Of a stretch of DNA of 49,457 nt, positions 1 through 49,457 are shown piece after piece. Source of the stretch: Kineosporia mesophila (lineage in GTDB: Bacteria > Actinomycetota > Actinomycetes > Actinomycetales > Kineosporiaceae); assembly GCF_021129235.1 (NCBI RefSeq), contig NZ_JAJOMA010000038.1, forward strand, positions 1-49,457. The letters are read 5' to 3'. The position numbers were made by a program, and so were the translations under genes. Under the pieces are notes generated by a model. It was not told the origin of the DNA. It worked only from the letters and a program-made list of their open reading frames with translations, and ran no database searches. How positions within the stretch are numbered: the first letter of the stretch is position 1; every line of letters starts with the position of its first letter.

Positions 1-702
1 GTGGGCCCGCCCCCGCCAGCCGCCCAGGTGCGAGCGGCCCACCTCGAGTGTCCCGCCGCAGGCCGCCGCGCGCTCGCGCATGCCGATCAGCCCGTACCCG
101 CTGCCGGTGCTCTCACCGTCACCGGCCGGGCCGCTGTCGTGGACCTCCACCAGCAGGCCGTCACCGGCGTCCCGCAGCACGACCATCGCCCGTCCCGCCC
201 GGGCGTGCACCAGGGCGTTCGTCAGCGATTCCTGCACGATCCGGACCGCCGCCAGTTCCACCGCCGGCTCCAGCACCAGCGGCGCGGCGGGGAGGCGCAG
301 TTCCACCGGCATCCCCAGAGCCCGCATCCGGGCCGCGGTCTCCGGGATCTGGGCCAGGGTCGCCGCCGCCGGGGCGTCGGCCGAGCGCAGCACCTTCACC
401 GTCTCCCGCATGGCCGTCAGGGTGCGCTGCCCGTCCAGGCCGATCTCCCGCAACGTCTCCCGCAACTGGTCGGGACGCGCGTCCACCATTCGATCCGCCG
501 CCTGCGCCCGCATCACCACCGCGCCGATATGGTGGGACACCACATCGTGCAGCTCCCGCGCGATCCGCCGGCGTTCGGCCGCGACCGCCAGCTGGGCCTG
601 CGCGATGTCCCGCTGCCGCCAGCGCATCTCCCGGCGGCGGGAAACCAGCGCACCCAACCCGACCAGCGCTGCGACCGCCCATCCGAGCACCGAGAGCACC
701 AC
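1..702 (-). CDS. NarL-type sensor histidine kinase, partial (C-terminus beyond window)
   Basis: This is a two-component sensor kinase that would autophosphorylate on His and pass phosphate to a response regulator not seen here. After a short N-terminal membrane helix comes the HisKA_3 dimerisation segment with ELHDVVSHH (phospho-accepting His), then the ATPase N-box (ESLTNALVHA) and a G-box with GSGYGLIGMRERA. The frame is still open at base 1, so the end is missing. The first usable start is GTG at 702 (or 699), six bases after the stop of the upstream membrane-protein gene, so the two are probably co-transcribed. The N-terminus has one helix and no separate sensor domain, so the signal may come from the neighbouring membrane protein. 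The family call is firm; the signal is unknown. Confidence 0.85.
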   Translation of the reverse strand, partial: MVLSVLGWAVAALVGLGALVSRRREMRWRQRDIAQAQLAVAAERRRIARELHDVVSHHIGAVVMRAQAADRMVDARPDQLRETLREIGLDGQRTLTAMRETVKVLRSADAPAAATLAQIPETAARMRALGMPVELRLPAAPLVLEPAVELAAVRIVQESLTNALVHARAGRAMVVLRDAGDGLLVEVHDSGPAGDGESTGSGYGLIGMRERAAACGGTLEVGRSHLGGWRGRAH

Positions 703-707
703 GCCGG

Positions 708-1784
708 TCAGGATTTTCCGTCGGTGAGGTCGGCCACCGTCACCCGGGAGACCCGGTAGGTGCTGTGCGAGGAGTCAGCGCCCTTCTCCAGGCTCTGGCT
801 GGACGAGGTGATCGGCGTGCCGGTCTGCGCGTCGATCGTCAGTACCTCGCTGGCGCCACCGCTGAACAGGTCCGGCCCGGCGCTCAGGGTCAGCGTGGGC
901 ACCCCGTGCGTCGTGCTCTCCTCGACGCTCACGCCGGGAACCGACGACAGCAGGCGCAGCACCCCGGCCCGGACCTGCGGTTCCCCGGCACCGGCGGACA
1001 GGGCGTCCATCCCGTTGATCCACAGCCGGTTGCCGACCAGGTTCTCCAGTTCCTTGCCGGTGGGCGGGTGCTCGGGCACCTCGTAACCCTTGAACCGGTA
1101 CATCTCGGCGTCGGCCTTCATCTGCCGGTCCCAGATCTTCTGCCGCTCGGCCTCACTCAGGCCCAGGCCGAAGGCATTGGGCGCGGCGTTGACCATTTTC
1201 GTGCGGGCGGTGTCCAGGTCACCGTCGGCCGCGTAGAGGGCGGCCTCGACCTCCCGGGCGTAGATCCCGTCCGAGTACTCCTCACCCGCCGAAATGGCCT
1301 GCGCCAGCGATGTCTCGTCACCCCCGGCGTAGTAGTCGCCGTCGTCGGTGTAGAGGTTGTAGCTGACCTCGGCGGCGCCGTCACCGATCTTCTGCGAGCG
1401 GATCACGAGGGACGCGTCTCCCGACGCGGGTGCGGTGGCGGCGGTGATCCGGGAGGCCAGGGCGACCAGCTCGGACTCGATCACGGGGGACACGGGCGCG
1501 CCGGTCGCCGGGTCGCCCGGGGTGGCGGGCGACGAGGTGGAGACGACCGCGAACACCACGGCCACCGAGGCCGCGAGCGCGCCCAGACCGGTGACGACGA
1601 ACTGCCGGGCGCGCTGAGTGCGCTGGGTGCGCCGTGGGCCCCGCAGTCGCCCGACGGTTCCGGCTTCTGGGACCGACCGGGCCATCTCGTCCCGTAATTT
1701 CGCGCGGGCCTGCTCGTAGGCCTGCGGCCGCAGGGGCTCGACCTCCAGCGCGCGGCTCACCAGATCCATCTCGTCCACGATCAC
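708..1784 (-). CDS. CU044_5270-family membrane protein, likely partner of the ECF sigma factor
   Basis: The protein has 358 residues: a cytoplasmic N-terminus of about 62 residues, one membrane helix (about 65-85) and a large extracytoplasmic domain. The C-terminal half contains a VEESTTHGVPTLTL-like strand pattern and ends in a 'DAQTGTPI' segment typical of CU044_5270-type proteins, which in actinobacteria sit beside SigE-like ECF factors. The start is GTG at 1784 inside a GTGA overlap with the sigma gene stop, so translation is probably coupled. By position it could act as an anti-sigma factor or signal-receiving partner, but no zinc-binding anti-sigma motif is visible, so the role is inferred. 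The sensor kinase follows directly. Confidence 0.7.
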   Translation of the reverse strand: MIVDEMDLVSRALEVEPLRPQAYEQARAKLRDEMARSVPEAGTVGRLRGPRRTQRTQRARQFVVTGLGALAASVAVVFAVVSTSSPATPGDPATGAPVSPVIESELVALASRITAATAPASGDASLVIRSQKIGDGAAEVSYNLYTDDGDYYAGGDETSLAQAISAGEEYSDGIYAREVEAALYAADGDLDTARTKMVNAAPNAFGLGLSEAERQKIWDRQMKADAEMYRFKGYEVPEHPPTGKELENLVGNRLWINGMDALSAGAGEPQVRAGVLRLLSSVPGVSVEESTTHGVPTLTLSAGPDLFSGGASEVLTIDAQTGTPITSSSQSLEKGADSSHSTYRVSRVTVADLTDGKS

Positions 1785-2386
1785 TCGCCGTCCTTCACGT
1801 TCACGCTGTTGAGTTCAGCCAGGAGCGCCGCGACCGGCGGAGAGCGGCGCAGGGTGGCCCGGGCCTGGTGCAGCAGGCGGCGGGCCGTACCGGCCGGGAT
1901 CCCGAGCACCCGGGCCGCGTCGGCCGCGGTCAGGTCCTCCCCCGCGACCAGGGTGAGCACCTCCCGTTCGTCGGGTCTCAGCCCGGCCAGGGCCTCGCGC
2001 AGGGCGGCCCGGGTGTCGACACGGGTCTCCACCGCCGGCCAGGGGTCCCAGTACCCCGACGGCCCGGGCAGATCGGTCAGGTCCGGCACCAGATCCTCGG
2101 GCGGCAGGGACCGCCAGTGCTTGCGCACCCGGTTCAGCGCCACCGTGTAGAGCCAGGGCCGCGCGTCGGCGTAGGCCGGGTCGTAGGTGCGGCGGGAGGC
2201 GAAGGCCGCCACCCAGACATCGCCCAGCAGGTCCTCGGCCGCCGCGACCCCGACCCGGCGCGACAGGTACCGCCCGATCGCGACCTCGTGCCGGGCGACC
2301 AGGTCGACGAAGGCCTCGTCGTCACCGTTCAGGGACCGGGCGATCAGCTCAGCGTCCGACGCCACGGATCTCCTGCTCGCGGTCAT
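1781..2386 (-). CDS. ECF-family RNA polymerase sigma factor
   Basis: A 201-residue sigma-70 family factor of the extracytoplasmic-function type. Region 2 contains DLLGDVWVAAF followed by ARPWLYTVALNRVRKHWR, the core-binding and -10-recognition segment. Region 4 contains LRPDEREVLTLVAGEDLTA and the helix-turn-helix AARVLGIPAGTARRLLHQAR for the -35 element. The ATG at 2386 gives the usual family length; the frame is open further upstream but that part lacks sigma-like sequence. It overlaps the downstream membrane-protein gene by four bases. It probably directs its own operon, but no promoter consensus could be assigned. Confidence 0.9.
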   Translation of the reverse strand: MTASRRSVASDAELIARSLNGDDEAFVDLVARHEVAIGRYLSRRVGVAAAEDLLGDVWVAAFASRRTYDPAYADARPWLYTVALNRVRKHWRSLPPEDLVPDLTDLPGPSGYWDPWPAVETRVDTRAALREALAGLRPDEREVLTLVAGEDLTAADAARVLGIPAGTARRLLHQARATLRRSPPVAALLAELNSVNVKDGE

Positions 2387-2800
2387 GGTCTTCACATAGT
2401 GCAATAGCCGGGGCCGGGTCGAAGCGTTCAGCCAAGTCCCTGTGAGCCGGGCCACACCCGAATGGGTTACCGGCACAAATGCGGTGATCCCGTGGTGCAC
2501 GATCCGTCGTGCGGACCGGGACCGGCCCACGCCCGGCATGCTGCAGTGGGTCCACCGCCCGGGCAGCCCGGTGGCCGCTCGCGACGCCGATGCGGTGTCC
2601 GGGCTCGTGCAGGTCGGGCTCTACTCCGGGGACCTGGTGATCCTGCGGGCGAGCGACGGTGACGTCGTGCTGCGTTGGAGGGCCGGTGGGTTCCCGGTGG
2701 TTCCGCGCTCTCCGTGACGCACCGGGGGCCCGGCCGTCTCGCCGTCGGTTCGCCGGACGGCCGTATTCTCCTGATCCCGGCGCCGTAGAAGGAGCACGCA
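2387..2800. other. Divergent intergenic region between ECF operon and beta-lactamase
   Basis: 414 bases lie between the sigma factor (minus) and the beta-lactamase (plus). The middle holds a short open plus-strand frame (see 2538-2717). The beta-lactamase ribosome-binding site AAGGAG lies at 2789-2794. The sequence TATTCT at 2763-2768 could be a -10 element for it. No strong inverted repeat was seen. Confidence 0.4.
2538..2717 (+). CDS. Small hypothetical ORF (59 aa)
   Basis: An open frame with high third-position GC from ATG 2538 reads like the end of a soluble protein (alternating hydrophobic residues in GLVQVGLYSGDLVILRA and VVLRWRAGGF). It could be a small protein or the remnant of a longer gene. 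No good ribosome-binding site lies before 2538, and the frame stays open upstream to 2442. No family was recognised. Confidence 0.25.
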   Translation: MLQWVHRPGSPVAARDADAVSGLVQVGLYSGDLVILRASDGDVVLRWRAGGFPVVPRSP

Positions 2801-3742
2801 ATGACGCGCACGTCCGCAGGTAGGGGCCGCACGCTGGGCAGTGTCCTGGCCGCCGCCACGGCTCTGGTCGGCTGCACCGCCGGCCCGACCCAGGCCGCCA
2901 CCCCACCCGCGACCACCCCGGTCACCGACGCAACCACCGCGTCCACCGAGGCGTCCACCACTTCGTCCGGTAAGGCTTTCCGGGCACTGGAGAAGGCGTT
3001 CGACGCCGACCTCGGGGTCTACGCCCTCGACACCGGCACCGGCCGCTCCGTGGCCTTCCGGGCCGACCGGCGTTTCGCTTATGCCTCCACCTTCAAGGCC
3101 CTCCAGGCCGGTGTCCTGCTGCGGCAGCGCACCGACGCGCAACTGGAGAAGGTCGTCCGTTATCAGGAGTCCGACCTGCTGGACTACGCGCCGATCACCC
3201 GCGAGCACCTCGAAACCGGCATGACTCTGCGGGAACTGGCCGACGCGTCGGTGCGGTACAGCGACAACACCGCGGCCAACCTGCTCTTCGAGGAACTGGG
3301 TGGGCCGGCGAAGGTGGACAAGGCCCTGGAGCGGATCGGTGACCGCACCACCCACGTGGACCGGATCGAGCCGGACCTGAACGAGGCCACCCCCGGCGAC
3401 ATCCGCGACACCAGCACGCCCCGGGCGCTGGCCAACGATCTGCAGAAGTTCGTCCTGGGCGATGCTCTGGACGAAGGCGACCAGGCCGCCCTGACCGATC
3501 TACTACGGCGGAACACCACCGGCGACAAGCTGATTCGCGCCGGTGTCCCGCAGGGCTGGAGGGTCGGCGACAAGACCGGGGCGGGCCGTTACGGCACCCG
3601 CAACGACATCGCCGTGGCGTGGCCCACCGACGGCGACCCGATCGTCCTCGCTGTGCTGTCCACCCGCGACGATCAGGACGCCACCTATGACGACGCCCTG
3701 ATCGCCCGGGCCACCGAGGTCGTGATCGAGCAGCTCGGGTGA
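2801..3742 (+). CDS. bla: Class A beta-lactamase (lipoprotein)
   Basis: A serine beta-lactamase that would hydrolyse beta-lactam antibiotics outside the membrane. All class A motifs are present: STFK (residues 96-99, nucleophile Ser and Lys), SDN (154-156), EPDLN (190-194, general-base Glu) and KTG (258-260). The N-terminus has a signal segment ending in the lipobox LVGC (Cys25), followed by a Thr/Pro-rich linker to about residue 57, so it is probably membrane-anchored. Length (313 residues) is normal. AAGGAG lies seven bases before the ATG. It converges with the acyltransferase gene seven bases downstream. No BlaR/BlaI regulator is nearby. Confidence 0.95.
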
Positions 3743-3749
3743 GGGCTCG

Positions 3750-5738
3750 TCACGGCTTCAGAATGCCCGCGATCACGCTCTCCAGATCGGTGCTCAGCGA
3801 GGCTGATCCGATGCGGTTCAGGTGGCTGTAGTCGTAGTACGCCAGCCGGCCGTCCACGAGCGGGCTGCACATGGTGCCGTCGCAGAAACGGCTCCACGGG
3901 TCGTACACCGCCACCCCCGGCATCCGGCTGACCGTCGCGAACTCCGCGTCCCGGGCCGCTCCCTGGTAGGAGAGCACCCCGCTCTCGCTGCGTCCGCAGA
4001 TCCAGTTCGCCAGACCACCCCGGCACACACCCTGTTCGTGCATGGCCTCGGTGGCGAAGCTCGGCACATCCATCACGTAGAGCACCGGAATACCTTCCTG
4101 CGTGAGCTCTTCCAGGGCCGGCCGCAGCGGCTCCGGCCAGGTCTGATCGTTCCGGTACCGGTGCAGCGCCCAGGAGGAGACCACCACCAGCGACGGCGGG
4201 TCGTCACCGGACACCGCCCGGTCGAGCTGGTCGGAGGCCAGGGCGGCACAGTCGAACTCGTGGTTCGCGGCCGCCGTGCGGCTGAACACACAGCTCGCGC
4301 CGGTGGCGTACTGGGTGCTGAGACCCAGCCGGCGGTCGGCCCCGATCAGGCCGGTGGACAGGGCGTCGGCGTGGGAGTCACCGGCGAGCATCACCCATCC
4401 CTTCGCCGAGGGGACGACGTCGGTGCACCGGGTCAGTTCGGAGGCGTCGTAGGCGCGATCGTGGATCAGGCAGTTCTTCTCGCGTCCATAGGTCGGCAGG
4501 TCACGCTGCTGGGCGTAGCCCGCGGCGTCGGGGATGCCCTGGGCGCCCGCGGCCGGGGCGGTGACGGCGATCAGCACCACGACCGCCGCCGAGACCGCAC
4601 CACCCAGGTACACCCGGGGCAGGGCGATGCGGCCGTGCCGCAGTGGCTGCTCGACGTAGCGGTAGCTCAGCACCGCCAGGAGCAACGAGACCAGTACCGC
4701 GGCCAGGGTCACGGCCGGCGGCGGGTCGGGCCACAGCACCGCGGCGAACACGATCATCGGCCAGTGCCAGAGATAGATGCTGTAGGAGAGGTCGCCGGTC
4801 ACGCGCAGCAGCGTCGAGGCCAGCAGCCGGGTGACCGGGTTCGGCCCGACCGTGCCGGCCAGGATCAGCAGGACGGTCGCCAGCACCGGGAGCAGGGCCG
4901 CCGGGCCCGGCCAGGGAGTGGCCCGGTCGACGGTGAGATTGAGGACGAGGAGGGTCACCAGCCCGGCTGCGCCCAGTGCGGTGGGTGCCCACCGGGGTGA
5001 GCGTGCTGAGGCTGTTCGCCAGGAGGTGACCCAGACCGCGAGCACCGCCCCGGCACCGAACTCCCAGACCCGGGTCGGCGCGGTGTAGAAGGCGAGGTCG
5101 GCCGCCGGATGGCCCCCGATGCGCCCGTCCGCGAACGACCACCACACCGACAGCGCGAAACTCGCGGCACTGATCAGGGTCAGGGCCAGGATCCGCCGTT
5201 GGGGCCCGGCCAGCTTCCACACGACCACCAGCAGGAGCGGGAAGACCAGGTAGAACTGCTCCTCCACGCTCAGCGACCAGACGTGCAGCAGCGGGTTGGT
5301 CTCGGCCGCGGCGGCGAAGTAGCCGCCGCTGGTGCCGAGGATCTGCAGGTTCCCGACCAGCAGAACGGCGGCCAGAGCAGTGGACGCGGTGGCCGGCTGG
5401 GCGTCCAGCGGCGACTGGAACAACAACGACAGCAGGACGACGACCAGCAGCATCACGACCATCGCGGGCAGCAGCCGGCGCACGCGCCGGGCGTAGAACA
5501 CGGGGAAGGAGAACCGGCCGCCGTCTCTCAGTCTCTGGATCTGGCCGGTGATGACGAATCCGGAGATCACGAAGAACACGTCGACGCCGGCGAACCCGGC
5601 GGGCAGGGGCAGGCCGGCGTGATAGAGCACCACGAAGATCACGGCGACTGCCCGTAACCCCTGGATATCGCTTCTTCTGGCGCCGGTCCCGGTGAACGCC
5701 CGGGCGTCTGGCCGGTTCTGGTGCTCGATCGTGGTCAT
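3750..5738 (-). CDS. OafA/YrhL-type membrane acyltransferase with C-terminal SGNH domain
   Basis: A 662-residue multipass acyltransferase-3 protein. The N-terminus has the family signature DIQGLRAVAVIFVVLYHAG, then GVDVFFVISGFVITGQI and SLSVEEQFYLVFPLLL; about ten membrane helices reach residue 400. The C-terminal third is an extracytoplasmic SGNH-hydrolase-like domain containing VMLAGDSHADAL (GDSH block) and YDYSHLNRIG (catalytic Asp/His block). Such proteins transfer acetyl or other acyl groups to cell-wall glycans or exported glycosides; the acceptor is unknown. The ATG at 5738 sits just before the conserved membrane domain; a GTG five codons upstream is also possible. The frame is open much further upstream, but that part is arginine/glycine-rich antisense sequence and is not included. 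Confidence 0.9.
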   Translation of the reverse strand: MTTIEHQNRPDARAFTGTGARRSDIQGLRAVAVIFVVLYHAGLPLPAGFAGVDVFFVISGFVITGQIQRLRDGGRFSFPVFYARRVRRLLPAMVVMLLVVVLLSLLFQSPLDAQPATASTALAAVLLVGNLQILGTSGGYFAAAAETNPLLHVWSLSVEEQFYLVFPLLLVVVWKLAGPQRRILALTLISAASFALSVWWSFADGRIGGHPAADLAFYTAPTRVWEFGAGAVLAVWVTSWRTASARSPRWAPTALGAAGLVTLLVLNLTVDRATPWPGPAALLPVLATVLLILAGTVGPNPVTRLLASTLLRVTGDLSYSIYLWHWPMIVFAAVLWPDPPPAVTLAAVLVSLLLAVLSYRYVEQPLRHGRIALPRVYLGGAVSAAVVVLIAVTAPAAGAQGIPDAAGYAQQRDLPTYGREKNCLIHDRAYDASELTRCTDVVPSAKGWVMLAGDSHADALSTGLIGADRRLGLSTQYATGASCVFSRTAAANHEFDCAALASDQLDRAVSGDDPPSLVVVSSWALHRYRNDQTWPEPLRPALEELTQEGIPVLYVMDVPSFATEAMHEQGVCRGGLANWICGRSESGVLSYQGAARDAEFATVSRMPGVAVYDPWSRFCDGTMCSPLVDGRLAYYDYSHLNRIGSASLSTDLESVIAGILKP

Positions 5739-5900
5739 CCGGCTGGAACTCACGTCTGGCGTCGCTCGCCTTCCTCCGGTACGGCCCCTTTTCTGAAGAT
5801 CATCACCGAATGCCCAGGACTCGCCAGCGCAGGTGCCACCCGGCGCCGGTGAGGCGGTGGACAGGTGGCGGGTGCCGACCGGCGTCGTCCCTCGGCCATC

Positions 5901-6578
5901 ATGGTGTGGGTGAGCGCACCCGAGCCGACGCTGAGCAGGCACACTTCCGTGACCGGAACGGCCGTGAGCCGGTGGGTCGCCGGATGGGTCGTGCTGACCG
6001 GGCTGACGCTGCTGGTCACCGCGGGGGCGACCAAGGGGCTGGACCGGTCCACGCTGGGCTGGTTCACCGTGCTGGACCGGCCCGGGACCGTGCACCTGGC
6101 CTGGCGCACCTTCGTGATGGGCGGTCAGTTCTGGCTGGTGGGTACCGCCGTGGTCGTGGTGGCGGCGGCGCGCTCCTGGCAGTGGCGCTCGTGGCGGCCG
6201 TTCCTGGTCGGCACGGTGGCCGTCGTCTGCCTCGACGTGCTGCTCCTGACCTCCAAACCGCTCATCGGGCGCACGTCCCCGCACAGCGGCCTGAACGAGG
6301 TGCTGGCCGGGGGCAGTTCCTACCCCTCCGGGCACACTGCGAACGCCACCCTGTGCCTGGCGCTGCTGGCGGTCCTGCTCACCAGCACGTACCGGCTCCG
6401 GGCCCTCGTGGTCGCCGCCCTGATGGCAGCCGGCGTCGGCATCTGCAATCTCGTGCTCGGCTACCACTGGCTCAGCGAGGTGGTGGCCGGCTGGATGCTG
6501 GGCGCGCTCGTCGTCACCGCGGCGGCCTCCCAGCTTCAGCGACCACCGGTCAGCGGCTCCCGCAGCGCCCGGGCGTAA
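5901..6578 (+). CDS. PAP2-family membrane phosphatase
   Basis: About 225 residues with five to six membrane helices. The three phosphatase motifs are KPLIGRTSP, SYPSGHTANA and LGYHWLSEVVAGW. The final motif has Glu where most members have Asp, a conservative change. Substrates of the family are lipid phosphates such as undecaprenyl pyrophosphate or phosphatidic acid phosphate. The start is chosen at ATG 5901; GTG codons at 5904 and 5910 are alternatives and no clear ribosome-binding site decides between them. It is divergent from the acyltransferase. The 162 bases between them must hold both promoters. Confidence 0.88.
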   Translation: MVWVSAPEPTLSRHTSVTGTAVSRWVAGWVVLTGLTLLVTAGATKGLDRSTLGWFTVLDRPGTVHLAWRTFVMGGQFWLVGTAVVVVAAARSWQWRSWRPFLVGTVAVVCLDVLLLTSKPLIGRTSPHSGLNEVLAGGSSYPSGHTANATLCLALLAVLLTSTYRLRALVVAALMAAGVGICNLVLGYHWLSEVVAGWMLGALVVTAAASQLQRPPVSGSRSARA

Positions 6579-6700
6579 CGCCGGCGATAGACCCGCTGGG
6601 CCACCAGGACGACCGGGAACAGCAGGCGCCACCGGCCCCGGGGCGCCCGGGTGTGCAACCAGGAGCCACTGCCTTGCGAAAGCCATTCGTGGGCTCGCAC
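6536..6700 (-). CDS. Possible small basic membrane-associated protein (54 aa)
   Basis: A minus-strand frame from GTG 6700 to TGA 6536, with GGAG about nine bases before the start. It contains one hydrophobic stretch (WRLLFPVVLVAQRVY) followed by a basic tail (YRRRYARALREPL). It overlaps the 3' end of the PAP2 gene by 43 bases and would otherwise leave a 260-base gap. It may be a genuine small protein or chance; no family was recognised. Confidence 0.3.
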   Translation of the reverse strand: MRAHEWLSQGSGSWLHTRAPRGRWRLLFPVVLVAQRVYRRRYARALREPLTGGR

Positions 6701-6840
6701 CTGAGCCGACTCCGGGCCCGAGTTCGGCCTGCGGTGCGGGGAAGTCGTTCCGAGCCACGTTCGGCGGCTACTTCGCCCCCTGAAAGGTCACAAATCAGGC
6801 ACCGTTCAACGTTGGGGCGCTTCGTGACGCATACTTAGAT

Positions 6841-7077
6841 GTGAATCTTCGCCCTCCGCCTGCACGACGCGTCCTCCCCGGCAGCCCTTTCGCACGGCCT
6901 GCCCGGGTGCCGACCGCCTCCGAACACCTGGAGGACGGCGATCGCATCACCCACGACCGCTACGGTCTCGGGACGGTGGTGCGGATTCTCGACGACTACG
7001 AGGTAATCGTCGACTTCAAGCACGATCCGGACGGCACCACCCGGACCGTCTCCCATGTGAAACTCACCAAGCTGTAG
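6841..7077 (+). CDS. Small conserved-type protein with Tudor/SH3-like segment
   Basis: 78 residues from GTG 6841. The conserved-looking part is residues 30-78 (DGDRITHDRYGLGTVVRIL, then VIVDFKHD and HVKLTKL). This resembles the small beta-barrel ending of UvrD/PcrA helicases ('GDRVxHxxFGxGxV...VxF'), so a nucleic-acid or RNA-polymerase contact is possible, but this is inference. GTG at 6907 is a shorter alternative start (56 residues). CATACT at 6830-6835 lies close to the start and could be a -10 box of a leaderless transcript. It is followed by an 11-base inverted repeat around 7085-7125 that may end transcription. Confidence 0.65.
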   Translation: MNLRPPPARRVLPGSPFARPARVPTASEHLEDGDRITHDRYGLGTVVRILDDYEVIVDFKHDPDGTTRTVSHVKLTKL

Positions 7078-7084
7078 CTTCCGC

Positions 7085-7124
7085 GGTGTGGGCGAGTCGC
7101 GATCGGCGACGCGCCCACACCGGA
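7085..7124 (+). terminator. Possible terminator hairpin after the small Tudor-like gene
   Basis: GTGTGGGCG at 7086-7094 pairs with CGCCCACAC at 7112-7120, with further complementarity inside (GTCGC/GCGAC). It lies directly after the stop at 7077. There is no T-run, which is usual for high-GC actinobacteria. Confidence 0.55.
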
Positions 7125-7146
7125 AGACTTCCGCCGGTGGGTCCGG

Positions 7147-7305
7147 TCAGTCCGGACCGGCGTCGTCCGCCTCCAGGGTCAGGCTCGCGGCCCGCTCGGC
7201 CGGTTCCAGTTCCTCCACCGTCACGTCGTCGACGAACCCGTCGGCCCAGACGTTCACGCTGCACACGGCGGACTCGTCGGCCTCGGGCAGGAGGAACGGC
7301 GCCAT
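7147..7305 (-). CDS. Small acidic hypothetical protein (52 aa)
   Basis: From ATG 7305 to the stop at 7147. The sequence is acidic (many Glu/Asp, ending ADDAGPD) and hydrophobic at the start (APFLLPEAD). It overlaps the end of the upstream helical protein by about 50 bases in a different frame. It may be its own gene or the out-of-frame continuation of that protein after a frameshift. No family was recognised. Confidence 0.4.
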   Translation of the reverse strand: MAPFLLPEADESAVCSVNVWADGFVDDVTVEELEPAERAASLTLEADDAGPD

Positions 7306-7547
7306 GAGCTGCGGGGCCGTGGGCCCCGCCGACCCGCGGTGATCAGGTTCTCCCGGCGAATGCGCCAGTTGTCCGAGAGCTCTCCGAGTGCCGAGGCCAG
7401 ATCGACGTGGGCCAAGACCCGGCCGTCCTGGTCGGCCGCCGGCCGGGAGTTCTTCAGGTCGCCCGCCACCTGGCCCCGTCGCGTGGCCGTCATCTGCGGG
7501 ACGTCGAGCTCGATCTTCACGTGGTCCGCCACCGCCACCCCAGCCAC
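7254..7547 (-). CDS. Small helical protein resembling EspC/WXG100-like secretion targets
   Basis: 97 residues from GTG 7547, with GGGGGAG about ten bases upstream. Residues 7-70 form an amphipathic helical protein, with VKIELDVPQM at the start and DLASALGELSDNWRIRREN later. That second block resembles small actinobacterial proteins annotated as type VII secretion-like (a Trp in an 'LxxNWxxxxxxL' setting). After about residue 72 the sequence becomes Arg/Ser/Pro-rich and loses helical character, as expected after a frameshift or in a degraded tail. No ESX machinery is nearby. Function is unknown. Confidence 0.5.
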   Translation of the reverse strand: MAGVAVADHVKIELDVPQMTATRRGQVAGDLKNSRPAADQDGRVLAHVDLASALGELSDNWRIRRENLITAGRRGPRPRSSWRRSSCPRPTSPPCAA

Positions 7548-7754
7548 TGTCCACCGCTCCCCCGGCCCTGATCACTCGGAGCCGCCGGGCGCCACCTACA
7601 GATCGGCCCGGGGCTCGGGGCACCGCACCAGAGATGATGCACAGCAGGTGATTGCGGCAATACGTTCGGTATTCTTCCGGCGGGGGCCCGGACCAGGACG
7701 TGGCACCTGGCCCGGGATCCGAGGACGAGCCGAAAGGTCTTGCGGGAAAAGATG

Positions 7755-8312
7755 TCAGCTGCGCCGGGCAGCCTTCTTCCGCAGACCGCCGATCACCTCG
7801 CCGGTGCGCTGCTGCTCGCCCTGCTGGGCCCCGAGCACCACGATGATGGCGGTCAGCACCGGGGTGACCCACTGCAGTCCGCGCAGGCGCCGCTGGGCGG
7901 CGGCCGCCTCGTCCGGTGTTCCGGCTGCGGGTGTGGTGGCACCTTCGGCGTCCACCTTCCCGGCGGAGGCGAGCCGGGCGCCCAGATAACCGCTGTAGGC
8001 GGTCGTGGCCACGGCCGCGACCGTGATCAGCGACTTCACCGCGGTGTTGGACGTCACACCGCTCTGGTGGCGCACCCGGTCCCGGTTGGCCAGCACGAGA
8101 GCCGCCCCACCGATCAGGTGCGCACCGATGGCGGCGGCGTTGACCGGGCTCCAGCGGGCCCATCCGTCCGCCGCGATCTCGGCGCGCTCACGGGGATTCA
8201 CGATGTCGGACGCGGCCCCGTTGAGAGCCACGGCACCCATCAGCGATCCTCCCAGCCAGGTGGCCGCACCGACATCGTGCAGGGACCTGATCAAGGTGTT
8301 GCGTGCACTCAC
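7755..8312 (-). CDS. Small multipass membrane protein
   Basis: 185 residues starting at GTG 8312, with AGGAGT upstream. About four hydrophobic segments are visible: VGAATWLGGSLMGAVALNG, NAAAIGAHLIGGAALVLA, VKSLITVAAVATTAYSGYL and VTPVLTAIIVVLGAQQG. The C-terminus is basic (GLRKKAARRS). Similar-looking proteins occur widely in actinobacteria without known function. It lies 78 bases downstream of csbD on the same strand, so it may belong to the same stress-related unit. Confidence 0.65.
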   Translation of the reverse strand: MSARNTLIRSLHDVGAATWLGGSLMGAVALNGAASDIVNPRERAEIAADGWARWSPVNAAAIGAHLIGGAALVLANRDRVRHQSGVTSNTAVKSLITVAAVATTAYSGYLGARLASAGKVDAEGATTPAAGTPDEAAAAQRRLRGLQWVTPVLTAIIVVLGAQQGEQQRTGEVIGGLRKKAARRS

Positions 8313-8390
8313 GTCTGACTCCTGGGGTCGGGCCGGGTGGTGCGGGGGGTGACCGTCGGCCCGGTCGGTGGACCGGACGACGCGGCGGTG

Positions 8391-8561
8391 CTACTTGAAG
8401 ACGTCTTTGACCTTTTCCCCGGCCTGCTTGAGATCGGCCTTGCCCTGCTCGGCCTTGCCCTCGTCCTTCAGGTCCTGGTCGCCGGTGACGTCACCGGTCT
8501 TCTCCTTGGCCTTGCCGGCCAGCTCGTCGGTCTTGTTCTCGAACTTGTCGTCGGTGCCCAT
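8391..8561 (-). CDS. CsbD-like stress protein
   Basis: A 56-residue, highly charged, Lys/Asp/Glu-rich protein of the CsbD family: KFENKTDELAGKAKEKTGD, then KDEGKAEQGKADLKQAG. Members are abundant, natively unstructured stress proteins, often under general-stress sigma factors. ATG 8561 is preceded by GGGAG at a good distance; the frame is open upstream but without family sequence. Confidence 0.9.
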   Translation of the reverse strand: MGTDDKFENKTDELAGKAKEKTGDVTGDQDLKDEGKAEQGKADLKQAGEKVKDVFK

Positions 8562-8970
8562 GGGGTCTCCCTCGTCGGTGGGGTGATCGTCGGGCCGTGA
8601 GCCGCCACGTGTTGCTGTCAGCCCAAAACCTCGATCTGACAAGCGTTCCTGACCTGTCGTGACGACGTTCGCACGGATCGTGGCAACGCGCACACCGATC
8701 ACGACCAGCCCGGCCCGAAACAAAGATTTGAGCTTCGGATTTCAGTGCCATAACCGTCGGGGTTTGACACGCAAATTCGGCGACTTTAATCTCGGCGACG
8801 ACCCCGGAGCACCGGACGGATCACCCTGGTATTCACAGGAAATCCATACCGAAAACTGGCGTCAAGCAAGCATTATCCCGAACCTAAATACTTCGCTGAA
8901 ATCGTGAACCGGGCCGACCTTCGGTTTTCCTGACTTCTGCGTCTGGTCAGCAGGAAGGCCCGCCACACCC
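8562..8970. other. Divergent intergenic region between csbD and pectate lyase
   Basis: 409 bases, noticeably richer in A+T than the surroundings from about 8730 to 8910. It contains a near-consensus plus-strand promoter (8764-8792) and must also hold the csbD promoter. No convincing gene was found in it. Confidence 0.6.
8764..8792 (+). promoter_or_regulatory. Predicted sigma-70 type promoter for the pectate lyase
   Basis: TTGACA at 8764-8769 and TAATCT at 8787-8792 are separated by exactly 17 bases. They point toward the pectate lyase gene, whose start is about 180 bases downstream, leaving a long 5' leader. Confidence 0.6.
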
Positions 8971-10332
8971 ATGAAGCTCTCCCGCAAACCCGGCAGCCGG
9001 CGCAAGCTGCGCCTCGTCCCGGTCGTCACGGTCACCGCCGCGCTTCTGGCCGGTGGCGCCACGGCCTACGCCGTGAACCCGTCGACGAAGTCCACCGTGA
9101 CCGCGGCGGCGACCGGCACCACGTACTACGTGGCCCCGGGCGGCAGCGACAGTGCCGCCGGTACCGCCGCGGCCCCGTTCAAGACGATCGCCAAGGCCCA
9201 GTCGGTGCTCACGGCCGGCGACACCGCCTACTTCCGGGCAGGCACCTACAAGTACACCGCGGCGACCAAGGCCTGCTCCAGTCAGACCGCCCTGGTGGAC
9301 GGGATCACGCTGAGCAAGAGCGGCAGCTCGGGCAAGACCATCAACTACCTGGCCTACCCGGGCGAGACGCCGGTCTTCAGCTTCTCCGGGATGAAGGACG
9401 ACTGCCGGATCAAGGGCTTCAACGTCACCGGCAGCTACATCCACCTCAAGGGCCTGGAGATCTCGGGCGTCCCGCAGAACAACAACCTGAACCACGAGTC
9501 GTGGGGCGTCTACATCACCGGTAGCAACAACACGTTCGAGCAGCTGAACCTGCACAACCACATGGGCCCCGGGCTGTTCATCAAGGACGGCAGCTCGAAC
9601 CTGGTGCTCAACAGCGACTCCCACGACAACTACGACCTGCACACCTCGAACGGGGCCGGCGAGAGCGCCGACGGCTTCGGCGCCCACGTGCCCGCGGGCA
9701 AGACGGGCAACGTCTTCCGCGGCGACCGGGCCTGGTCCAACTCGGACGACGGCTTCGACCTGATCAACGCCTTCTCCCCGGTCGTCATCGAGAACTCCTG
9801 GGCCTGGAGCAACGGCTTCATCCCGGGCACCACGACGGCTGCGGGCAACGGCAGCGGCATCAAGGCCGGCGGTTACGGCGGCGTCTACTCGGCGAGCGCC
9901 GCGAAGCACGTCGTGCGGTACTCGGTGGCCTTCAACAACCGCTCGGCCGGCTTCTACGCCAACCACCACCCGATCGCGCTCGACTTCTACCACAACACCA
10001 GTTTCTCCAATCACCCCGACTACAACATGCTCGGCATCACCTCCTCCGGTGCTGCGGTGGGCCTGGGCAACCTCCACGACAACATCGCCTACGGCGGCAC
10101 CCTGCTGAGCAACACCACCGGCACCACGCAGAAGAACAACTCCTGGAACCTCTCGACCTCCCTGGCCGGCAAAGACTTCCAGAGCCTCGCCACCACCGGC
10201 TGGGCCACGGCGCGGCAGTCCGACGGCAGCCTGCCGGTGCTGGCCAGCCTGCACCTCGCCACCACCAGCCCGCTGTACGGTGCAGCCAGCGACGCGAGCA
10301 CGGCCAGCACCAAGAACATCGGGGCCTTCTGA
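8971..10332 (+). CDS. Secreted right-handed beta-helix protein, PL9-type pectate lyase
   Basis: 453 residues with a signal peptide (basic start, hydrophobic stretch VTVTAALLAGGATAYA, cleavage near 35). The mature part begins with TTYYVAPGGSDSAAGTAAAP and APFKTIAKAQSVL, the usual opening of secreted parallel beta-helix polysaccharide lyases. Asn-rich turns follow (GSNNTFEQLNLHNH, NSDSHDNYD) and DDGFD at 259-263, an acidic cluster consistent with a calcium site in PL9 (PelL/Pel9A-type) enzymes. It would cleave pectate outside the cell by beta-elimination. AGGAAGG precedes the ATG. It is monocistronic, closed by a strong terminator. PL9 rather than another beta-helix family is likely but not proven. 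Confidence 0.8.
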   Translation: MKLSRKPGSRRKLRLVPVVTVTAALLAGGATAYAVNPSTKSTVTAAATGTTYYVAPGGSDSAAGTAAAPFKTIAKAQSVLTAGDTAYFRAGTYKYTAATKACSSQTALVDGITLSKSGSSGKTINYLAYPGETPVFSFSGMKDDCRIKGFNVTGSYIHLKGLEISGVPQNNNLNHESWGVYITGSNNTFEQLNLHNHMGPGLFIKDGSSNLVLNSDSHDNYDLHTSNGAGESADGFGAHVPAGKTGNVFRGDRAWSNSDDGFDLINAFSPVVIENSWAWSNGFIPGTTTAAGNGSGIKAGGYGGVYSASAAKHVVRYSVAFNNRSAGFYANHHPIALDFYHNTSFSNHPDYNMLGITSSGAAVGLGNLHDNIAYGGTLLSNTTGTTQKNNSWNLSTSLAGKDFQSLATTGWATARQSDGSLPVLASLHLATTSPLYGAASDASTASTKNIGAF

Positions 10333-10364
10333 TCCCGAGGTAGATCCGACGCAGCAGACTCTCT

Positions 10365-10409
10365 CCGCGCTCCCGCACCAGTAGCACGCCGGCTGGTGCG
10401 GGAGCGCGG
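10365..10409 (+). terminator. Strong intrinsic-type terminator after pectate lyase
   Basis: Two perfectly complementary 17-base arms (10365-10381 and 10393-10409) flank an 11-base loop, starting 33 bases after the pectate lyase stop. There is no U-tract, as is common in high-GC actinobacteria. Confidence 0.85.
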
Positions 10410-10499
10410 CGTTCGGTCGCAGATGTGATATCCAAGCCCGTGGTGTGGAGGAGCCCGCACCCGTCCGGAACCGCAGCGACATCTGAGGGGCCATCACCG

Positions 10500-10976
10500 T
10501 TGTACGAGCTTCTTTACATCAGCCAGGCCGTGGTCGACCTGACCGAGACCGAGATGGAAGCCTTCCTGGGCCGCAGCCGGGAGAGGAACGCGCAGGCCGA
10601 CATCACCGGGATCCTCCTGCACATCCACGACGGGCCCGTCGGTGACGAACCGTTCCGGGCCGCATTCTTCGTGCAGTCGCTGGAGGGACCGCAGGAGGCC
10701 GTGGAGCAGACCTACGAACGGATCCGGGCCGACATGCTGCACACCGATCTGACGGTCGTGCACCGCGGTCAGCGAGAGAGCCGGTCGTTCGCGGGCTGGC
10801 GCATGCACCTGACCCGGATGACCTCGGAGGCGGCGCTCGCCCTGATTGCCCGCGAATCCCAGCCGGACTCCGGGCCGCCGCTGCGCAGCGACAACCCGGC
10901 CGACACCTTCGCCCTGCTCCGGGACCCCCTCATCGCGCGGGCCCTGCTGGTGGTCGTCGCCGACCAGTCACGCTGA
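10500..10976 (+). CDS. Single-domain BLUF blue-light photoreceptor
   Basis: 158 residues from TTG 10500, preceded by GAGGGG. The flavin-binding BLUF domain spans about residues 1-95. It keeps the photocycle residues: Tyr in YELLYIS, Asn in RERNAQADITG, Gln in FFVQSLEG, and Trp and Met in FAGWRM. It would bind FAD and change conformation in blue light. Residues 100-158 are a short alpha-helical tail with no output domain, so it must act through a partner protein. It stands alone, between the pectate lyase terminator and a convergent ZIP transporter. The frame is open upstream of TTG, but that part overlaps the terminator region and has no BLUF sequence. Confidence 0.88.
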   Translation: MYELLYISQAVVDLTETEMEAFLGRSRERNAQADITGILLHIHDGPVGDEPFRAAFFVQSLEGPQEAVEQTYERIRADMLHTDLTVVHRGQRESRSFAGWRMHLTRMTSEAALALIARESQPDSGPPLRSDNPADTFALLRDPLIARALLVVVADQSR

Positions 10977-10993
10977 GCTGGTTCTGAACCGGC

Positions 10994-11752
10994 TCAGCCC
11001 ATCCGCTCGACCCCGAACGCCAGCACGAAGCCGACGGTGGCGATCAGGCCGGTGTAGAGGTGAGTGCGCTCGAACGCCTCGGGGATCATGGTGTCGGCCA
11101 CCATCGCCAGGATGGCACCGGCCGCCACGGCAGTGATGGTCGCGATCAGCACCGGTGAAGCACCTTGCAGCAGAAGGACTCCCAGCAGGCCGGCGAGCCC
11201 GCTGAGAACGGCGATACCGATCCAGACACCGAACACGTACCGGGCGCCGCGACCGTTCTGCTTCATCCCGGCCGCGCTGGACAGGCCCTCGGGCAAGTTC
11301 GAGATGAAGATCGCGAACAGCACCGCCACCCCGACCCCGTCACCGCTCAGCAGCGACAGCCCGAGCACCACGGACTCGGGAATGCCGTCCAGCAGCGCCC
11401 CGATGGCGATGGCCGCACCACTGCCGCCCTGCTCGTGCTCGGAGGGCTGCTGATCGCCGGACCGTTTGCGGTGCCGGGCGCCCCGCCGCGCCAGCGCGAC
11501 GTTCGCCGCGACGTAGACGACAGCACCCCCGAGGAACCCCAGGACGGTGGCGGTCAGGCCGCCGGTGGCCTCGGCCTCGTCGACCAGGTCGAACGCCAGC
11601 GCCGAGATGAGAACCCCCGCACCGAAAGCCATCACGCTCGCGACCACCGGCTGCGGCACCCGCAGGAACCACGCCACCGCCGCCCCGAGCACGAGCGCTC
11701 CCCCGGCGAACAGCCCCCAGAACCCGGCCTGCAACCAGATCGGCACGATCAC
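10994..11752 (-). CDS. ZIP-family metal transporter
   Basis: 252 residues from GTG 11752 (GGGAAAGG upstream), with about eight membrane helices. Metal-pathway motifs are present in helices IV and V: GALLDGIPESVVLGLSLL and ISNLPEGLSSAAGM. The cytoplasmic loop after helix III is charged (RRGARHRKRSGDQQ, SEHEQGG) with His, as expected for a metal-sensing loop. The family carries zinc and other divalent cations into the cytoplasm. The first helix IV motif has Ala where many members have His, so metal choice may differ. It is convergent with the BLUF gene, 17 bases apart. Confidence 0.82.
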   Translation of the reverse strand: MIVPIWLQAGFWGLFAGGALVLGAAVAWFLRVPQPVVASVMAFGAGVLISALAFDLVDEAEATGGLTATVLGFLGGAVVYVAANVALARRGARHRKRSGDQQPSEHEQGGSGAAIAIGALLDGIPESVVLGLSLLSGDGVGVAVLFAIFISNLPEGLSSAAGMKQNGRGARYVFGVWIGIAVLSGLAGLLGVLLLQGASPVLIATITAVAAGAILAMVADTMIPEAFERTHLYTGLIATVGFVLAFGVERMG

Positions 11753-12074
11753 GCCCTTTCCCGAGCACCACCGCCGGCATCTGCGCAGCGGAGCCCCACT
11801 GTCGCCGAGCCCCGACCGTCGCGCTACCCGGAACGCCACCGCGACCCGGACCGCACCCGCTACCGCCTTCGAGGCAGTGCTGGACCGGGGACGCCTTCAG
11901 CCGCCTCCGGTGCGAGCGCGGTTGTTCGCGACGGCGCAGGGGCTGTACGAGCACGCGGGTTTCACCGAGTCGACCTGACCTGGCGTCATCCTTGTTCGTG
12001 ATCGGGCAAAGTGTCCCCGGAGTTCTAGATCTGTCCCTTCAAGAGTTCTAGAACGCTGGGGAGACTTTGCATGA
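11753..12074. other. Gap with gene remnant and inverted repeat
   Basis: 322 bases between the ZIP gene and the LacI gene. It holds a short frame that looks like the end of a GNAT-type protein (11826-11978) and a long imperfect inverted repeat (11995-12081). No intact gene was seen. Confidence 0.5.
11826..11978 (+). pseudogene. Possible C-terminal remnant of a GNAT-type acetyltransferase
   Basis: A plus-strand frame ends in RARLFATAQGLYEHAGF plus four residues, which matches the 'A..LYxxxGF' end of GNAT acetyltransferases. Upstream in the same frame there is no acetyl-CoA-binding motif and the sequence becomes Arg/Thr-rich antisense of the ZIP gene. It is therefore at most a decayed fragment. 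Confidence 0.3.
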
Positions 12075-12081
12075 TCACGAA
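11995..12081. repeat. 26-bp imperfect inverted repeat around the end of lacI-type gene
   Basis: Arms at 11995-12020 and 12056-12081 match at 22 of 26 positions as inverted repeats. The 35-base loop holds two GAGTTCTAGA-like copies, one inside a TTCTAGAA palindrome. The right arm contains the stop codon of the LacI-family gene (12075-12077). It could be a terminator for that gene or the ends of a small non-autonomous mobile element. Confidence 0.6.
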
Positions 12082-13106
12082 TGGATTATTGGTACCTCGC
12101 CCCCCGTACTCTCCCGGGCGATCACCGTGTGGGAGGCGGTGATCTGGAGTGCCGGCTGGCCGGGTTCGTCGATCCGGTCGGCCACCCGCTTCACCGCCTC
12201 TCGCGCGATATGGGGGGTGTCGAGGGAGACCGTGCTCAGGGTCGGGCGGGAGTAGCGGCCCTCGTCGATGTCGTCGATCCCGATCACCGCCACGTCGTCG
12301 GGAACGCTCAGCCCGGCGTCGAAAACCGCTCGTACCGCGCCCATCGCCAGCAGGTCGGCGTAGCAGAAGATGGCGTCGGGCGGCTGGGGCAGGGCCAGCA
12401 GGTCACGGGCCGCCGCGTAGCCGGCTGCCCGCCGGTAGTGCGCCGCCGCCCGCAGGTACGGCTCCCGGACGGCCAGGCCCGCCTCGGTCATGGCCCGGCG
12501 GAAACCGGCCGTGCGCTGCTGCGGGGTGGTGTACGTCTCCTGCGGCTGCACGCCGATCGCCGCGATCCGCTCCCGCCCCAGGCCGATCAGATGCTGCACC
12601 GCGTCGTAGGCCGCGCGCTCGTTGTCGATGGCCACGTGGTCATAGCGGCCGTCGAAGTCGTGCTCGCCGAGCAGCACCAGCGGCACGGCCGGCCCGTCCT
12701 GCATCGCGCGCAGTTCCGAGGGCGTGACCAGGGGGCTGAACAGCAGGCCGTCGAAGAGCAGGCTCCGGTCGGCGCCGGTGAGCAACTGGCGCTCGCGGTC
12801 GTGGTCGTGCCCGGTCTGGTCGACGATCACCCGGTAGCCCACCTCGTCGGCGGCGTTGATCACCTCGCGCGCCAGCTCGGCGAAGTAGGGCACGTCGATC
12901 TCGGGCACGACGAGTGCGAGCACGCCGCTGCGGCCGGTGCGCAGGGTGCGGGCGACCGGGTTGGGCCGGTAGTCGAGCTCTTCCATCGCGGCCTGCACCT
13001 TGCGGCGCATCTGCTCGCTGACGTGCTGGTATCCGCTGACGACATTGTTCACCGTACGCAGCGACACCTGGGCGTGCCGGGCCACGTCGCGCAACGTCGC
13101 CGCCAC
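12075..13106 (-). CDS. LacI-family transcriptional regulator of the sugar operon
   Basis: 343 residues. The N-terminal helix-turn-helix and hinge (residues 4-60) contain TLRDVARHAQVSLRTVNNVV and AMEELDYRPNPVARTLRTG. The rest is a periplasmic-binding-protein-like sensor domain (VLALVVPEIDVPYFAELA, DGLLFSPL, DAIFCYADLLAMGAVRA, VAVIGIDDIDEGRYSRPTLS). It starts at GTG 13106 with AAGGAGG at ideal spacing. It diverges from the sugar ABC operon, and two palindromes of LacI type lie between them, so it most likely represses that operon until a sugar binds. The effector is unknown, probably the transported oligosaccharide or a product. Confidence 0.92.
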   Translation of the reverse strand: MAATLRDVARHAQVSLRTVNNVVSGYQHVSEQMRRKVQAAMEELDYRPNPVARTLRTGRSGVLALVVPEIDVPYFAELAREVINAADEVGYRVIVDQTGHDHDRERQLLTGADRSLLFDGLLFSPLVTPSELRAMQDGPAVPLVLLGEHDFDGRYDHVAIDNERAAYDAVQHLIGLGRERIAAIGVQPQETYTTPQQRTAGFRRAMTEAGLAVREPYLRAAAHYRRAAGYAAARDLLALPQPPDAIFCYADLLAMGAVRAVFDAGLSVPDDVAVIGIDDIDEGRYSRPTLSTVSLDTPHIAREAVKRVADRIDEPGQPALQITASHTVIARESTGGEVPIIHS

Positions 13107-13150
13107 GGGTGTCCTCCTTGACTCGTCGGATGGTCCTGTCAGTTTAGGGC

Positions 13151-13166
13151 TTGCCTACGTGCGCAA
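13151..13166. promoter_or_regulatory. LacI-family operator 1 (TTGCNNACGTNNGCAA)
   Basis: A 16-base palindrome, TTGCCTACGTGCGCAA, with the central CG typical of LacI-family operators. It lies in the divergent region between the regulator and the ABC operon. A second copy is centred 28 bases away. Confidence 0.8.
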
Positions 13167-13178
13167 AAACGTTCTAGT

Positions 13179-13194
13179 TTGCACACGTAGGCAA
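13179..13194. promoter_or_regulatory. LacI-family operator 2 (TTGCNNACGTNNGCAA)
   Basis: The second palindrome, TTGCACACGTAGGCAA, shares the TTGC-ACGT-GCAA core with operator 1. The pair also forms a larger inverted repeat of two 17-base arms with one mismatch (13151-13167 and 13178-13194). This site ends 47 bases before the binding-protein start and probably overlaps the promoter or transcript start. Confidence 0.8.
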
Positions 13195-13240
13195 AGCGAT
13201 GTGGACCGCCGCATCAGCTCGTGCACAAGGGAGTGCCCCC

Positions 13241-14644
13241 ATGACGGGAATGTCAGCAGTACCAGCACGTCCGGACTCCTCCGCGACGGGCCGCCTCTCC
13301 CGCCGCCAGATGAACGGCCTGCTCGTGGCCGCCCTGGCCGGCGCCCTGGCCGCCTGCGGTCCCAGCATCAACGGTGACTCCGGCAGCGGCGGGGCGGCGA
13401 AGACCGACCTGCTCAAGGCCCCCACCGGCGATCCCTCCGGCGAGATCGTCATCTGGGACCGCTCGGGCGACCTGTTCAAGGTCTTCAAGGCCGCGATCCC
13501 CGCCTTCAACCAGAAGTACCCGAACATCAAGGTCCGGCACGAGGCCGTCGACATCGACGCGAAGCTCCAGAACACGCTGATCACCGGCACCGACGTGCCG
13601 GACGGGGTGTTCCTCGACGACGCCAAGGTGGGCGGGTTCTCCGAGTACCTGTGGGACCTCAAGGACGTGCTGAAGCCCTACCTCCCGGACATCGCCCCGC
13701 AAAAGGTGGCCGTCAGCTCACTGGGCGGCGGGATCTACGGCGTGCCCTACGATCTCGACCCGGGTCTGCTGTTCTACAACGAGAAGGCCCTGAAGGCAGC
13801 CGGTGTCGACGTCGAGGCGATCGAGACCTACGACGACCTGCTCGCGGCCGCCCGGAAGTACCAGGAGTACCGGCCGGGGTCCGGCCCTATCCACCTGGAG
13901 CAGAGCGCCTTCCTCGGCCAGCTCCAGCTCGAGATGTTCGCCGGCCAGCTGGGCACCGCCCTGGCCGGTGGCGACGGCCAGCTCCAGCTCGACTCCCCCG
14001 CCTACACGAAGATCCTGACCTGGCTCGACACCGTCAGCAAGGAGAAGCTGGGCACCCGCGCCGAGTACCTCACCCCCGGCGACGTGGGCGCCCTGGAGTC
14101 CGGCGACCAGGTCTTCTACCCGTGGGCCATCTGGTTCTCCTACGCCCCGCAGCAGCAGCTGCCCAAGACCTCCGGCGACTGGCGGGCCATGCCCCTGCCC
14201 GCCTGGGAGCCCGGCGGCGCCCGCAGCGGTGCGATGGGCGGCTCCTCGTTCGTGCTGCCCAAGGCCGGCGCCAACTCGGGCCTGGCCTGGCTGTTCTACG
14301 AGTTCCTGATGTTCGACGAGGCCGGGTACGAGGCGGTGTGGGGTCCCAACGACGTGTACCCGCAGGGCCTGAACACCTCCATCCCCAGCTACCGGCCGGC
14401 CGCGAACCCGGACAAGCCGCTGTTCAAGCCGCTGGAGGCCCTCGGCGGCCAGGACCTGTGGGCCACCGCGACCGCGGCCGGGCTCCAGATCCCCGCCGGC
14501 GCCGCCATTCCCGCCTGGTGGTCGGGCGCCGTCGACTACCTGGGCAACGACCTGCAGCGGATGCTCGACGGCGACCTCACCCCGGCCCAGGTCATCGACC
14601 AGGCGGGCCCGGACATCCAGAAGAACCTCATCGACCGTAGCTGA
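13241..14644 (+). CDS. Sugar ABC transporter substrate-binding lipoprotein (CUT1)
   Basis: A 467-residue extracellular binding protein of family 1. The N-terminus carries a possible Tat signal (RLSRRQMNGLLVAALAGALA) and the lipobox LAAC (Cys39). The mature part has GEIVIWDRSGD, FNQKYPNIKVRHE and YGVPYDLDPGLLFYNEKALK, typical of oligosaccharide-binding proteins of the MalE/UgpB group. ATG 13241 is preceded by AAGGGAG; the frame opens further upstream, across operator 2. It is first in an operon with two permeases and a GH2 enzyme. As in many CUT1 systems no ATPase gene is present, so a shared MsiK-type ATPase elsewhere is likely. The ligand is not determined. Confidence 0.93.
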   Translation: MTGMSAVPARPDSSATGRLSRRQMNGLLVAALAGALAACGPSINGDSGSGGAAKTDLLKAPTGDPSGEIVIWDRSGDLFKVFKAAIPAFNQKYPNIKVRHEAVDIDAKLQNTLITGTDVPDGVFLDDAKVGGFSEYLWDLKDVLKPYLPDIAPQKVAVSSLGGGIYGVPYDLDPGLLFYNEKALKAAGVDVEAIETYDDLLAAARKYQEYRPGSGPIHLEQSAFLGQLQLEMFAGQLGTALAGGDGQLQLDSPAYTKILTWLDTVSKEKLGTRAEYLTPGDVGALESGDQVFYPWAIWFSYAPQQQLPKTSGDWRAMPLPAWEPGGARSGAMGGSSFVLPKAGANSGLAWLFYEFLMFDEAGYEAVWGPNDVYPQGLNTSIPSYRPAANPDKPLFKPLEALGGQDLWATATAAGLQIPAGAAIPAWWSGAVDYLGNDLQRMLDGDLTPAQVIDQAGPDIQKNLIDRS

Positions 14645-14655
14645 AGGACCTCGCC

Positions 14656-15585
14656 ATGACCCTCGCCCCGGCGACCCGGGCCGCACCGGCCCCGGCACCT
14701 CCACCGCCGAAGGCCCGGCGCGCGGCCCACCTGCGCCGCCGGCTGGCCCCCTATGTGTTCGTCGCGCCGTTCATCGCGCTGTTCGCGGCGTTCAGCATCT
14801 ACCCGATGCTCTTCACCCTCCGGCTGAGCTTCACCGACTGGCGCGGCTCCGGCACCGCGCAGTGGGTCGGCTGGGGCAACTACACGTACCTTCTGGGCAG
14901 CGAGGCGTTCTGGTCCTCGCTGGGCAACTCGGCGATGCTGTGGCTGCTCGTCGTGCCGGTCCAGATGGTGCTGGCCCTGCTGATCGCCGTCTGCCTGAAC
15001 AACGCCAAACTGCGCCTGCGGGGCGTGTACCGGGTCTCGTACCTGGTCCCGTTCGTCACCCCGCTGGTGGCCGTCGCGCAGATCTGGGTGGTGCTGTTCG
15101 ACCAGGACTACGGCGCCGTCAACCAGATCCTCTCCGTCGTCGGCCTGCCCGACGTCGGCTGGCTGACCACCACGACCTGGGCCAAGCCCACGCTCGCACT
15201 GCTGTTCATCTGGAAGACCACGGGTTTCATCGTCGTCATCCTGCTGTCCGGCCTGCAGAGCCTGGACGAGACGCTCTACGAGGCCGCGGAGATCGACGGC
15301 GCCGGCACCCTGCGCAAGCTCTGGTCGCTGACCGTCCCGCTGATCCGCCGCACCCTGGCCTTCGCCGGGGTGATGCAGACCCTGGCGGTGTTCCAGATGT
15401 TCGCCGAGCCGTTCGTGGTCACCCAGGGCGGGCCCTACAACTCGACCACCACCGCCGGTTTCCTGCTGTACAAGCACATCAACCAGGCCGATCTGGGCAC
15501 CGGTGCAGCCAACTCCTTCCTGCTCGTCGTGGTCGTGATGCTGCTGTCGCTGCTGTTCGTGCGCCTGTTGCGGTCGGAGGACTGA
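14656..15585 (+). CDS. Sugar ABC transporter permease, MalF/UgpA type
   Basis: 309 residues with six membrane helices. A Pro/Ala-rich basic N-terminus is followed by APYVFVAPFIALFAAFSIYP-type sequence at the first helix. The cytoplasmic EAA loop EAAEIDGAGTLRKLWSLTVP would contact the ATPase. ATG 14656 follows the binding-protein stop by 11 bases, with AAGGA upstream. It forms the membrane pore with the next gene product. Confidence 0.93.
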   Translation: MTLAPATRAAPAPAPPPPKARRAAHLRRRLAPYVFVAPFIALFAAFSIYPMLFTLRLSFTDWRGSGTAQWVGWGNYTYLLGSEAFWSSLGNSAMLWLLVVPVQMVLALLIAVCLNNAKLRLRGVYRVSYLVPFVTPLVAVAQIWVVLFDQDYGAVNQILSVVGLPDVGWLTTTTWAKPTLALLFIWKTTGFIVVILLSGLQSLDETLYEAAEIDGAGTLRKLWSLTVPLIRRTLAFAGVMQTLAVFQMFAEPFVVTQGGPYNSTTTAGFLLYKHINQADLGTGAANSFLLVVVVMLLSLLFVRLLRSED

Positions 15586-15586
15586 C

Positions 15587-16444
15587 ATGAACCCATCCCG
15601 GCGCACTGTCGCCTCGATCGGGGCCCACACCTTTCTCGGGGCCGTGCTCGTGCTGTCGCTGGCCCCGGTGGTGTGGGCCGTGGTCTCGGCGTTCCGCCCG
15701 CCCACCGAGATCGTCTCCCACCCCCTGGGCCTCAACCTCTCCACCCTGACCCTGGAGAACTTCCGGCGGGTGCTCGACGACGTGCCCCTGGTGCAGGGAT
15801 TCGTCAACACCGCGATCGTGCTGGTCAGCAAGGGCACCCTGACCCTGCTGCTGGCGCCCCTGGCCGCTTTCGCCTTCGCCAAGTACCGTTTCGCGGGCCG
15901 CGGCGTGCTCTTCGGGGCGGTGCTGGTGACCCTTATGCTGCCCACCATCGTGCTGATCATCCCGCTGCTGCTGCAGATGAAGGAGCTCGGCTGGGTCAAC
16001 ACCTACCAGGCGCTGATCCTGCCCGGGGCCGTCGACGCCTTCGCGATCTTCTGGATGCGCCAGGTGATCGCCGAGATCCCCGACGAACTGCTCGACGCCG
16101 CCCGTATCGACGGCTGCGGCGAGTTCGGGATCTTCGCCCGGGTGGTGATGCCGCTGATCCGGCCCGCCCTGGCCGGTCTCGGGGTGCTGACCGTCATGAA
16201 CATCTACAACGACTTCGTCTGGCCGGTGGTCGTGGCCAACAGCGAACGCATGGCCACGCTCCAGGTCGTGCTCTCCACCCTCGCCCAGAACATCACCGGC
16301 AACCGGATCGGCGCCGACTACGCCACCGTCACCGGCGAACTGCTGGCCGCCGCCTCCCTCGCCATGCTCCCCCTGGTCATCATCTTCATTGCGCTACAAC
16401 GATATTTCGTCAACGGCATCCTCGCCGGCAGCGTCAAGGGCTGA
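15587..16444 (+). CDS. Sugar ABC transporter permease, MalG/UgpE type
   Basis: 285 residues and six membrane helices. The EAA loop is DAARIDGCGEFGIFARVVMP, and the C-terminus ends YFVNGILAGSVKG, which is diagnostic of MalG-like permeases (RYFVxGLxxGAVKG). It starts one base after the stop of the previous permease, so translation is coupled. Partner of the MalF-like protein. Confidence 0.94.
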   Translation: MNPSRRTVASIGAHTFLGAVLVLSLAPVVWAVVSAFRPPTEIVSHPLGLNLSTLTLENFRRVLDDVPLVQGFVNTAIVLVSKGTLTLLLAPLAAFAFAKYRFAGRGVLFGAVLVTLMLPTIVLIIPLLLQMKELGWVNTYQALILPGAVDAFAIFWMRQVIAEIPDELLDAARIDGCGEFGIFARVVMPLIRPALAGLGVLTVMNIYNDFVWPVVVANSERMATLQVVLSTLAQNITGNRIGADYATVTGELLAAASLAMLPLVIIFIALQRYFVNGILAGSVKG

Positions 16445-16473
16445 CCTTCCCCACCACTCCTGAGAGGCTTGCC

Positions 16474-18582
16474 ATGACCTCCCCGCCCGAGCTTCTCACC
16501 GACGCTCCCGCCACCATCGACGAAACCGCTGCCGACACCGTCGGTGAGGTACCTCGTCCTCAATTCCCCCGGCCCGACCGTGACCGCTCGCACCGCTGGC
16601 TGTCGCTCAACGGCCTCTGGGATCTTGAAATTGAGGACGACGTGGTCACCGTGACGGTCCCGTTCGCCTGGGAGACCAGCGCCTCGGGAGTCGCCCGCAC
16701 GTGGCTGGAGCGGGCCACCTACCGCCGAACCGTGACAGCACCGGCCCGGTGGTCGGGCCACCGGGTGGTGCTGTGCTTCGGCGCGGTGCACCACGAGGCC
16801 CGGGTCCTGCTGGAGGGCCAGCAAGTGGCCCACCACGTCGGGGGTTACACGCCCTTCGAGATCGACGTCACCGATCTGCTGCCGCCCGGCGCCACGGCCC
16901 GGCTCGAGGTGCAGGTGCACGCCCCCGCCGACAAGCGCCAGATTGCCCACGGCAAGCAGCGTTCCGTCCCCCGCACCGACTACGACGGGGTCTGTTTCAC
17001 TCCCTCCTCCGGCATCTGGCAGAGCGTCTGGCTGGAGGGGCGCGGCCGCACGTACGTCGAGCACGCCGGGCTGAACGGCGACCTGCTCAACGGTTTCGAG
17101 GTGACCGGGCGGCTGGGCGGTGACACCCCGGCCGGCACCCGCGTCACCGCCCGCATCGTCGAGGGATCGGCGGCCCACGAGAGCATCGAGCTGACGGCGG
17201 ACGCGGACGGCCACTTCAGCGGCTGGCTCCCGGTCGGGCGGCCCCGGCCCTGGTCGCCCGACGACCCGCACCTGTACCGGATCGAGCTGGCCACCGCCGA
17301 CGAGGTTCCCGACGTCGTCACCCTGACCGGCGGCCTGCGCCGGATCGAGGTGATCGGGGAACAGCTGTGGCTCAACGACTCCCGGCTGTACCTGCGCGGA
17401 ATCCTTGACCAGGGCTACTGGCCCGGCACCGGGATGACCGCCCCCGACGACGAGGCCCTGCTCCACGATCTGCGGATCGCGCGTGACCACGGCTACAACC
17501 TCGTCCGCAAGCACATCAAGCTCGAGGACCCGCGCTGGCTGCACCACGCCGACACCGTCGGCATGCTGGTGTGGGCCGAGCCACCGGCGCCCAGCCGTTT
17601 CGGTGCGGACGGGGTACGCGCCTTCGAGGAGCAGCTGCCGGCCATGGTCGAGCGGGACGGCAACCACCCCAGCATCGTGGTGTGGGGCCTCTACAACGAG
17701 GAATGGGGCCTGGACTGGGACATCCCGGGCAGCCCGGAGCGTGCGAAGGCGGCCCGCGCCGCCTACGAGAAGCTCCGGTCGCTGGACGAGTCCCGGCCGA
17801 TCGTGGAGAACTCCGGCTGGTCGCACGTGCTCACCGACCTGGTCGACTGGCACTACTACGACGAGGATCCCGGCTCCTGGGCCCGCAACCTCGCCGACCT
17901 GGCGGCCGGGCACCGCGAGGACTTCCCGGTGCGGCTGGGCGCCGACTTCGTGGTGGACAAATCGTTGTACGCCAACGACTCTCACCCCCGCACCGGACTG
18001 CCCCTGCTGAACAGCGAGTACGGTGCCGGGTTCACCAGCCTGGAACGGGCCTGGCACCTGCGCTGGCAGACCCAGGAGCTGCGCCGCCACGACCGCTTCG
18101 CCGGCTACGTGTACACCGAGCTCACCGACATCGAGCACGAGATGGCCGGGCTGCTCGACTACGACCGCCGCGCCAAAGACCTGGGCGGCCTGAACCCCCG
18201 CGACGTCAACGCCGACACGGTGCTGGTCGTCGACCTGGTCCCGGCCGCGGCCGGGGCCGACATCCCCGTCCCCACCGAAGAGCTCACCCTCGGTGTGCAT
18301 GTCTCGCACCACGGACCGACTCCGCTGACCGGTCGCATCAGGGCCGGCTGGGCCCCGGCCGGCCACCCCGCGAACCGGCCCCTACCAGCCGCGTCCGCCG
18401 GGAGCGGCAGTCTCACCGCGCTTCCCTTCACCCTCACCGACACGGTCACCGTCCGCGTCCCTGCTTCCGGCCCCGCCCGGCTGTGGCTGTGGCTGGTGGA
18501 CGACGAGAACCACATCCGTGCGCGCACATTCGTCGACGCGGCCCCGGTGGAGGAACCGAACCGGCGCGGGGCCCGCCCCTAA
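16474..18582 (+). CDS. Glycoside hydrolase family 2 enzyme
   Basis: 702 residues with the GH2 plan: N-terminal jelly-roll sugar-binding domain (about 30-180), immunoglobulin-like domain (about 190-290) and a TIM barrel (about 300-570), then a C-terminal beta domain. The acid/base Glu409 lies in VVWGLYNEEWG and the nucleophile Glu515 in LLNSEYGAG. There is no signal peptide, so it acts in the cytoplasm on the sugar imported by the neighbouring transporter. GH2 includes beta-galactosidase, beta-glucuronidase, beta-mannosidase and arabinosidase activities; the exact one cannot be read here. GAGAGG precedes ATG 16474. The frame is open a long way upstream, but only as shadow of the permease. Confidence 0.9.
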   Translation: MTSPPELLTDAPATIDETAADTVGEVPRPQFPRPDRDRSHRWLSLNGLWDLEIEDDVVTVTVPFAWETSASGVARTWLERATYRRTVTAPARWSGHRVVLCFGAVHHEARVLLEGQQVAHHVGGYTPFEIDVTDLLPPGATARLEVQVHAPADKRQIAHGKQRSVPRTDYDGVCFTPSSGIWQSVWLEGRGRTYVEHAGLNGDLLNGFEVTGRLGGDTPAGTRVTARIVEGSAAHESIELTADADGHFSGWLPVGRPRPWSPDDPHLYRIELATADEVPDVVTLTGGLRRIEVIGEQLWLNDSRLYLRGILDQGYWPGTGMTAPDDEALLHDLRIARDHGYNLVRKHIKLEDPRWLHHADTVGMLVWAEPPAPSRFGADGVRAFEEQLPAMVERDGNHPSIVVWGLYNEEWGLDWDIPGSPERAKAARAAYEKLRSLDESRPIVENSGWSHVLTDLVDWHYYDEDPGSWARNLADLAAGHREDFPVRLGADFVVDKSLYANDSHPRTGLPLLNSEYGAGFTSLERAWHLRWQTQELRRHDRFAGYVYTELTDIEHEMAGLLDYDRRAKDLGGLNPRDVNADTVLVVDLVPAAAGADIPVPTEELTLGVHVSHHGPTPLTGRIRAGWAPAGHPANRPLPAASAGSGSLTALPFTLTDTVTVRVPASGPARLWLWLVDDENHIRARTFVDAAPVEEPNRRGARP

Positions 18583-18622
18583 AACCCATCCTGCACCACC
18601 CAGTCCACGGAAGGACGAAACG

Positions 18623-20281
18623 ATGCGCAACCAAGGACGATTGCGTCACCGCTACCGGTCACTCGCCATGCTGGCCCTGCTCCTGCTCGTAGCCGCTGTC
18701 ACCGGGCCGGTCACGGCCGGCCCGGCGGCGGCCGCGAGCCCGGGGCAGGTGCTGTACTCCCCTGATCTGGGCGCGTTCCCGAACGGCACGGCCGGGTACC
18801 CGCGGGCCATCCGCCTGGACCACGACAACTCCAGCAACCAGACGATGCTGGCCACCTTCGCCAAGGGTGGCCACAACGCGCCGGGCACCCTGCCGATCTA
18901 CCGGAGCACGAACGGTGGGGACAGCTGGAGCCAGATCTCCACGGTCAGCTCCAACACCGCGGGCTGGGACATCGAGGCGCCCACCCTGTTCGAGGTGCCC
19001 CGCACCATCAGCGGCCTGAATGCCGGTGACATTCTGGCCGCCGGAACCGCCTGGCCCGTGGGCGACTACACACAGCAGAGGGTCGAGGTGTTCCGCAGCA
19101 CCAACGGCGGGGCGAGCTGGTCGTACCTGTCCAACTGCACCTCGACCACCGGGCAGCCCAACACCTGGGGCCACGGGATCTGGGAGCCCGCGTTCCTGGT
19201 CGCCGACAACAACAGCCTGGCCTGCTTCATCTCCGACGAGCGGCCGGCCAACACGGCCACGAACAACCAGATCATCGGGCACTACACCTCCACCAACGGC
19301 GGGGTCAGCTGGAACTCCACGCTGACCGCGGACGTCAGCTTCCCGGCGGACAACCTGGCCCGCCCCGGCATGCAGACGTTCGCCGAGCTCCCCAACGGCG
19401 ATTTCATCATGTCGTACGAGATGTGCCGCGACGCCACGAACGCCGACCACGCCTGCGAGGTCTACGTGAAGACCAGCGCGGACGGCCTGAACTGGGGTGC
19501 CGCGGGCAGCGCGGGAACATTGGTGCAGACCGCGGACAGCCGCCAGCTCCTGCACACCCCGTACATCTCGTGGACGCCTGGTGGCGGGACCAACGGGACG
19601 CTGCTGCTGTCGGGCCAGCGGGTGGTGGCCGGACCGACCGGCAACAAGAGCGTGCTGGCCGAGTCCGGCACCGTGCTGTTCGTGAACCGGAACCTGGGGG
19701 CCGGGGCCTGGACCGAGGCGGCCACCCCGGTCACTGTGAACCCGACCGGGGGCTACGCCACCGGCGTCCCCTCGTGTCCCGGGTACTCCACTCCCGCGCT
19801 GCCGCGCGAGGACGGCTCCTCGTACGTCTACTTCGCGGCCACCTGGCGCGGCCAGAACAACCAGTGCGACGTGCGTTTCGCCACCGGCCGGATTCCGGGA
19901 CCGACCGGGACGATCACGGGGGCCGGCGGTAAGTGCCTCGACGTGGACACCAACACCGCCGACAACGGACGCGCGGCCCAGCTGTACACCTGCGGGGTCG
20001 CCACCGGGCAGCGCTGGTCGATCGAGAGTGACGGCACAATCCGCGCGTTCGGCAAGTGCCTGGACGTCGACGCCCAGGGAACCGCCAACTTCACCAGGGT
20101 CCAGATCTGGGAGTGCAACGGCTCCGGCGCCCAGCAGTGGCAGAAGTCCACCGCGAACGCCCTGCGCAACCCTCAGTCCGGGCGCTGCCTCGACGTTCCC
20201 CGGGGCAACACCGCCGACGGCACGAAGCTGCAGATCTACGACTGCAACGGCCTGGCCCCGCAGGCCTGGACCACCCCCTGA
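18623..20281 (+). CDS. Secreted Asp-box (sialidase-fold) glycosidase with C-terminal CBM13
   Basis: 552 residues. A signal peptide ends near AAAAS (about residue 38). The catalytic part is a six-bladed propeller with Asp-box repeats STNGGDSW, STNGGASW, STNGGVSW and SADGLNW; Asp-box folds include GH33 sialidases and GH93 exo-arabinanases. Residues about 425-552 form a ricin-type CBM13 with GKCLDVD and QRW/QQW repeats. It would release sugars from polysaccharide outside the cell; an arabinan or galactan target would fit the operon, but this is inference. ATG 18623 is preceded by GGAAGGA. It lies 40 bases after the GH2 gene in the same direction. Its last 46 bases overlap the convergent MFS gene. 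Confidence 0.82.
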   Translation: MRNQGRLRHRYRSLAMLALLLLVAAVTGPVTAGPAAAASPGQVLYSPDLGAFPNGTAGYPRAIRLDHDNSSNQTMLATFAKGGHNAPGTLPIYRSTNGGDSWSQISTVSSNTAGWDIEAPTLFEVPRTISGLNAGDILAAGTAWPVGDYTQQRVEVFRSTNGGASWSYLSNCTSTTGQPNTWGHGIWEPAFLVADNNSLACFISDERPANTATNNQIIGHYTSTNGGVSWNSTLTADVSFPADNLARPGMQTFAELPNGDFIMSYEMCRDATNADHACEVYVKTSADGLNWGAAGSAGTLVQTADSRQLLHTPYISWTPGGGTNGTLLLSGQRVVAGPTGNKSVLAESGTVLFVNRNLGAGAWTEAATPVTVNPTGGYATGVPSCPGYSTPALPREDGSSYVYFAATWRGQNNQCDVRFATGRIPGPTGTITGAGGKCLDVDTNTADNGRAAQLYTCGVATGQRWSIESDGTIRAFGKCLDVDAQGTANFTRVQIWECNGSGAQQWQKSTANALRNPQSGRCLDVPRGNTADGTKLQIYDCNGLAPQAWTTP

Positions 20282-21528
20282 TCCTCAGCGGGACAAGGCC
20301 CTCCGGTGGACGCTGACCGCGTCTGCCGGAGGGCCGCCGATCGGGTGCGGGTGCACCAGACGAATGTCAGCACCGCCGCCACGGTGAAACCGGCCATCAC
20401 CACGGCCATCGGGACCGCGCTGTACGATCCCCCGATCCCGACCAGCGGGGCGGCCAGCCCTCCGACGAGGAACTGGGCGCAGCCGAGCAGGGCCGCGGCC
20501 GCACCGGCGTTCGCACCGTGGTGCTCCAGGGCCAGCGCCGGGGCGTTGGGCAGGACCAGTCCCACCCCCGCCACCATCAGGAACAGGGCGACGATGGTCG
20601 GCCCCACCCCGGCTCCCGCGAGCGCGACCCCGAGCGTCAGAGCCGAACCGGTGAACGAGAGGACGACGCCCGCCCCCAGCAGGGTGTGGGCACCGAGTCG
20701 TCCCACCAGAGCCCCGCCGATCTGGGCCGCGGCCATGATCCCGGCGCCGTTGACGGCGAACACCACGCTGTACTGCTGCACCGACAGGCCGTGCATCTGT
20801 TGCAGCACGAAGGGCGAGCCGGCGATGTAGGCGAACATCGCCGCGAAGACCAGCGCGTTCGTCAGCGTGTACCCGATCAGGACGGGGTCTTTCAGCAGGC
20901 GGCGGTACACCGTCGCGATTTCGCGCGCCCCGGCGCGGCTGCGCCGGGCCGCCGGGTGACTCTCCGGCAGGCGCAGCGCGCCGGCCAGCCCCAGGGCGCT
21001 GAGACCGCCGAGCCCGACGAAGATCTCGCGCCAGCCGGACACCTCGAGGACTAGGCCACCGGCCAGCGGGGCGAGCACCGGGGCCAGCCCGGTGACCGAC
21101 AGCATCAGCGAGAAGTAGGCCGCGGCCTGGCTTCCGCTGTACCGGTCGCGGACGTAGGCGTAGGCGATGACGACCGCGAAGGCACCGCCGATTCCCTGGA
21201 CGGCCCGCAGCCCGACCAGCAGGGCGACCGTGGGGGCGGCCGCGCACAGCAGCCCGGCCAGGGTGTAGAGCGCGAGCCCGAACAGCAGCGGCCCGCGCCG
21301 GCCCCGGGCGTCGCTCAGCGGACCGGCCAGCAACTGGCCGGCGGCCAGCCCGACCAGGCAGGCGGTGACGGTCAGCTGGACGGCGGATGCCGACGCCCCC
21401 AGATCACCGGCCAGGTCGGGCAGTCCGGGTACGTAGACGTCGGTGGACAGCGGCCCGAGGGCGACGCAGGCGGCCAGGACCACCAGGACGAGCGCCCGTT
21501 GCCGGGTTCCTGGGTGGGCGTCACTCAC
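20236..21528 (-). CDS. MFS drug exporter, Bcr/CflA type
   Basis: 430 residues with twelve membrane helices. The N-terminus LGPLSTDVYVPGLPDLAGDL is characteristic of Bcr/CflA exporters, and the loop 2-3 motif is GPLSDARGRRGPLL. It would export small toxic molecules by proton antiport. The start GTG 21528 overlaps the stop of the NmrA-like gene (GTGA), so both are one operon under the Rrf2-type regulator. The hydrophilic tail after the last helix (about 35 residues) runs into the end of the convergent glycosidase gene and may be longer than in relatives. Confidence 0.9.
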   Translation of the reverse strand: MSDAHPGTRQRALVLVVLAACVALGPLSTDVYVPGLPDLAGDLGASASAVQLTVTACLVGLAAGQLLAGPLSDARGRRGPLLFGLALYTLAGLLCAAAPTVALLVGLRAVQGIGGAFAVVIAYAYVRDRYSGSQAAAYFSLMLSVTGLAPVLAPLAGGLVLEVSGWREIFVGLGGLSALGLAGALRLPESHPAARRSRAGAREIATVYRRLLKDPVLIGYTLTNALVFAAMFAYIAGSPFVLQQMHGLSVQQYSVVFAVNGAGIMAAAQIGGALVGRLGAHTLLGAGVVLSFTGSALTLGVALAGAGVGPTIVALFLMVAGVGLVLPNAPALALEHHGANAGAAAALLGCAQFLVGGLAAPLVGIGGSYSAVPMAVVMAGFTVAAVLTFVWCTRTRSAALRQTRSASTGGPCPAEDQGVVQACGARPLQS

Positions 21529-22382
21529 GAGGCTGTCCCGTCGAGCAGCTCGGCCAGTGCGGTGGGACCGCGACCGGTCAGATCGGCGACCACCGGGGTA
21601 ACCGTCGACAGGTATCCCCCGCGGGTGGCCGCGCCGAACGTGGCCAGCAGGTGCGCGACCGGCTCGGGCAGGCCGGCCTCGCGCAGGGCGGCGGTGTAGG
21701 CGTCGTCGTCCAGGTGCACCACCTCCACCTCCCGGCCGCTGCGCCGGGTCGCGAGGGCGGCCAGGTCGTCGGCCGTGAGGGCCTGCGGCCCGGTCACGTC
21801 GTAGGCCCGGTTCTCGTGCCCGCCCTGCGCCAGGACCGCGCCGGCGCCGGCCGCGCAGTCCTCGCGGGACACGTAGGCCGCCGCGCCCGCCCCGCCGTTG
21901 GTCACCAGGTGCCCGGTGGCGGCGGCCTGGGCGATCGAGCCGGCCTGCAGGTGGGCGTACAGGTTGTTGCGCAGGAACGTCCAGGTCATCGGGCTGTCGC
22001 GCAGGGCCTGTTCGGTGTCGGCGTGGTCGGGCACCACCAAGGCCGGGTTGCCCGGGACCGGTTCGGGCACCGAGGTGTAGACGACGTGCCCGACCCCCTG
22101 GGCGGCCGCGGCGGTGATGGCTGCCCGGTGCTGTGCCACCCGGTCGCCGATCGTGTCGATTGAGATCAGCAGCAGGCGCTCGACGCCCCGGAAGGCCGCG
22201 TCGAGTGAGGCCGGGTCGTTGAAGTCGGCGTGGCGGACGTCGGCGCCCCGGTCGGCCAGATCGCTCAGGGCGCCGGGCCGGCGGGTGGTCAGGACGACCT
22301 GGCCCGGGTCGGTGTGGTGGAGGAGGTACTCGGCGGCGGCCCGCCCGAAGGCGCCGGAGGCACCGGAGATCGCGAGGCTCAT
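21525..22382 (-). CDS. NmrA-like NAD(P)-binding reductase (atypical SDR)
   Basis: 285 residues from ATG 22382. The N-terminal Rossmann motif is SLAISGASGAFGRAAAEYL, followed by VVLTTRRPGAL and the Asp-containing VRHADFNDPASL. VGHVVYTSVPEP and WTFLRNNLYAHL are typical of the NmrA/QorB group of NAD(P)H-binding quinone or azo reductase-like proteins. It is divergent from an Rrf2 regulator with an inverted repeat in the 73-base gap, a layout like redox- or electrophile-controlled quinone reductases. The frame continues upstream, but that part crosses the operator. Confidence 0.85.
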   Translation of the reverse strand: MSLAISGASGAFGRAAAEYLLHHTDPGQVVLTTRRPGALSDLADRGADVRHADFNDPASLDAAFRGVERLLLISIDTIGDRVAQHRAAITAAAAQGVGHVVYTSVPEPVPGNPALVVPDHADTEQALRDSPMTWTFLRNNLYAHLQAGSIAQAAATGHLVTNGGAGAAAYVSREDCAAGAGAVLAQGGHENRAYDVTGPQALTADDLAALATRRSGREVEVVHLDDDAYTAALREAGLPEPVAHLLATFGAATRGGYLSTVTPVVADLTGRGPTALAELLDGTAS

Positions 22383-22394
22383 GACATCCAATCT

Positions 22395-22436
22395 GTAATC
22401 ATCATGATTGCAGTTAACCGTAGTCGTGATGATTAC
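22395..22436. promoter_or_regulatory. Inverted-repeat operator for the Rrf2-type regulator
   Basis: Arms GTAATCATCATGATTGC (22395-22411) and its imperfect complement at 22420-22436 match at 14 of 17 positions, with an 8-base spacer. It is A+T-rich against a high-GC background and fills the divergent region, so one dimer or two could control both genes. Confidence 0.7.
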
Positions 22437-22455
22437 GGAATGGCAAGATGGGACC

Positions 22456-22878
22456 ATGGCCCGATCCACCAACACCCAGTTCGCCGTCGCGGTCCACGTG
22501 CTGACCTACCTGGCCGGGCGGACCGACGGCATGCCCGTCAGCTCCGCGGAGCTCTCCGGGTCCACCCGGGTCAACGCCGTCCACGTCCGGCGCGTCATGG
22601 GGCCGCTGCGCGAGGCCGGGTACGTGCGTTCACAACCGGGCGCGAGCGGTGGCTGGGAGCTCGTGGCGGCACCGGAATCCATTCCTCTGAGTCGTGTCTG
22701 GACCCTTCTTCAGGGCGACGACCCGGTCCTGGGCCTGCACGCCCCCGACCCCACGTGTGACGTGGGACGGGGCGTGCAGAAAACCCTCGCCCAGCTCGAC
22801 CACGGCGTGGCCGACGCCCTGGCCTCCCACCTGAGCCGGTTCACGATCGCCGACGTACTGGCCGGGGACGTGGGCTAG
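22456..22878 (+). CDS. Rrf2-family transcriptional regulator
   Basis: 140 residues. The winged helix contains NTQFAVAVHVLTYLAG, VSSAELSGSTRVNAVHVRRV and GYVRSQPGASGGWELVA. The C-terminal segment has a single Cys (DPTCDVGRG) rather than the three-Cys cluster of IscR/NsrR, so it is more like YwnA-type redox or electrophile sensors than an Fe-S protein. CAAGAT at 22444-22449 lies six bases before ATG 22456, suggesting a leaderless transcript. It likely represses itself and the reductase/exporter pair. Confidence 0.88.
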   Translation: MARSTNTQFAVAVHVLTYLAGRTDGMPVSSAELSGSTRVNAVHVRRVMGPLREAGYVRSQPGASGGWELVAAPESIPLSRVWTLLQGDDPVLGLHAPDPTCDVGRGVQKTLAQLDHGVADALASHLSRFTIADVLAGDVG

Positions 22879-23480
22879 CCGACGATCCCCTGACGGGCGT
22901 TGTAGACCAGTGGGTCGCCCGATCCGTACTTGCTGAAGGTCCGGATCGCCCCGTCCCGCAGCACATCTGACTCAACCGTGATACCTCGCGCGGCGAACTG
23001 CTCGCGCCAGTCGTCGCGCACCGGGCCCTCGTCGAACCCGGTGAGCTGCTCGCACTCGGGGCCCTCGCCGGCGATCACCAGATGCCCGGCCCCGGACCAC
23101 AGCGTGGCCCCCAGGCACATCGTGCAGGGCCGCCAGTTGACCACCAGCTCGGTGGCGGGGCGACCGGCCGCGCCCAGGTCCCAGGTCCCCACGACCTGCT
23201 GGGCCAGGCTCAGGGCGACCACCTCGGCGTGCACCGAGGACAGCCCGGTGGCCAGGACGACGTTGACGCCCACCGCCAGCACCCGGCCGGTGTCCCGTTC
23301 GGCGACCAGCGCCGCGAACGGGCCGCCGTTTCCCTCCCGGTGATTACGGTCGGCCAGCCGGTGCACCAGCGCCATCCGCTCCTGCGACGTGGGCAGTTGT
23401 TCTGGCACATCGTGTATTTCAACCGGAACCCAGCTCGGTAAGCTCACCGAGAACGACGTGGCCAGATCCGTGATCTCCAT
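22875..23480 (-). CDS. Nucleoside/cytidine-type deaminase family protein
   Basis: 201 residues of the CMP/dCMP deaminase fold. The zinc ligands are His84 in SVHAEVVAL (Glu86 is the proton shuttle) and the two Cys of RPCTMC (119 and 122). GNGGPFAALV and WSGAGHLVIAGEG fit the guanine deaminase/TadA-like branch. The substrate is unknown. It lies 12 bases downstream of the alpha/beta hydrolase and is probably co-transcribed. Its stop overlaps the end of the convergent Rrf2 gene by four bases. Confidence 0.85.
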   Translation of the reverse strand: MEITDLATSFSVSLPSWVPVEIHDVPEQLPTSQERMALVHRLADRNHREGNGGPFAALVAERDTGRVLAVGVNVVLATGLSSVHAEVVALSLAQQVVGTWDLGAAGRPATELVVNWRPCTMCLGATLWSGAGHLVIAGEGPECEQLTGFDEGPVRDDWREQFAARGITVESDVLRDGAIRTFSKYGSGDPLVYNARQGIVG

Positions 23481-23492
23481 CCGCCCACCCTC

Positions 23493-24281
23493 TCAGAGGT
23501 GAGCGAGCACCCACTCCAGCGACTGGTCGAGCACATCTTCCCAGCCCGGCTCGCCCGCGGTGAAGTGGGAACGGCCGGGGAACTCGCGGTACTCCACCGT
23601 GCCGGTGCGGTAGCGGCGGTGGGTCTCCCGCACCACCGACGAGGGGACGATGCGGTCGGCCCCTCCGGCGACCAGCAGCAGGGGCGCCCGGTCGGGTTTG
23701 CGGAAGTCGACACGGGTGGACGCGTGCGGGGTGACGTTGGCGAGCGCGGCCTGGAACACCGGCAGGCCCGGGGCCGGGACGTGGAAGGTCTCCCAGGCCT
23801 TCAGCGAGTTCTGCTCGCTGAGGGCCCCGGCGAAGCCGAAGTGGAACTGCGCGGGCGTGAGCGCTACCCCGCGGGAGCGGTTGAGCGGGTTGCGCAGGAC
23901 CGGCAGGGCCGCGCGCACCTGGTTCAGCGGGATGCCGTAGACGCCCCGGGGCTGACCGGGGTGAATGGCGACGCCGGCTGCGCCGAGACCACGATCGAGC
24001 ATCTGCTGGGTGAGTAGCCCGCCGAGGGAGTGCCCCATGAGAATCGGGGGCCGGTCGAGGGCCTCGATGAACCGGGCGTGGTGATCGGCGATCTCGGCGA
24101 TGCCCAGGCCCGCGACCAGTGAGGGGTCGGCCCGCAGTTCGTCGATCGAGCGGTCCATCCGGGGCCAGGACGGGGTCAGCACGCGATAACCCCGCCCCTC
24201 GAGCCGGGTCACCCAGTCGCGCCAGCTCAGCGGGGTCATCCAGAGTCCGTGCAAGAGGACGACGGTGTCGGGTCCGGTCAT
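23493..24281 (-). CDS. Alpha/beta hydrolase
   Basis: 262 residues. The oxyanion segment is VVLLHGLWMTPLSW, the nucleophile elbow GHSLGG, the acid Asp in AGGADRIVP, and the final His in GRSHFTAGE. It belongs to the lysophospholipase/esterase-like group of the alpha/beta fold. It is the first gene of a two-gene minus-strand unit with the deaminase, divergent from a TetR regulator with two matching short palindromes between them, so it is probably induced by a small molecule that it also hydrolyses. Confidence 0.88.
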   Translation of the reverse strand: MTGPDTVVLLHGLWMTPLSWRDWVTRLEGRGYRVLTPSWPRMDRSIDELRADPSLVAGLGIAEIADHHARFIEALDRPPILMGHSLGGLLTQQMLDRGLGAAGVAIHPGQPRGVYGIPLNQVRAALPVLRNPLNRSRGVALTPAQFHFGFAGALSEQNSLKAWETFHVPAPGLPVFQAALANVTPHASTRVDFRKPDRAPLLLVAGGADRIVPSSVVRETHRRYRTGTVEYREFPGRSHFTAGEPGWEDVLDQSLEWVLAHL

Positions 24282-24302
24282 GGTGCACTCCGGTCACTAA
24301 GG

Positions 24303-24316
24303 AGAAGGATTATTCT
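24303..24316. promoter_or_regulatory. TetR-type operator half-pair 1 (AGAA-N6-TTCT)
   Basis: AGAAGGATTATTCT is a hyphenated palindrome in the hydrolase/TetR divergent region, 21 bases before the hydrolase start. A second copy lies at 24359-24372. Confidence 0.55.
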
Positions 24317-24358
24317 TTCTCGCAACTTAGGACAGCCGGCAGCTCACGTCAATAAGGG

Positions 24359-24379
24359 AGAAGGAGCGTTCTGTATGCT
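24359..24379 (+). promoter_or_regulatory. TetR-type operator 2 and leaderless -10 box
   Basis: AGAAGGAGCGTTCT (24359-24372) repeats the AGAA-N6-TTCT pattern of the first site and shares AGAAGGA exactly. TATGCT (24374-24379) follows and lies six bases before the ATG of the TetR gene, as a -10 box of a leaderless message. Binding here would block the regulator's own promoter. Confidence 0.6.
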
Positions 24380-24385
24380 CGCGGA

Positions 24386-24976
24386 ATGAGTGTGCCCCCG
24401 GCTGTCTCCGTCCCCCGCCCGTCGGAGCCACGTGACCGGCTGCTGGCCACCGCCTCACGGTTGTTCTACGCCGAGGGCATCCGGTCGATCGGCGTGGACC
24501 GGCTGTTCGCCGAGGCCTCGGTGACCCGGGCCACCTTCTACCGGCACTATCCCGGCAAACAGGACCTGGTGGTCGCCTACATCACGACCCGCGACGAGCA
24601 GTACCGGAGCCTGTTCGCCCAGGCCGCCGGCCAGATCACCGATCCGGCCCGGCTGCTGCACACGCTGGTGGTGGCCATCTCGGAAACGGTGTGCGGGGAC
24701 GACTTCCACGGGTGCCCGTTCATCAATGCCGCAGCCGAGTTCCCCGACCCGGAAAGCCCCGTCCACCAAGCGGTCCAGGCCCACCGGGCCTGGTTCCACG
24801 CGACCCTCCTGGACCTGCTGACCGCCGCGGGCCACCCCGACCCCGGCCGCGCCGCGCGCACCTTCGTGATGCTGCGCGACGGGGCCATGGTGGGTGGGCG
24901 TCTGGACGATCAGCAAGACGTGATCGCGTCACTCACCGGCGCGGTGGACCAGTTGCTGGCGGCCGTGGGTCACTGA
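24386..24976 (+). CDS. TetR-family transcriptional regulator
   Basis: 196 residues. The N-terminal helix-turn-helix has PRDRLLATASRLFYAEGI and ASVTRATFYRHYPGKQDLVV. The ligand domain contains GDDFHGCPFINAAAEFPDP, found in the LmrA/YxaF-like group. It is divergent from the hydrolase/deaminase pair, which it probably represses. Its 3' end overlaps the amidohydrolase remnant by seven bases. Confidence 0.92.
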   Translation: MSVPPAVSVPRPSEPRDRLLATASRLFYAEGIRSIGVDRLFAEASVTRATFYRHYPGKQDLVVAYITTRDEQYRSLFAQAAGQITDPARLLHTLVVAISETVCGDDFHGCPFINAAAEFPDPESPVHQAVQAHRAWFHATLLDLLTAAGHPDPGRAARTFVMLRDGAMVGGRLDDQQDVIASLTGAVDQLLAAVGH

Positions 24977-25296
24977 CGGCCCAGGATCCGGCGGGCGGTC
25001 CCGGCGAACAGGGCCGTCTTCTTCGCGGCGGACAGCTCGTCCCGGTCGAGCCGGTAGTGCAGGCCCTCGGCGCAGGAATGCCGTCCGGGGCAGGGCGGCA
25101 CCGGGCCGAGGCCGGGCAGGCGGCCGGCCACGCGGAGATGGTCGGTACCCCATAGGCACCGGTCGGCGCCGAATGCCTCCAGCACCCGCTCCAGGTGCGG
25201 CCAGAGGCCCGGGTAGTGGTCCGGACAACGTGAAAGCGTGCGGATGCCGGAGACTTTGACCGAGACGTTGGCAAGCACCAGCAGGTCGCCCGGCAT
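24970..25296 (-). pseudogene. C-terminal fragment of an amidohydrolase-2 family enzyme
   Basis: About 108 residues that match only the last third of a metal-dependent amidohydrolase (about 280 residues): NVSVKVSGIRTLSR, LWPHLERVLEAFGADRCLWG and DELSAAKKTALFAGTARRIL. The catalytic N-terminal barrel half with its His ligands is absent, and nothing recognisable lies upstream. The stretch between GTDHLRVAGRLPG and LHYRLDRDE is Pro/Cys-rich and poorly matching, suggesting internal decay. A truncated, probably non-functional relic. Confidence 0.7.
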
Positions 25297-25428
25297 CCAG
25301 GATCAAGAGTTCCGACGCAATTCGATACGACGACGCGGGCAGCCCTGGCCCACTAGGTGAACGGCTCCCTCTCCGCCTTTGAAGAAGGCTTCTGAACAGC
25401 CAAGTCGGTCCAGTCCTCGACCGTCAGC

Positions 25429-25463
25429 CGGGTGGCCCGGCCCATTCCGGACCAGGCCACCCG
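25429..25463 (-). terminator. Possible terminator downstream of adhE
   Basis: Nine-base perfect arms CGGGTGGCC and GGCCACCCG (25429-25437 and 25455-25463) with a 17-base loop, 46 bases after the adhE stop on the minus strand. No other function is apparent in the 212-base gap. Confidence 0.5.
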
Positions 25464-25508
25464 CCCAACTGCCTCTCTCAGCGGCCGCCAGGATCGGCGT
25501 CCCTCATG

Positions 25509-28151
25509 TCAGCTCTTGTTCTCGCCGTAGTAAGCCGCGCGCATCAGCTGCTGCATGTCCTCCAGCATCGGCATGCGGGGGTTGGCGGGTGCGCACTGGT
25601 CCTCGTAGGCGTTGAGGGCCTGCTGGGGCAGGGAGGCCAGGAACGCCTGCTCGTCGATGCCGATTTCGGCGAACGAGGACTCGATGCCGACTGTGGTGCG
25701 CAGCTGCTCGACCGCGGCGGCCAGCACCTCCACGGCCTCTTCCGGCGTGGACGCGCTCAGACCCAGCATGCGGGCGATGTCGGCGAACCGCTCCGGGGCC
25801 CGGTAGCTCTCGTACTTCGGCCAGCCCGACAGCTTCGTCGGGGCCGAGCCGTTGTACCGGATCACGTGCGGCAGCAGCACCGCGTTGGTGCGGCCGTGCG
25901 CGACGTGGAACGTGGCGCCGAGCGTGTGAGACATGGCGTGCACGATGCCGAGGAACGCACTGCCGAAGGCCATTCCGGCGATGGTCGCGGCGTTGTGCAT
26001 GCGCTCGCGGGCCTCGCCCTCGCCGTTCAGCACGGACTGCTCGAGGTTCTCGAAGATCAGCCGGATCGCGTGCAGGGCCAGACCGTCGGTGAAGTCGTTG
26101 GCGTACACCGACACGTAAGCCTCGATGGCGTGCGTGAGGGCGTCGAAACCACTGTCGGCGGCGATCTTGCGCGGCATGCTCGCGGTCAGGGCCGGGTCGA
26201 CGATCGCGACGGTCGGGGTGAGGGCGTAGTCGGCGAGCGGGTACTTCTTGCCGGTGCGCTGGTCGGTGATGACCGCGAACGGGGTCACCTCCGCACCGGT
26301 GCCCGAGGTGGTGGGAACGCAGACCAGTTGGGCCTTCTCACCGAGGGCGGGGAAGGCGAAGGCCCGCTTGCGGATGTCGAAGAACTTCTCCCGCATGTCG
26401 TCGAAGTCGACCTCGGGGTGTTCGTAGCGCAGCCACATCACCTTGGCCGCGTCCATCGCCGACCCGCCGCCGAGCGCGATGATCGTGTCCGGCCGGAAGG
26501 AGCGCATCAGTTCCGCGCCGCGGTCGACGGTCGCCATCTGCGGTTCCGGTTCCACGTCGTCGATGATCTGCAGCACGACGCGGTTGGGGCGCTGCTGAAG
26601 CACCCGGTCGATGCGCTCGACGAAGCCCAGGCGGGTCATGGTGGGGTCGGTGACGATCGTGACGCGGTGCACGTCGGGCATGTCGGAGAGGTAGCGGATG
26701 GCGTGCGGCTCGAAGTAGATCTTCGAGGGCACCTTGAACCACTGCATGTTGTTGGTGCGCCTTCCGATCCGCTTGATGTTGATCAGGTTGACGGCGGAGA
26801 CGTTGTTCGACACCGAGTTGTGCCCGTAGCTGCCGCAGCCGAGGGTGAGCGAGGGGACGAAGGAGTTGTACATGTCGCCGATGCCGCCCTGCGAGGACGG
26901 CGAGTTCCAGATCAGCCGCACGGCCTTGACCCGCTTGCCGAACTCGACGACCAGGTCCTCGTCACTGGTGTGGATCACGGCGCTGTGGCCGAGGCCGTGG
27001 AACTCCACCATCTGGGTGGATGCCTGTAGTCCTTCCTCGCGGGAGCCGACCCGGAGCACGGCCAGTACCGGGCACAGCTTCTCCCGGGTCAGGGGCTCGT
27101 TCGGGCCCACCTCGCCGACCTCGGCGAGGATGATCGAGGTGTCGGCCGGCACCGTGAACCCGGCCTGCTCGGCGATCCAGACCGGCGGCTTGCCCACCAC
27201 GTCGGGGTTGAGTTTTGCTCCGCTGCAAGACTTTCCGTAGGCGGTCGCGCCGAAGATGAACTTCTCCAGCTTGCGCTTCTCGTCTTTGGTCGCCCGGTAG
27301 GCATGCAGGGTGCCGAACTCGGCCAGGGCAGCGTCGTAGATCTCCTCGTCGAGGATGACGGCCTGCTCGGAGGCGCAGATCATGCCGTTGTCGAACGACT
27401 TGGACAGCACGATGTCGTTGACGGCCCGCTTCAGCTTGGCGCTCTTCTCGATCCAGGCCGGCACGTTGCCCGCGCCGACACCGAGCGCCGGCTTGCCCGC
27501 CGAGTAGGCCGCCCGGACCATGGCGTTGCCGCCGGTCGCGAGGATCGTGGAGATGCCCGGGTGATGCATGAGAGCGGTGGTCGCCTCGACGGAGGGCCGG
27601 TCGATCCACTGGATGCAGTGTTCGGGTGCGCCGGCCGCGACCGCGGCGTCACGCACGATGCGGGCCGCCTCGACGCTGCACCGCTGGGCCGAGGGGTGGA
27701 ACGCGAACACGATCGGGTTGCGGGTCTTCAGCGCCAGCAGGGCCTTGAAGATCGCCGTCGACGTCGGGTTGGTGACCGGCGTGATCCCGGCGATCACCCC
27801 CACCGGGTCGGCGATCTCGGTGATGCCGGTGATCTCGTCCTCGCTGATCACTCCGACGGTGCGCAGTTTCGCCATGCTGTGCGTGACGTGCTCGCAGGCG
27901 AAGATGTTCTTGACGGCCTTGTCCTCGAAGACCCCCCGCCCGGTCTCCCCCACCGCGAGCTGGGCCAGGGCGGCGTGCCGGTCCAGCGCCGCGACGGACG
28001 CCTTCTTGACGATGTGGTCGATGGTCTCCTGATCGAAGGAACCATACTCGTCAAGGGCTTTCAGCCCGGCCTCGACCAGGGTGTCAACCATGAACGATAC
28101 GTCGTGCTGGTTCTCGGTCGGGACTGCGGCAGACAGCTGCTCCGCGGTCAT
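25509..28151 (-). CDS. adhE: Bifunctional acetaldehyde-CoA / alcohol dehydrogenase AdhE
   Basis: 880 residues, the normal full length. Residues 1-450 are the acylating aldehyde dehydrogenase with catalytic Cys259 in DNGMICASEQ and the NAD segment ITPVTNPTSTAIFKAL. After a linker, the iron-dependent alcohol dehydrogenase has the GGGSAMDAAKVMW nucleotide motif (near 560) and metal-binding DALTHAIEAYV, GIVHAMSHTLGATFHVAHG. It turns acetyl-CoA through acetaldehyde into ethanol, using two NADH, and usually works in low oxygen. The start at 28151 has GAGGTGA at good spacing. AdhE is not universal in actinobacteria. The nearby DosS-like kinase supports a low-oxygen role. Confidence 0.97.
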   Translation of the reverse strand: MTAEQLSAAVPTENQHDVSFMVDTLVEAGLKALDEYGSFDQETIDHIVKKASVAALDRHAALAQLAVGETGRGVFEDKAVKNIFACEHVTHSMAKLRTVGVISEDEITGITEIADPVGVIAGITPVTNPTSTAIFKALLALKTRNPIVFAFHPSAQRCSVEAARIVRDAAVAAGAPEHCIQWIDRPSVEATTALMHHPGISTILATGGNAMVRAAYSAGKPALGVGAGNVPAWIEKSAKLKRAVNDIVLSKSFDNGMICASEQAVILDEEIYDAALAEFGTLHAYRATKDEKRKLEKFIFGATAYGKSCSGAKLNPDVVGKPPVWIAEQAGFTVPADTSIILAEVGEVGPNEPLTREKLCPVLAVLRVGSREEGLQASTQMVEFHGLGHSAVIHTSDEDLVVEFGKRVKAVRLIWNSPSSQGGIGDMYNSFVPSLTLGCGSYGHNSVSNNVSAVNLINIKRIGRRTNNMQWFKVPSKIYFEPHAIRYLSDMPDVHRVTIVTDPTMTRLGFVERIDRVLQQRPNRVVLQIIDDVEPEPQMATVDRGAELMRSFRPDTIIALGGGSAMDAAKVMWLRYEHPEVDFDDMREKFFDIRKRAFAFPALGEKAQLVCVPTTSGTGAEVTPFAVITDQRTGKKYPLADYALTPTVAIVDPALTASMPRKIAADSGFDALTHAIEAYVSVYANDFTDGLALHAIRLIFENLEQSVLNGEGEARERMHNAATIAGMAFGSAFLGIVHAMSHTLGATFHVAHGRTNAVLLPHVIRYNGSAPTKLSGWPKYESYRAPERFADIARMLGLSASTPEEAVEVLAAAVEQLRTTVGIESSFAEIGIDEQAFLASLPQQALNAYEDQCAPANPRMPMLEDMQQLMRAAYYGENKS

Positions 28152-28262
28152 TGTTCACCTCAGATGATGTTGTGACTCGCCGTCGGTTGGTACCCGACCA
28201 GCTTGTCGCCGAGGCGCCCCGGCCACAGGAGTCCGTGGTCCCGACCCGGCCGACGCAGGTCC

Positions 28263-28275
28263 CGTCACTGTGACG
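28263..28275. promoter_or_regulatory. 13-bp palindrome upstream of adhE
   Basis: CGTCAC-T-GTGACG is a perfect odd palindrome 112 bases before the adhE start in the 182-base gap. It could be an operator or activator site. It does not match the Rex consensus (TTGTGAANNNNTTCACAA) or a full Crp site. Confidence 0.35.
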
Positions 28276-28333
28276 AGATCTGGCGCGGACCGGCCCGGGA
28301 CACCCGGTTGAACAACATCTGTCGTTTAATGCT

Positions 28334-29227
28334 TCACGGGACCGGCTCGTCCTTCACCTGGCAGGAGAGCTTTCCCATATCCCCCTCGTCCGGCAGGAAA
28401 GGGTTGACCGAGGCGTACCGATCGGCCGGGATCTCGTCGAAGTTGTTGGTGAAGTCGGTTTTCCATTGTCCGGTCAGATACTCGCGCAGCGCGTCGTTGA
28501 CTGCCCGGCAGTCGTCCTGATGACCACCGAGGATGCCGATGCCGTAGTACTGGGTCTGCCCGTACCGTCCGGGCAGCTTCACCTGGAACTCTTCCGGCAG
28601 CTCGCCCAGGTAGCCGTACAGCACGATCTCGTCGTCGAAGACGGCGTCGACCGTTCCCTCTTTCAGCAACGCGATGCAATCACTCAGGATCGTCTGGCGG
28701 GACCTCACCCGTGGATCGGTCCCGTCCAGGGCCCAGGCGGCCGTGGCCTGGTCGGCGGTGCTGCCGTCGATCACGCACACCGGCCGGCCGCCGATCTGGT
28801 CGCCGCCGAACTTCTCCCCGGGTCGCACCAGGAAGGCCTGATCGGTCTTGAGATAGGGTCCGGCGAAGTCGATACCGCGCTCGTTGCGGGCCTTCGTGAT
28901 CGAGTAGGCGGCGACAACAAGGGCCACGTCACGGTCCAGGAGTTCCTGGTCGCGCTGCCCGACGTTGTTGATGATGAACGGGACGGCCTTCTGGTCCTGG
29001 CCCAGGTGACCCACCACCCCGTGGGCCAGGTCGACGTCGAAGCCCCGCGGATCACTCTTGTGGTCGGAGAAGCTGAGCCCCGGACTGTCGGTCACCAGTC
29101 CGACGTCGACCCTCTCAGCATGGATCGATTTCTGTCCGTCCGGCTCCCGCTGGCAGGCCGTGACGGCCATCCCGCACAGTCCCAGCGCCGCCAGCAGCGC
29201 CGGCAGCCGCCTTCTCATCGTGTTCAT
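28334..29227 (-). CDS. Amino-acid-type (family 3) substrate-binding lipoprotein
   Basis: 297 residues from ATG 29227. A signal peptide ends in the lipobox VTAC (Cys25). The fold matches bacterial solute-binding family 3: DPRGFDVDLAHGVV, AYSITKARNERGIDFAGPYL, VCVIDGSTADQATAAW and VDAVFDDEIVLYGYL. This includes the region that contacts amino-acid ligands. No permease or ATPase gene is next to it. Instead its start overlaps (ATGA) the stop of a small membrane protein, so it may be a sensing rather than a transport subunit. It is also possible that it serves a transporter encoded elsewhere. Confidence 0.85.
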   Translation of the reverse strand: MNTMRRRLPALLAALGLCGMAVTACQREPDGQKSIHAERVDVGLVTDSPGLSFSDHKSDPRGFDVDLAHGVVGHLGQDQKAVPFIINNVGQRDQELLDRDVALVVAAYSITKARNERGIDFAGPYLKTDQAFLVRPGEKFGGDQIGGRPVCVIDGSTADQATAAWALDGTDPRVRSRQTILSDCIALLKEGTVDAVFDDEIVLYGYLGELPEEFQVKLPGRYGQTQYYGIGILGGHQDDCRAVNDALREYLTGQWKTDFTNNFDEIPADRYASVNPFLPDEGDMGKLSCQVKDEPVP

Positions 29228-29859
29228 CGCTTCAGCTCCGCCTTCTCCGTGGTGACATTCACGGCACAGTTCTGGTCGCCGTTCTCGTTCCGGACCACCA
29301 CCGCGAATTCCAGTGCCCTGCCCGAGGCCCCGGTGGGAAAGGTGAACTCGAAGTTCGAGTCCTCGTTCTGCCGGCCCCGCTCGGGATCGTCCGGGTCGGT
29401 CGTCTCCAGGTAGGTGAACGGTTCGCAGAACCCGGCGTCCGGATTCTGGCTCTTCACCGCGAAGGCGATCTTCAGGTCGCGGCCGTCGCCCGGCAGATCG
29501 TCCACCCGGACCCCGACCTCTTCCCCTGGATCGATCCCCAGGTTGTTCTCCAGCATCACGCGGTCGGTGACGTCGCCGGACCGGAAGTACTCCACCACGG
29601 GCCAGACGACGAGACAGACCAGCACGACAGACGCCACTATCGACACGGCATTCACGCTCTGCCGGAAATTCACTCTCCAGCCGGTGATCTCGTCCAGGAC
29701 CTCGAAGTAGCTCAGGACCTCCAGGATCGTGACGGCCACGCCCACGACCAGTGCGATGCTCTTGGCCAGGTCGCCGTACTGTTCGTTCACGACCCAGGCG
29801 TTGATGCCGACCAGGACGAGCATCCCCAGCAGCTCGGCCCAGTGGACCCGTTGTCTCAT
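29224..29859 (-). CDS. Three-helix membrane protein with extracytoplasmic domain
   Basis: 211 residues. Three membrane helices are visible: AELLGMLVLVGINAWVV, SIALVVGVAVTILEVLSYF and AVSIVASVVLVCLVVWPVV. About 120 extracytoplasmic residues follow, probably a beta-sandwich (VMLENNLGIDPGEEVGVRV, LEFAVVVRNENGDQ), with Cys at about 144 and 198 that could form a disulfide. No family was recognised. It is translationally coupled to the binding lipoprotein, so the two may act together at the membrane. Confidence 0.7.
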   Translation of the reverse strand: MRQRVHWAELLGMLVLVGINAWVVNEQYGDLAKSIALVVGVAVTILEVLSYFEVLDEITGWRVNFRQSVNAVSIVASVVLVCLVVWPVVEYFRSGDVTDRVMLENNLGIDPGEEVGVRVDDLPGDGRDLKIAFAVKSQNPDAGFCEPFTYLETTDPDDPERGRQNEDSNFEFTFPTGASGRALEFAVVVRNENGDQNCAVNVTTEKAELKR

Positions 29860-29966
29860 GGTCGTAGCTCCCTACCGGGCTGCCGTCGCTGCGGGCCGGA
29901 ACCGTTTCCGGGCAGCGGGCAGTACCCAAGCTCGAATGAAGGAAAAGACCGGGCCGGAAACGGAAC

Positions 29967-31265
29967 TCAGGGCGCGGAGGTACGCAGTGCCTGGGCCAGG
30001 CGCGGCGAGACGGCCTGCACCTCGGGCCGCGTGCGCCAGCGGTTGAGGGCCCGGCCCAGGTGACGCAGGTCGTGCCGCACGGTGGCGGAGTCGACGTACA
30101 CGGCGTCCTCGAGTACCTGGTGGGCAAGTGTGCAGGCGGTGTCCGGGTCACCGGCGCCGGCGGCCGCCAGGGCCAGGCGGCCCTTCACCCGGGCCCGGGC
30201 CCGGCGGGCGTGCTGCGGCACCCGCGCCAGGTGCCGTTCGAGCACCGGGACCGCCTCGTGCGAGCGGCCCAGGTCGTGCAGGCACCATCCGAGCACGAGA
30301 TCGCTGGGGTTGGCGACCGTCGTCGGCCCCAGCGGGGTGCTGACACCGACGGCCCGGTCGAAGAGGTCGTCGGCGCGGTCCAGGGCCCGGCGGCAGTCGT
30401 CGTACCGGCCCAGCAGAGCCAGTCCCTGGGCCTGACGTTGCCCGGCCAGGGCCCGCACGCGGATCGAGGACGGGCCTCCGGCCGGCGTCTCCTCCTCGGC
30501 CCGGGTGGCGAGGGTGACGGTGGACACGGCGTCGTCACGGTACAGGGCGGCGTTGGCGTGCCGGATGTGGGCGTAGGCCGCCAGTTCCCGGTCACCGGCA
30601 GCGCCGGCGCAGCTGACGGCCAGATCGGTCCAGCGGACCATGGCCCGGTCGTCGCCGGACTCCTGCGCCATCCACCCGGTGTACTCGGCGAAACGGGAGG
30701 TGAGCATCAGCAACGCGCCGCGGTCGTCGGAGCGGGCGGCCTTGGCCAGCGCCAGCAGCGTCTGCACCTGGATGTCGAGGATCGGCAGCAGCAGGCCCGG
30801 GGGCTGGTTCTGGCCGAGCTTGCGCAGCTCGGTCAGCATCGCGGTGAACCCGGTCGGGATCGAGTCGTCGGCGGCCACCGTGGCCAGCCGGTCGGGGCCG
30901 GCGGCGGCCAGCAGAGGCAGGGAGCCACCGATGGCCAGGACCTCGCGGCGGCCGAGGACGGGCCCGGGCCCGCCGTCGAGGTTCATCTCCGGCCCACTGA
31001 CCGGCCGGGAGTCACCGGAAGCCTCGACCACCCCGGGAGCCGCGTCGCTCTCGGCCAGGCGACGCAGCTCTCCCCCGGCCCCGAGGGCGGCGTCGCAGAG
31101 CCGGACCAGGTCGGGCCCGGGCCGTTTGGAGCCGTTCTCGATCTTGCTGAGGTAGCCCTTGCTGTAGTGGACGCGGTCGGCGAGGCCACCCAGGGAGAGA
31201 CCGGCCGCCAGTCGCCGGCGCCGGATCTGCGCTCCGATGAACGCCGGGCCGGATGCTGAGTGCAT
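29967..31265 (-). CDS. XRE-family regulator with TPR-like C-terminal domain
   Basis: 432 residues from ATG 31265 (GGGAGAG upstream). The N-terminal helix-turn-helix (about 8-63) has IGAQIRRRRLAAGLSLGGLA and YSKGYLSKIENGSKRPGPDL. The long C-terminal part is alpha-helical with TPR-like repeats (ELAAYAHIRHANAALYRDD, LALLGRYDDCRRALDRADDL, LGRSHEAVPVLERHLARVP). This architecture is common in actinobacterial XRE proteins that sense peptides or partner proteins. A hydrophobic stretch LAIGGSLPLLAAAG at about 125-138 resembles the membrane/Tat-like segment seen in many such proteins. It is the likely regulator of the neighbouring membrane-protein genes. Confidence 0.82.
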   Translation of the reverse strand: MHSASGPAFIGAQIRRRRLAAGLSLGGLADRVHYSKGYLSKIENGSKRPGPDLVRLCDAALGAGGELRRLAESDAAPGVVEASGDSRPVSGPEMNLDGGPGPVLGRREVLAIGGSLPLLAAAGPDRLATVAADDSIPTGFTAMLTELRKLGQNQPPGLLLPILDIQVQTLLALAKAARSDDRGALLMLTSRFAEYTGWMAQESGDDRAMVRWTDLAVSCAGAAGDRELAAYAHIRHANAALYRDDAVSTVTLATRAEEETPAGGPSSIRVRALAGQRQAQGLALLGRYDDCRRALDRADDLFDRAVGVSTPLGPTTVANPSDLVLGWCLHDLGRSHEAVPVLERHLARVPQHARRARARVKGRLALAAAGAGDPDTACTLAHQVLEDAVYVDSATVRHDLRHLGRALNRWRTRPEVQAVSPRLAQALRTSAP

Positions 31266-31443
31266 GTGCTCTCCCCGTGACCTGCGGTCAGACTGAAATA
31301 ATACGTCGTCGTGGTCTTTCTCGGCAGGCAATCGTTCATCCCGACCCGCTCCCCCTGTACCGGTGCTGCCCACACCCGACCCTGAGGGGGTGGCGGCTTC
31401 TGGTGACGATGGTGACCCCGGAATCGGCACTGCACCAGGGGTT

Positions 31444-31495
31444 TCCCATTGCCCATCAGCGTGTTTCCCAGATCCCCGGCCGGAGGGCAATGGGA
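31444..31495 (-). terminator. Inverted repeat downstream of the TIR gene
   Basis: Eleven-base perfect arms TCCCATTGCCC (31444-31454) and its complement (31485-31495) with a 30-base loop, 51 bases beyond the TIR gene stop on the minus strand. The rest of the 280-base gap (31266-31545) holds the promoter of the XRE gene; no gene was seen. Confidence 0.4.
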
Positions 31496-31545
31496 GACAG
31501 CTTGCCGCAGGCACTTGGGGCGGGCGAGGTTGGACCGGACAAGCC

Positions 31546-32844
31546 TTACGCGGGAACCCGGGCCGGTACCGGTCGACTGAGAGCGACCCACAACCCCAGC
31601 GCGACCACGACGTTCAGCACAATGCGACCCATCGAATCGGTCAGCGTCGCATTATATTCATGCTGGACCCAGATATAGTTGGTGGCAGCGACCAACGAAC
31701 CCACAGCGAGAGCTGTGAATCCAGACAGCGTCGCGATCCGGACAGACTCGGGGACACGCGGCGGGGCCAGCACGGCAACCACGACCATCAGGACCACGAC
31801 ACCCACACAGGTGGTGAACCAGTAGTCGTTGCTACCCATCTGCAGGATCTGGCCCAGAAGAATCAGCGTTCCCCCGGCCACGATCGTGGTGGCACGACGC
31901 GAGTACCTGACTTCTGACGACGGCCGTTGCCAGGCCCAGGAGACCACGGCGGCCAGCAGCACCAGGCCCGCGAGAACAGCTGTCCAGAGACCGATCCCGA
32001 TCGTGACGCGGTCCGTGATGTATTGATCGTACTGACACCATGACCAGATCGGGTCGATGACGGCAACGCATCCGGCGAGGCCGACCAGGCCCATGGCTGC
32101 GGCCTCGAACCGTCCGCGCAACAGACAGACGAGAGCGATCGACAGACCGACGATCGCGAAGATCCCCCGGGGCAGGAGAACTGCAAGTTCCCACTCGTCC
32201 CAGCCCCTCTCCACCACGCGCCGACCGTTGACCCAGGGCAGCCAGAGCGAGAGCAGGAGGAGCGCCAGACCGGTCAGAACCAGCCACAGTGAAACACTTT
32301 CGCCCGGCGCGGCCTGCTCCACCGAGCCACGCACTGGGGTCTTGCCGCCCACACCCGGGCGGGTGCGCGTCCCCTGCTGGATCTGCAGCCCAGGCACCCT
32401 CTGACGCAACCGATCGACCAGCAGACCGATGTCGGAGTCGGCTTCCTTATGGCTGAGGCGGATGTACTGCCGATCGGCGATGGCCCGGATGTCGTCGGGC
32501 AATTCGTCGGGCGACAGGGGGCGGACCCCGTCGACCAGCACCGGCACGATCAGGAGCCCGTTCTCCAGAGCCAGCCGGATCTCGCGGCGCACCCAGTCAT
32601 TCGGTTCGTCGATGCGGCGCAGTCCTCCTTCGCGCCGTTCGAGCCAGCGCGGCCCGATCACGGCGAGCAGGACGGACGCGTTGGTGACGCCGAGCCGGAT
32701 CCGCTCCGGGAACGACTCCCCCATCTGCATCGTGCGGCTCGCCCGGAATACCTGTTCGGGCCCGAAGACCATCGACAGTTCCCGGTCGAGCGCCACCGAC
32801 CATCCCGGATCCTCACTGCGGTAGGTGATGAAGATCCGAGCCAC
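31546..32844 (-). CDS. TIR-domain protein with about eight membrane helices
   Basis: 432 residues from GTG 32844 (GGGGGG upstream). Residues 1-150 are a TIR domain: ARIFITYRSEDPGWSVALD opens it, followed by FPERIRLGVTNASVLLAVIG and DWVRREIRLALENGLLIVP. Glu88 in WVRREI sits where catalytic TIR domains keep the NAD-cleaving Glu. After a 30-residue linker come about eight helices (starting near 184, 219, 247, 281, 318, 341, 367 and 407). Bacterial TIR domains often make or break NAD-derived signals in antiphage defence; whether this one is a membrane effector, a sensor or a signalling scaffold is unknown. The gene is flanked by an XRE regulator and the 56-bp palindrome. Confidence 0.85.
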   Translation of the reverse strand: MARIFITYRSEDPGWSVALDRELSMVFGPEQVFRASRTMQMGESFPERIRLGVTNASVLLAVIGPRWLERREGGLRRIDEPNDWVRREIRLALENGLLIVPVLVDGVRPLSPDELPDDIRAIADRQYIRLSHKEADSDIGLLVDRLRQRVPGLQIQQGTRTRPGVGGKTPVRGSVEQAAPGESVSLWLVLTGLALLLLSLWLPWVNGRRVVERGWDEWELAVLLPRGIFAIVGLSIALVCLLRGRFEAAAMGLVGLAGCVAVIDPIWSWCQYDQYITDRVTIGIGLWTAVLAGLVLLAAVVSWAWQRPSSEVRYSRRATTIVAGGTLILLGQILQMGSNDYWFTTCVGVVVLMVVVAVLAPPRVPESVRIATLSGFTALAVGSLVAATNYIWVQHEYNATLTDSMGRIVLNVVVALGLWVALSRPVPARVPA

Positions 32845-33044
32845 CGATCAACCCCCCGGTCGATGAGATCACTGCCCCGTGCAGTGACACGCCGTGAGCA
32901 GTGTAGGCGATTTACGTCAACAAAAACCTTTGGTGGCATCAATGGGGGAATAGGTCACCGAGTCCTGCCGGTCACCTTCAGGGGGCGTCCCGGCGCGATG
33001 ACCGCGAACGCACGCCGTCCCGGTGATCCTCGGCCTGACCCTGA

Positions 33045-33100
33045 CGCGTTGTGTACACCTGGTACATCCGGTACCGGATGTACCAGGTGTACACAACGCG
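33045..33100. repeat. 56-bp perfect palindrome with GTAC every 9 bases
   Basis: Bases 33045-33100 form an uninterrupted perfect palindrome (28-base arms, no loop), centred at 33072/33073. Within it GTAC occurs at 33053, 33062, 33071, 33080 and 33089, exactly every nine bases. It lies between divergent genes, so it is more likely a protein-binding array or a cruciform than a terminator. Confidence 0.95.
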
Positions 33101-33126
33101 GCCCATTCGGCTCCGGCCCCAGGGCC

Positions 33127-33222
33127 GCTGCCCCTGCGCCTGCGCCTGCTCCTGCGCCTGCCGCTGCCCCTGCCGCTGCCCCTGCCCTTGCCCCTGCCCT
33201 TGCCCTTGCCCCTGCCCTTGCC
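33127..33222. repeat. Hexanucleotide tandem repeat (about 16 units of CCTGCC-like)
   Basis: Sixteen consecutive hexamers of the form (C/G)(C/T)TGC(C/G/T), mostly CCTGCC, CTTGCC and CCTGCG, strongly strand-asymmetric (pyrimidine-rich on plus). The array ends 42 bases before the next gene. Confidence 0.9.
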
Positions 33223-33252
33223 CCTAAGCGGTGAACCCCACGACCGCCGAAC

Positions 33253-33258
33253 TAGGGT
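33253..33258 (+). promoter_or_regulatory. Leaderless -10 box TAGGGT
   Basis: TAGGGT ends six bases before ATG 33265. The same spacing is seen before four other genes in this window (TATGCT, TATCGT twice, CAAGAT), supporting transcripts that start at or next to the start codon. Confidence 0.55.
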
Positions 33259-33264
33259 TCACGG

Positions 33265-33840
33265 ATGCGATCCCCCGCCGCCTACTCCTCCACCGCAGCT
33301 CCGGTCCTGCTGATCGGTGGCTGGTGCCTGGCCCAGGCCCGGCAGCCGGCGGCCTTCGATCCGCTGCGGAACTCGATCAGCGACCTCGCCGCGGTCGGCG
33401 CCACCGATCGCTGGATCATGACGCTCGCGCTGCTCGGGGTCGGCCTGGCCCACCTGGTCACCGCCTTCAGCCTCACCGAGGCCGCCCGCCCCGGACGCTT
33501 GCTGATCGGCGCCGGTGGGGTGGCGACCGGGCTGGTGGCCCTGTTCCCGCTGCCGGGTGACGGCGGCTCTTCGCCGGCGCACACCGCCTCCGCCACAGCC
33601 GCTTTCGTGGCCCTGGCGGTGTGGCCGCTCCTGGGCGCCGCCCGCTCCACCACGCCGCTGCTGCGTCCACCCATCTCGATCGTCGCGGGAGCGATCCTGC
33701 TCGCCCTGGCCGGATGGTTCGCGCTCACGCTGTTTTTGGGCGGACCCCTCGGCCTGGCCGAACGCGTGGCGGCCGGGGCCCAGGCGGTCTGGCCCCTGCT
33801 GGTGGTTCTCGGTGTACGCCGGGCCGGCCCCTCGGACTGA
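33265..33840 (+). CDS. DUF998-like membrane protein
   Basis: 191 residues with six membrane helices. FDPLRNSISDLAAVGATDRW after the first helix is the characteristic DUF998 loop ('xxxxNxISDLG'), followed by WIMTLALLGVGLAHLVTAF. Function is unknown for the family. The gene has no ribosome-binding site and is probably read from a leaderless message. The stop lies 10 bases from the end of the convergent DosS-like kinase gene. Confidence 0.8.
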   Translation: MRSPAAYSSTAAPVLLIGGWCLAQARQPAAFDPLRNSISDLAAVGATDRWIMTLALLGVGLAHLVTAFSLTEAARPGRLLIGAGGVATGLVALFPLPGDGGSSPAHTASATAAFVALAVWPLLGAARSTTPLLRPPISIVAGAILLALAGWFALTLFLGGPLGLAERVAAGAQAVWPLLVVLGVRRAGPSD

Positions 33841-33850
33841 TGTCAGGCCT

Positions 33851-35587
33851 TCAGGAGACGGACACCGTCCAGAGCAAGGTCGTGCCCCGGGCCCCGGCGG
33901 CCTGCAGATCCACCTGACCACCGTGGCGTTCGGCGCGCCGGCGCAGGTTCGCCAGACCGTTACCCGCGTGCTCACCGCGCAGGCCGACACCGTCGTCCTC
34001 CATCTGGAGTGTGAGCCGGCCCGACGACACCGTGACCTCGATCTCGACCCGATGGGCGTGGGCGTGACGGGCGACATTGCTCAGGCCCTCCCGCACCACG
34101 GCCACCAGGTCGTCGACGACGTCGCCGCGCAGAGCATCGAGCAGGCCCGAGAACCGCAGCCCGGGATCGAACCCGAGGGCCACCCCCATCTCGGCCACGA
34201 CGTCCAGGAGCCTCGCGCGGGGGCTCTGGGCGCTGCCCGGGGTGCGCTGGAGCTGGAAGATGGTGGTCCGGATCTGCGAGATGCTCTTGTCCAGCTCGTC
34301 GATCACCCCGGCGATCCGGCTCCCGGCCGGTTCCGGCAGGTCGCGCGTGACCAGCGACTGCAGGGACAGCCCGGCCCCGAAGAGCCGCTGGATCACGTGG
34401 TCGTGCAGGTCCGCGGCGATCCGGGCCCGCTCGTCGAGCATGGCTGCCCGTTGCTGTTCGGCCCGGGCCTGGGCGAGCTCGATGGCCACCGCGGCCTGGT
34501 TCGCGAAACCGCTCGCCGACGTCAGGTCTTCTGCCGAGAACTCTTTCTGGCCGACCCGTTTGAACGCCGCCAGCACACCGTGAACTCCCGCCGACCCCAG
34601 CAGCGGCACCGCCATCGCCGGGCCGATCCCCATGCCCGACGGAGCGAGCACGGTGAAACCCGCCTCGCCGGGGTCGCGCAGGCGCAGCGGTTCCTGGGTC
34701 ACGAAGACCCGCCCGCAGATGGTGTTCTCCAGGGCGAGCGGACGGCCCGGGAAACCCTGGGTGCCCTCGCCCACGGCGACCTCGACGGCCAGGGACTCCC
34801 GGTCGGCGCCGGGGAGAGCGAGGACGACGAGGTCGGCACCGGAGACCTCCCGGCTGCTCTGGGCCACCAGGTGCAGGGATCCCGCGTTGTCGGTGTCGGG
34901 GCTGAGGAGATGGCGGGTGATCGCCGCGGAGGCCTGCAGCCATTCCCCGCGCACGTGCGCGGACGCGTAAAGGCGCGCGTTCTCGATCGCCACGGCCGCC
35001 GTCGCGGCCAGCGCCTGCGCGAGCTGTTCGTCCTCCGCGCTGAAGGCTCCCCGGGTGCTCTCGGTCAGGTACAGGTTGCCGAACACCTCGCCCCGGATCT
35101 CGATGGGGACGCCGAGAAAGCTGTGCATCGGTGGGTGCCCGTCCGGGAACCCGGAGGAGCGGGGGTCGTCGGCGATGTGCCCCAGCCGGATCGGTTCGGG
35201 GTTCTCGATCAGGGCGCCCAGCAGTCCCTTGCCATCGGGCAGGTGCCCGATCCCGGGAATGATCTCGGGGGGCATCCCGACGTGCACGAACTCCTGAAGG
35301 ACGTCACCGTCACCGATCACGCCCAGAGCCGCATATCGAGCGCCGATCAGGTCGCGGGCAGCCTCGGTGACGTGGCGCAGCACCGACGGGAGGTCCAGTT
35401 CGGTGATGATCAGCTGGTTCGCCCGCAACAGGCCCCGCAGACGCCCCTGGGTCCCCATCACCTCGTTGGCCCGGTCCACGAGCTGACCGAGCAGCTCGTC
35501 CAGCTCGAGGCGGGGAAGGTCGGGAAAGGTGAGGGGCGACGCGGCCGTGACCGGTCCGGCCTCAGGATCGCCGTGGTCTGAGCTCAT
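33851..35587 (-). CDS. DosS/DosT-like GAF-GAF sensor histidine kinase
   Basis: 578 residues from ATG 35587, the same length as mycobacterial DosS as I recall it. Two GAF domains (about 62-205 and 225-375) precede the HisKA_3 helix with His395 in ADLHDHVIQRLFGAGLSLQS and an ATPase with REGLSNVARHAHAHRVEIE. GAF-A has GHIADDPRSSGFPDGHPPM, and His151 of HPPM aligns by eye with the haem-ligand His of DosS/DosT, followed by SFLGVPIEIRGEVFGNLYLT. It therefore could sense oxygen, NO or CO through haem. The response regulator is not adjacent. A PNPOx-like flavoprotein lies 122 bases upstream in the same direction. Confidence 0.9.
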   Translation of the reverse strand: MSSDHGDPEAGPVTAASPLTFPDLPRLELDELLGQLVDRANEVMGTQGRLRGLLRANQLIITELDLPSVLRHVTEAARDLIGARYAALGVIGDGDVLQEFVHVGMPPEIIPGIGHLPDGKGLLGALIENPEPIRLGHIADDPRSSGFPDGHPPMHSFLGVPIEIRGEVFGNLYLTESTRGAFSAEDEQLAQALAATAAVAIENARLYASAHVRGEWLQASAAITRHLLSPDTDNAGSLHLVAQSSREVSGADLVVLALPGADRESLAVEVAVGEGTQGFPGRPLALENTICGRVFVTQEPLRLRDPGEAGFTVLAPSGMGIGPAMAVPLLGSAGVHGVLAAFKRVGQKEFSAEDLTSASGFANQAAVAIELAQARAEQQRAAMLDERARIAADLHDHVIQRLFGAGLSLQSLVTRDLPEPAGSRIAGVIDELDKSISQIRTTIFQLQRTPGSAQSPRARLLDVVAEMGVALGFDPGLRFSGLLDALRGDVVDDLVAVVREGLSNVARHAHAHRVEIEVTVSSGRLTLQMEDDGVGLRGEHAGNGLANLRRRAERHGGQVDLQAAGARGTTLLWTVSVS

Positions 35588-35709
35588 GCGCGATCCCCAG
35601 GAAGTTTCTGCGAGCGGGCGAGGTGGCCCCAGCATGATAGGGGCCGTCGCAGATGTCGTCCGGGGTTCTCAGCGCCCGGCCGCTGCGCCCTTCGCCTCCC
35701 GGTCCGGGG

Positions 35710-36195
35710 TCACTCCTGCGGGGAACGGCGCCGGAGCGTGAACGGGTTGCGCCACATGTCCGGGTCGACGACCGCGAACCGGCGGCCCGTGATCTCTTCC
35801 ACCTCGATCCGGACGAACCGGCTCTTCGGCGTCCCGCTCAGGGGCGACAACGGCAGGCCCGCGACGTCGACCAGGTCGTCCAGTTCCCGGACCTCGTGGG
35901 CCGTCCCCTTGAGAATGACGCTCCACGCCTCGTCCGGCCCGGCGTCGTAGCCGTCGACCTCGAAGGCCACCCGGCCCCGGGTCACCGCCCGCAGCTTGGT
36001 GCCCTCCGCGGTCCGGAACACCACGCTCTCGTGCTCGACGGCGAAGTTCACGGGAAAGATCTCGGGGTTGCCGTCGACCACGACGGCCAGGTGCCCGACC
36101 TCGACCCCGCGCAGCCGTTCCCAGCAGCTGCCGGCGTCCAAAGGTTTCGTCGGCCCGGGTCGTGCCGACTCCAGGGCGTCCGCCAGATTGTCCAT
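35710..36195 (-). CDS. Pyridoxamine 5'-phosphate oxidase-like flavoprotein
   Basis: 161 residues from ATG 36195. The split beta-barrel includes GVEVGHLAVVVDGNPEIFPV, VVFRTAEGTKLRAV and VAFEVDGYDAGPDEAWSVIL, characteristic of the PNPOx-like group (F420- or FMN-binding) rather than true PdxH. Members are common in hypoxia regulons of actinobacteria. It is divergent from the DUF2264 gene with 124 bases between, and upstream of the DosS-like kinase, which may control it. Confidence 0.82.
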   Translation of the reverse strand: MDNLADALESARPGPTKPLDAGSCWERLRGVEVGHLAVVVDGNPEIFPVNFAVEHESVVFRTAEGTKLRAVTRGRVAFEVDGYDAGPDEAWSVILKGTAHEVRELDDLVDVAGLPLSPLSGTPKSRFVRIEVEEITGRRFAVVDPDMWRNPFTLRRRSPQE

Positions 36196-36307
36196 ACCCC
36201 GACCCTGCGCCGGCAGGAGAGCTCCCACCAGGGTCTTTGGTCCGTCGTCGCGCCGTCGGGCCCGGCCCCCGGCAACCGGGGTCCCGGCTCCCGGGCCCTC
36301 GCGGACC

Positions 36308-36313
36308 TATCGT
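36308..36313 (+). promoter_or_regulatory. Leaderless -10 box TATCGT before DUF2264 gene
   Basis: TATCGT is followed by six bases and then GTG 36320. The identical TATCGTGA appears before the AAA+ gene at 39601, with the same spacing. Confidence 0.55.
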
Positions 36314-36319
36314 GATCCG

Positions 36320-38236
36320 GTGAACAGTCTCTCCAGAAGGTTGCAGCAGCTGGAAGACCGCGACCTGTCCCCCTTCACCGGCTGGACCCGGCGCTCGTGG
36401 GCCCTGCTGGCCGACGAGATGCTGCTGTCGGTGCGACCGTTCCTCACCCCGGCCCGGGCCGGGATCGACCTGCCCGGACCCCCGGGCCGCAACGGGCATC
36501 GTGTCGACCTGCTCGAGGGGTTCGCCCGCACCTTCCTGGCCGCGGGCTTCCGGATCGCCGGCGAGCGCGGGTCCGACCCGCACGGCTTCCTCGGCCAGTA
36601 CGCGCAGGGTCTGGCGGCGGGGGTGGACCCGGCCTCGCCGGAGCGGTGGGTGCGCCTGGACGAGCACGGCCAGGCCAAGGTGGAGGCGGCGTCGATCGCG
36701 CTGGTGCTGCACCTGACCCGGCCCTGGCTGTGGGACGGGCTTCCCGAGCGCACCCGGGAGCAGACCGTGACGTGGCTGTCGGGCGCGGTCGGGGCGCAGT
36801 ACCCGGCCAACAACTGGGCCTGGTTCCGCATCGTCGTCAACCAGTTCCTGAAGGAGGTGGGCGGCCCCTGGTCGCCGGACGACCTCGACGCCGACCTCGC
36901 GTTCACCGACTCGCTGGTGCGGGAGCACGGCTGGTCGTCGGACGGCACCACGCGGGCGTTCGACCACTACGCCGGCTGGGCCCTTCAGCTGTATCCGCTG
37001 CTGTGGAGCGAACTGGCGGCCGGTGATCCGGCCGCCGACGCCCGGCGCGGAGCGTACGTGCAGCGGGCCGACCAGTTTCTTGAGGACGCGGTTGGTCTCG
37101 TCGGTGCGGACGGGTCACCACTGCTGCAGGGACGAAGCCTCACCTACCGGTTCGCGGCGGCCGCCCCGTTCTGGGCGGGGGCCCGCGCCCGGGTGCCGTC
37201 CAGCGCGCCCGGGCTGCTGCGGCGGGCGGCCTCCGGCATGGCCCGGCACTTCGTCGAGGCGGGTGCACCCGACGAGCGTGGTCTGCTGTCGCTGGGGTGG
37301 CACTCCCCCTGGCCCCGGATCGCCCAGACCTACTCCGGACCGGCGTCCCCCTACTGGGCGTCCAAGGCCTTTCTCGGCCTGAGCCTGCCCGCCGGCCACC
37401 CGGCCTGGACCGCCCCCGAAGAGCCGTTGCCCGTCGAGAAGGACGACACCGCGTTCGTCGTCGCGGCCGCCGGCTGGCTGGTCGCGGGCCGCCGGCACGA
37501 CGGGACCGTACGGGTCGTCAACCACGGCACCGACCACGCCCGGCCCGGCGACCTGCTCACCGACGCCCCCTGGTACGCCCGCCTCGCCTACTCCACGGCG
37601 ACCGCCCCGGTGATCTCCCGCCCGGACGAGCGGGTGCTGCCCGACCAGTCGGTGGTGCTCGTCGACCGCGACGGCCACCCCACCTCGCGCACCGGTTTCG
37701 ACCGCGGGCGCATCCAGACGCTGCCCGGTGGAACGCTGTACGGGTCGTCGTCCTGGAGAGCGTCGTGGATCGACCCCGATCCCCCGGCGCACGACCACGG
37801 CGCCGGACGGCCCGGCACCGCCCGGCCCGGCCCCCGTCTGAGCGTCGCCTCTCTCGTGCACGGCGACTGGGAGGTGCGCACCGTGCGTCTGCTCGATGAT
37901 CCCGATGATCCCCGGCATCCCGGGCAGGAAGCCACTTTGCGCCTCTCGGGCTGGGCCGTCGCGCAGGACCGCCCCTCCCGGCTCGTCGTGCTGGAGGGCC
38001 TTGACACCACCGGCGACACGACGGCCCTGGACGCCACCCCGTTCGACGCCCTCACCCACGTCCCCTGGGCTCAGGTCTCCCGGCCCCGCAAGGGTTCTCG
38101 CTACACCGTGGCGCTCGCCCTCAACCCCGCGCAGAGCCCGCCCGTGCTGGTTCCGGGCACCACCCCGGCCGATGACGCCACCGTGCTGTGGGCGGACGGC
38201 TGGACGGACGACCTGACCGTGCCCGGCTACAGGTAG
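36320..38236 (+). CDS. DUF2264-domain protein
   Basis: 638 residues from GTG 36320. The N-terminal half is an alpha/alpha-toroid-like domain characteristic of DUF2264: LLEGFARTFLAAGFRIAGE, YPANNWAWFRIVVNQFLKEV, AFDHYAGWALQLYPLLWSEL and LLQGRSLTYRFAAAAPFWAG. The C-terminal half is rich in beta strands, as in carbohydrate-processing enzymes. The fold suggests a polysaccharide lyase or glycosidase, but no activity is established for the family in my knowledge. No signal peptide is visible, so it would act in the cytoplasm. It stands alone, with no transporter beside it. Confidence 0.85.
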   Translation: MNSLSRRLQQLEDRDLSPFTGWTRRSWALLADEMLLSVRPFLTPARAGIDLPGPPGRNGHRVDLLEGFARTFLAAGFRIAGERGSDPHGFLGQYAQGLAAGVDPASPERWVRLDEHGQAKVEAASIALVLHLTRPWLWDGLPERTREQTVTWLSGAVGAQYPANNWAWFRIVVNQFLKEVGGPWSPDDLDADLAFTDSLVREHGWSSDGTTRAFDHYAGWALQLYPLLWSELAAGDPAADARRGAYVQRADQFLEDAVGLVGADGSPLLQGRSLTYRFAAAAPFWAGARARVPSSAPGLLRRAASGMARHFVEAGAPDERGLLSLGWHSPWPRIAQTYSGPASPYWASKAFLGLSLPAGHPAWTAPEEPLPVEKDDTAFVVAAAGWLVAGRRHDGTVRVVNHGTDHARPGDLLTDAPWYARLAYSTATAPVISRPDERVLPDQSVVLVDRDGHPTSRTGFDRGRIQTLPGGTLYGSSSWRASWIDPDPPAHDHGAGRPGTARPGPRLSVASLVHGDWEVRTVRLLDDPDDPRHPGQEATLRLSGWAVAQDRPSRLVVLEGLDTTGDTTALDATPFDALTHVPWAQVSRPRKGSRYTVALALNPAQSPPVLVPGTTPADDATVLWADGWTDDLTVPGYR

Positions 38237-38543
38237 AGCCGGACGGGCCCAGCTCGAGCGCCGCCGGGACCAGGTCGAGGTCATCGGCGTGGCTGAGCCA
38301 CGCCTCGACACAGCGCTCCAGATCGACGCCGTCCTCCAGATCCGTGCCGAAGCCCACGCACCACCAGCTCTGATCCGGTCTCAAGCGACCCGGCCCGAAA
38401 GTGTCGGCTCCTCCTCGGCACGGCGGACCCGGACCTGAGTAATCCGGACCCGAGCGATCCAGGCCCGAGTCATCCGGACCCGAGCGATCCAGGCCAGAGT
38501 CATCCGGACCCAAGTCATCCGGACCCGAGTCATCCGGACCCAA
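38121..38543 (-). CDS. Possible repeat-bearing hypothetical protein
   Basis: A minus-strand frame whose first 35 residues are encoded by the 15-bp minisatellite (five-residue repeat DSGPD/DRSGP-like), followed by a non-repetitive part with protein-like composition: LRPDQSWWCVGFGTDLEDGV, ERCVEAWLSHADDLDLVPAA and LELGPSGS. After that it runs antisense into the DUF2264 gene and looks non-coding; a stop would occur at about 38234 in another frame, so a frameshift is possible. Only TTG starts are available in the repeat. The protein-like core is probably real in origin, perhaps decayed. No family was recognised. Confidence 0.35.
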   Translation of the reverse strand: MGPDDSGPDDLGPDDSGLDRSGPDDSGLDRSGPDYSGPGPPCRGGADTFGPGRLRPDQSWWCVGFGTDLEDGVDLERCVEAWLSHADDLDLVPAALELGPSGSTCSRARSGRPSSRPPTARWRHRPGWCPEPARAGSARG

Positions 38544-38681
38544 GTCATCCGGACCCGAATCATCCGGACCCGAGTCATCCGGGTCTCAGGCCGGAACCGG
38601 ATGGCTCCATCCCGCGCCACTCGGCCGCAGACGTCCTAATATGAGAGAAATTGAGCGTTTAATCACCATTGAGGAGATCCC
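38237..38681. other. Gap with 15-bp minisatellite and possible small gene
   Basis: 445 bases between the DUF2264 and LLM genes. It contains a minus-strand stretch that reads as protein (38240-38400), a 15-bp minisatellite (38441-38585) and an A+T-rich promoter-like region (TAATAT at 38637-38642) before the LLM gene. Confidence 0.6.
38441..38585. repeat. 15-bp minisatellite, nine units plus a partial
   Basis: Tandem units of (C/G)ATCC(G/A)G(A/G)CC(C/A)(G/A)A(G/A)(T/C), consensus CATCCGGACCCGAGT, run without spacers. Units differ by one to four bases. The period (a multiple of three) keeps all frames open. Confidence 0.92.
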
Positions 38682-39536
38682 GTGAAGATCGGCATCGGCA
38701 TCCCGAACCAGGTGCGCAACGTCCGCGCGGAACTCATTCCCGGCTGGGCGAGGACGGCGGAGGAGGCCGGCTTCTCCACGCTGGGAACCGTCGGCCGGCT
38801 CGCTTACCCGGGTGTGATGGACACGGTCGCCCTCGCGGCCGCGGCGGCCACCACGTCCACCATTGGATTGTTCAGCAACGTGCTGCTCGGGCCGGTCTGG
38901 CCCCCGACCCTGCTGGCGAAGGAACTGGCCGGGATCGACGCGATCTCGTCGGGCCGGCTCACGCTGGGCGTAGGGCTCGGTGGCCGCCCGGACGACTTCG
39001 TCGCGGACGGCTACGGCCCGCGCGGCACCGGCAAGCGGCTGGACGCGGACATCGAGGTGTATCGCAGCGTGTGGAACGGTGACCCGGTCGGCGGGGGCAC
39101 GAACCCGGGCGTGACCTCGGCCCACCGCCAGATCCCGCTGATCATCGGCGGCAACGTCGAGGCCACCTTCGCCCGGGTGGCCCGGGTCGGTGAGGGCTTC
39201 GTCGGCGGGTCGGTACCGGCCGCGATGATCGCCCCCTCGTTCGACGGGGTGCGGGCGGCCTGGAAGGACGCCGGGCGCGAGGGGTCGCCGCGCCTGGTCG
39301 CCATCGCCTACTTCGCCCTGGGCGACGGCGAGGCCGGGCGCGCGAACGTACATGACTACTACAGCGCGCACGGCTCCGACCTGGCCGGCTTCATCGCCGG
39401 CACGGTGTCCACCAGCGCGGAGGCGGTGCGCACCGTGGTGGACGAGTTCGCCGCGATCGGTGCCGACGAACTGATCCTCAACCCGGCCACCGACGACCCG
39501 GACGACATCTCCCGGCTGGCGGACCTCGTCCTGTAA
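38682..39536 (+). CDS. LLM-class (luciferase-like) flavin oxidoreductase
   Basis: 284 residues from GTG 38682 with GAGGAG upstream. It is a bacterial luciferase-like TIM barrel: MKIGIGIPNQVRN, ARTAEEAGFSTLGTVGRLAY, LAKELAGIDAISSGRLTLGV and the phosphate-binding PLIIGGNVEATFARVARVGE. Members use FMNH2 or F420H2; the choice cannot be told from sequence by eye. Length is slightly shorter than the usual 300-330. No pathway partner is adjacent. The AAA+ gene follows in the same direction after 76 bases but has its own promoter. Confidence 0.88.
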   Translation: MKIGIGIPNQVRNVRAELIPGWARTAEEAGFSTLGTVGRLAYPGVMDTVALAAAAATTSTIGLFSNVLLGPVWPPTLLAKELAGIDAISSGRLTLGVGLGGRPDDFVADGYGPRGTGKRLDADIEVYRSVWNGDPVGGGTNPGVTSAHRQIPLIIGGNVEATFARVARVGEGFVGGSVPAAMIAPSFDGVRAAWKDAGREGSPRLVAIAYFALGDGEAGRANVHDYYSAHGSDLAGFIAGTVSTSAEAVRTVVDEFAAIGADELILNPATDDPDDISRLADLVL

Positions 39537-39600
39537 GCCTGGACCGCAACCGACCGACCCCGGCGCGCCCGCGTGCTGCTGCGGGCGCGCCGATCCGGTC

Positions 39601-39606
39601 TATCGT
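39601..39606 (+). promoter_or_regulatory. Leaderless -10 box TATCGT before AAA+ gene
   Basis: TATCGT lies six bases before ATG 39613, matching the arrangement at 36308. No ribosome-binding site is present, supporting leaderless translation. Confidence 0.55.
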
Positions 39607-39612
39607 GACCGG

Positions 39613-41025
39613 ATGGACACTTTCGAGGCCGCCGGGGGCCGCTTCGACGTGGACGCCGCCGGTGCGGTGATCACGCAGGTGCTGGCGACGACCGGATCGC
39701 TGCCGCGCCCGGTGCTCCACGATGCGGGTGCCGGGTGGCCGCGGCTGGGCCTGACCCTGGCCGCGGAGGGCGACCACGTCCGGCTGGAAGGCCGGATCAC
39801 TTCCCAGGAGCCGGGTTTCGACGGTCCCCTGCATCAGTTCATGATCGGCGCCGATTACGTGGCGCCGGTTTTCGAGACACTGGGACGCTTGTTCGGCGGC
39901 CTGGGGGAGGCTCCCGGGGAGACGCTCACGAACGAGGCACTCACCGCCTCCGTCCACACCGGCCGGGCGCTGCTCGACGGGCGGGTCACCGACCGGGTCG
40001 TCGCCTCCCGGCCCCGCAGCGATCTCACCGCACCGGTTCTGGCGGGCCTGCTGCGCCTGATGGTCACCGTGGCCGCCCGCCGCACCGGTGGGGGAAACTT
40101 TCTGCACGGGCGCACTTTCCGCCTCGATCCGGAGCCGCCCCGGGAGAGCCCCCAGCCCTTCGGGGGCCGGGCGAACTGGCCCGGAGCCACGGGCCCGGAC
40201 CGCCGGGATCCACTGGACGACGACGTCCGCCTCGCCGATCTGGGTGGCCTGGACGACGTGGTGGCCCAGTTGCGCGACGTCGCCGACTCCTTCCGCCACC
40301 CCGAGGTGATGGCCCGCTGGGGAGCGCGCCGCCCCCAGGGCATCCTGATGTGGGGCCCTCCCGGCACCGGGAAGACCACGCTCGCGCGGGCCCTGGCCCA
40401 CGAGATCGGCGGCACCCTGAAAGAGGTCCGCAGCAACGACATCCTCGACCGCTGGATGGGTGCCTCCGAGCGCAACATCGCCCGGATCTTCGACCGGGCC
40501 CGCCGCTACACCGAGCCCACGGTGCTGCTGTTCGACGAGTTCGACAGCATCGTCAGCTACGCGGGCAGCCCGCAGGGATCCGCCGACCAGGCCATCAACT
40601 CCGTCGCCGGGATCTTCAAGCAGGAGATGAACGACCTGATCGACGTCAACCCCCACGTGATCGTGGTGGCGACCACGAACTTCCCCGAACGGGTGGACGA
40701 TTCACTCATCCGGTCCGGGCGTTTCGACGTGAAGCTCGCCGTGCCGCTGCCCGGCCCCGGCGCCCGGGCCGACATCCTGACCAAGCAGATCCGCACGCTG
40801 GAGGGCCGGCACACCACCGACGCCTTCCGGCTGTTCGCCGACGACGTCGCGGTGCCGGAACTGGCCGCGCGCTCGGCCGGGCTCTCCGGCGCCGACCTGG
40901 CCGAGGTGCTGCGCCGGGCCCAGCTGGAGAAGGCGATGGCCGAGGCCCGTGGCGGGCAGGCCGGCCCGATCACCCAGGCCGACCTGCTGCGCGGCATCGT
41001 GCAGCTGACCGGCGCTGCGGCCTGA
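39613..41025 (+). CDS. AAA+ ATPase (FtsH/Cdc48-like) with uncharacterised N-terminal domain
   Basis: 470 residues. Residues 1-175 form an alpha/beta N-terminal domain that I did not recognise (HQFMIGADYVAPVFETLGRL, SRPRSDLTAPVLAGLLRLMV). Residues 205-470 are a single AAA+ module: Walker A GPPGTGKT (248-255), Walker B VLLFDEFD (304-311), sensor 1 in VVATTNFPERVDD and arginine finger DSLIRSGRFD, then a lid with LAARSAGLSGADLAEVLRRA. There is no protease domain or membrane helix. It probably forms a hexamer that remodels a protein substrate. No partner gene is obvious; the TPR gene is convergent. Confidence 0.85.
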   Translation: MDTFEAAGGRFDVDAAGAVITQVLATTGSLPRPVLHDAGAGWPRLGLTLAAEGDHVRLEGRITSQEPGFDGPLHQFMIGADYVAPVFETLGRLFGGLGEAPGETLTNEALTASVHTGRALLDGRVTDRVVASRPRSDLTAPVLAGLLRLMVTVAARRTGGGNFLHGRTFRLDPEPPRESPQPFGGRANWPGATGPDRRDPLDDDVRLADLGGLDDVVAQLRDVADSFRHPEVMARWGARRPQGILMWGPPGTGKTTLARALAHEIGGTLKEVRSNDILDRWMGASERNIARIFDRARRYTEPTVLLFDEFDSIVSYAGSPQGSADQAINSVAGIFKQEMNDLIDVNPHVIVVATTNFPERVDDSLIRSGRFDVKLAVPLPGPGARADILTKQIRTLEGRHTTDAFRLFADDVAVPELAARSAGLSGADLAEVLRRAQLEKAMAEARGGQAGPITQADLLRGIVQLTGAAA

Positions 41026-41055
41026 CCCAGCCTTGAACAGCCCTGTACAGACGAC

Positions 41056-41394
41056 TCAGGCGACCCCGAAGCCGTCGGCCATGCGGTGGTACCGGGCCGA
41101 CTCGCTGTCCGCGCGGCGGCGGGCGAGGGTACGGGCCAGCGTGCGGTGTGCCCAGCCGTTGGCCGGGGACTGATCGATCAGCCGGCGCAGCACCCGCTCG
41201 GCACCGCCCAGCTGCGCGGAGTTGAAGTAGGCCCGGGCCAGCAGTTCGAGGACGGACTCGGGGACATCGTCGCGCTGCTCCAGCGGGGCAGCGATCTGTG
41301 CGGCATCGATCGGGCGCCCCTGCTCCATGAGGGTCAGGGCCCGGCGGTAGACGTCGAGGGAGTTGCCTTCGATGATCTCGTTCTGCTCGCTCAC
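41056..41394 (-). CDS. Small TPR-like protein
   Basis: 112 residues from GTG 41394 (a GTG at 41409 is also possible). Helical repeats of TPR type are visible: SLDVYRRALTLMEQGRPIDA, VLELLARAYFNSAQLGGAER and NGWAHRTLARTLARRRADSE, with the characteristic spacing of Ala/Gly/Tyr positions. Such single-domain TPR proteins mediate protein contacts. It follows the SnoaL-like gene by 39 bases on the same strand, so it may be the last gene of the biosynthetic operon, or independent. Confidence 0.72.
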   Translation of the reverse strand: MSEQNEIIEGNSLDVYRRALTLMEQGRPIDAAQIAAPLEQRDDVPESVLELLARAYFNSAQLGGAERVLRRLIDQSPANGWAHRTLARTLARRRADSESARYHRMADGFGVA

Positions 41395-41433
41395 GGGCCC
41401 TGTAACCACAGCGGGCCACCGGAGATTCCGCCC

Positions 41434-41820
41434 TCAGACCAGCGGGGTGAAGAAGAAGGTCTCGCGCTCGCGGAACCGGTTCTCCCCGTCCAGGACGAAG
41501 AAGTCGGCGAACTCGATGTCGACGTCCTGGCCGTCCCGCAGTAATCCGGCGAAGCGGCCCCGCACCGCCACGCTGCCTCCCGGACCCGCCAGCGCGTCCG
41601 AGATCGTGTGCCGGCCGCTGACGATCACCCGGTCGTCCCGGTAGAAGCGCTCCAGTTCGGCCCGCCCCCGGAACGGCGGGTAGCCCGGGCGGCGATAGAC
41701 GGCGTCGGGTGCGAAGAGCTCAAGGAGCGAGCCGACGTCGTCGGCGTCCACCTGCTCGTAGTACCGGGCCACCTGCGCCAGGGCCATCTGGGCCATCTGG
41801 GCCAGTACCTGCGCGCTCAC
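41434..41820 (-). CDS. SnoaL-like (NTF2-fold) protein
   Basis: 128 residues. The NTF2-like cone fold shows ARYYEQVDADDVGSLLELFA, PDAVYRRPGYPPFRGRAELE and a C-terminal sheet ending in FRERETFFFTPLV. Members are small cyclases, isomerases, hydroxylases or accessory proteins in natural-product pathways. GTG 41820 overlaps the SDR stop (GTGA), so the two are translated together. It probably performs a tailoring or accessory role in the NRPS pathway upstream; the reaction is not determined. Confidence 0.82.
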   Translation of the reverse strand: MSAQVLAQMAQMALAQVARYYEQVDADDVGSLLELFAPDAVYRRPGYPPFRGRAELERFYRDDRVIVSGRHTISDALAGPGGSVAVRGRFAGLLRDGQDVDIEFADFFVLDGENRFRERETFFFTPLV

Positions 41821-42560
41821 GCCCGGCCCCCGCTGCCGAAGGCCGATGTGGTGGCGCCGGCCACCTCACCGCCGTCGATCACCAGGTCCTGGCCGGTGAT
41901 GAACGCGGCCTCCTCCGAGGCCAGGTAGTGGAACGCCGCGGCGATCTCGGGCGGCATCGCGTGGCGCCGCGCCGGGATCCGGGCGTTGGTGTCGGCCAGC
42001 ATCTCGTCGGTGTACTCGGCCAGCTGCATCGGCGTCAGCACCGCCCCCGGGCTGACACAGTTCACCTGGACCACCGGACTCAGCTCCAGGGCGAACGTCT
42101 GGGTGAGCGAGATGATCCCGGCCTTGGTCGCGTTGTAGTCGGCGTAGTTCGGGTAGCCCCGCCGACCGTTCACCGACGCAGTGGCCAGCAGCCGCCCGTG
42201 GCCCGCCGCCGTCATCGGAGCCGCCGCGGCCACCCAGAGTGCCAGCACCCCGAGGAGATTCACGTCGATCACCCGGCGGGCCGTCTCCTCGGTCAGCTCC
42301 AGGACTCCGTGCCGCACCGAGATCCCGGCGTTCGCGATCGCCACGTCGAGGCCGCCCCGCTCATCCACCACCTCCCGGACCGCGGCGGTGACGGCGCCCC
42401 AGTCCGCGACGTCCACCTTCTTCCACACGGCCTGCGCCGGGGCCGGGCCGGCCGGCGGCTGGACGTCGAAATTGAACACCTGGTCACCCTGTTCGGCGAA
42501 ACGTTGCACGGTCGCCGCACCGATGCCGCTGGAGCCCCCACTGATGATCACTGTGCGCAT
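41817..42560 (-). CDS. Short-chain dehydrogenase/reductase
   Basis: 247 residues from ATG 42560 (AGGAG upstream; GTG 42563 also in frame). The Rossmann motif SGGSSGIGAATVQRFAEQG, then IANAGISV, catalytic Ser in LATASVNGRRG and the YNATKAG active-site Tyr/Lys are all present, plus the Ser-Pro-Gly after the fold (VNCVSPGAVLTPM). It is a classical SDR of FabG type, reducing or oxidising an alcohol/ketone. It lies ten bases after the hydroxylase and is coupled to the SnoaL-like gene, so it is a probable tailoring enzyme, perhaps on the hydroxylated amino-acid side chain. Confidence 0.92.
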   Translation of the reverse strand: MRTVIISGGSSGIGAATVQRFAEQGDQVFNFDVQPPAGPAPAQAVWKKVDVADWGAVTAAVREVVDERGGLDVAIANAGISVRHGVLELTEETARRVIDVNLLGVLALWVAAAAPMTAAGHGRLLATASVNGRRGYPNYADYNATKAGIISLTQTFALELSPVVQVNCVSPGAVLTPMQLAEYTDEMLADTNARIPARRHAMPPEIAAAFHYLASEEAAFITGQDLVIDGGEVAGATTSAFGSGGRA

Positions 42561-42570
42561 CACGTTCTCC

Positions 42571-43587
42571 TCAGAAGAGCACTCGGCTGCTGTTCACGTC
42601 CCGATAGGCCGCGGACCGGCGCAGGTCGCGGCTGACGATCATCCGCTTGAGCCAGCGGTCCGTGCCGTCGTAGCGGCTGTGGAAAGCCTGCCGGCCGTGT
42701 ACCGCCAGATAGTTGTCGACGATCACGAGGTCGCCCTGACCGACCGTCACGCTCTCGCGGACCCGCTCCAGCTCGTCCATCAGCGCGTCCAGCGCCCGCC
42801 CGGCGTTCCGGTCCTGGTCCACGCACTGCATGAACGGGCGGTCGACCCGCAGGTAGGGGTTCATCCGGTCGCCGAACAACACCGGTACCGGCCGGGGGTT
42901 CTCCTTCATCGCGATCGCCTGCGCCAGGGACGGATGGTCCGGGTCGATCAACCGCAACTGGCGGATGTGCTCGTCGTCGGGACGGATCAGGAACCGCGGC
43001 TGGGAAAGCATCTGCCGGTCCATCGGCTCCAGCTTGACGTCCCGCACACTGGCCACGAAAGTCGGTACCGCGTCCGGGTTCCGGATCCCGAACAGGATCA
43101 GGTAGTCGCAGCGCGCGGGATGGAACCCGTCCTCGGTGTGGAACTCCAGCATCGCGTCGCTGGAGTAGCCGTTCTGGAGCAGTTCGTCGCCCCGCACCGG
43201 CAGCAGGTTCTGCACCATCGCACCGGTCTGCAGGGTCGACCAGGTGAACGGGTCGCCCAGGGCCATCGCGCACATGGCCATGTACGTCTCGTGCGCTCTC
43301 GTGCTGGTCACCCCCAGTGCCTCGCGCCAGTGCCCGGGCGTGGCCCCCACCTGCGCGTCGTCCACCGGGAAGCCGTGGATGACGCAGACCGGCCCGGACT
43401 CGCTACGGCGGAAGCGGCGCAGGAACTCGTGCACGCCGGAGGGCAGCAGAGTGTCTGCCTGCCAGTTCTCCTCGTAGAATTCCGGGTCTTTCGGCGCGGC
43501 CCCGGACCGGGCCAGCGACTCGATCCCGGCGCGGATACCGTCGGCTTCCGGGCCGCTCAGCGTGTATTCGTTCAGCTTCGGATCCAT
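42571..43587 (-). CDS. Fe(II)/2-oxoglutarate amino-acid beta-hydroxylase, VioC/AsnO-like
   Basis: 338 residues. The iron ligands are His150 and Glu152 in EFHTEDGFHPARCDYL, a motif close to that of VioC, AsnO and the enduracididine hydroxylase MppO. The distal His297 is in NYLAVHGRQAF, with an Arg 14 residues on (RWLKR) for 2-oxoglutarate. Enzymes of this group hydroxylate the beta carbon of free Arg, Asn, enduracididine and related amino acids for NRPS use. Its gene follows the NRPS stop by 28 bases, so it most likely supplies or modifies a building block for this NRPS. The amino acid cannot be read by eye. Confidence 0.92.
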   Translation of the reverse strand: MDPKLNEYTLSGPEADGIRAGIESLARSGAAPKDPEFYEENWQADTLLPSGVHEFLRRFRRSESGPVCVIHGFPVDDAQVGATPGHWREALGVTSTRAHETYMAMCAMALGDPFTWSTLQTGAMVQNLLPVRGDELLQNGYSSDAMLEFHTEDGFHPARCDYLILFGIRNPDAVPTFVASVRDVKLEPMDRQMLSQPRFLIRPDDEHIRQLRLIDPDHPSLAQAIAMKENPRPVPVLFGDRMNPYLRVDRPFMQCVDQDRNAGRALDALMDELERVRESVTVGQGDLVIVDNYLAVHGRQAFHSRYDGTDRWLKRMIVSRDLRRSAAYRDVNSSRVLF

Positions 43588-43615
43588 GGCTCATCAGCCC
43601 CATCTCTCGAAATGA

Positions 43616-46600
43616 TCAGTACCGAAGGACCGCGTTCAGCTCGCGCGTGACCACCGTGAGGGGCCCGGGCGCGGTCATGTCCTCGTGCTCGCAGGCGACC
43701 CCGTGCTCCGTCACCGAACCGGTGACGTACGGCGCCCAGTCCGACGCGACGGGAGAATCCACGTCGCGTCCCTGCGTCGCCGTGAACAGGACGATGTCGC
43801 CGGTGAAACGGCCCGGGACGCCGGCCCCGACGATCCGGGCCTGCCGGGCCCCGGCCGCCGCCAGGGTGGCGGCGAGGTCCGGGCCCACCAGCAGCTCGCC
43901 GGTTCCCTCGCGGCCGATGAAGCCGGCCACCTGGCCGGGGGTCAGGTCGTCCGGGTCCTTCAGGTCGTCCGGGTGGCCGGGCGGGTACGCATCCATCAGC
44001 GCCAGGAGGGCGACCTGCGCGCCGTCGGCCTGGAGCCGGCACGCCACCAGGTGGGCCAGATTGCCTCCGAGCGACCAGCCGAGCAGGTGGTAGGGCCCTT
44101 CCGGCTGGATCGCGCGGATGCCGGACACGTATCGACCAACCATCTCCTCCAGCGTTACCTCTCCCGCCGCCGGGTCGTCCAGGGCCGGGTTCTGCAGACC
44201 GACGACCGGCCGTTCCTGCCCGATCTGCTGCACCAGACCCGAGTAGCACCAGGCCAGTCCCGTCACCGGATGGAAGCAGAACAGCGGCGGACGCGACCCG
44301 GAGCCTCCCAGCCGGACCACGGCGGGCAGGTGCTGCTCGTCCGCCGGGTTCCCGGACAGGATCCGGGCCACCCCTTCCACGGTGGGGTTCTGGAAGAGCG
44401 CCGGCAGGGAGATCACCCGCCCGGTCTGTTCCCGCACCCGGCCGGCCAGCCGGCTGGCCAGCAGCGAGTGACCGCCCAGATCGAAGAAGTTGTCCGACGG
44501 CGCGACGTCCGGCACCGCGAGCACCTCCCCGAAGAGTGCGCACAAGGTCGCCTCGAGCGGTGACCCCGGCCCCCGCGTGCCCCGGCCGGCCCGGGACACC
44601 CGGACCTCCGGGAGCCGTGAGCGCTCGAGTTTCCCGTTCGCCGTCATCGGCAGCCGCTCGAGCCGCTGGAAGAGGGACGGCACCATGTACGAGGGGAGCC
44701 GGGCCGTCAGGAAGGCCCGCAGCCGCTCGCTCCACGCACCGTCGTCGTTCCAGAACGGATCGGCCGGGTCGTGGCCGACGACATGACCGGCCAGCACCGC
44801 CGGGCCGGCCCCGGTCTGCACGGTGACCGCGGCCTGCCCGACCGCCTCGTGCTGTTCCAGCACCGCTTCGATCTCCGCCGGCTCGATCCGGTACCCGCGC
44901 ACCTTGACCTGGTCGTCGCCGCGGCCGGCGAACTCCAGCGTGCCGTCCGGGCGCCACCGGGCCAGGTCGCCGCTGCGGTACATCCGCGATCCCGGCTCAC
45001 CGTAAGGGCTGGCCACGAAGCGGCCGGCGCTGAGCCCGGCCCGTTCCAGGTAACCGCGCGAGACCCCGGCCCCGGTGATGTACAGCTCCCCCGCGACGCC
45101 CGGCAGCACCGGCCGCAGACGGTCGTCCAGGACCATCACCTGGGCGTTGCCGATCGGACCACCCAGAACGGCGGTCCGGTGCCCCCGCAACGGGCTGAAC
45201 AGGGTCTCCACGGTGCACTCGGTGGGGCCGTAGAAGTTGTACCCCTCCAGCCCGGGCGCCGCGTTGATCCGTGCCCACAGTGCGTCCGGGATCGCTTCCC
45301 CGCCGAGTGTCACCGAACTGAGCGAAGACCTCTCCTCCTCCAGCAGCCCGCAGCGGATCAGCTCCTGGAGGTAGGTGGGCGTGGTGTCGAGCGTGTCGAT
45401 CCGGTGCCGGACCACGTACCGGGCCGCGCGCGCCGGGTCGCGCCGGACCTCGTCCTCCAGCAGATGCAGTTCGTGACCGGCGATCATCCAGAGCAGTCCC
45501 ATCCAGGAACCGTCGAACGACAGCGACGCGGTGATGGCCGCCCGGACCCGCCCGCCGACGCGCTCCTCCTGTTCGGAGAACAGCGTCTCCTCGTGGGAGT
45601 GCAACAGGTTCAGCAGGTTCCGGTGCTCGACCACCACTGCCTTGGGCCGTCCCGTCGAGCCCGAGGTGTAGAGCACGTAGGCGGCCGACCGGGGATCGGG
45701 CGCGGTCCAGGCCTGGGTACCTGATGAGCGTTCAGGTTCAGGCGGACCACTCAGCATCACGACCTCGCCCCGCCCGTCAGCGGGCAGCAGGCCGGTCAGG
45801 TCCGGATGTGTGACCACGAACGTCGGCCGCGAGTCGTCCAGGAGCAGTTCGATGCGGTCGGTGGGGTAACCGATGTCGACCGGCACGAACGCCGCCCCCG
45901 CCCGCATCACGGCCAGCATCGTGCTGATCGACTCGATCGAACGCGGCAGCAGGATCGCCACCCGGTCCTCCGGACGCAGCCCCCGGGCCGTCAGCTCACC
46001 GGCCAGATCGCTCGCCGCCTCGTCGAGTTCCGCGAAGGTGGCGGTCTTCTCGCCCAGACGCACGGCAACGGTCGCCGGGGTGAGGGCCGCCTGGTGGCGG
46101 AAAACGTCGTCGACGCTGCGGGCCCCGGCGGGCCGGCCCGGCGGGGGGCCGGGCAGCGGGTTGACCCAGCGGCGGGCCACGGTCCGGGCCTCGTCCGCGT
46201 CGAGCACCTCGGCGTCGGTGAACGGCCGGTCCGGCGCATCGACCATCAGCTCGAGCATCCGCAGATAGAGGGCAGCCAGTCGCTCGACCGTCGACCGGTC
46301 GAAAAGATCCGTGGAGTAATCGATCCCGCCCGTGATCCCGGCCGTCCGGCCGCTCTCGTCGTGTGCCTGCCCGAGCCCCAGGAACAGGTCGACCTCGGCC
46401 AGGTTCATCTCGACCGGGTACTCGCCGGTGGCCGCCCCGCCGAACCGTGGGGTGGCCCCGTCCCGGTTCTGCAGCACCAGCATGGTCTGGAACAGGGGGT
46501 GGCGGGCGGTGGAACGTTCCGGGTTCAGCGCCTCCACCAGTCGCTCGAACGGCAGGTCCTGGTGGGCGTAGGCCTCCAGGAGGTTCTCCCGGACCCGGCC

Positions 46601-49457
46601 CAGCAGCTCGCGGAAGGACGGGTCCCCGGCGGTGTCGGTCCGGATCACCAGCGTGTTCACGAAGAACCCGACCAGGTCGTCCAGCTGCGCGTCGGTGCGC
46701 CCGGCGACCGCGGTGCCCACCGGGAGATCGGTGCCCGCGCCCAGCCGGGTCAGCGTCGCCGCCAGAGCGGTCTGCAGCACCATGAACAGCGTGGACTGCT
46801 CCGAGCGGGCCAGACCGGCCAGCCGCCGGGCCAGATCGGCCGGCACCTCGATCCCGACCGTGCCGCCGCGATGACCGGCCACCACCGGTCGCGGCCGGTC
46901 GACCGGTAGGTCCAGTTCGTCCGGCATCCCCTTCAGCCGATCCCGCCAGTAGGCGAGCTGCTCGGGCCCGACCGCCGAGAGCACCTCCCGCTGCCACAGC
47001 GCGTAGTCGGCGTACTGCACGGGCAGGTCGTCCCAGACCGGTGATGCGTCATCCTGCACTGCCGCGTAAGCGGTTTCGAGGTCTCGCAGCATCGGGCCGA
47101 GCGACCAGCCGTCACCGGCGATGTGGTGCACGACCAGCAGCAGAACACCGCCGTCACCGTTCTCGTCGGGCAGGTACCAGACCCGCAACGGCAGGTCCCC
47201 GGCCAGATCGAACGGTTCCCGGCTGAGCCGCCGGACCAGGGCGGGACGATCGCGGTCGGCCACCTCGGCCACCCGTACGGGAGGCTGGATCCGGTCGGCG
47301 TCCAGGACGTGCTGGTGGGCGACACCGCCCACGGATGGGAAGACGGTGCGCAGGCTCTCGTGACGGCGCAGGAGATGGTGCACGGCGGCGCCCAGCCGGT
47401 CCGGGTCCAGTCCCGGGCTCTCGACCCGGAGGGCGACGGGCATGGCGTAGAGGGCTTCCGGGCCCTCCCACTGCTGAAGGAACCACAACCGTTGCTGCGC
47501 GGACGACAGCGGCACGTCGCCGGCGCGTTCGGCGCGGCCCAGTACCGGCCGGCCCGGGTCCGCCGTGAGAACTGTGGAGAGGCTCGAAACCGTCGGGTGG
47601 CGAAACAGTTCCCGGATACCCACCTCCACGCCCAGCACCTCGCGGATCCGGGAGATCAGCCGGGTCGCCAGCAAGGAGTAGCCGCCCAGGGCGAAGAAGT
47701 TGTCGTGCACCCCGACCCGGTCGACGTCGAGTGCCTGGGCGAAGAGATGACAGAGCACCTCTTCCTGTGCGCTGCGGGGTCGTTCGGGAGCGGCCGGCAC
47801 CTCCTGGGCGGCCACCCCGGCGGGCCTGGTCCGGCCGGCCGGCAGATCACCGATGGCGAGCTCGACGTCGGCCGGACGCCCGCCCGGGGCGTCGGTCATC
47901 GCCTTCAGCAGCAGCACGAACCGGTCCGCCAGCCCCTGGGCCGTCGAGGGGTTGAACAGGTCGGTCGCGTACTCCAGCGTCAGGTCGAGTTCGTCACCGG
48001 CCTGCTCCAGGAAGAAGGTCAGATCGAACTTCGCGATGTGATGGGGAATCTCGTGCGGCTGGATCTGCAGGCCGGGCAACCGCATCCGGGCCGCCGTGTT
48101 GTTCTGGAGCACCAGCATGGTCTGGAACAACGGATGACGGGACGAGGAGCGCTCCGGGTTCAGCGCCTCCACCACCTGCTCGAACGGAACGTCCTGATGG
48201 TCATAGGCTTCCAGCGCGGTCTCCCGCACCCGGCCCAGGAGCTCCCGGAACGAGGGATCGCCACCGGTATCGGTGCGCAACACCAGCGTGTTCACGAAAA
48301 AGCCGACCAGATCGTCCAGTCGCGCATCCGTACGACCTGCGATCGCCGTTCCCACCGGCACGTCCGATCCGGCTCCCAGCCGGGTCAGCAGGGCCACCAG
48401 GCCGGTCTGCAACGCCATGAACAGCGTCGCGTGCTCCGAACGCGCCAGATCAAGCAGGTTTTCGTGCATCCGGGCGTCGAGCGTGACCCGGATCGTCGCG
48501 CCCCGGTGGCTCGCCTCGGCGGGCCGGGGACGGTCCGCCGGCAGATCGAGCTCGTCGGGCAGGCCGCTCAGCCGCTCCCGCCAGTAGGCGAGCTGGGACT
48601 GCCCCACCTCGTCCAGCAGGCGGCGCTGCCACAGGGTGTAGTCGGCGTACTGCACCGGCAGGTCGTTCCCGGCCGGAGTCCTGCCGTTCTGCGCTGCGGT
48701 GTAGGCCGTCTCGAGATCGCGCAGCAACGGGCCCAGTGACCAGCCGTCGCCGGCGATGTGGTGCATGACCAGCAGCAGCACCCCGCCGTCACCGCCCGGG
48801 CCGGGCAGGTACCAGACCCGCAGCGGCAGGTCTGCCGCCAGGTCGAACGCCTCCCGGGCCAGGGCGGCCAGCACGTCGTCGAGTTCGGCGGCCGGGGTGC
48901 GGCGCACCCGCACCGGTACATCGATCGCGTCCGGGGGCCGGATCTGCTGGAAGGTCTGCCCGTTCACCGCGGGAAAGAGCGTGCGCAGACTCTCGTGCCG
49001 GCGGACGACGTGGGTCACCGCCGTACCCAGAGCGGCCAGGTCGAGGACGCCGTCGATCCGCACGGCGACCGGGACGTTGTAGGTGGCGTCCGCGCCGTCC
49101 CACTGCTGGAGGAACCACAGCCGCTGCTGCGCGAACGACAACGGCACCGGACCGGACCCGGCATCACGACGAGACAGTGCCGGACGGTGCACGTCGTGCG
49201 AGAGCACAGCGTCCAGACCGGCCACGGTCGGCCGGCGGAACAGGTCGGGGATGCCCACCTCGACATCCAGGGCCGCCCTCACCCGGGAGATCAGCCGGGT
49301 GGCGAGCAGACTGTGCCCGCCGAGGGCGAAGAAGTCGTCGTCGATACCGATCCGGTCCAGGCCGAGCACCTGCGCGAACAACCCGCACAGCACGTCCTCG
49401 CGAGCCGTTCTCGGGCCCCGCGCCGACACCTGCGCCACCGGTGCAGGCAGGGCCCGG
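43616..49457 (-). CDS. Nonribosomal peptide synthetase, C-terminal part: (A)-T-C-T-C-A-T-TE
   Basis: At least 1,946 residues; the gene begins beyond the right edge, where RALPAP (the A10 end of an adenylation domain) is still visible. Numbering from the codon at 49438: T1 about 12-82 (FALGGHSLL), C1 95-535 ([10 protein letters not shown]), T2 555-625 (FALGGYSLL), C2 640-1085 ([10 protein letters not shown]), A 1105-1612 ([26 protein letters not shown]), T3 1622-1697 (FDLGGHSLL), TE 1715-1940 ([10 protein letters not shown], Ser1789; His about 1918). Both C domains look like LCL type ([13 protein letters not shown]). There is no A domain between C1 and T2. TE releases the product as acid or ring. 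The A specificity could not be assigned with confidence. Confidence 0.96.

Follow-up and report, generated by a model that had tools for sequence, protein, structure and literature searches.

A perfect palindrome of Kineosporia mesophila is one copy of a dispersed, genus-restricted family of GTAC-box arrays with a 9-bp step

The palindrome and its surroundings

The window, a stretch of 49,457 bp of the Kineosporia mesophila genome, carries a long palindrome with regularly spaced GTAC boxes in the gap between a TIR-domain gene and a DUF998 gene. The features at the locus are the following.

33045..33100, strand not applicable: perfect, loop-free 56-bp palindrome (repeat search and single-stranded DNA fold)
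33052..33093: 42-bp core found family-wide, TGTACA...TGTACA, with five GTAC boxes in 9-bp steps
33053-33056, 33062-33065, 33071-33074, 33080-33083 and 33089-33092: the GTAC boxes (pattern search)
33020..33123, minus strand as defined by the flanks: approximate extent of the whole dispersed element, from the conserved block of the family (~30 + 42 + 32 bp)
33014-33131: covariance-model match of the window copy, 105.3 bits on the minus strand versus 88.8 on the plus strand, this copy being among the model's own sequences
31546..32844, minus strand: TIR-domain gene (Pfam, TIR_2), apparently an incidental neighbour
33265..33840, plus strand: DUF998 gene (Pfam), apparently an incidental neighbour

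The 28-nt arms of the palindrome (33045-33072 and 33073-33100) are 100% complementary, with 0 nt between them. The pattern GTAC-N5-GTAC-N5-GTAC has exact matches starting at 33053, 33062 and 33071; together these put a GTAC at each of the five positions. A preliminary description made from the sequence alone had reported the loop-free 56-bp palindrome, the exact 9-bp spacing of five GTAC sites and TIR and DUF998-like neighbours; the first two hold under these searches and both gene names are confirmed by Pfam. The core reads T GTAC ACCTG GTAC ATCCG GTAC CGGAT GTAC CAGGT GTAC A. With up to 2 mismatches the three-box pattern matches 6 times in the window, versus 0.38 expected per shuffle, and the palindrome folded as single-stranded DNA reaches -33.8 kcal/mol (z = -12.5 versus shuffles). 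The gap upstream of the DUF998 gene also holds, directly beside the palindrome (33112-33231), an imperfect minisatellite of CTGCCC-like units in a 12-bp register with 7 overlapping copies. The DUF998 gene is adjoined on the opposite strand by a gene for a GAF-GAF histidine kinase (HisKA_3; 33851-35587, minus strand). The window copy sits in a stretch that is missing from the closest relative compared, in which other DNA is found next to the TIR-side and kinase-side sequences.

A dispersed family in four Kineosporia species

Genomes are labelled G000 (this genome), G005 (the closest relative compared), G004 (K. babensis, JCM 31032) and G001 (K. rhizophila, JCM 9960); G002 and G003 are the two other species of the genus. 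The search of the genome and its relatives that the preliminary description had proposed yields dozens of copies in four Kineosporia species. A 24-nt half-unit with up to 3 mismatches matches 32 times per strand in the 7.78-Mb G000 genome and 0 times in the reversed control. Matches to a 22-nt form occur in 13 of the 58 genomes searched, its own included; within the genus they number 36 + 36 in G005 and 0-4 per strand in the other four. A covariance model was constructed from 29 oriented G000 copies. Summed over both strands, it matches 74 times in G000, 83 times in G005, 47 times in G004, 25 times in G001, once in G003 and not at all in G002; seven genomes belonging to other genera of the family have 0-2 matches each. 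Halved to sites, these correspond to ~37, ~41, ~23 and ~12 in the four array-bearing genomes, counts that may be low because 150 first-look candidates were scored per genome.

A search of 84,980 species genomes, a collection that possibly leaves out G000, did not find the exact 24-nt centre. In the same collection, a looser four-box pattern hits K. babensis and K. rhizophila in 5 stretches and Streptomyces corynorhini in one. The Streptomyces match (L195:4778-4824) lies directly past the end of a called gene and is a hairpin in which four GTAC boxes keep the 9-bp step, either an independent look-alike or a terminator. Viral contigs lack the exact 22-nt centre, and phage and plasmid collections contain no match to the element; a scan of viral sequences with the bare five-box pattern is uninformative, probably since 9 bp equal three codons. 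The element is dispersed, constrained and genus-restricted, being present in four of the six Kineosporia genomes examined, and the existence of a dispersed GTAC-array family in Kineosporia is well supported. The open-access papers searched yielded no published description of an intergenic palindrome or repeat of Kineosporia, the one text match concerning Ms1 RNA; nothing of use came from a broader search on repeats in actinobacteria.

The same core recurs at many other sites of G000 and at orthologous positions of a second genome, which makes a fold-back or assembly artefact unlikely. The palindrome, first described as a lone site in the TIR/DUF998 gap, is instead one copy of a dispersed family, and the proposal of an origin or a single recombination site fits poorly with dozens of dispersed copies.

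Anatomy of the element

In copies oriented by their flanks, the conserved region reaches ~30 bp beyond the left end of the 42-bp core and ~32 bp beyond its right end before dropping to background (49 copies, 21 ortholog partners dropped); orientation was picked on 36 bp per side, so the flank signal is inflated and the right boundary blurred. The whole element, including these weak asymmetric flanks, measures ~107 bp. However, C2:260116 and C13:98018, G005 copies whose G000 partner is not part of the model, also prefer one strand, by 19 and 13 bits. Flanks of ~30 bp per side are common to non-orthologous copies, indicating that the element was copied around the genome in the past.

The number of GTAC boxes varies, with mostly 4 or 5 per copy. 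The 9-bp step is kept in the four-box copies L048, L073, L103 and L106, the first of which is the ortholog of five-box L089. Other perfect palindromes bear symmetric replacements inside the boxes, GTTC/GAAC in L344, L345 and L348 and GGAC/GTCC in L346. No solitary half-unit was seen, as each of the four one-arm-only matches has a shorter or diverged second arm. The family alignment has no GTAG column; CGTC is found in some copies only, in columns of low information.

Genomic placement

No called gene covers any of the 69 classed copies of G000 and G005 (71 loci, 2 skipped; a crude gene caller was used), and 4 of the 39 arrays of G004 and G001 lie inside called frames, two of them weak (L189, L190). 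Among 96 classed copies of the four genomes, with ortholog pairs counted twice, 53 lie between tandem, 25 between convergent and 18 between divergent genes. A confinement to convergent gene ends, the arrangement that the preliminary description associated with a terminator, is therefore not found. The orientations show no departure from 1:2:1 in G000 (p = 0.65) or G005 (p = 0.30). Convergent gaps are over-represented relative to a small length-weighted control drawn from these loci (63% tandem, 35% divergent, ~2% convergent), which argues against purely random placement and leaves room for a role at gene ends. The median distance in G000 and G005 is 142 bp to a gene 3' end (n = 74, only 5 of them under 60 bp) and 226 bp to a 5' end (n = 60).

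The 30 proteins scanned of the 57 encoded beside G000 copies have no common functional theme. Six clusters of neighbour proteins recur across genomes beyond the close pair, among which Pfam identifies PEP mutase, GntR-UTRA and RsgA, and a VOC-like protein was recognised by eye. Two gaps hold arrays in both G004 and G001, the divergent PEP mutase/GntR-UTRA gap and the one after RsgA, within surrounding sequence that is hardly alignable.

Arrays are found 30 and 76 kb from dnaA. On G005 contig C1, where dnaA lies at 251577, the arrays are oriented + to its right (4/4, one by 1 bit) and mostly - to its left (2/3); array orientation on this contig may relate to replication direction, the arrays being few. 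L063/L077, L045/L093 and L054/L084 have synteny on one side only, arrays being sometimes located at the boundaries of rearrangements or large indels. The array-bearing assemblies consist of 61-90 contigs, and three G000 arrays (C22:99, C35:129 and C19:109506 of 109715) lie within ~250 bp of contig ends, as expected if palindromic repeats break assembly.

Constraint on the core

In the near-canonical set, namely 62 of 71 loci, gathered by similarity to the core and having at most 6 mismatches in it, changes affect 5 of 1240 GTAC positions versus 50 of 1240 spacer positions (Fisher p = 1.4e-10); at least five later-found copies with in-box changes (L344, L345, L346, L348, L349) stand outside this count. 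The G000/G005 orthologs differ at 4 of 420 GTAC positions and 15 of 420 spacer positions (p = 0.018) in 21 of 24 pairs, three with a four-box member being excluded and some being syntenic on one side only. In the flanks of the same pairs, differences amount to 14/251 in the next 6 bp (the inner arms), 365/1218 in bases 7-36, 565/1687 in bases 37-80 and 807/2754 in bases 81-150, the far-flank figures including poorly alignable intergenic DNA while longer aligned blocks are mostly 90-95% identical. Constraint on the family core is well supported by these sequence comparisons.

Thirteen counterpart regions have no partner copy. The closest approach to the 42-bp core in these regions has 18-20 mismatches; five of the regions contain 12/16-box matches, which are located away from the counterpart position. 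The lack of a near-intact core in these regions indicates that copies tend to be kept nearly intact or lost, with little sign of decay. Two counterpart regions (L050/L140 and L055/L141) retain a piece of the left arm and look like G005 deletions starting inside the palindrome.

The 19 ortholog differences include 2 compensated pairs (chance p = 0.034), perhaps not independent because both are the same change on one G005 contig. Such changes suggest that the two close species also restore the symmetry, either through selection acting on the dyad or through quasi-palindrome correction.

Phasing without the palindrome

Palindromy is nearly perfect in G000 and G005 and largely lost in K. babensis and K. 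rhizophila. The 28 arrays of the former and 11 of the latter have mostly four or five GTAC boxes in 9-bp steps, separated by spacers that do not mirror each other. Several include one imperfect box and a few are still palindromic, such as L173, L174 and L343. An example of phasing without pairing in G004 is:

GTACATCGAGTACATCAGGTACCAGGTGTAC

The G004 arrays bear the same end half-site, about RWYGYGTACAYC / RWYG(T/C)GTACAYC, at both ends, and these ends need not pair.

A four-box 9-bp pattern with up to 2 mismatches gives the following numbers of matches in the forward pattern and its reversed control, one array being able to yield several matches: 110/9 in G000, 140/16 in G005, 56/12 in G004, 34/13 in G001, 13/18 in G002 and 8/15 in G003. 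A stricter four-box form, with up to 3 mismatches, gives 12/0 in G001, 1/0 in G002 and 1/1 in G003. The 8-bp-step version, a control that lacks the codon phase behind the coding background of the 9-bp pattern, matches once each in G000, G005 and G001 and 0 times in G004, G002 and G003. Because the G004 and G001 arrays were picked out with the 9-bp pattern, their phasing is to some extent built in, and its support rests on the counts against these controls.

A putative protein-binding array

The box and the 9-bp step are common to the four species and the pairing is not, which suggests that a protein repeating every 9 bp reads the duplex DNA. The preliminary description had offered a cooperative protein-binding array among several options, and this is the best supported of them since the phasing survives where the palindrome is lost; no candidate protein for the arrays was found. 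A cruciform, also offered, is possible for the perfect copies and for those only.

We give roughly an even chance to the hypothesis that the palindrome is the core of a dispersed GTAC-box platform bound cooperatively by a predicted protein. A sequence-specific protein would bind the GTAC boxes side by side, probably as dimers or as directional protomers, which would make contact with one another at 9-bp intervals, running inwards from both ends to the central GTAC. Several boxes together would form a single high-affinity nucleoprotein platform, used in DNA organisation, in segregation or division timing, or in self-maintenance, rather than in switching a neighbouring gene. The location of copies beside unrelated genes and the lack of a 5'-end preference make a chromosome-level role (or self-maintenance) more likely than local switching. 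The symmetric double changes count against this explanation, as a plain array model does not require renewed palindromy.

Known systems share parts of this anatomy. The MerR-like protein BldC of Streptomyces is described as binding cooperatively with one protomer per 9-bp repeat, the number of repeats being variable (PMC5859096), and the Kineosporia arrays have the same 9-bp step and a variable number of boxes. BldC sites are direct repeats with AT-rich stretches at promoters, whereas the GTAC boxes are arranged in inverted halves with no 5'-end preference. BldC itself is above cut-off in each of the 8 genomes searched, with two in G009, and four of these genomes (G002, G003, G008 and G009) are at array background (0-1 model matches). 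This conservation in array-free genomes means that canonical BldC is not the explanation, and its candidacy as the array binder is not supported.

MetJ and Arc bind as dimers side by side on tandem self-palindromic boxes with a step of 8 or 11. The Kineosporia boxes are likewise tandem and self-palindromic; they differ in their step of 9 bp.

The nearest working analogue is probably the dispersed sites of Noc, of which about 70 (NBSs) are reported over the chromosome (PMC4331003). As with Noc/SlmA-type sites, tens of palindromic sites are distributed across the chromosome; in the known system a protein binds them and forms nucleoprotein complexes (PMC4331003). The Kineosporia sites differ in being multi-box arrays of 31-40 bp. 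A more speculative and rather unlikely extension is that the ~12-40 arrays of some Kineosporia species would mark their chromosome and nucleate a 9-bp-stepped protein filament, as an unrecognised actinobacterial analogue of the Noc, SlmA or MatP site systems that evolved or was acquired within the genus.

Alternative explanations

The alternative that survives best, possible though clearly doubtful, is a selfish element of the repetitive extragenic palindrome or MITE kind, in which the palindrome would be a hairpin mobilised in trans and its conservation would reflect recent spread. It would account for the dispersal outside called genes, for the ~107-bp block with flanks shared by non-orthologous copies, for the variable presence of copies between close species and for the symmetry of both arms. 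Like REP/REPIN sequences, the arrays are intergenic inverted units dispersed in one lineage (PMC3116915, PMC3733652). They differ by the absence of a RAYT in G000 and G005, of a conserved GTAG/CGTC tag and of solitary halves, and by the internal 9-bp phasing; the ~37 sites of G000 compare with the 560 REPIN doublets given for P. fluorescens SBW25. A survey of REP sequences describes GTAG- and CGTC-tagged palindromes in 8 phyla, and the word 'Actinobacteria' is absent from its main text (PMC3733652). Mobility by RAYT is not supported: the transposase search, which covered the Y1 family PF01797, finds none in G000, G005, G001, G002 and G003 and one match in G004. Among 8 presence/absence pairs that were aligned, no clean insertion with target duplication is seen, L042/L139 being ambiguous, and ortholog cores are much less diverged than their flanks, unlike a neutral relic.

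An RNA hairpin acting as bidirectional terminator, insulator or protector of mRNA ends is improbable. The very stable fold, the compensatory changes and the excess of convergent gaps speak for it, and on the flank-defined strand core mismatches favour G-T over A-C by 10:2 (hand count of 12 mismatches; p = 0.039), which hints at RNA pairing. However, no T-run follows the stem in the window on either strand, with the sequence on both sides inspected, no Rfam match in the window reaches the gathering score, gene 3' ends are mostly distant, and the copies between divergent genes do not fit. Most G004 and G001 arrays are poorly paired and show no strand agreement of wobble pairs (103 concordant, 94 discordant; p = 0.26). 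A simple terminator is not supported, though convergent gaps are enriched.

The operator of a dedicated transcription regulator that controls the adjacent genes is very unlikely. The multi-box anatomy resembles that of an operator and the conserved PEP mutase/GntR-UTRA gap has an array in two species, but the 30 scanned G000 neighbours are functionally unrelated and the copies between convergent genes, like the absence of a 5'-end preference, do not suit it; a local regulon is not supported by the G000 neighbours. Least probable of all is a mutational by-product, in which quasi-palindrome correction and conversion between copies would keep the sequence perfect without function: the symmetric double changes agree with it, as does an intermediate altered on one arm (L044 versus L104), but it does not explain why the GTAC boxes of near-canonical copies change tenfold less than their spacers, or why there are phased arrays that are not palindromes.

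Significance

Four species of Kineosporia carry about a dozen to forty constrained intergenic arrays whose exact 9-bp box step is unusual, and two other species of the genus are at background only. This presence in four and absence in two makes a direct hunt for the binding protein feasible. It could also bring to light a factor that organises the chromosome, or a novel kind of dispersed palindromic element in Actinobacteria.
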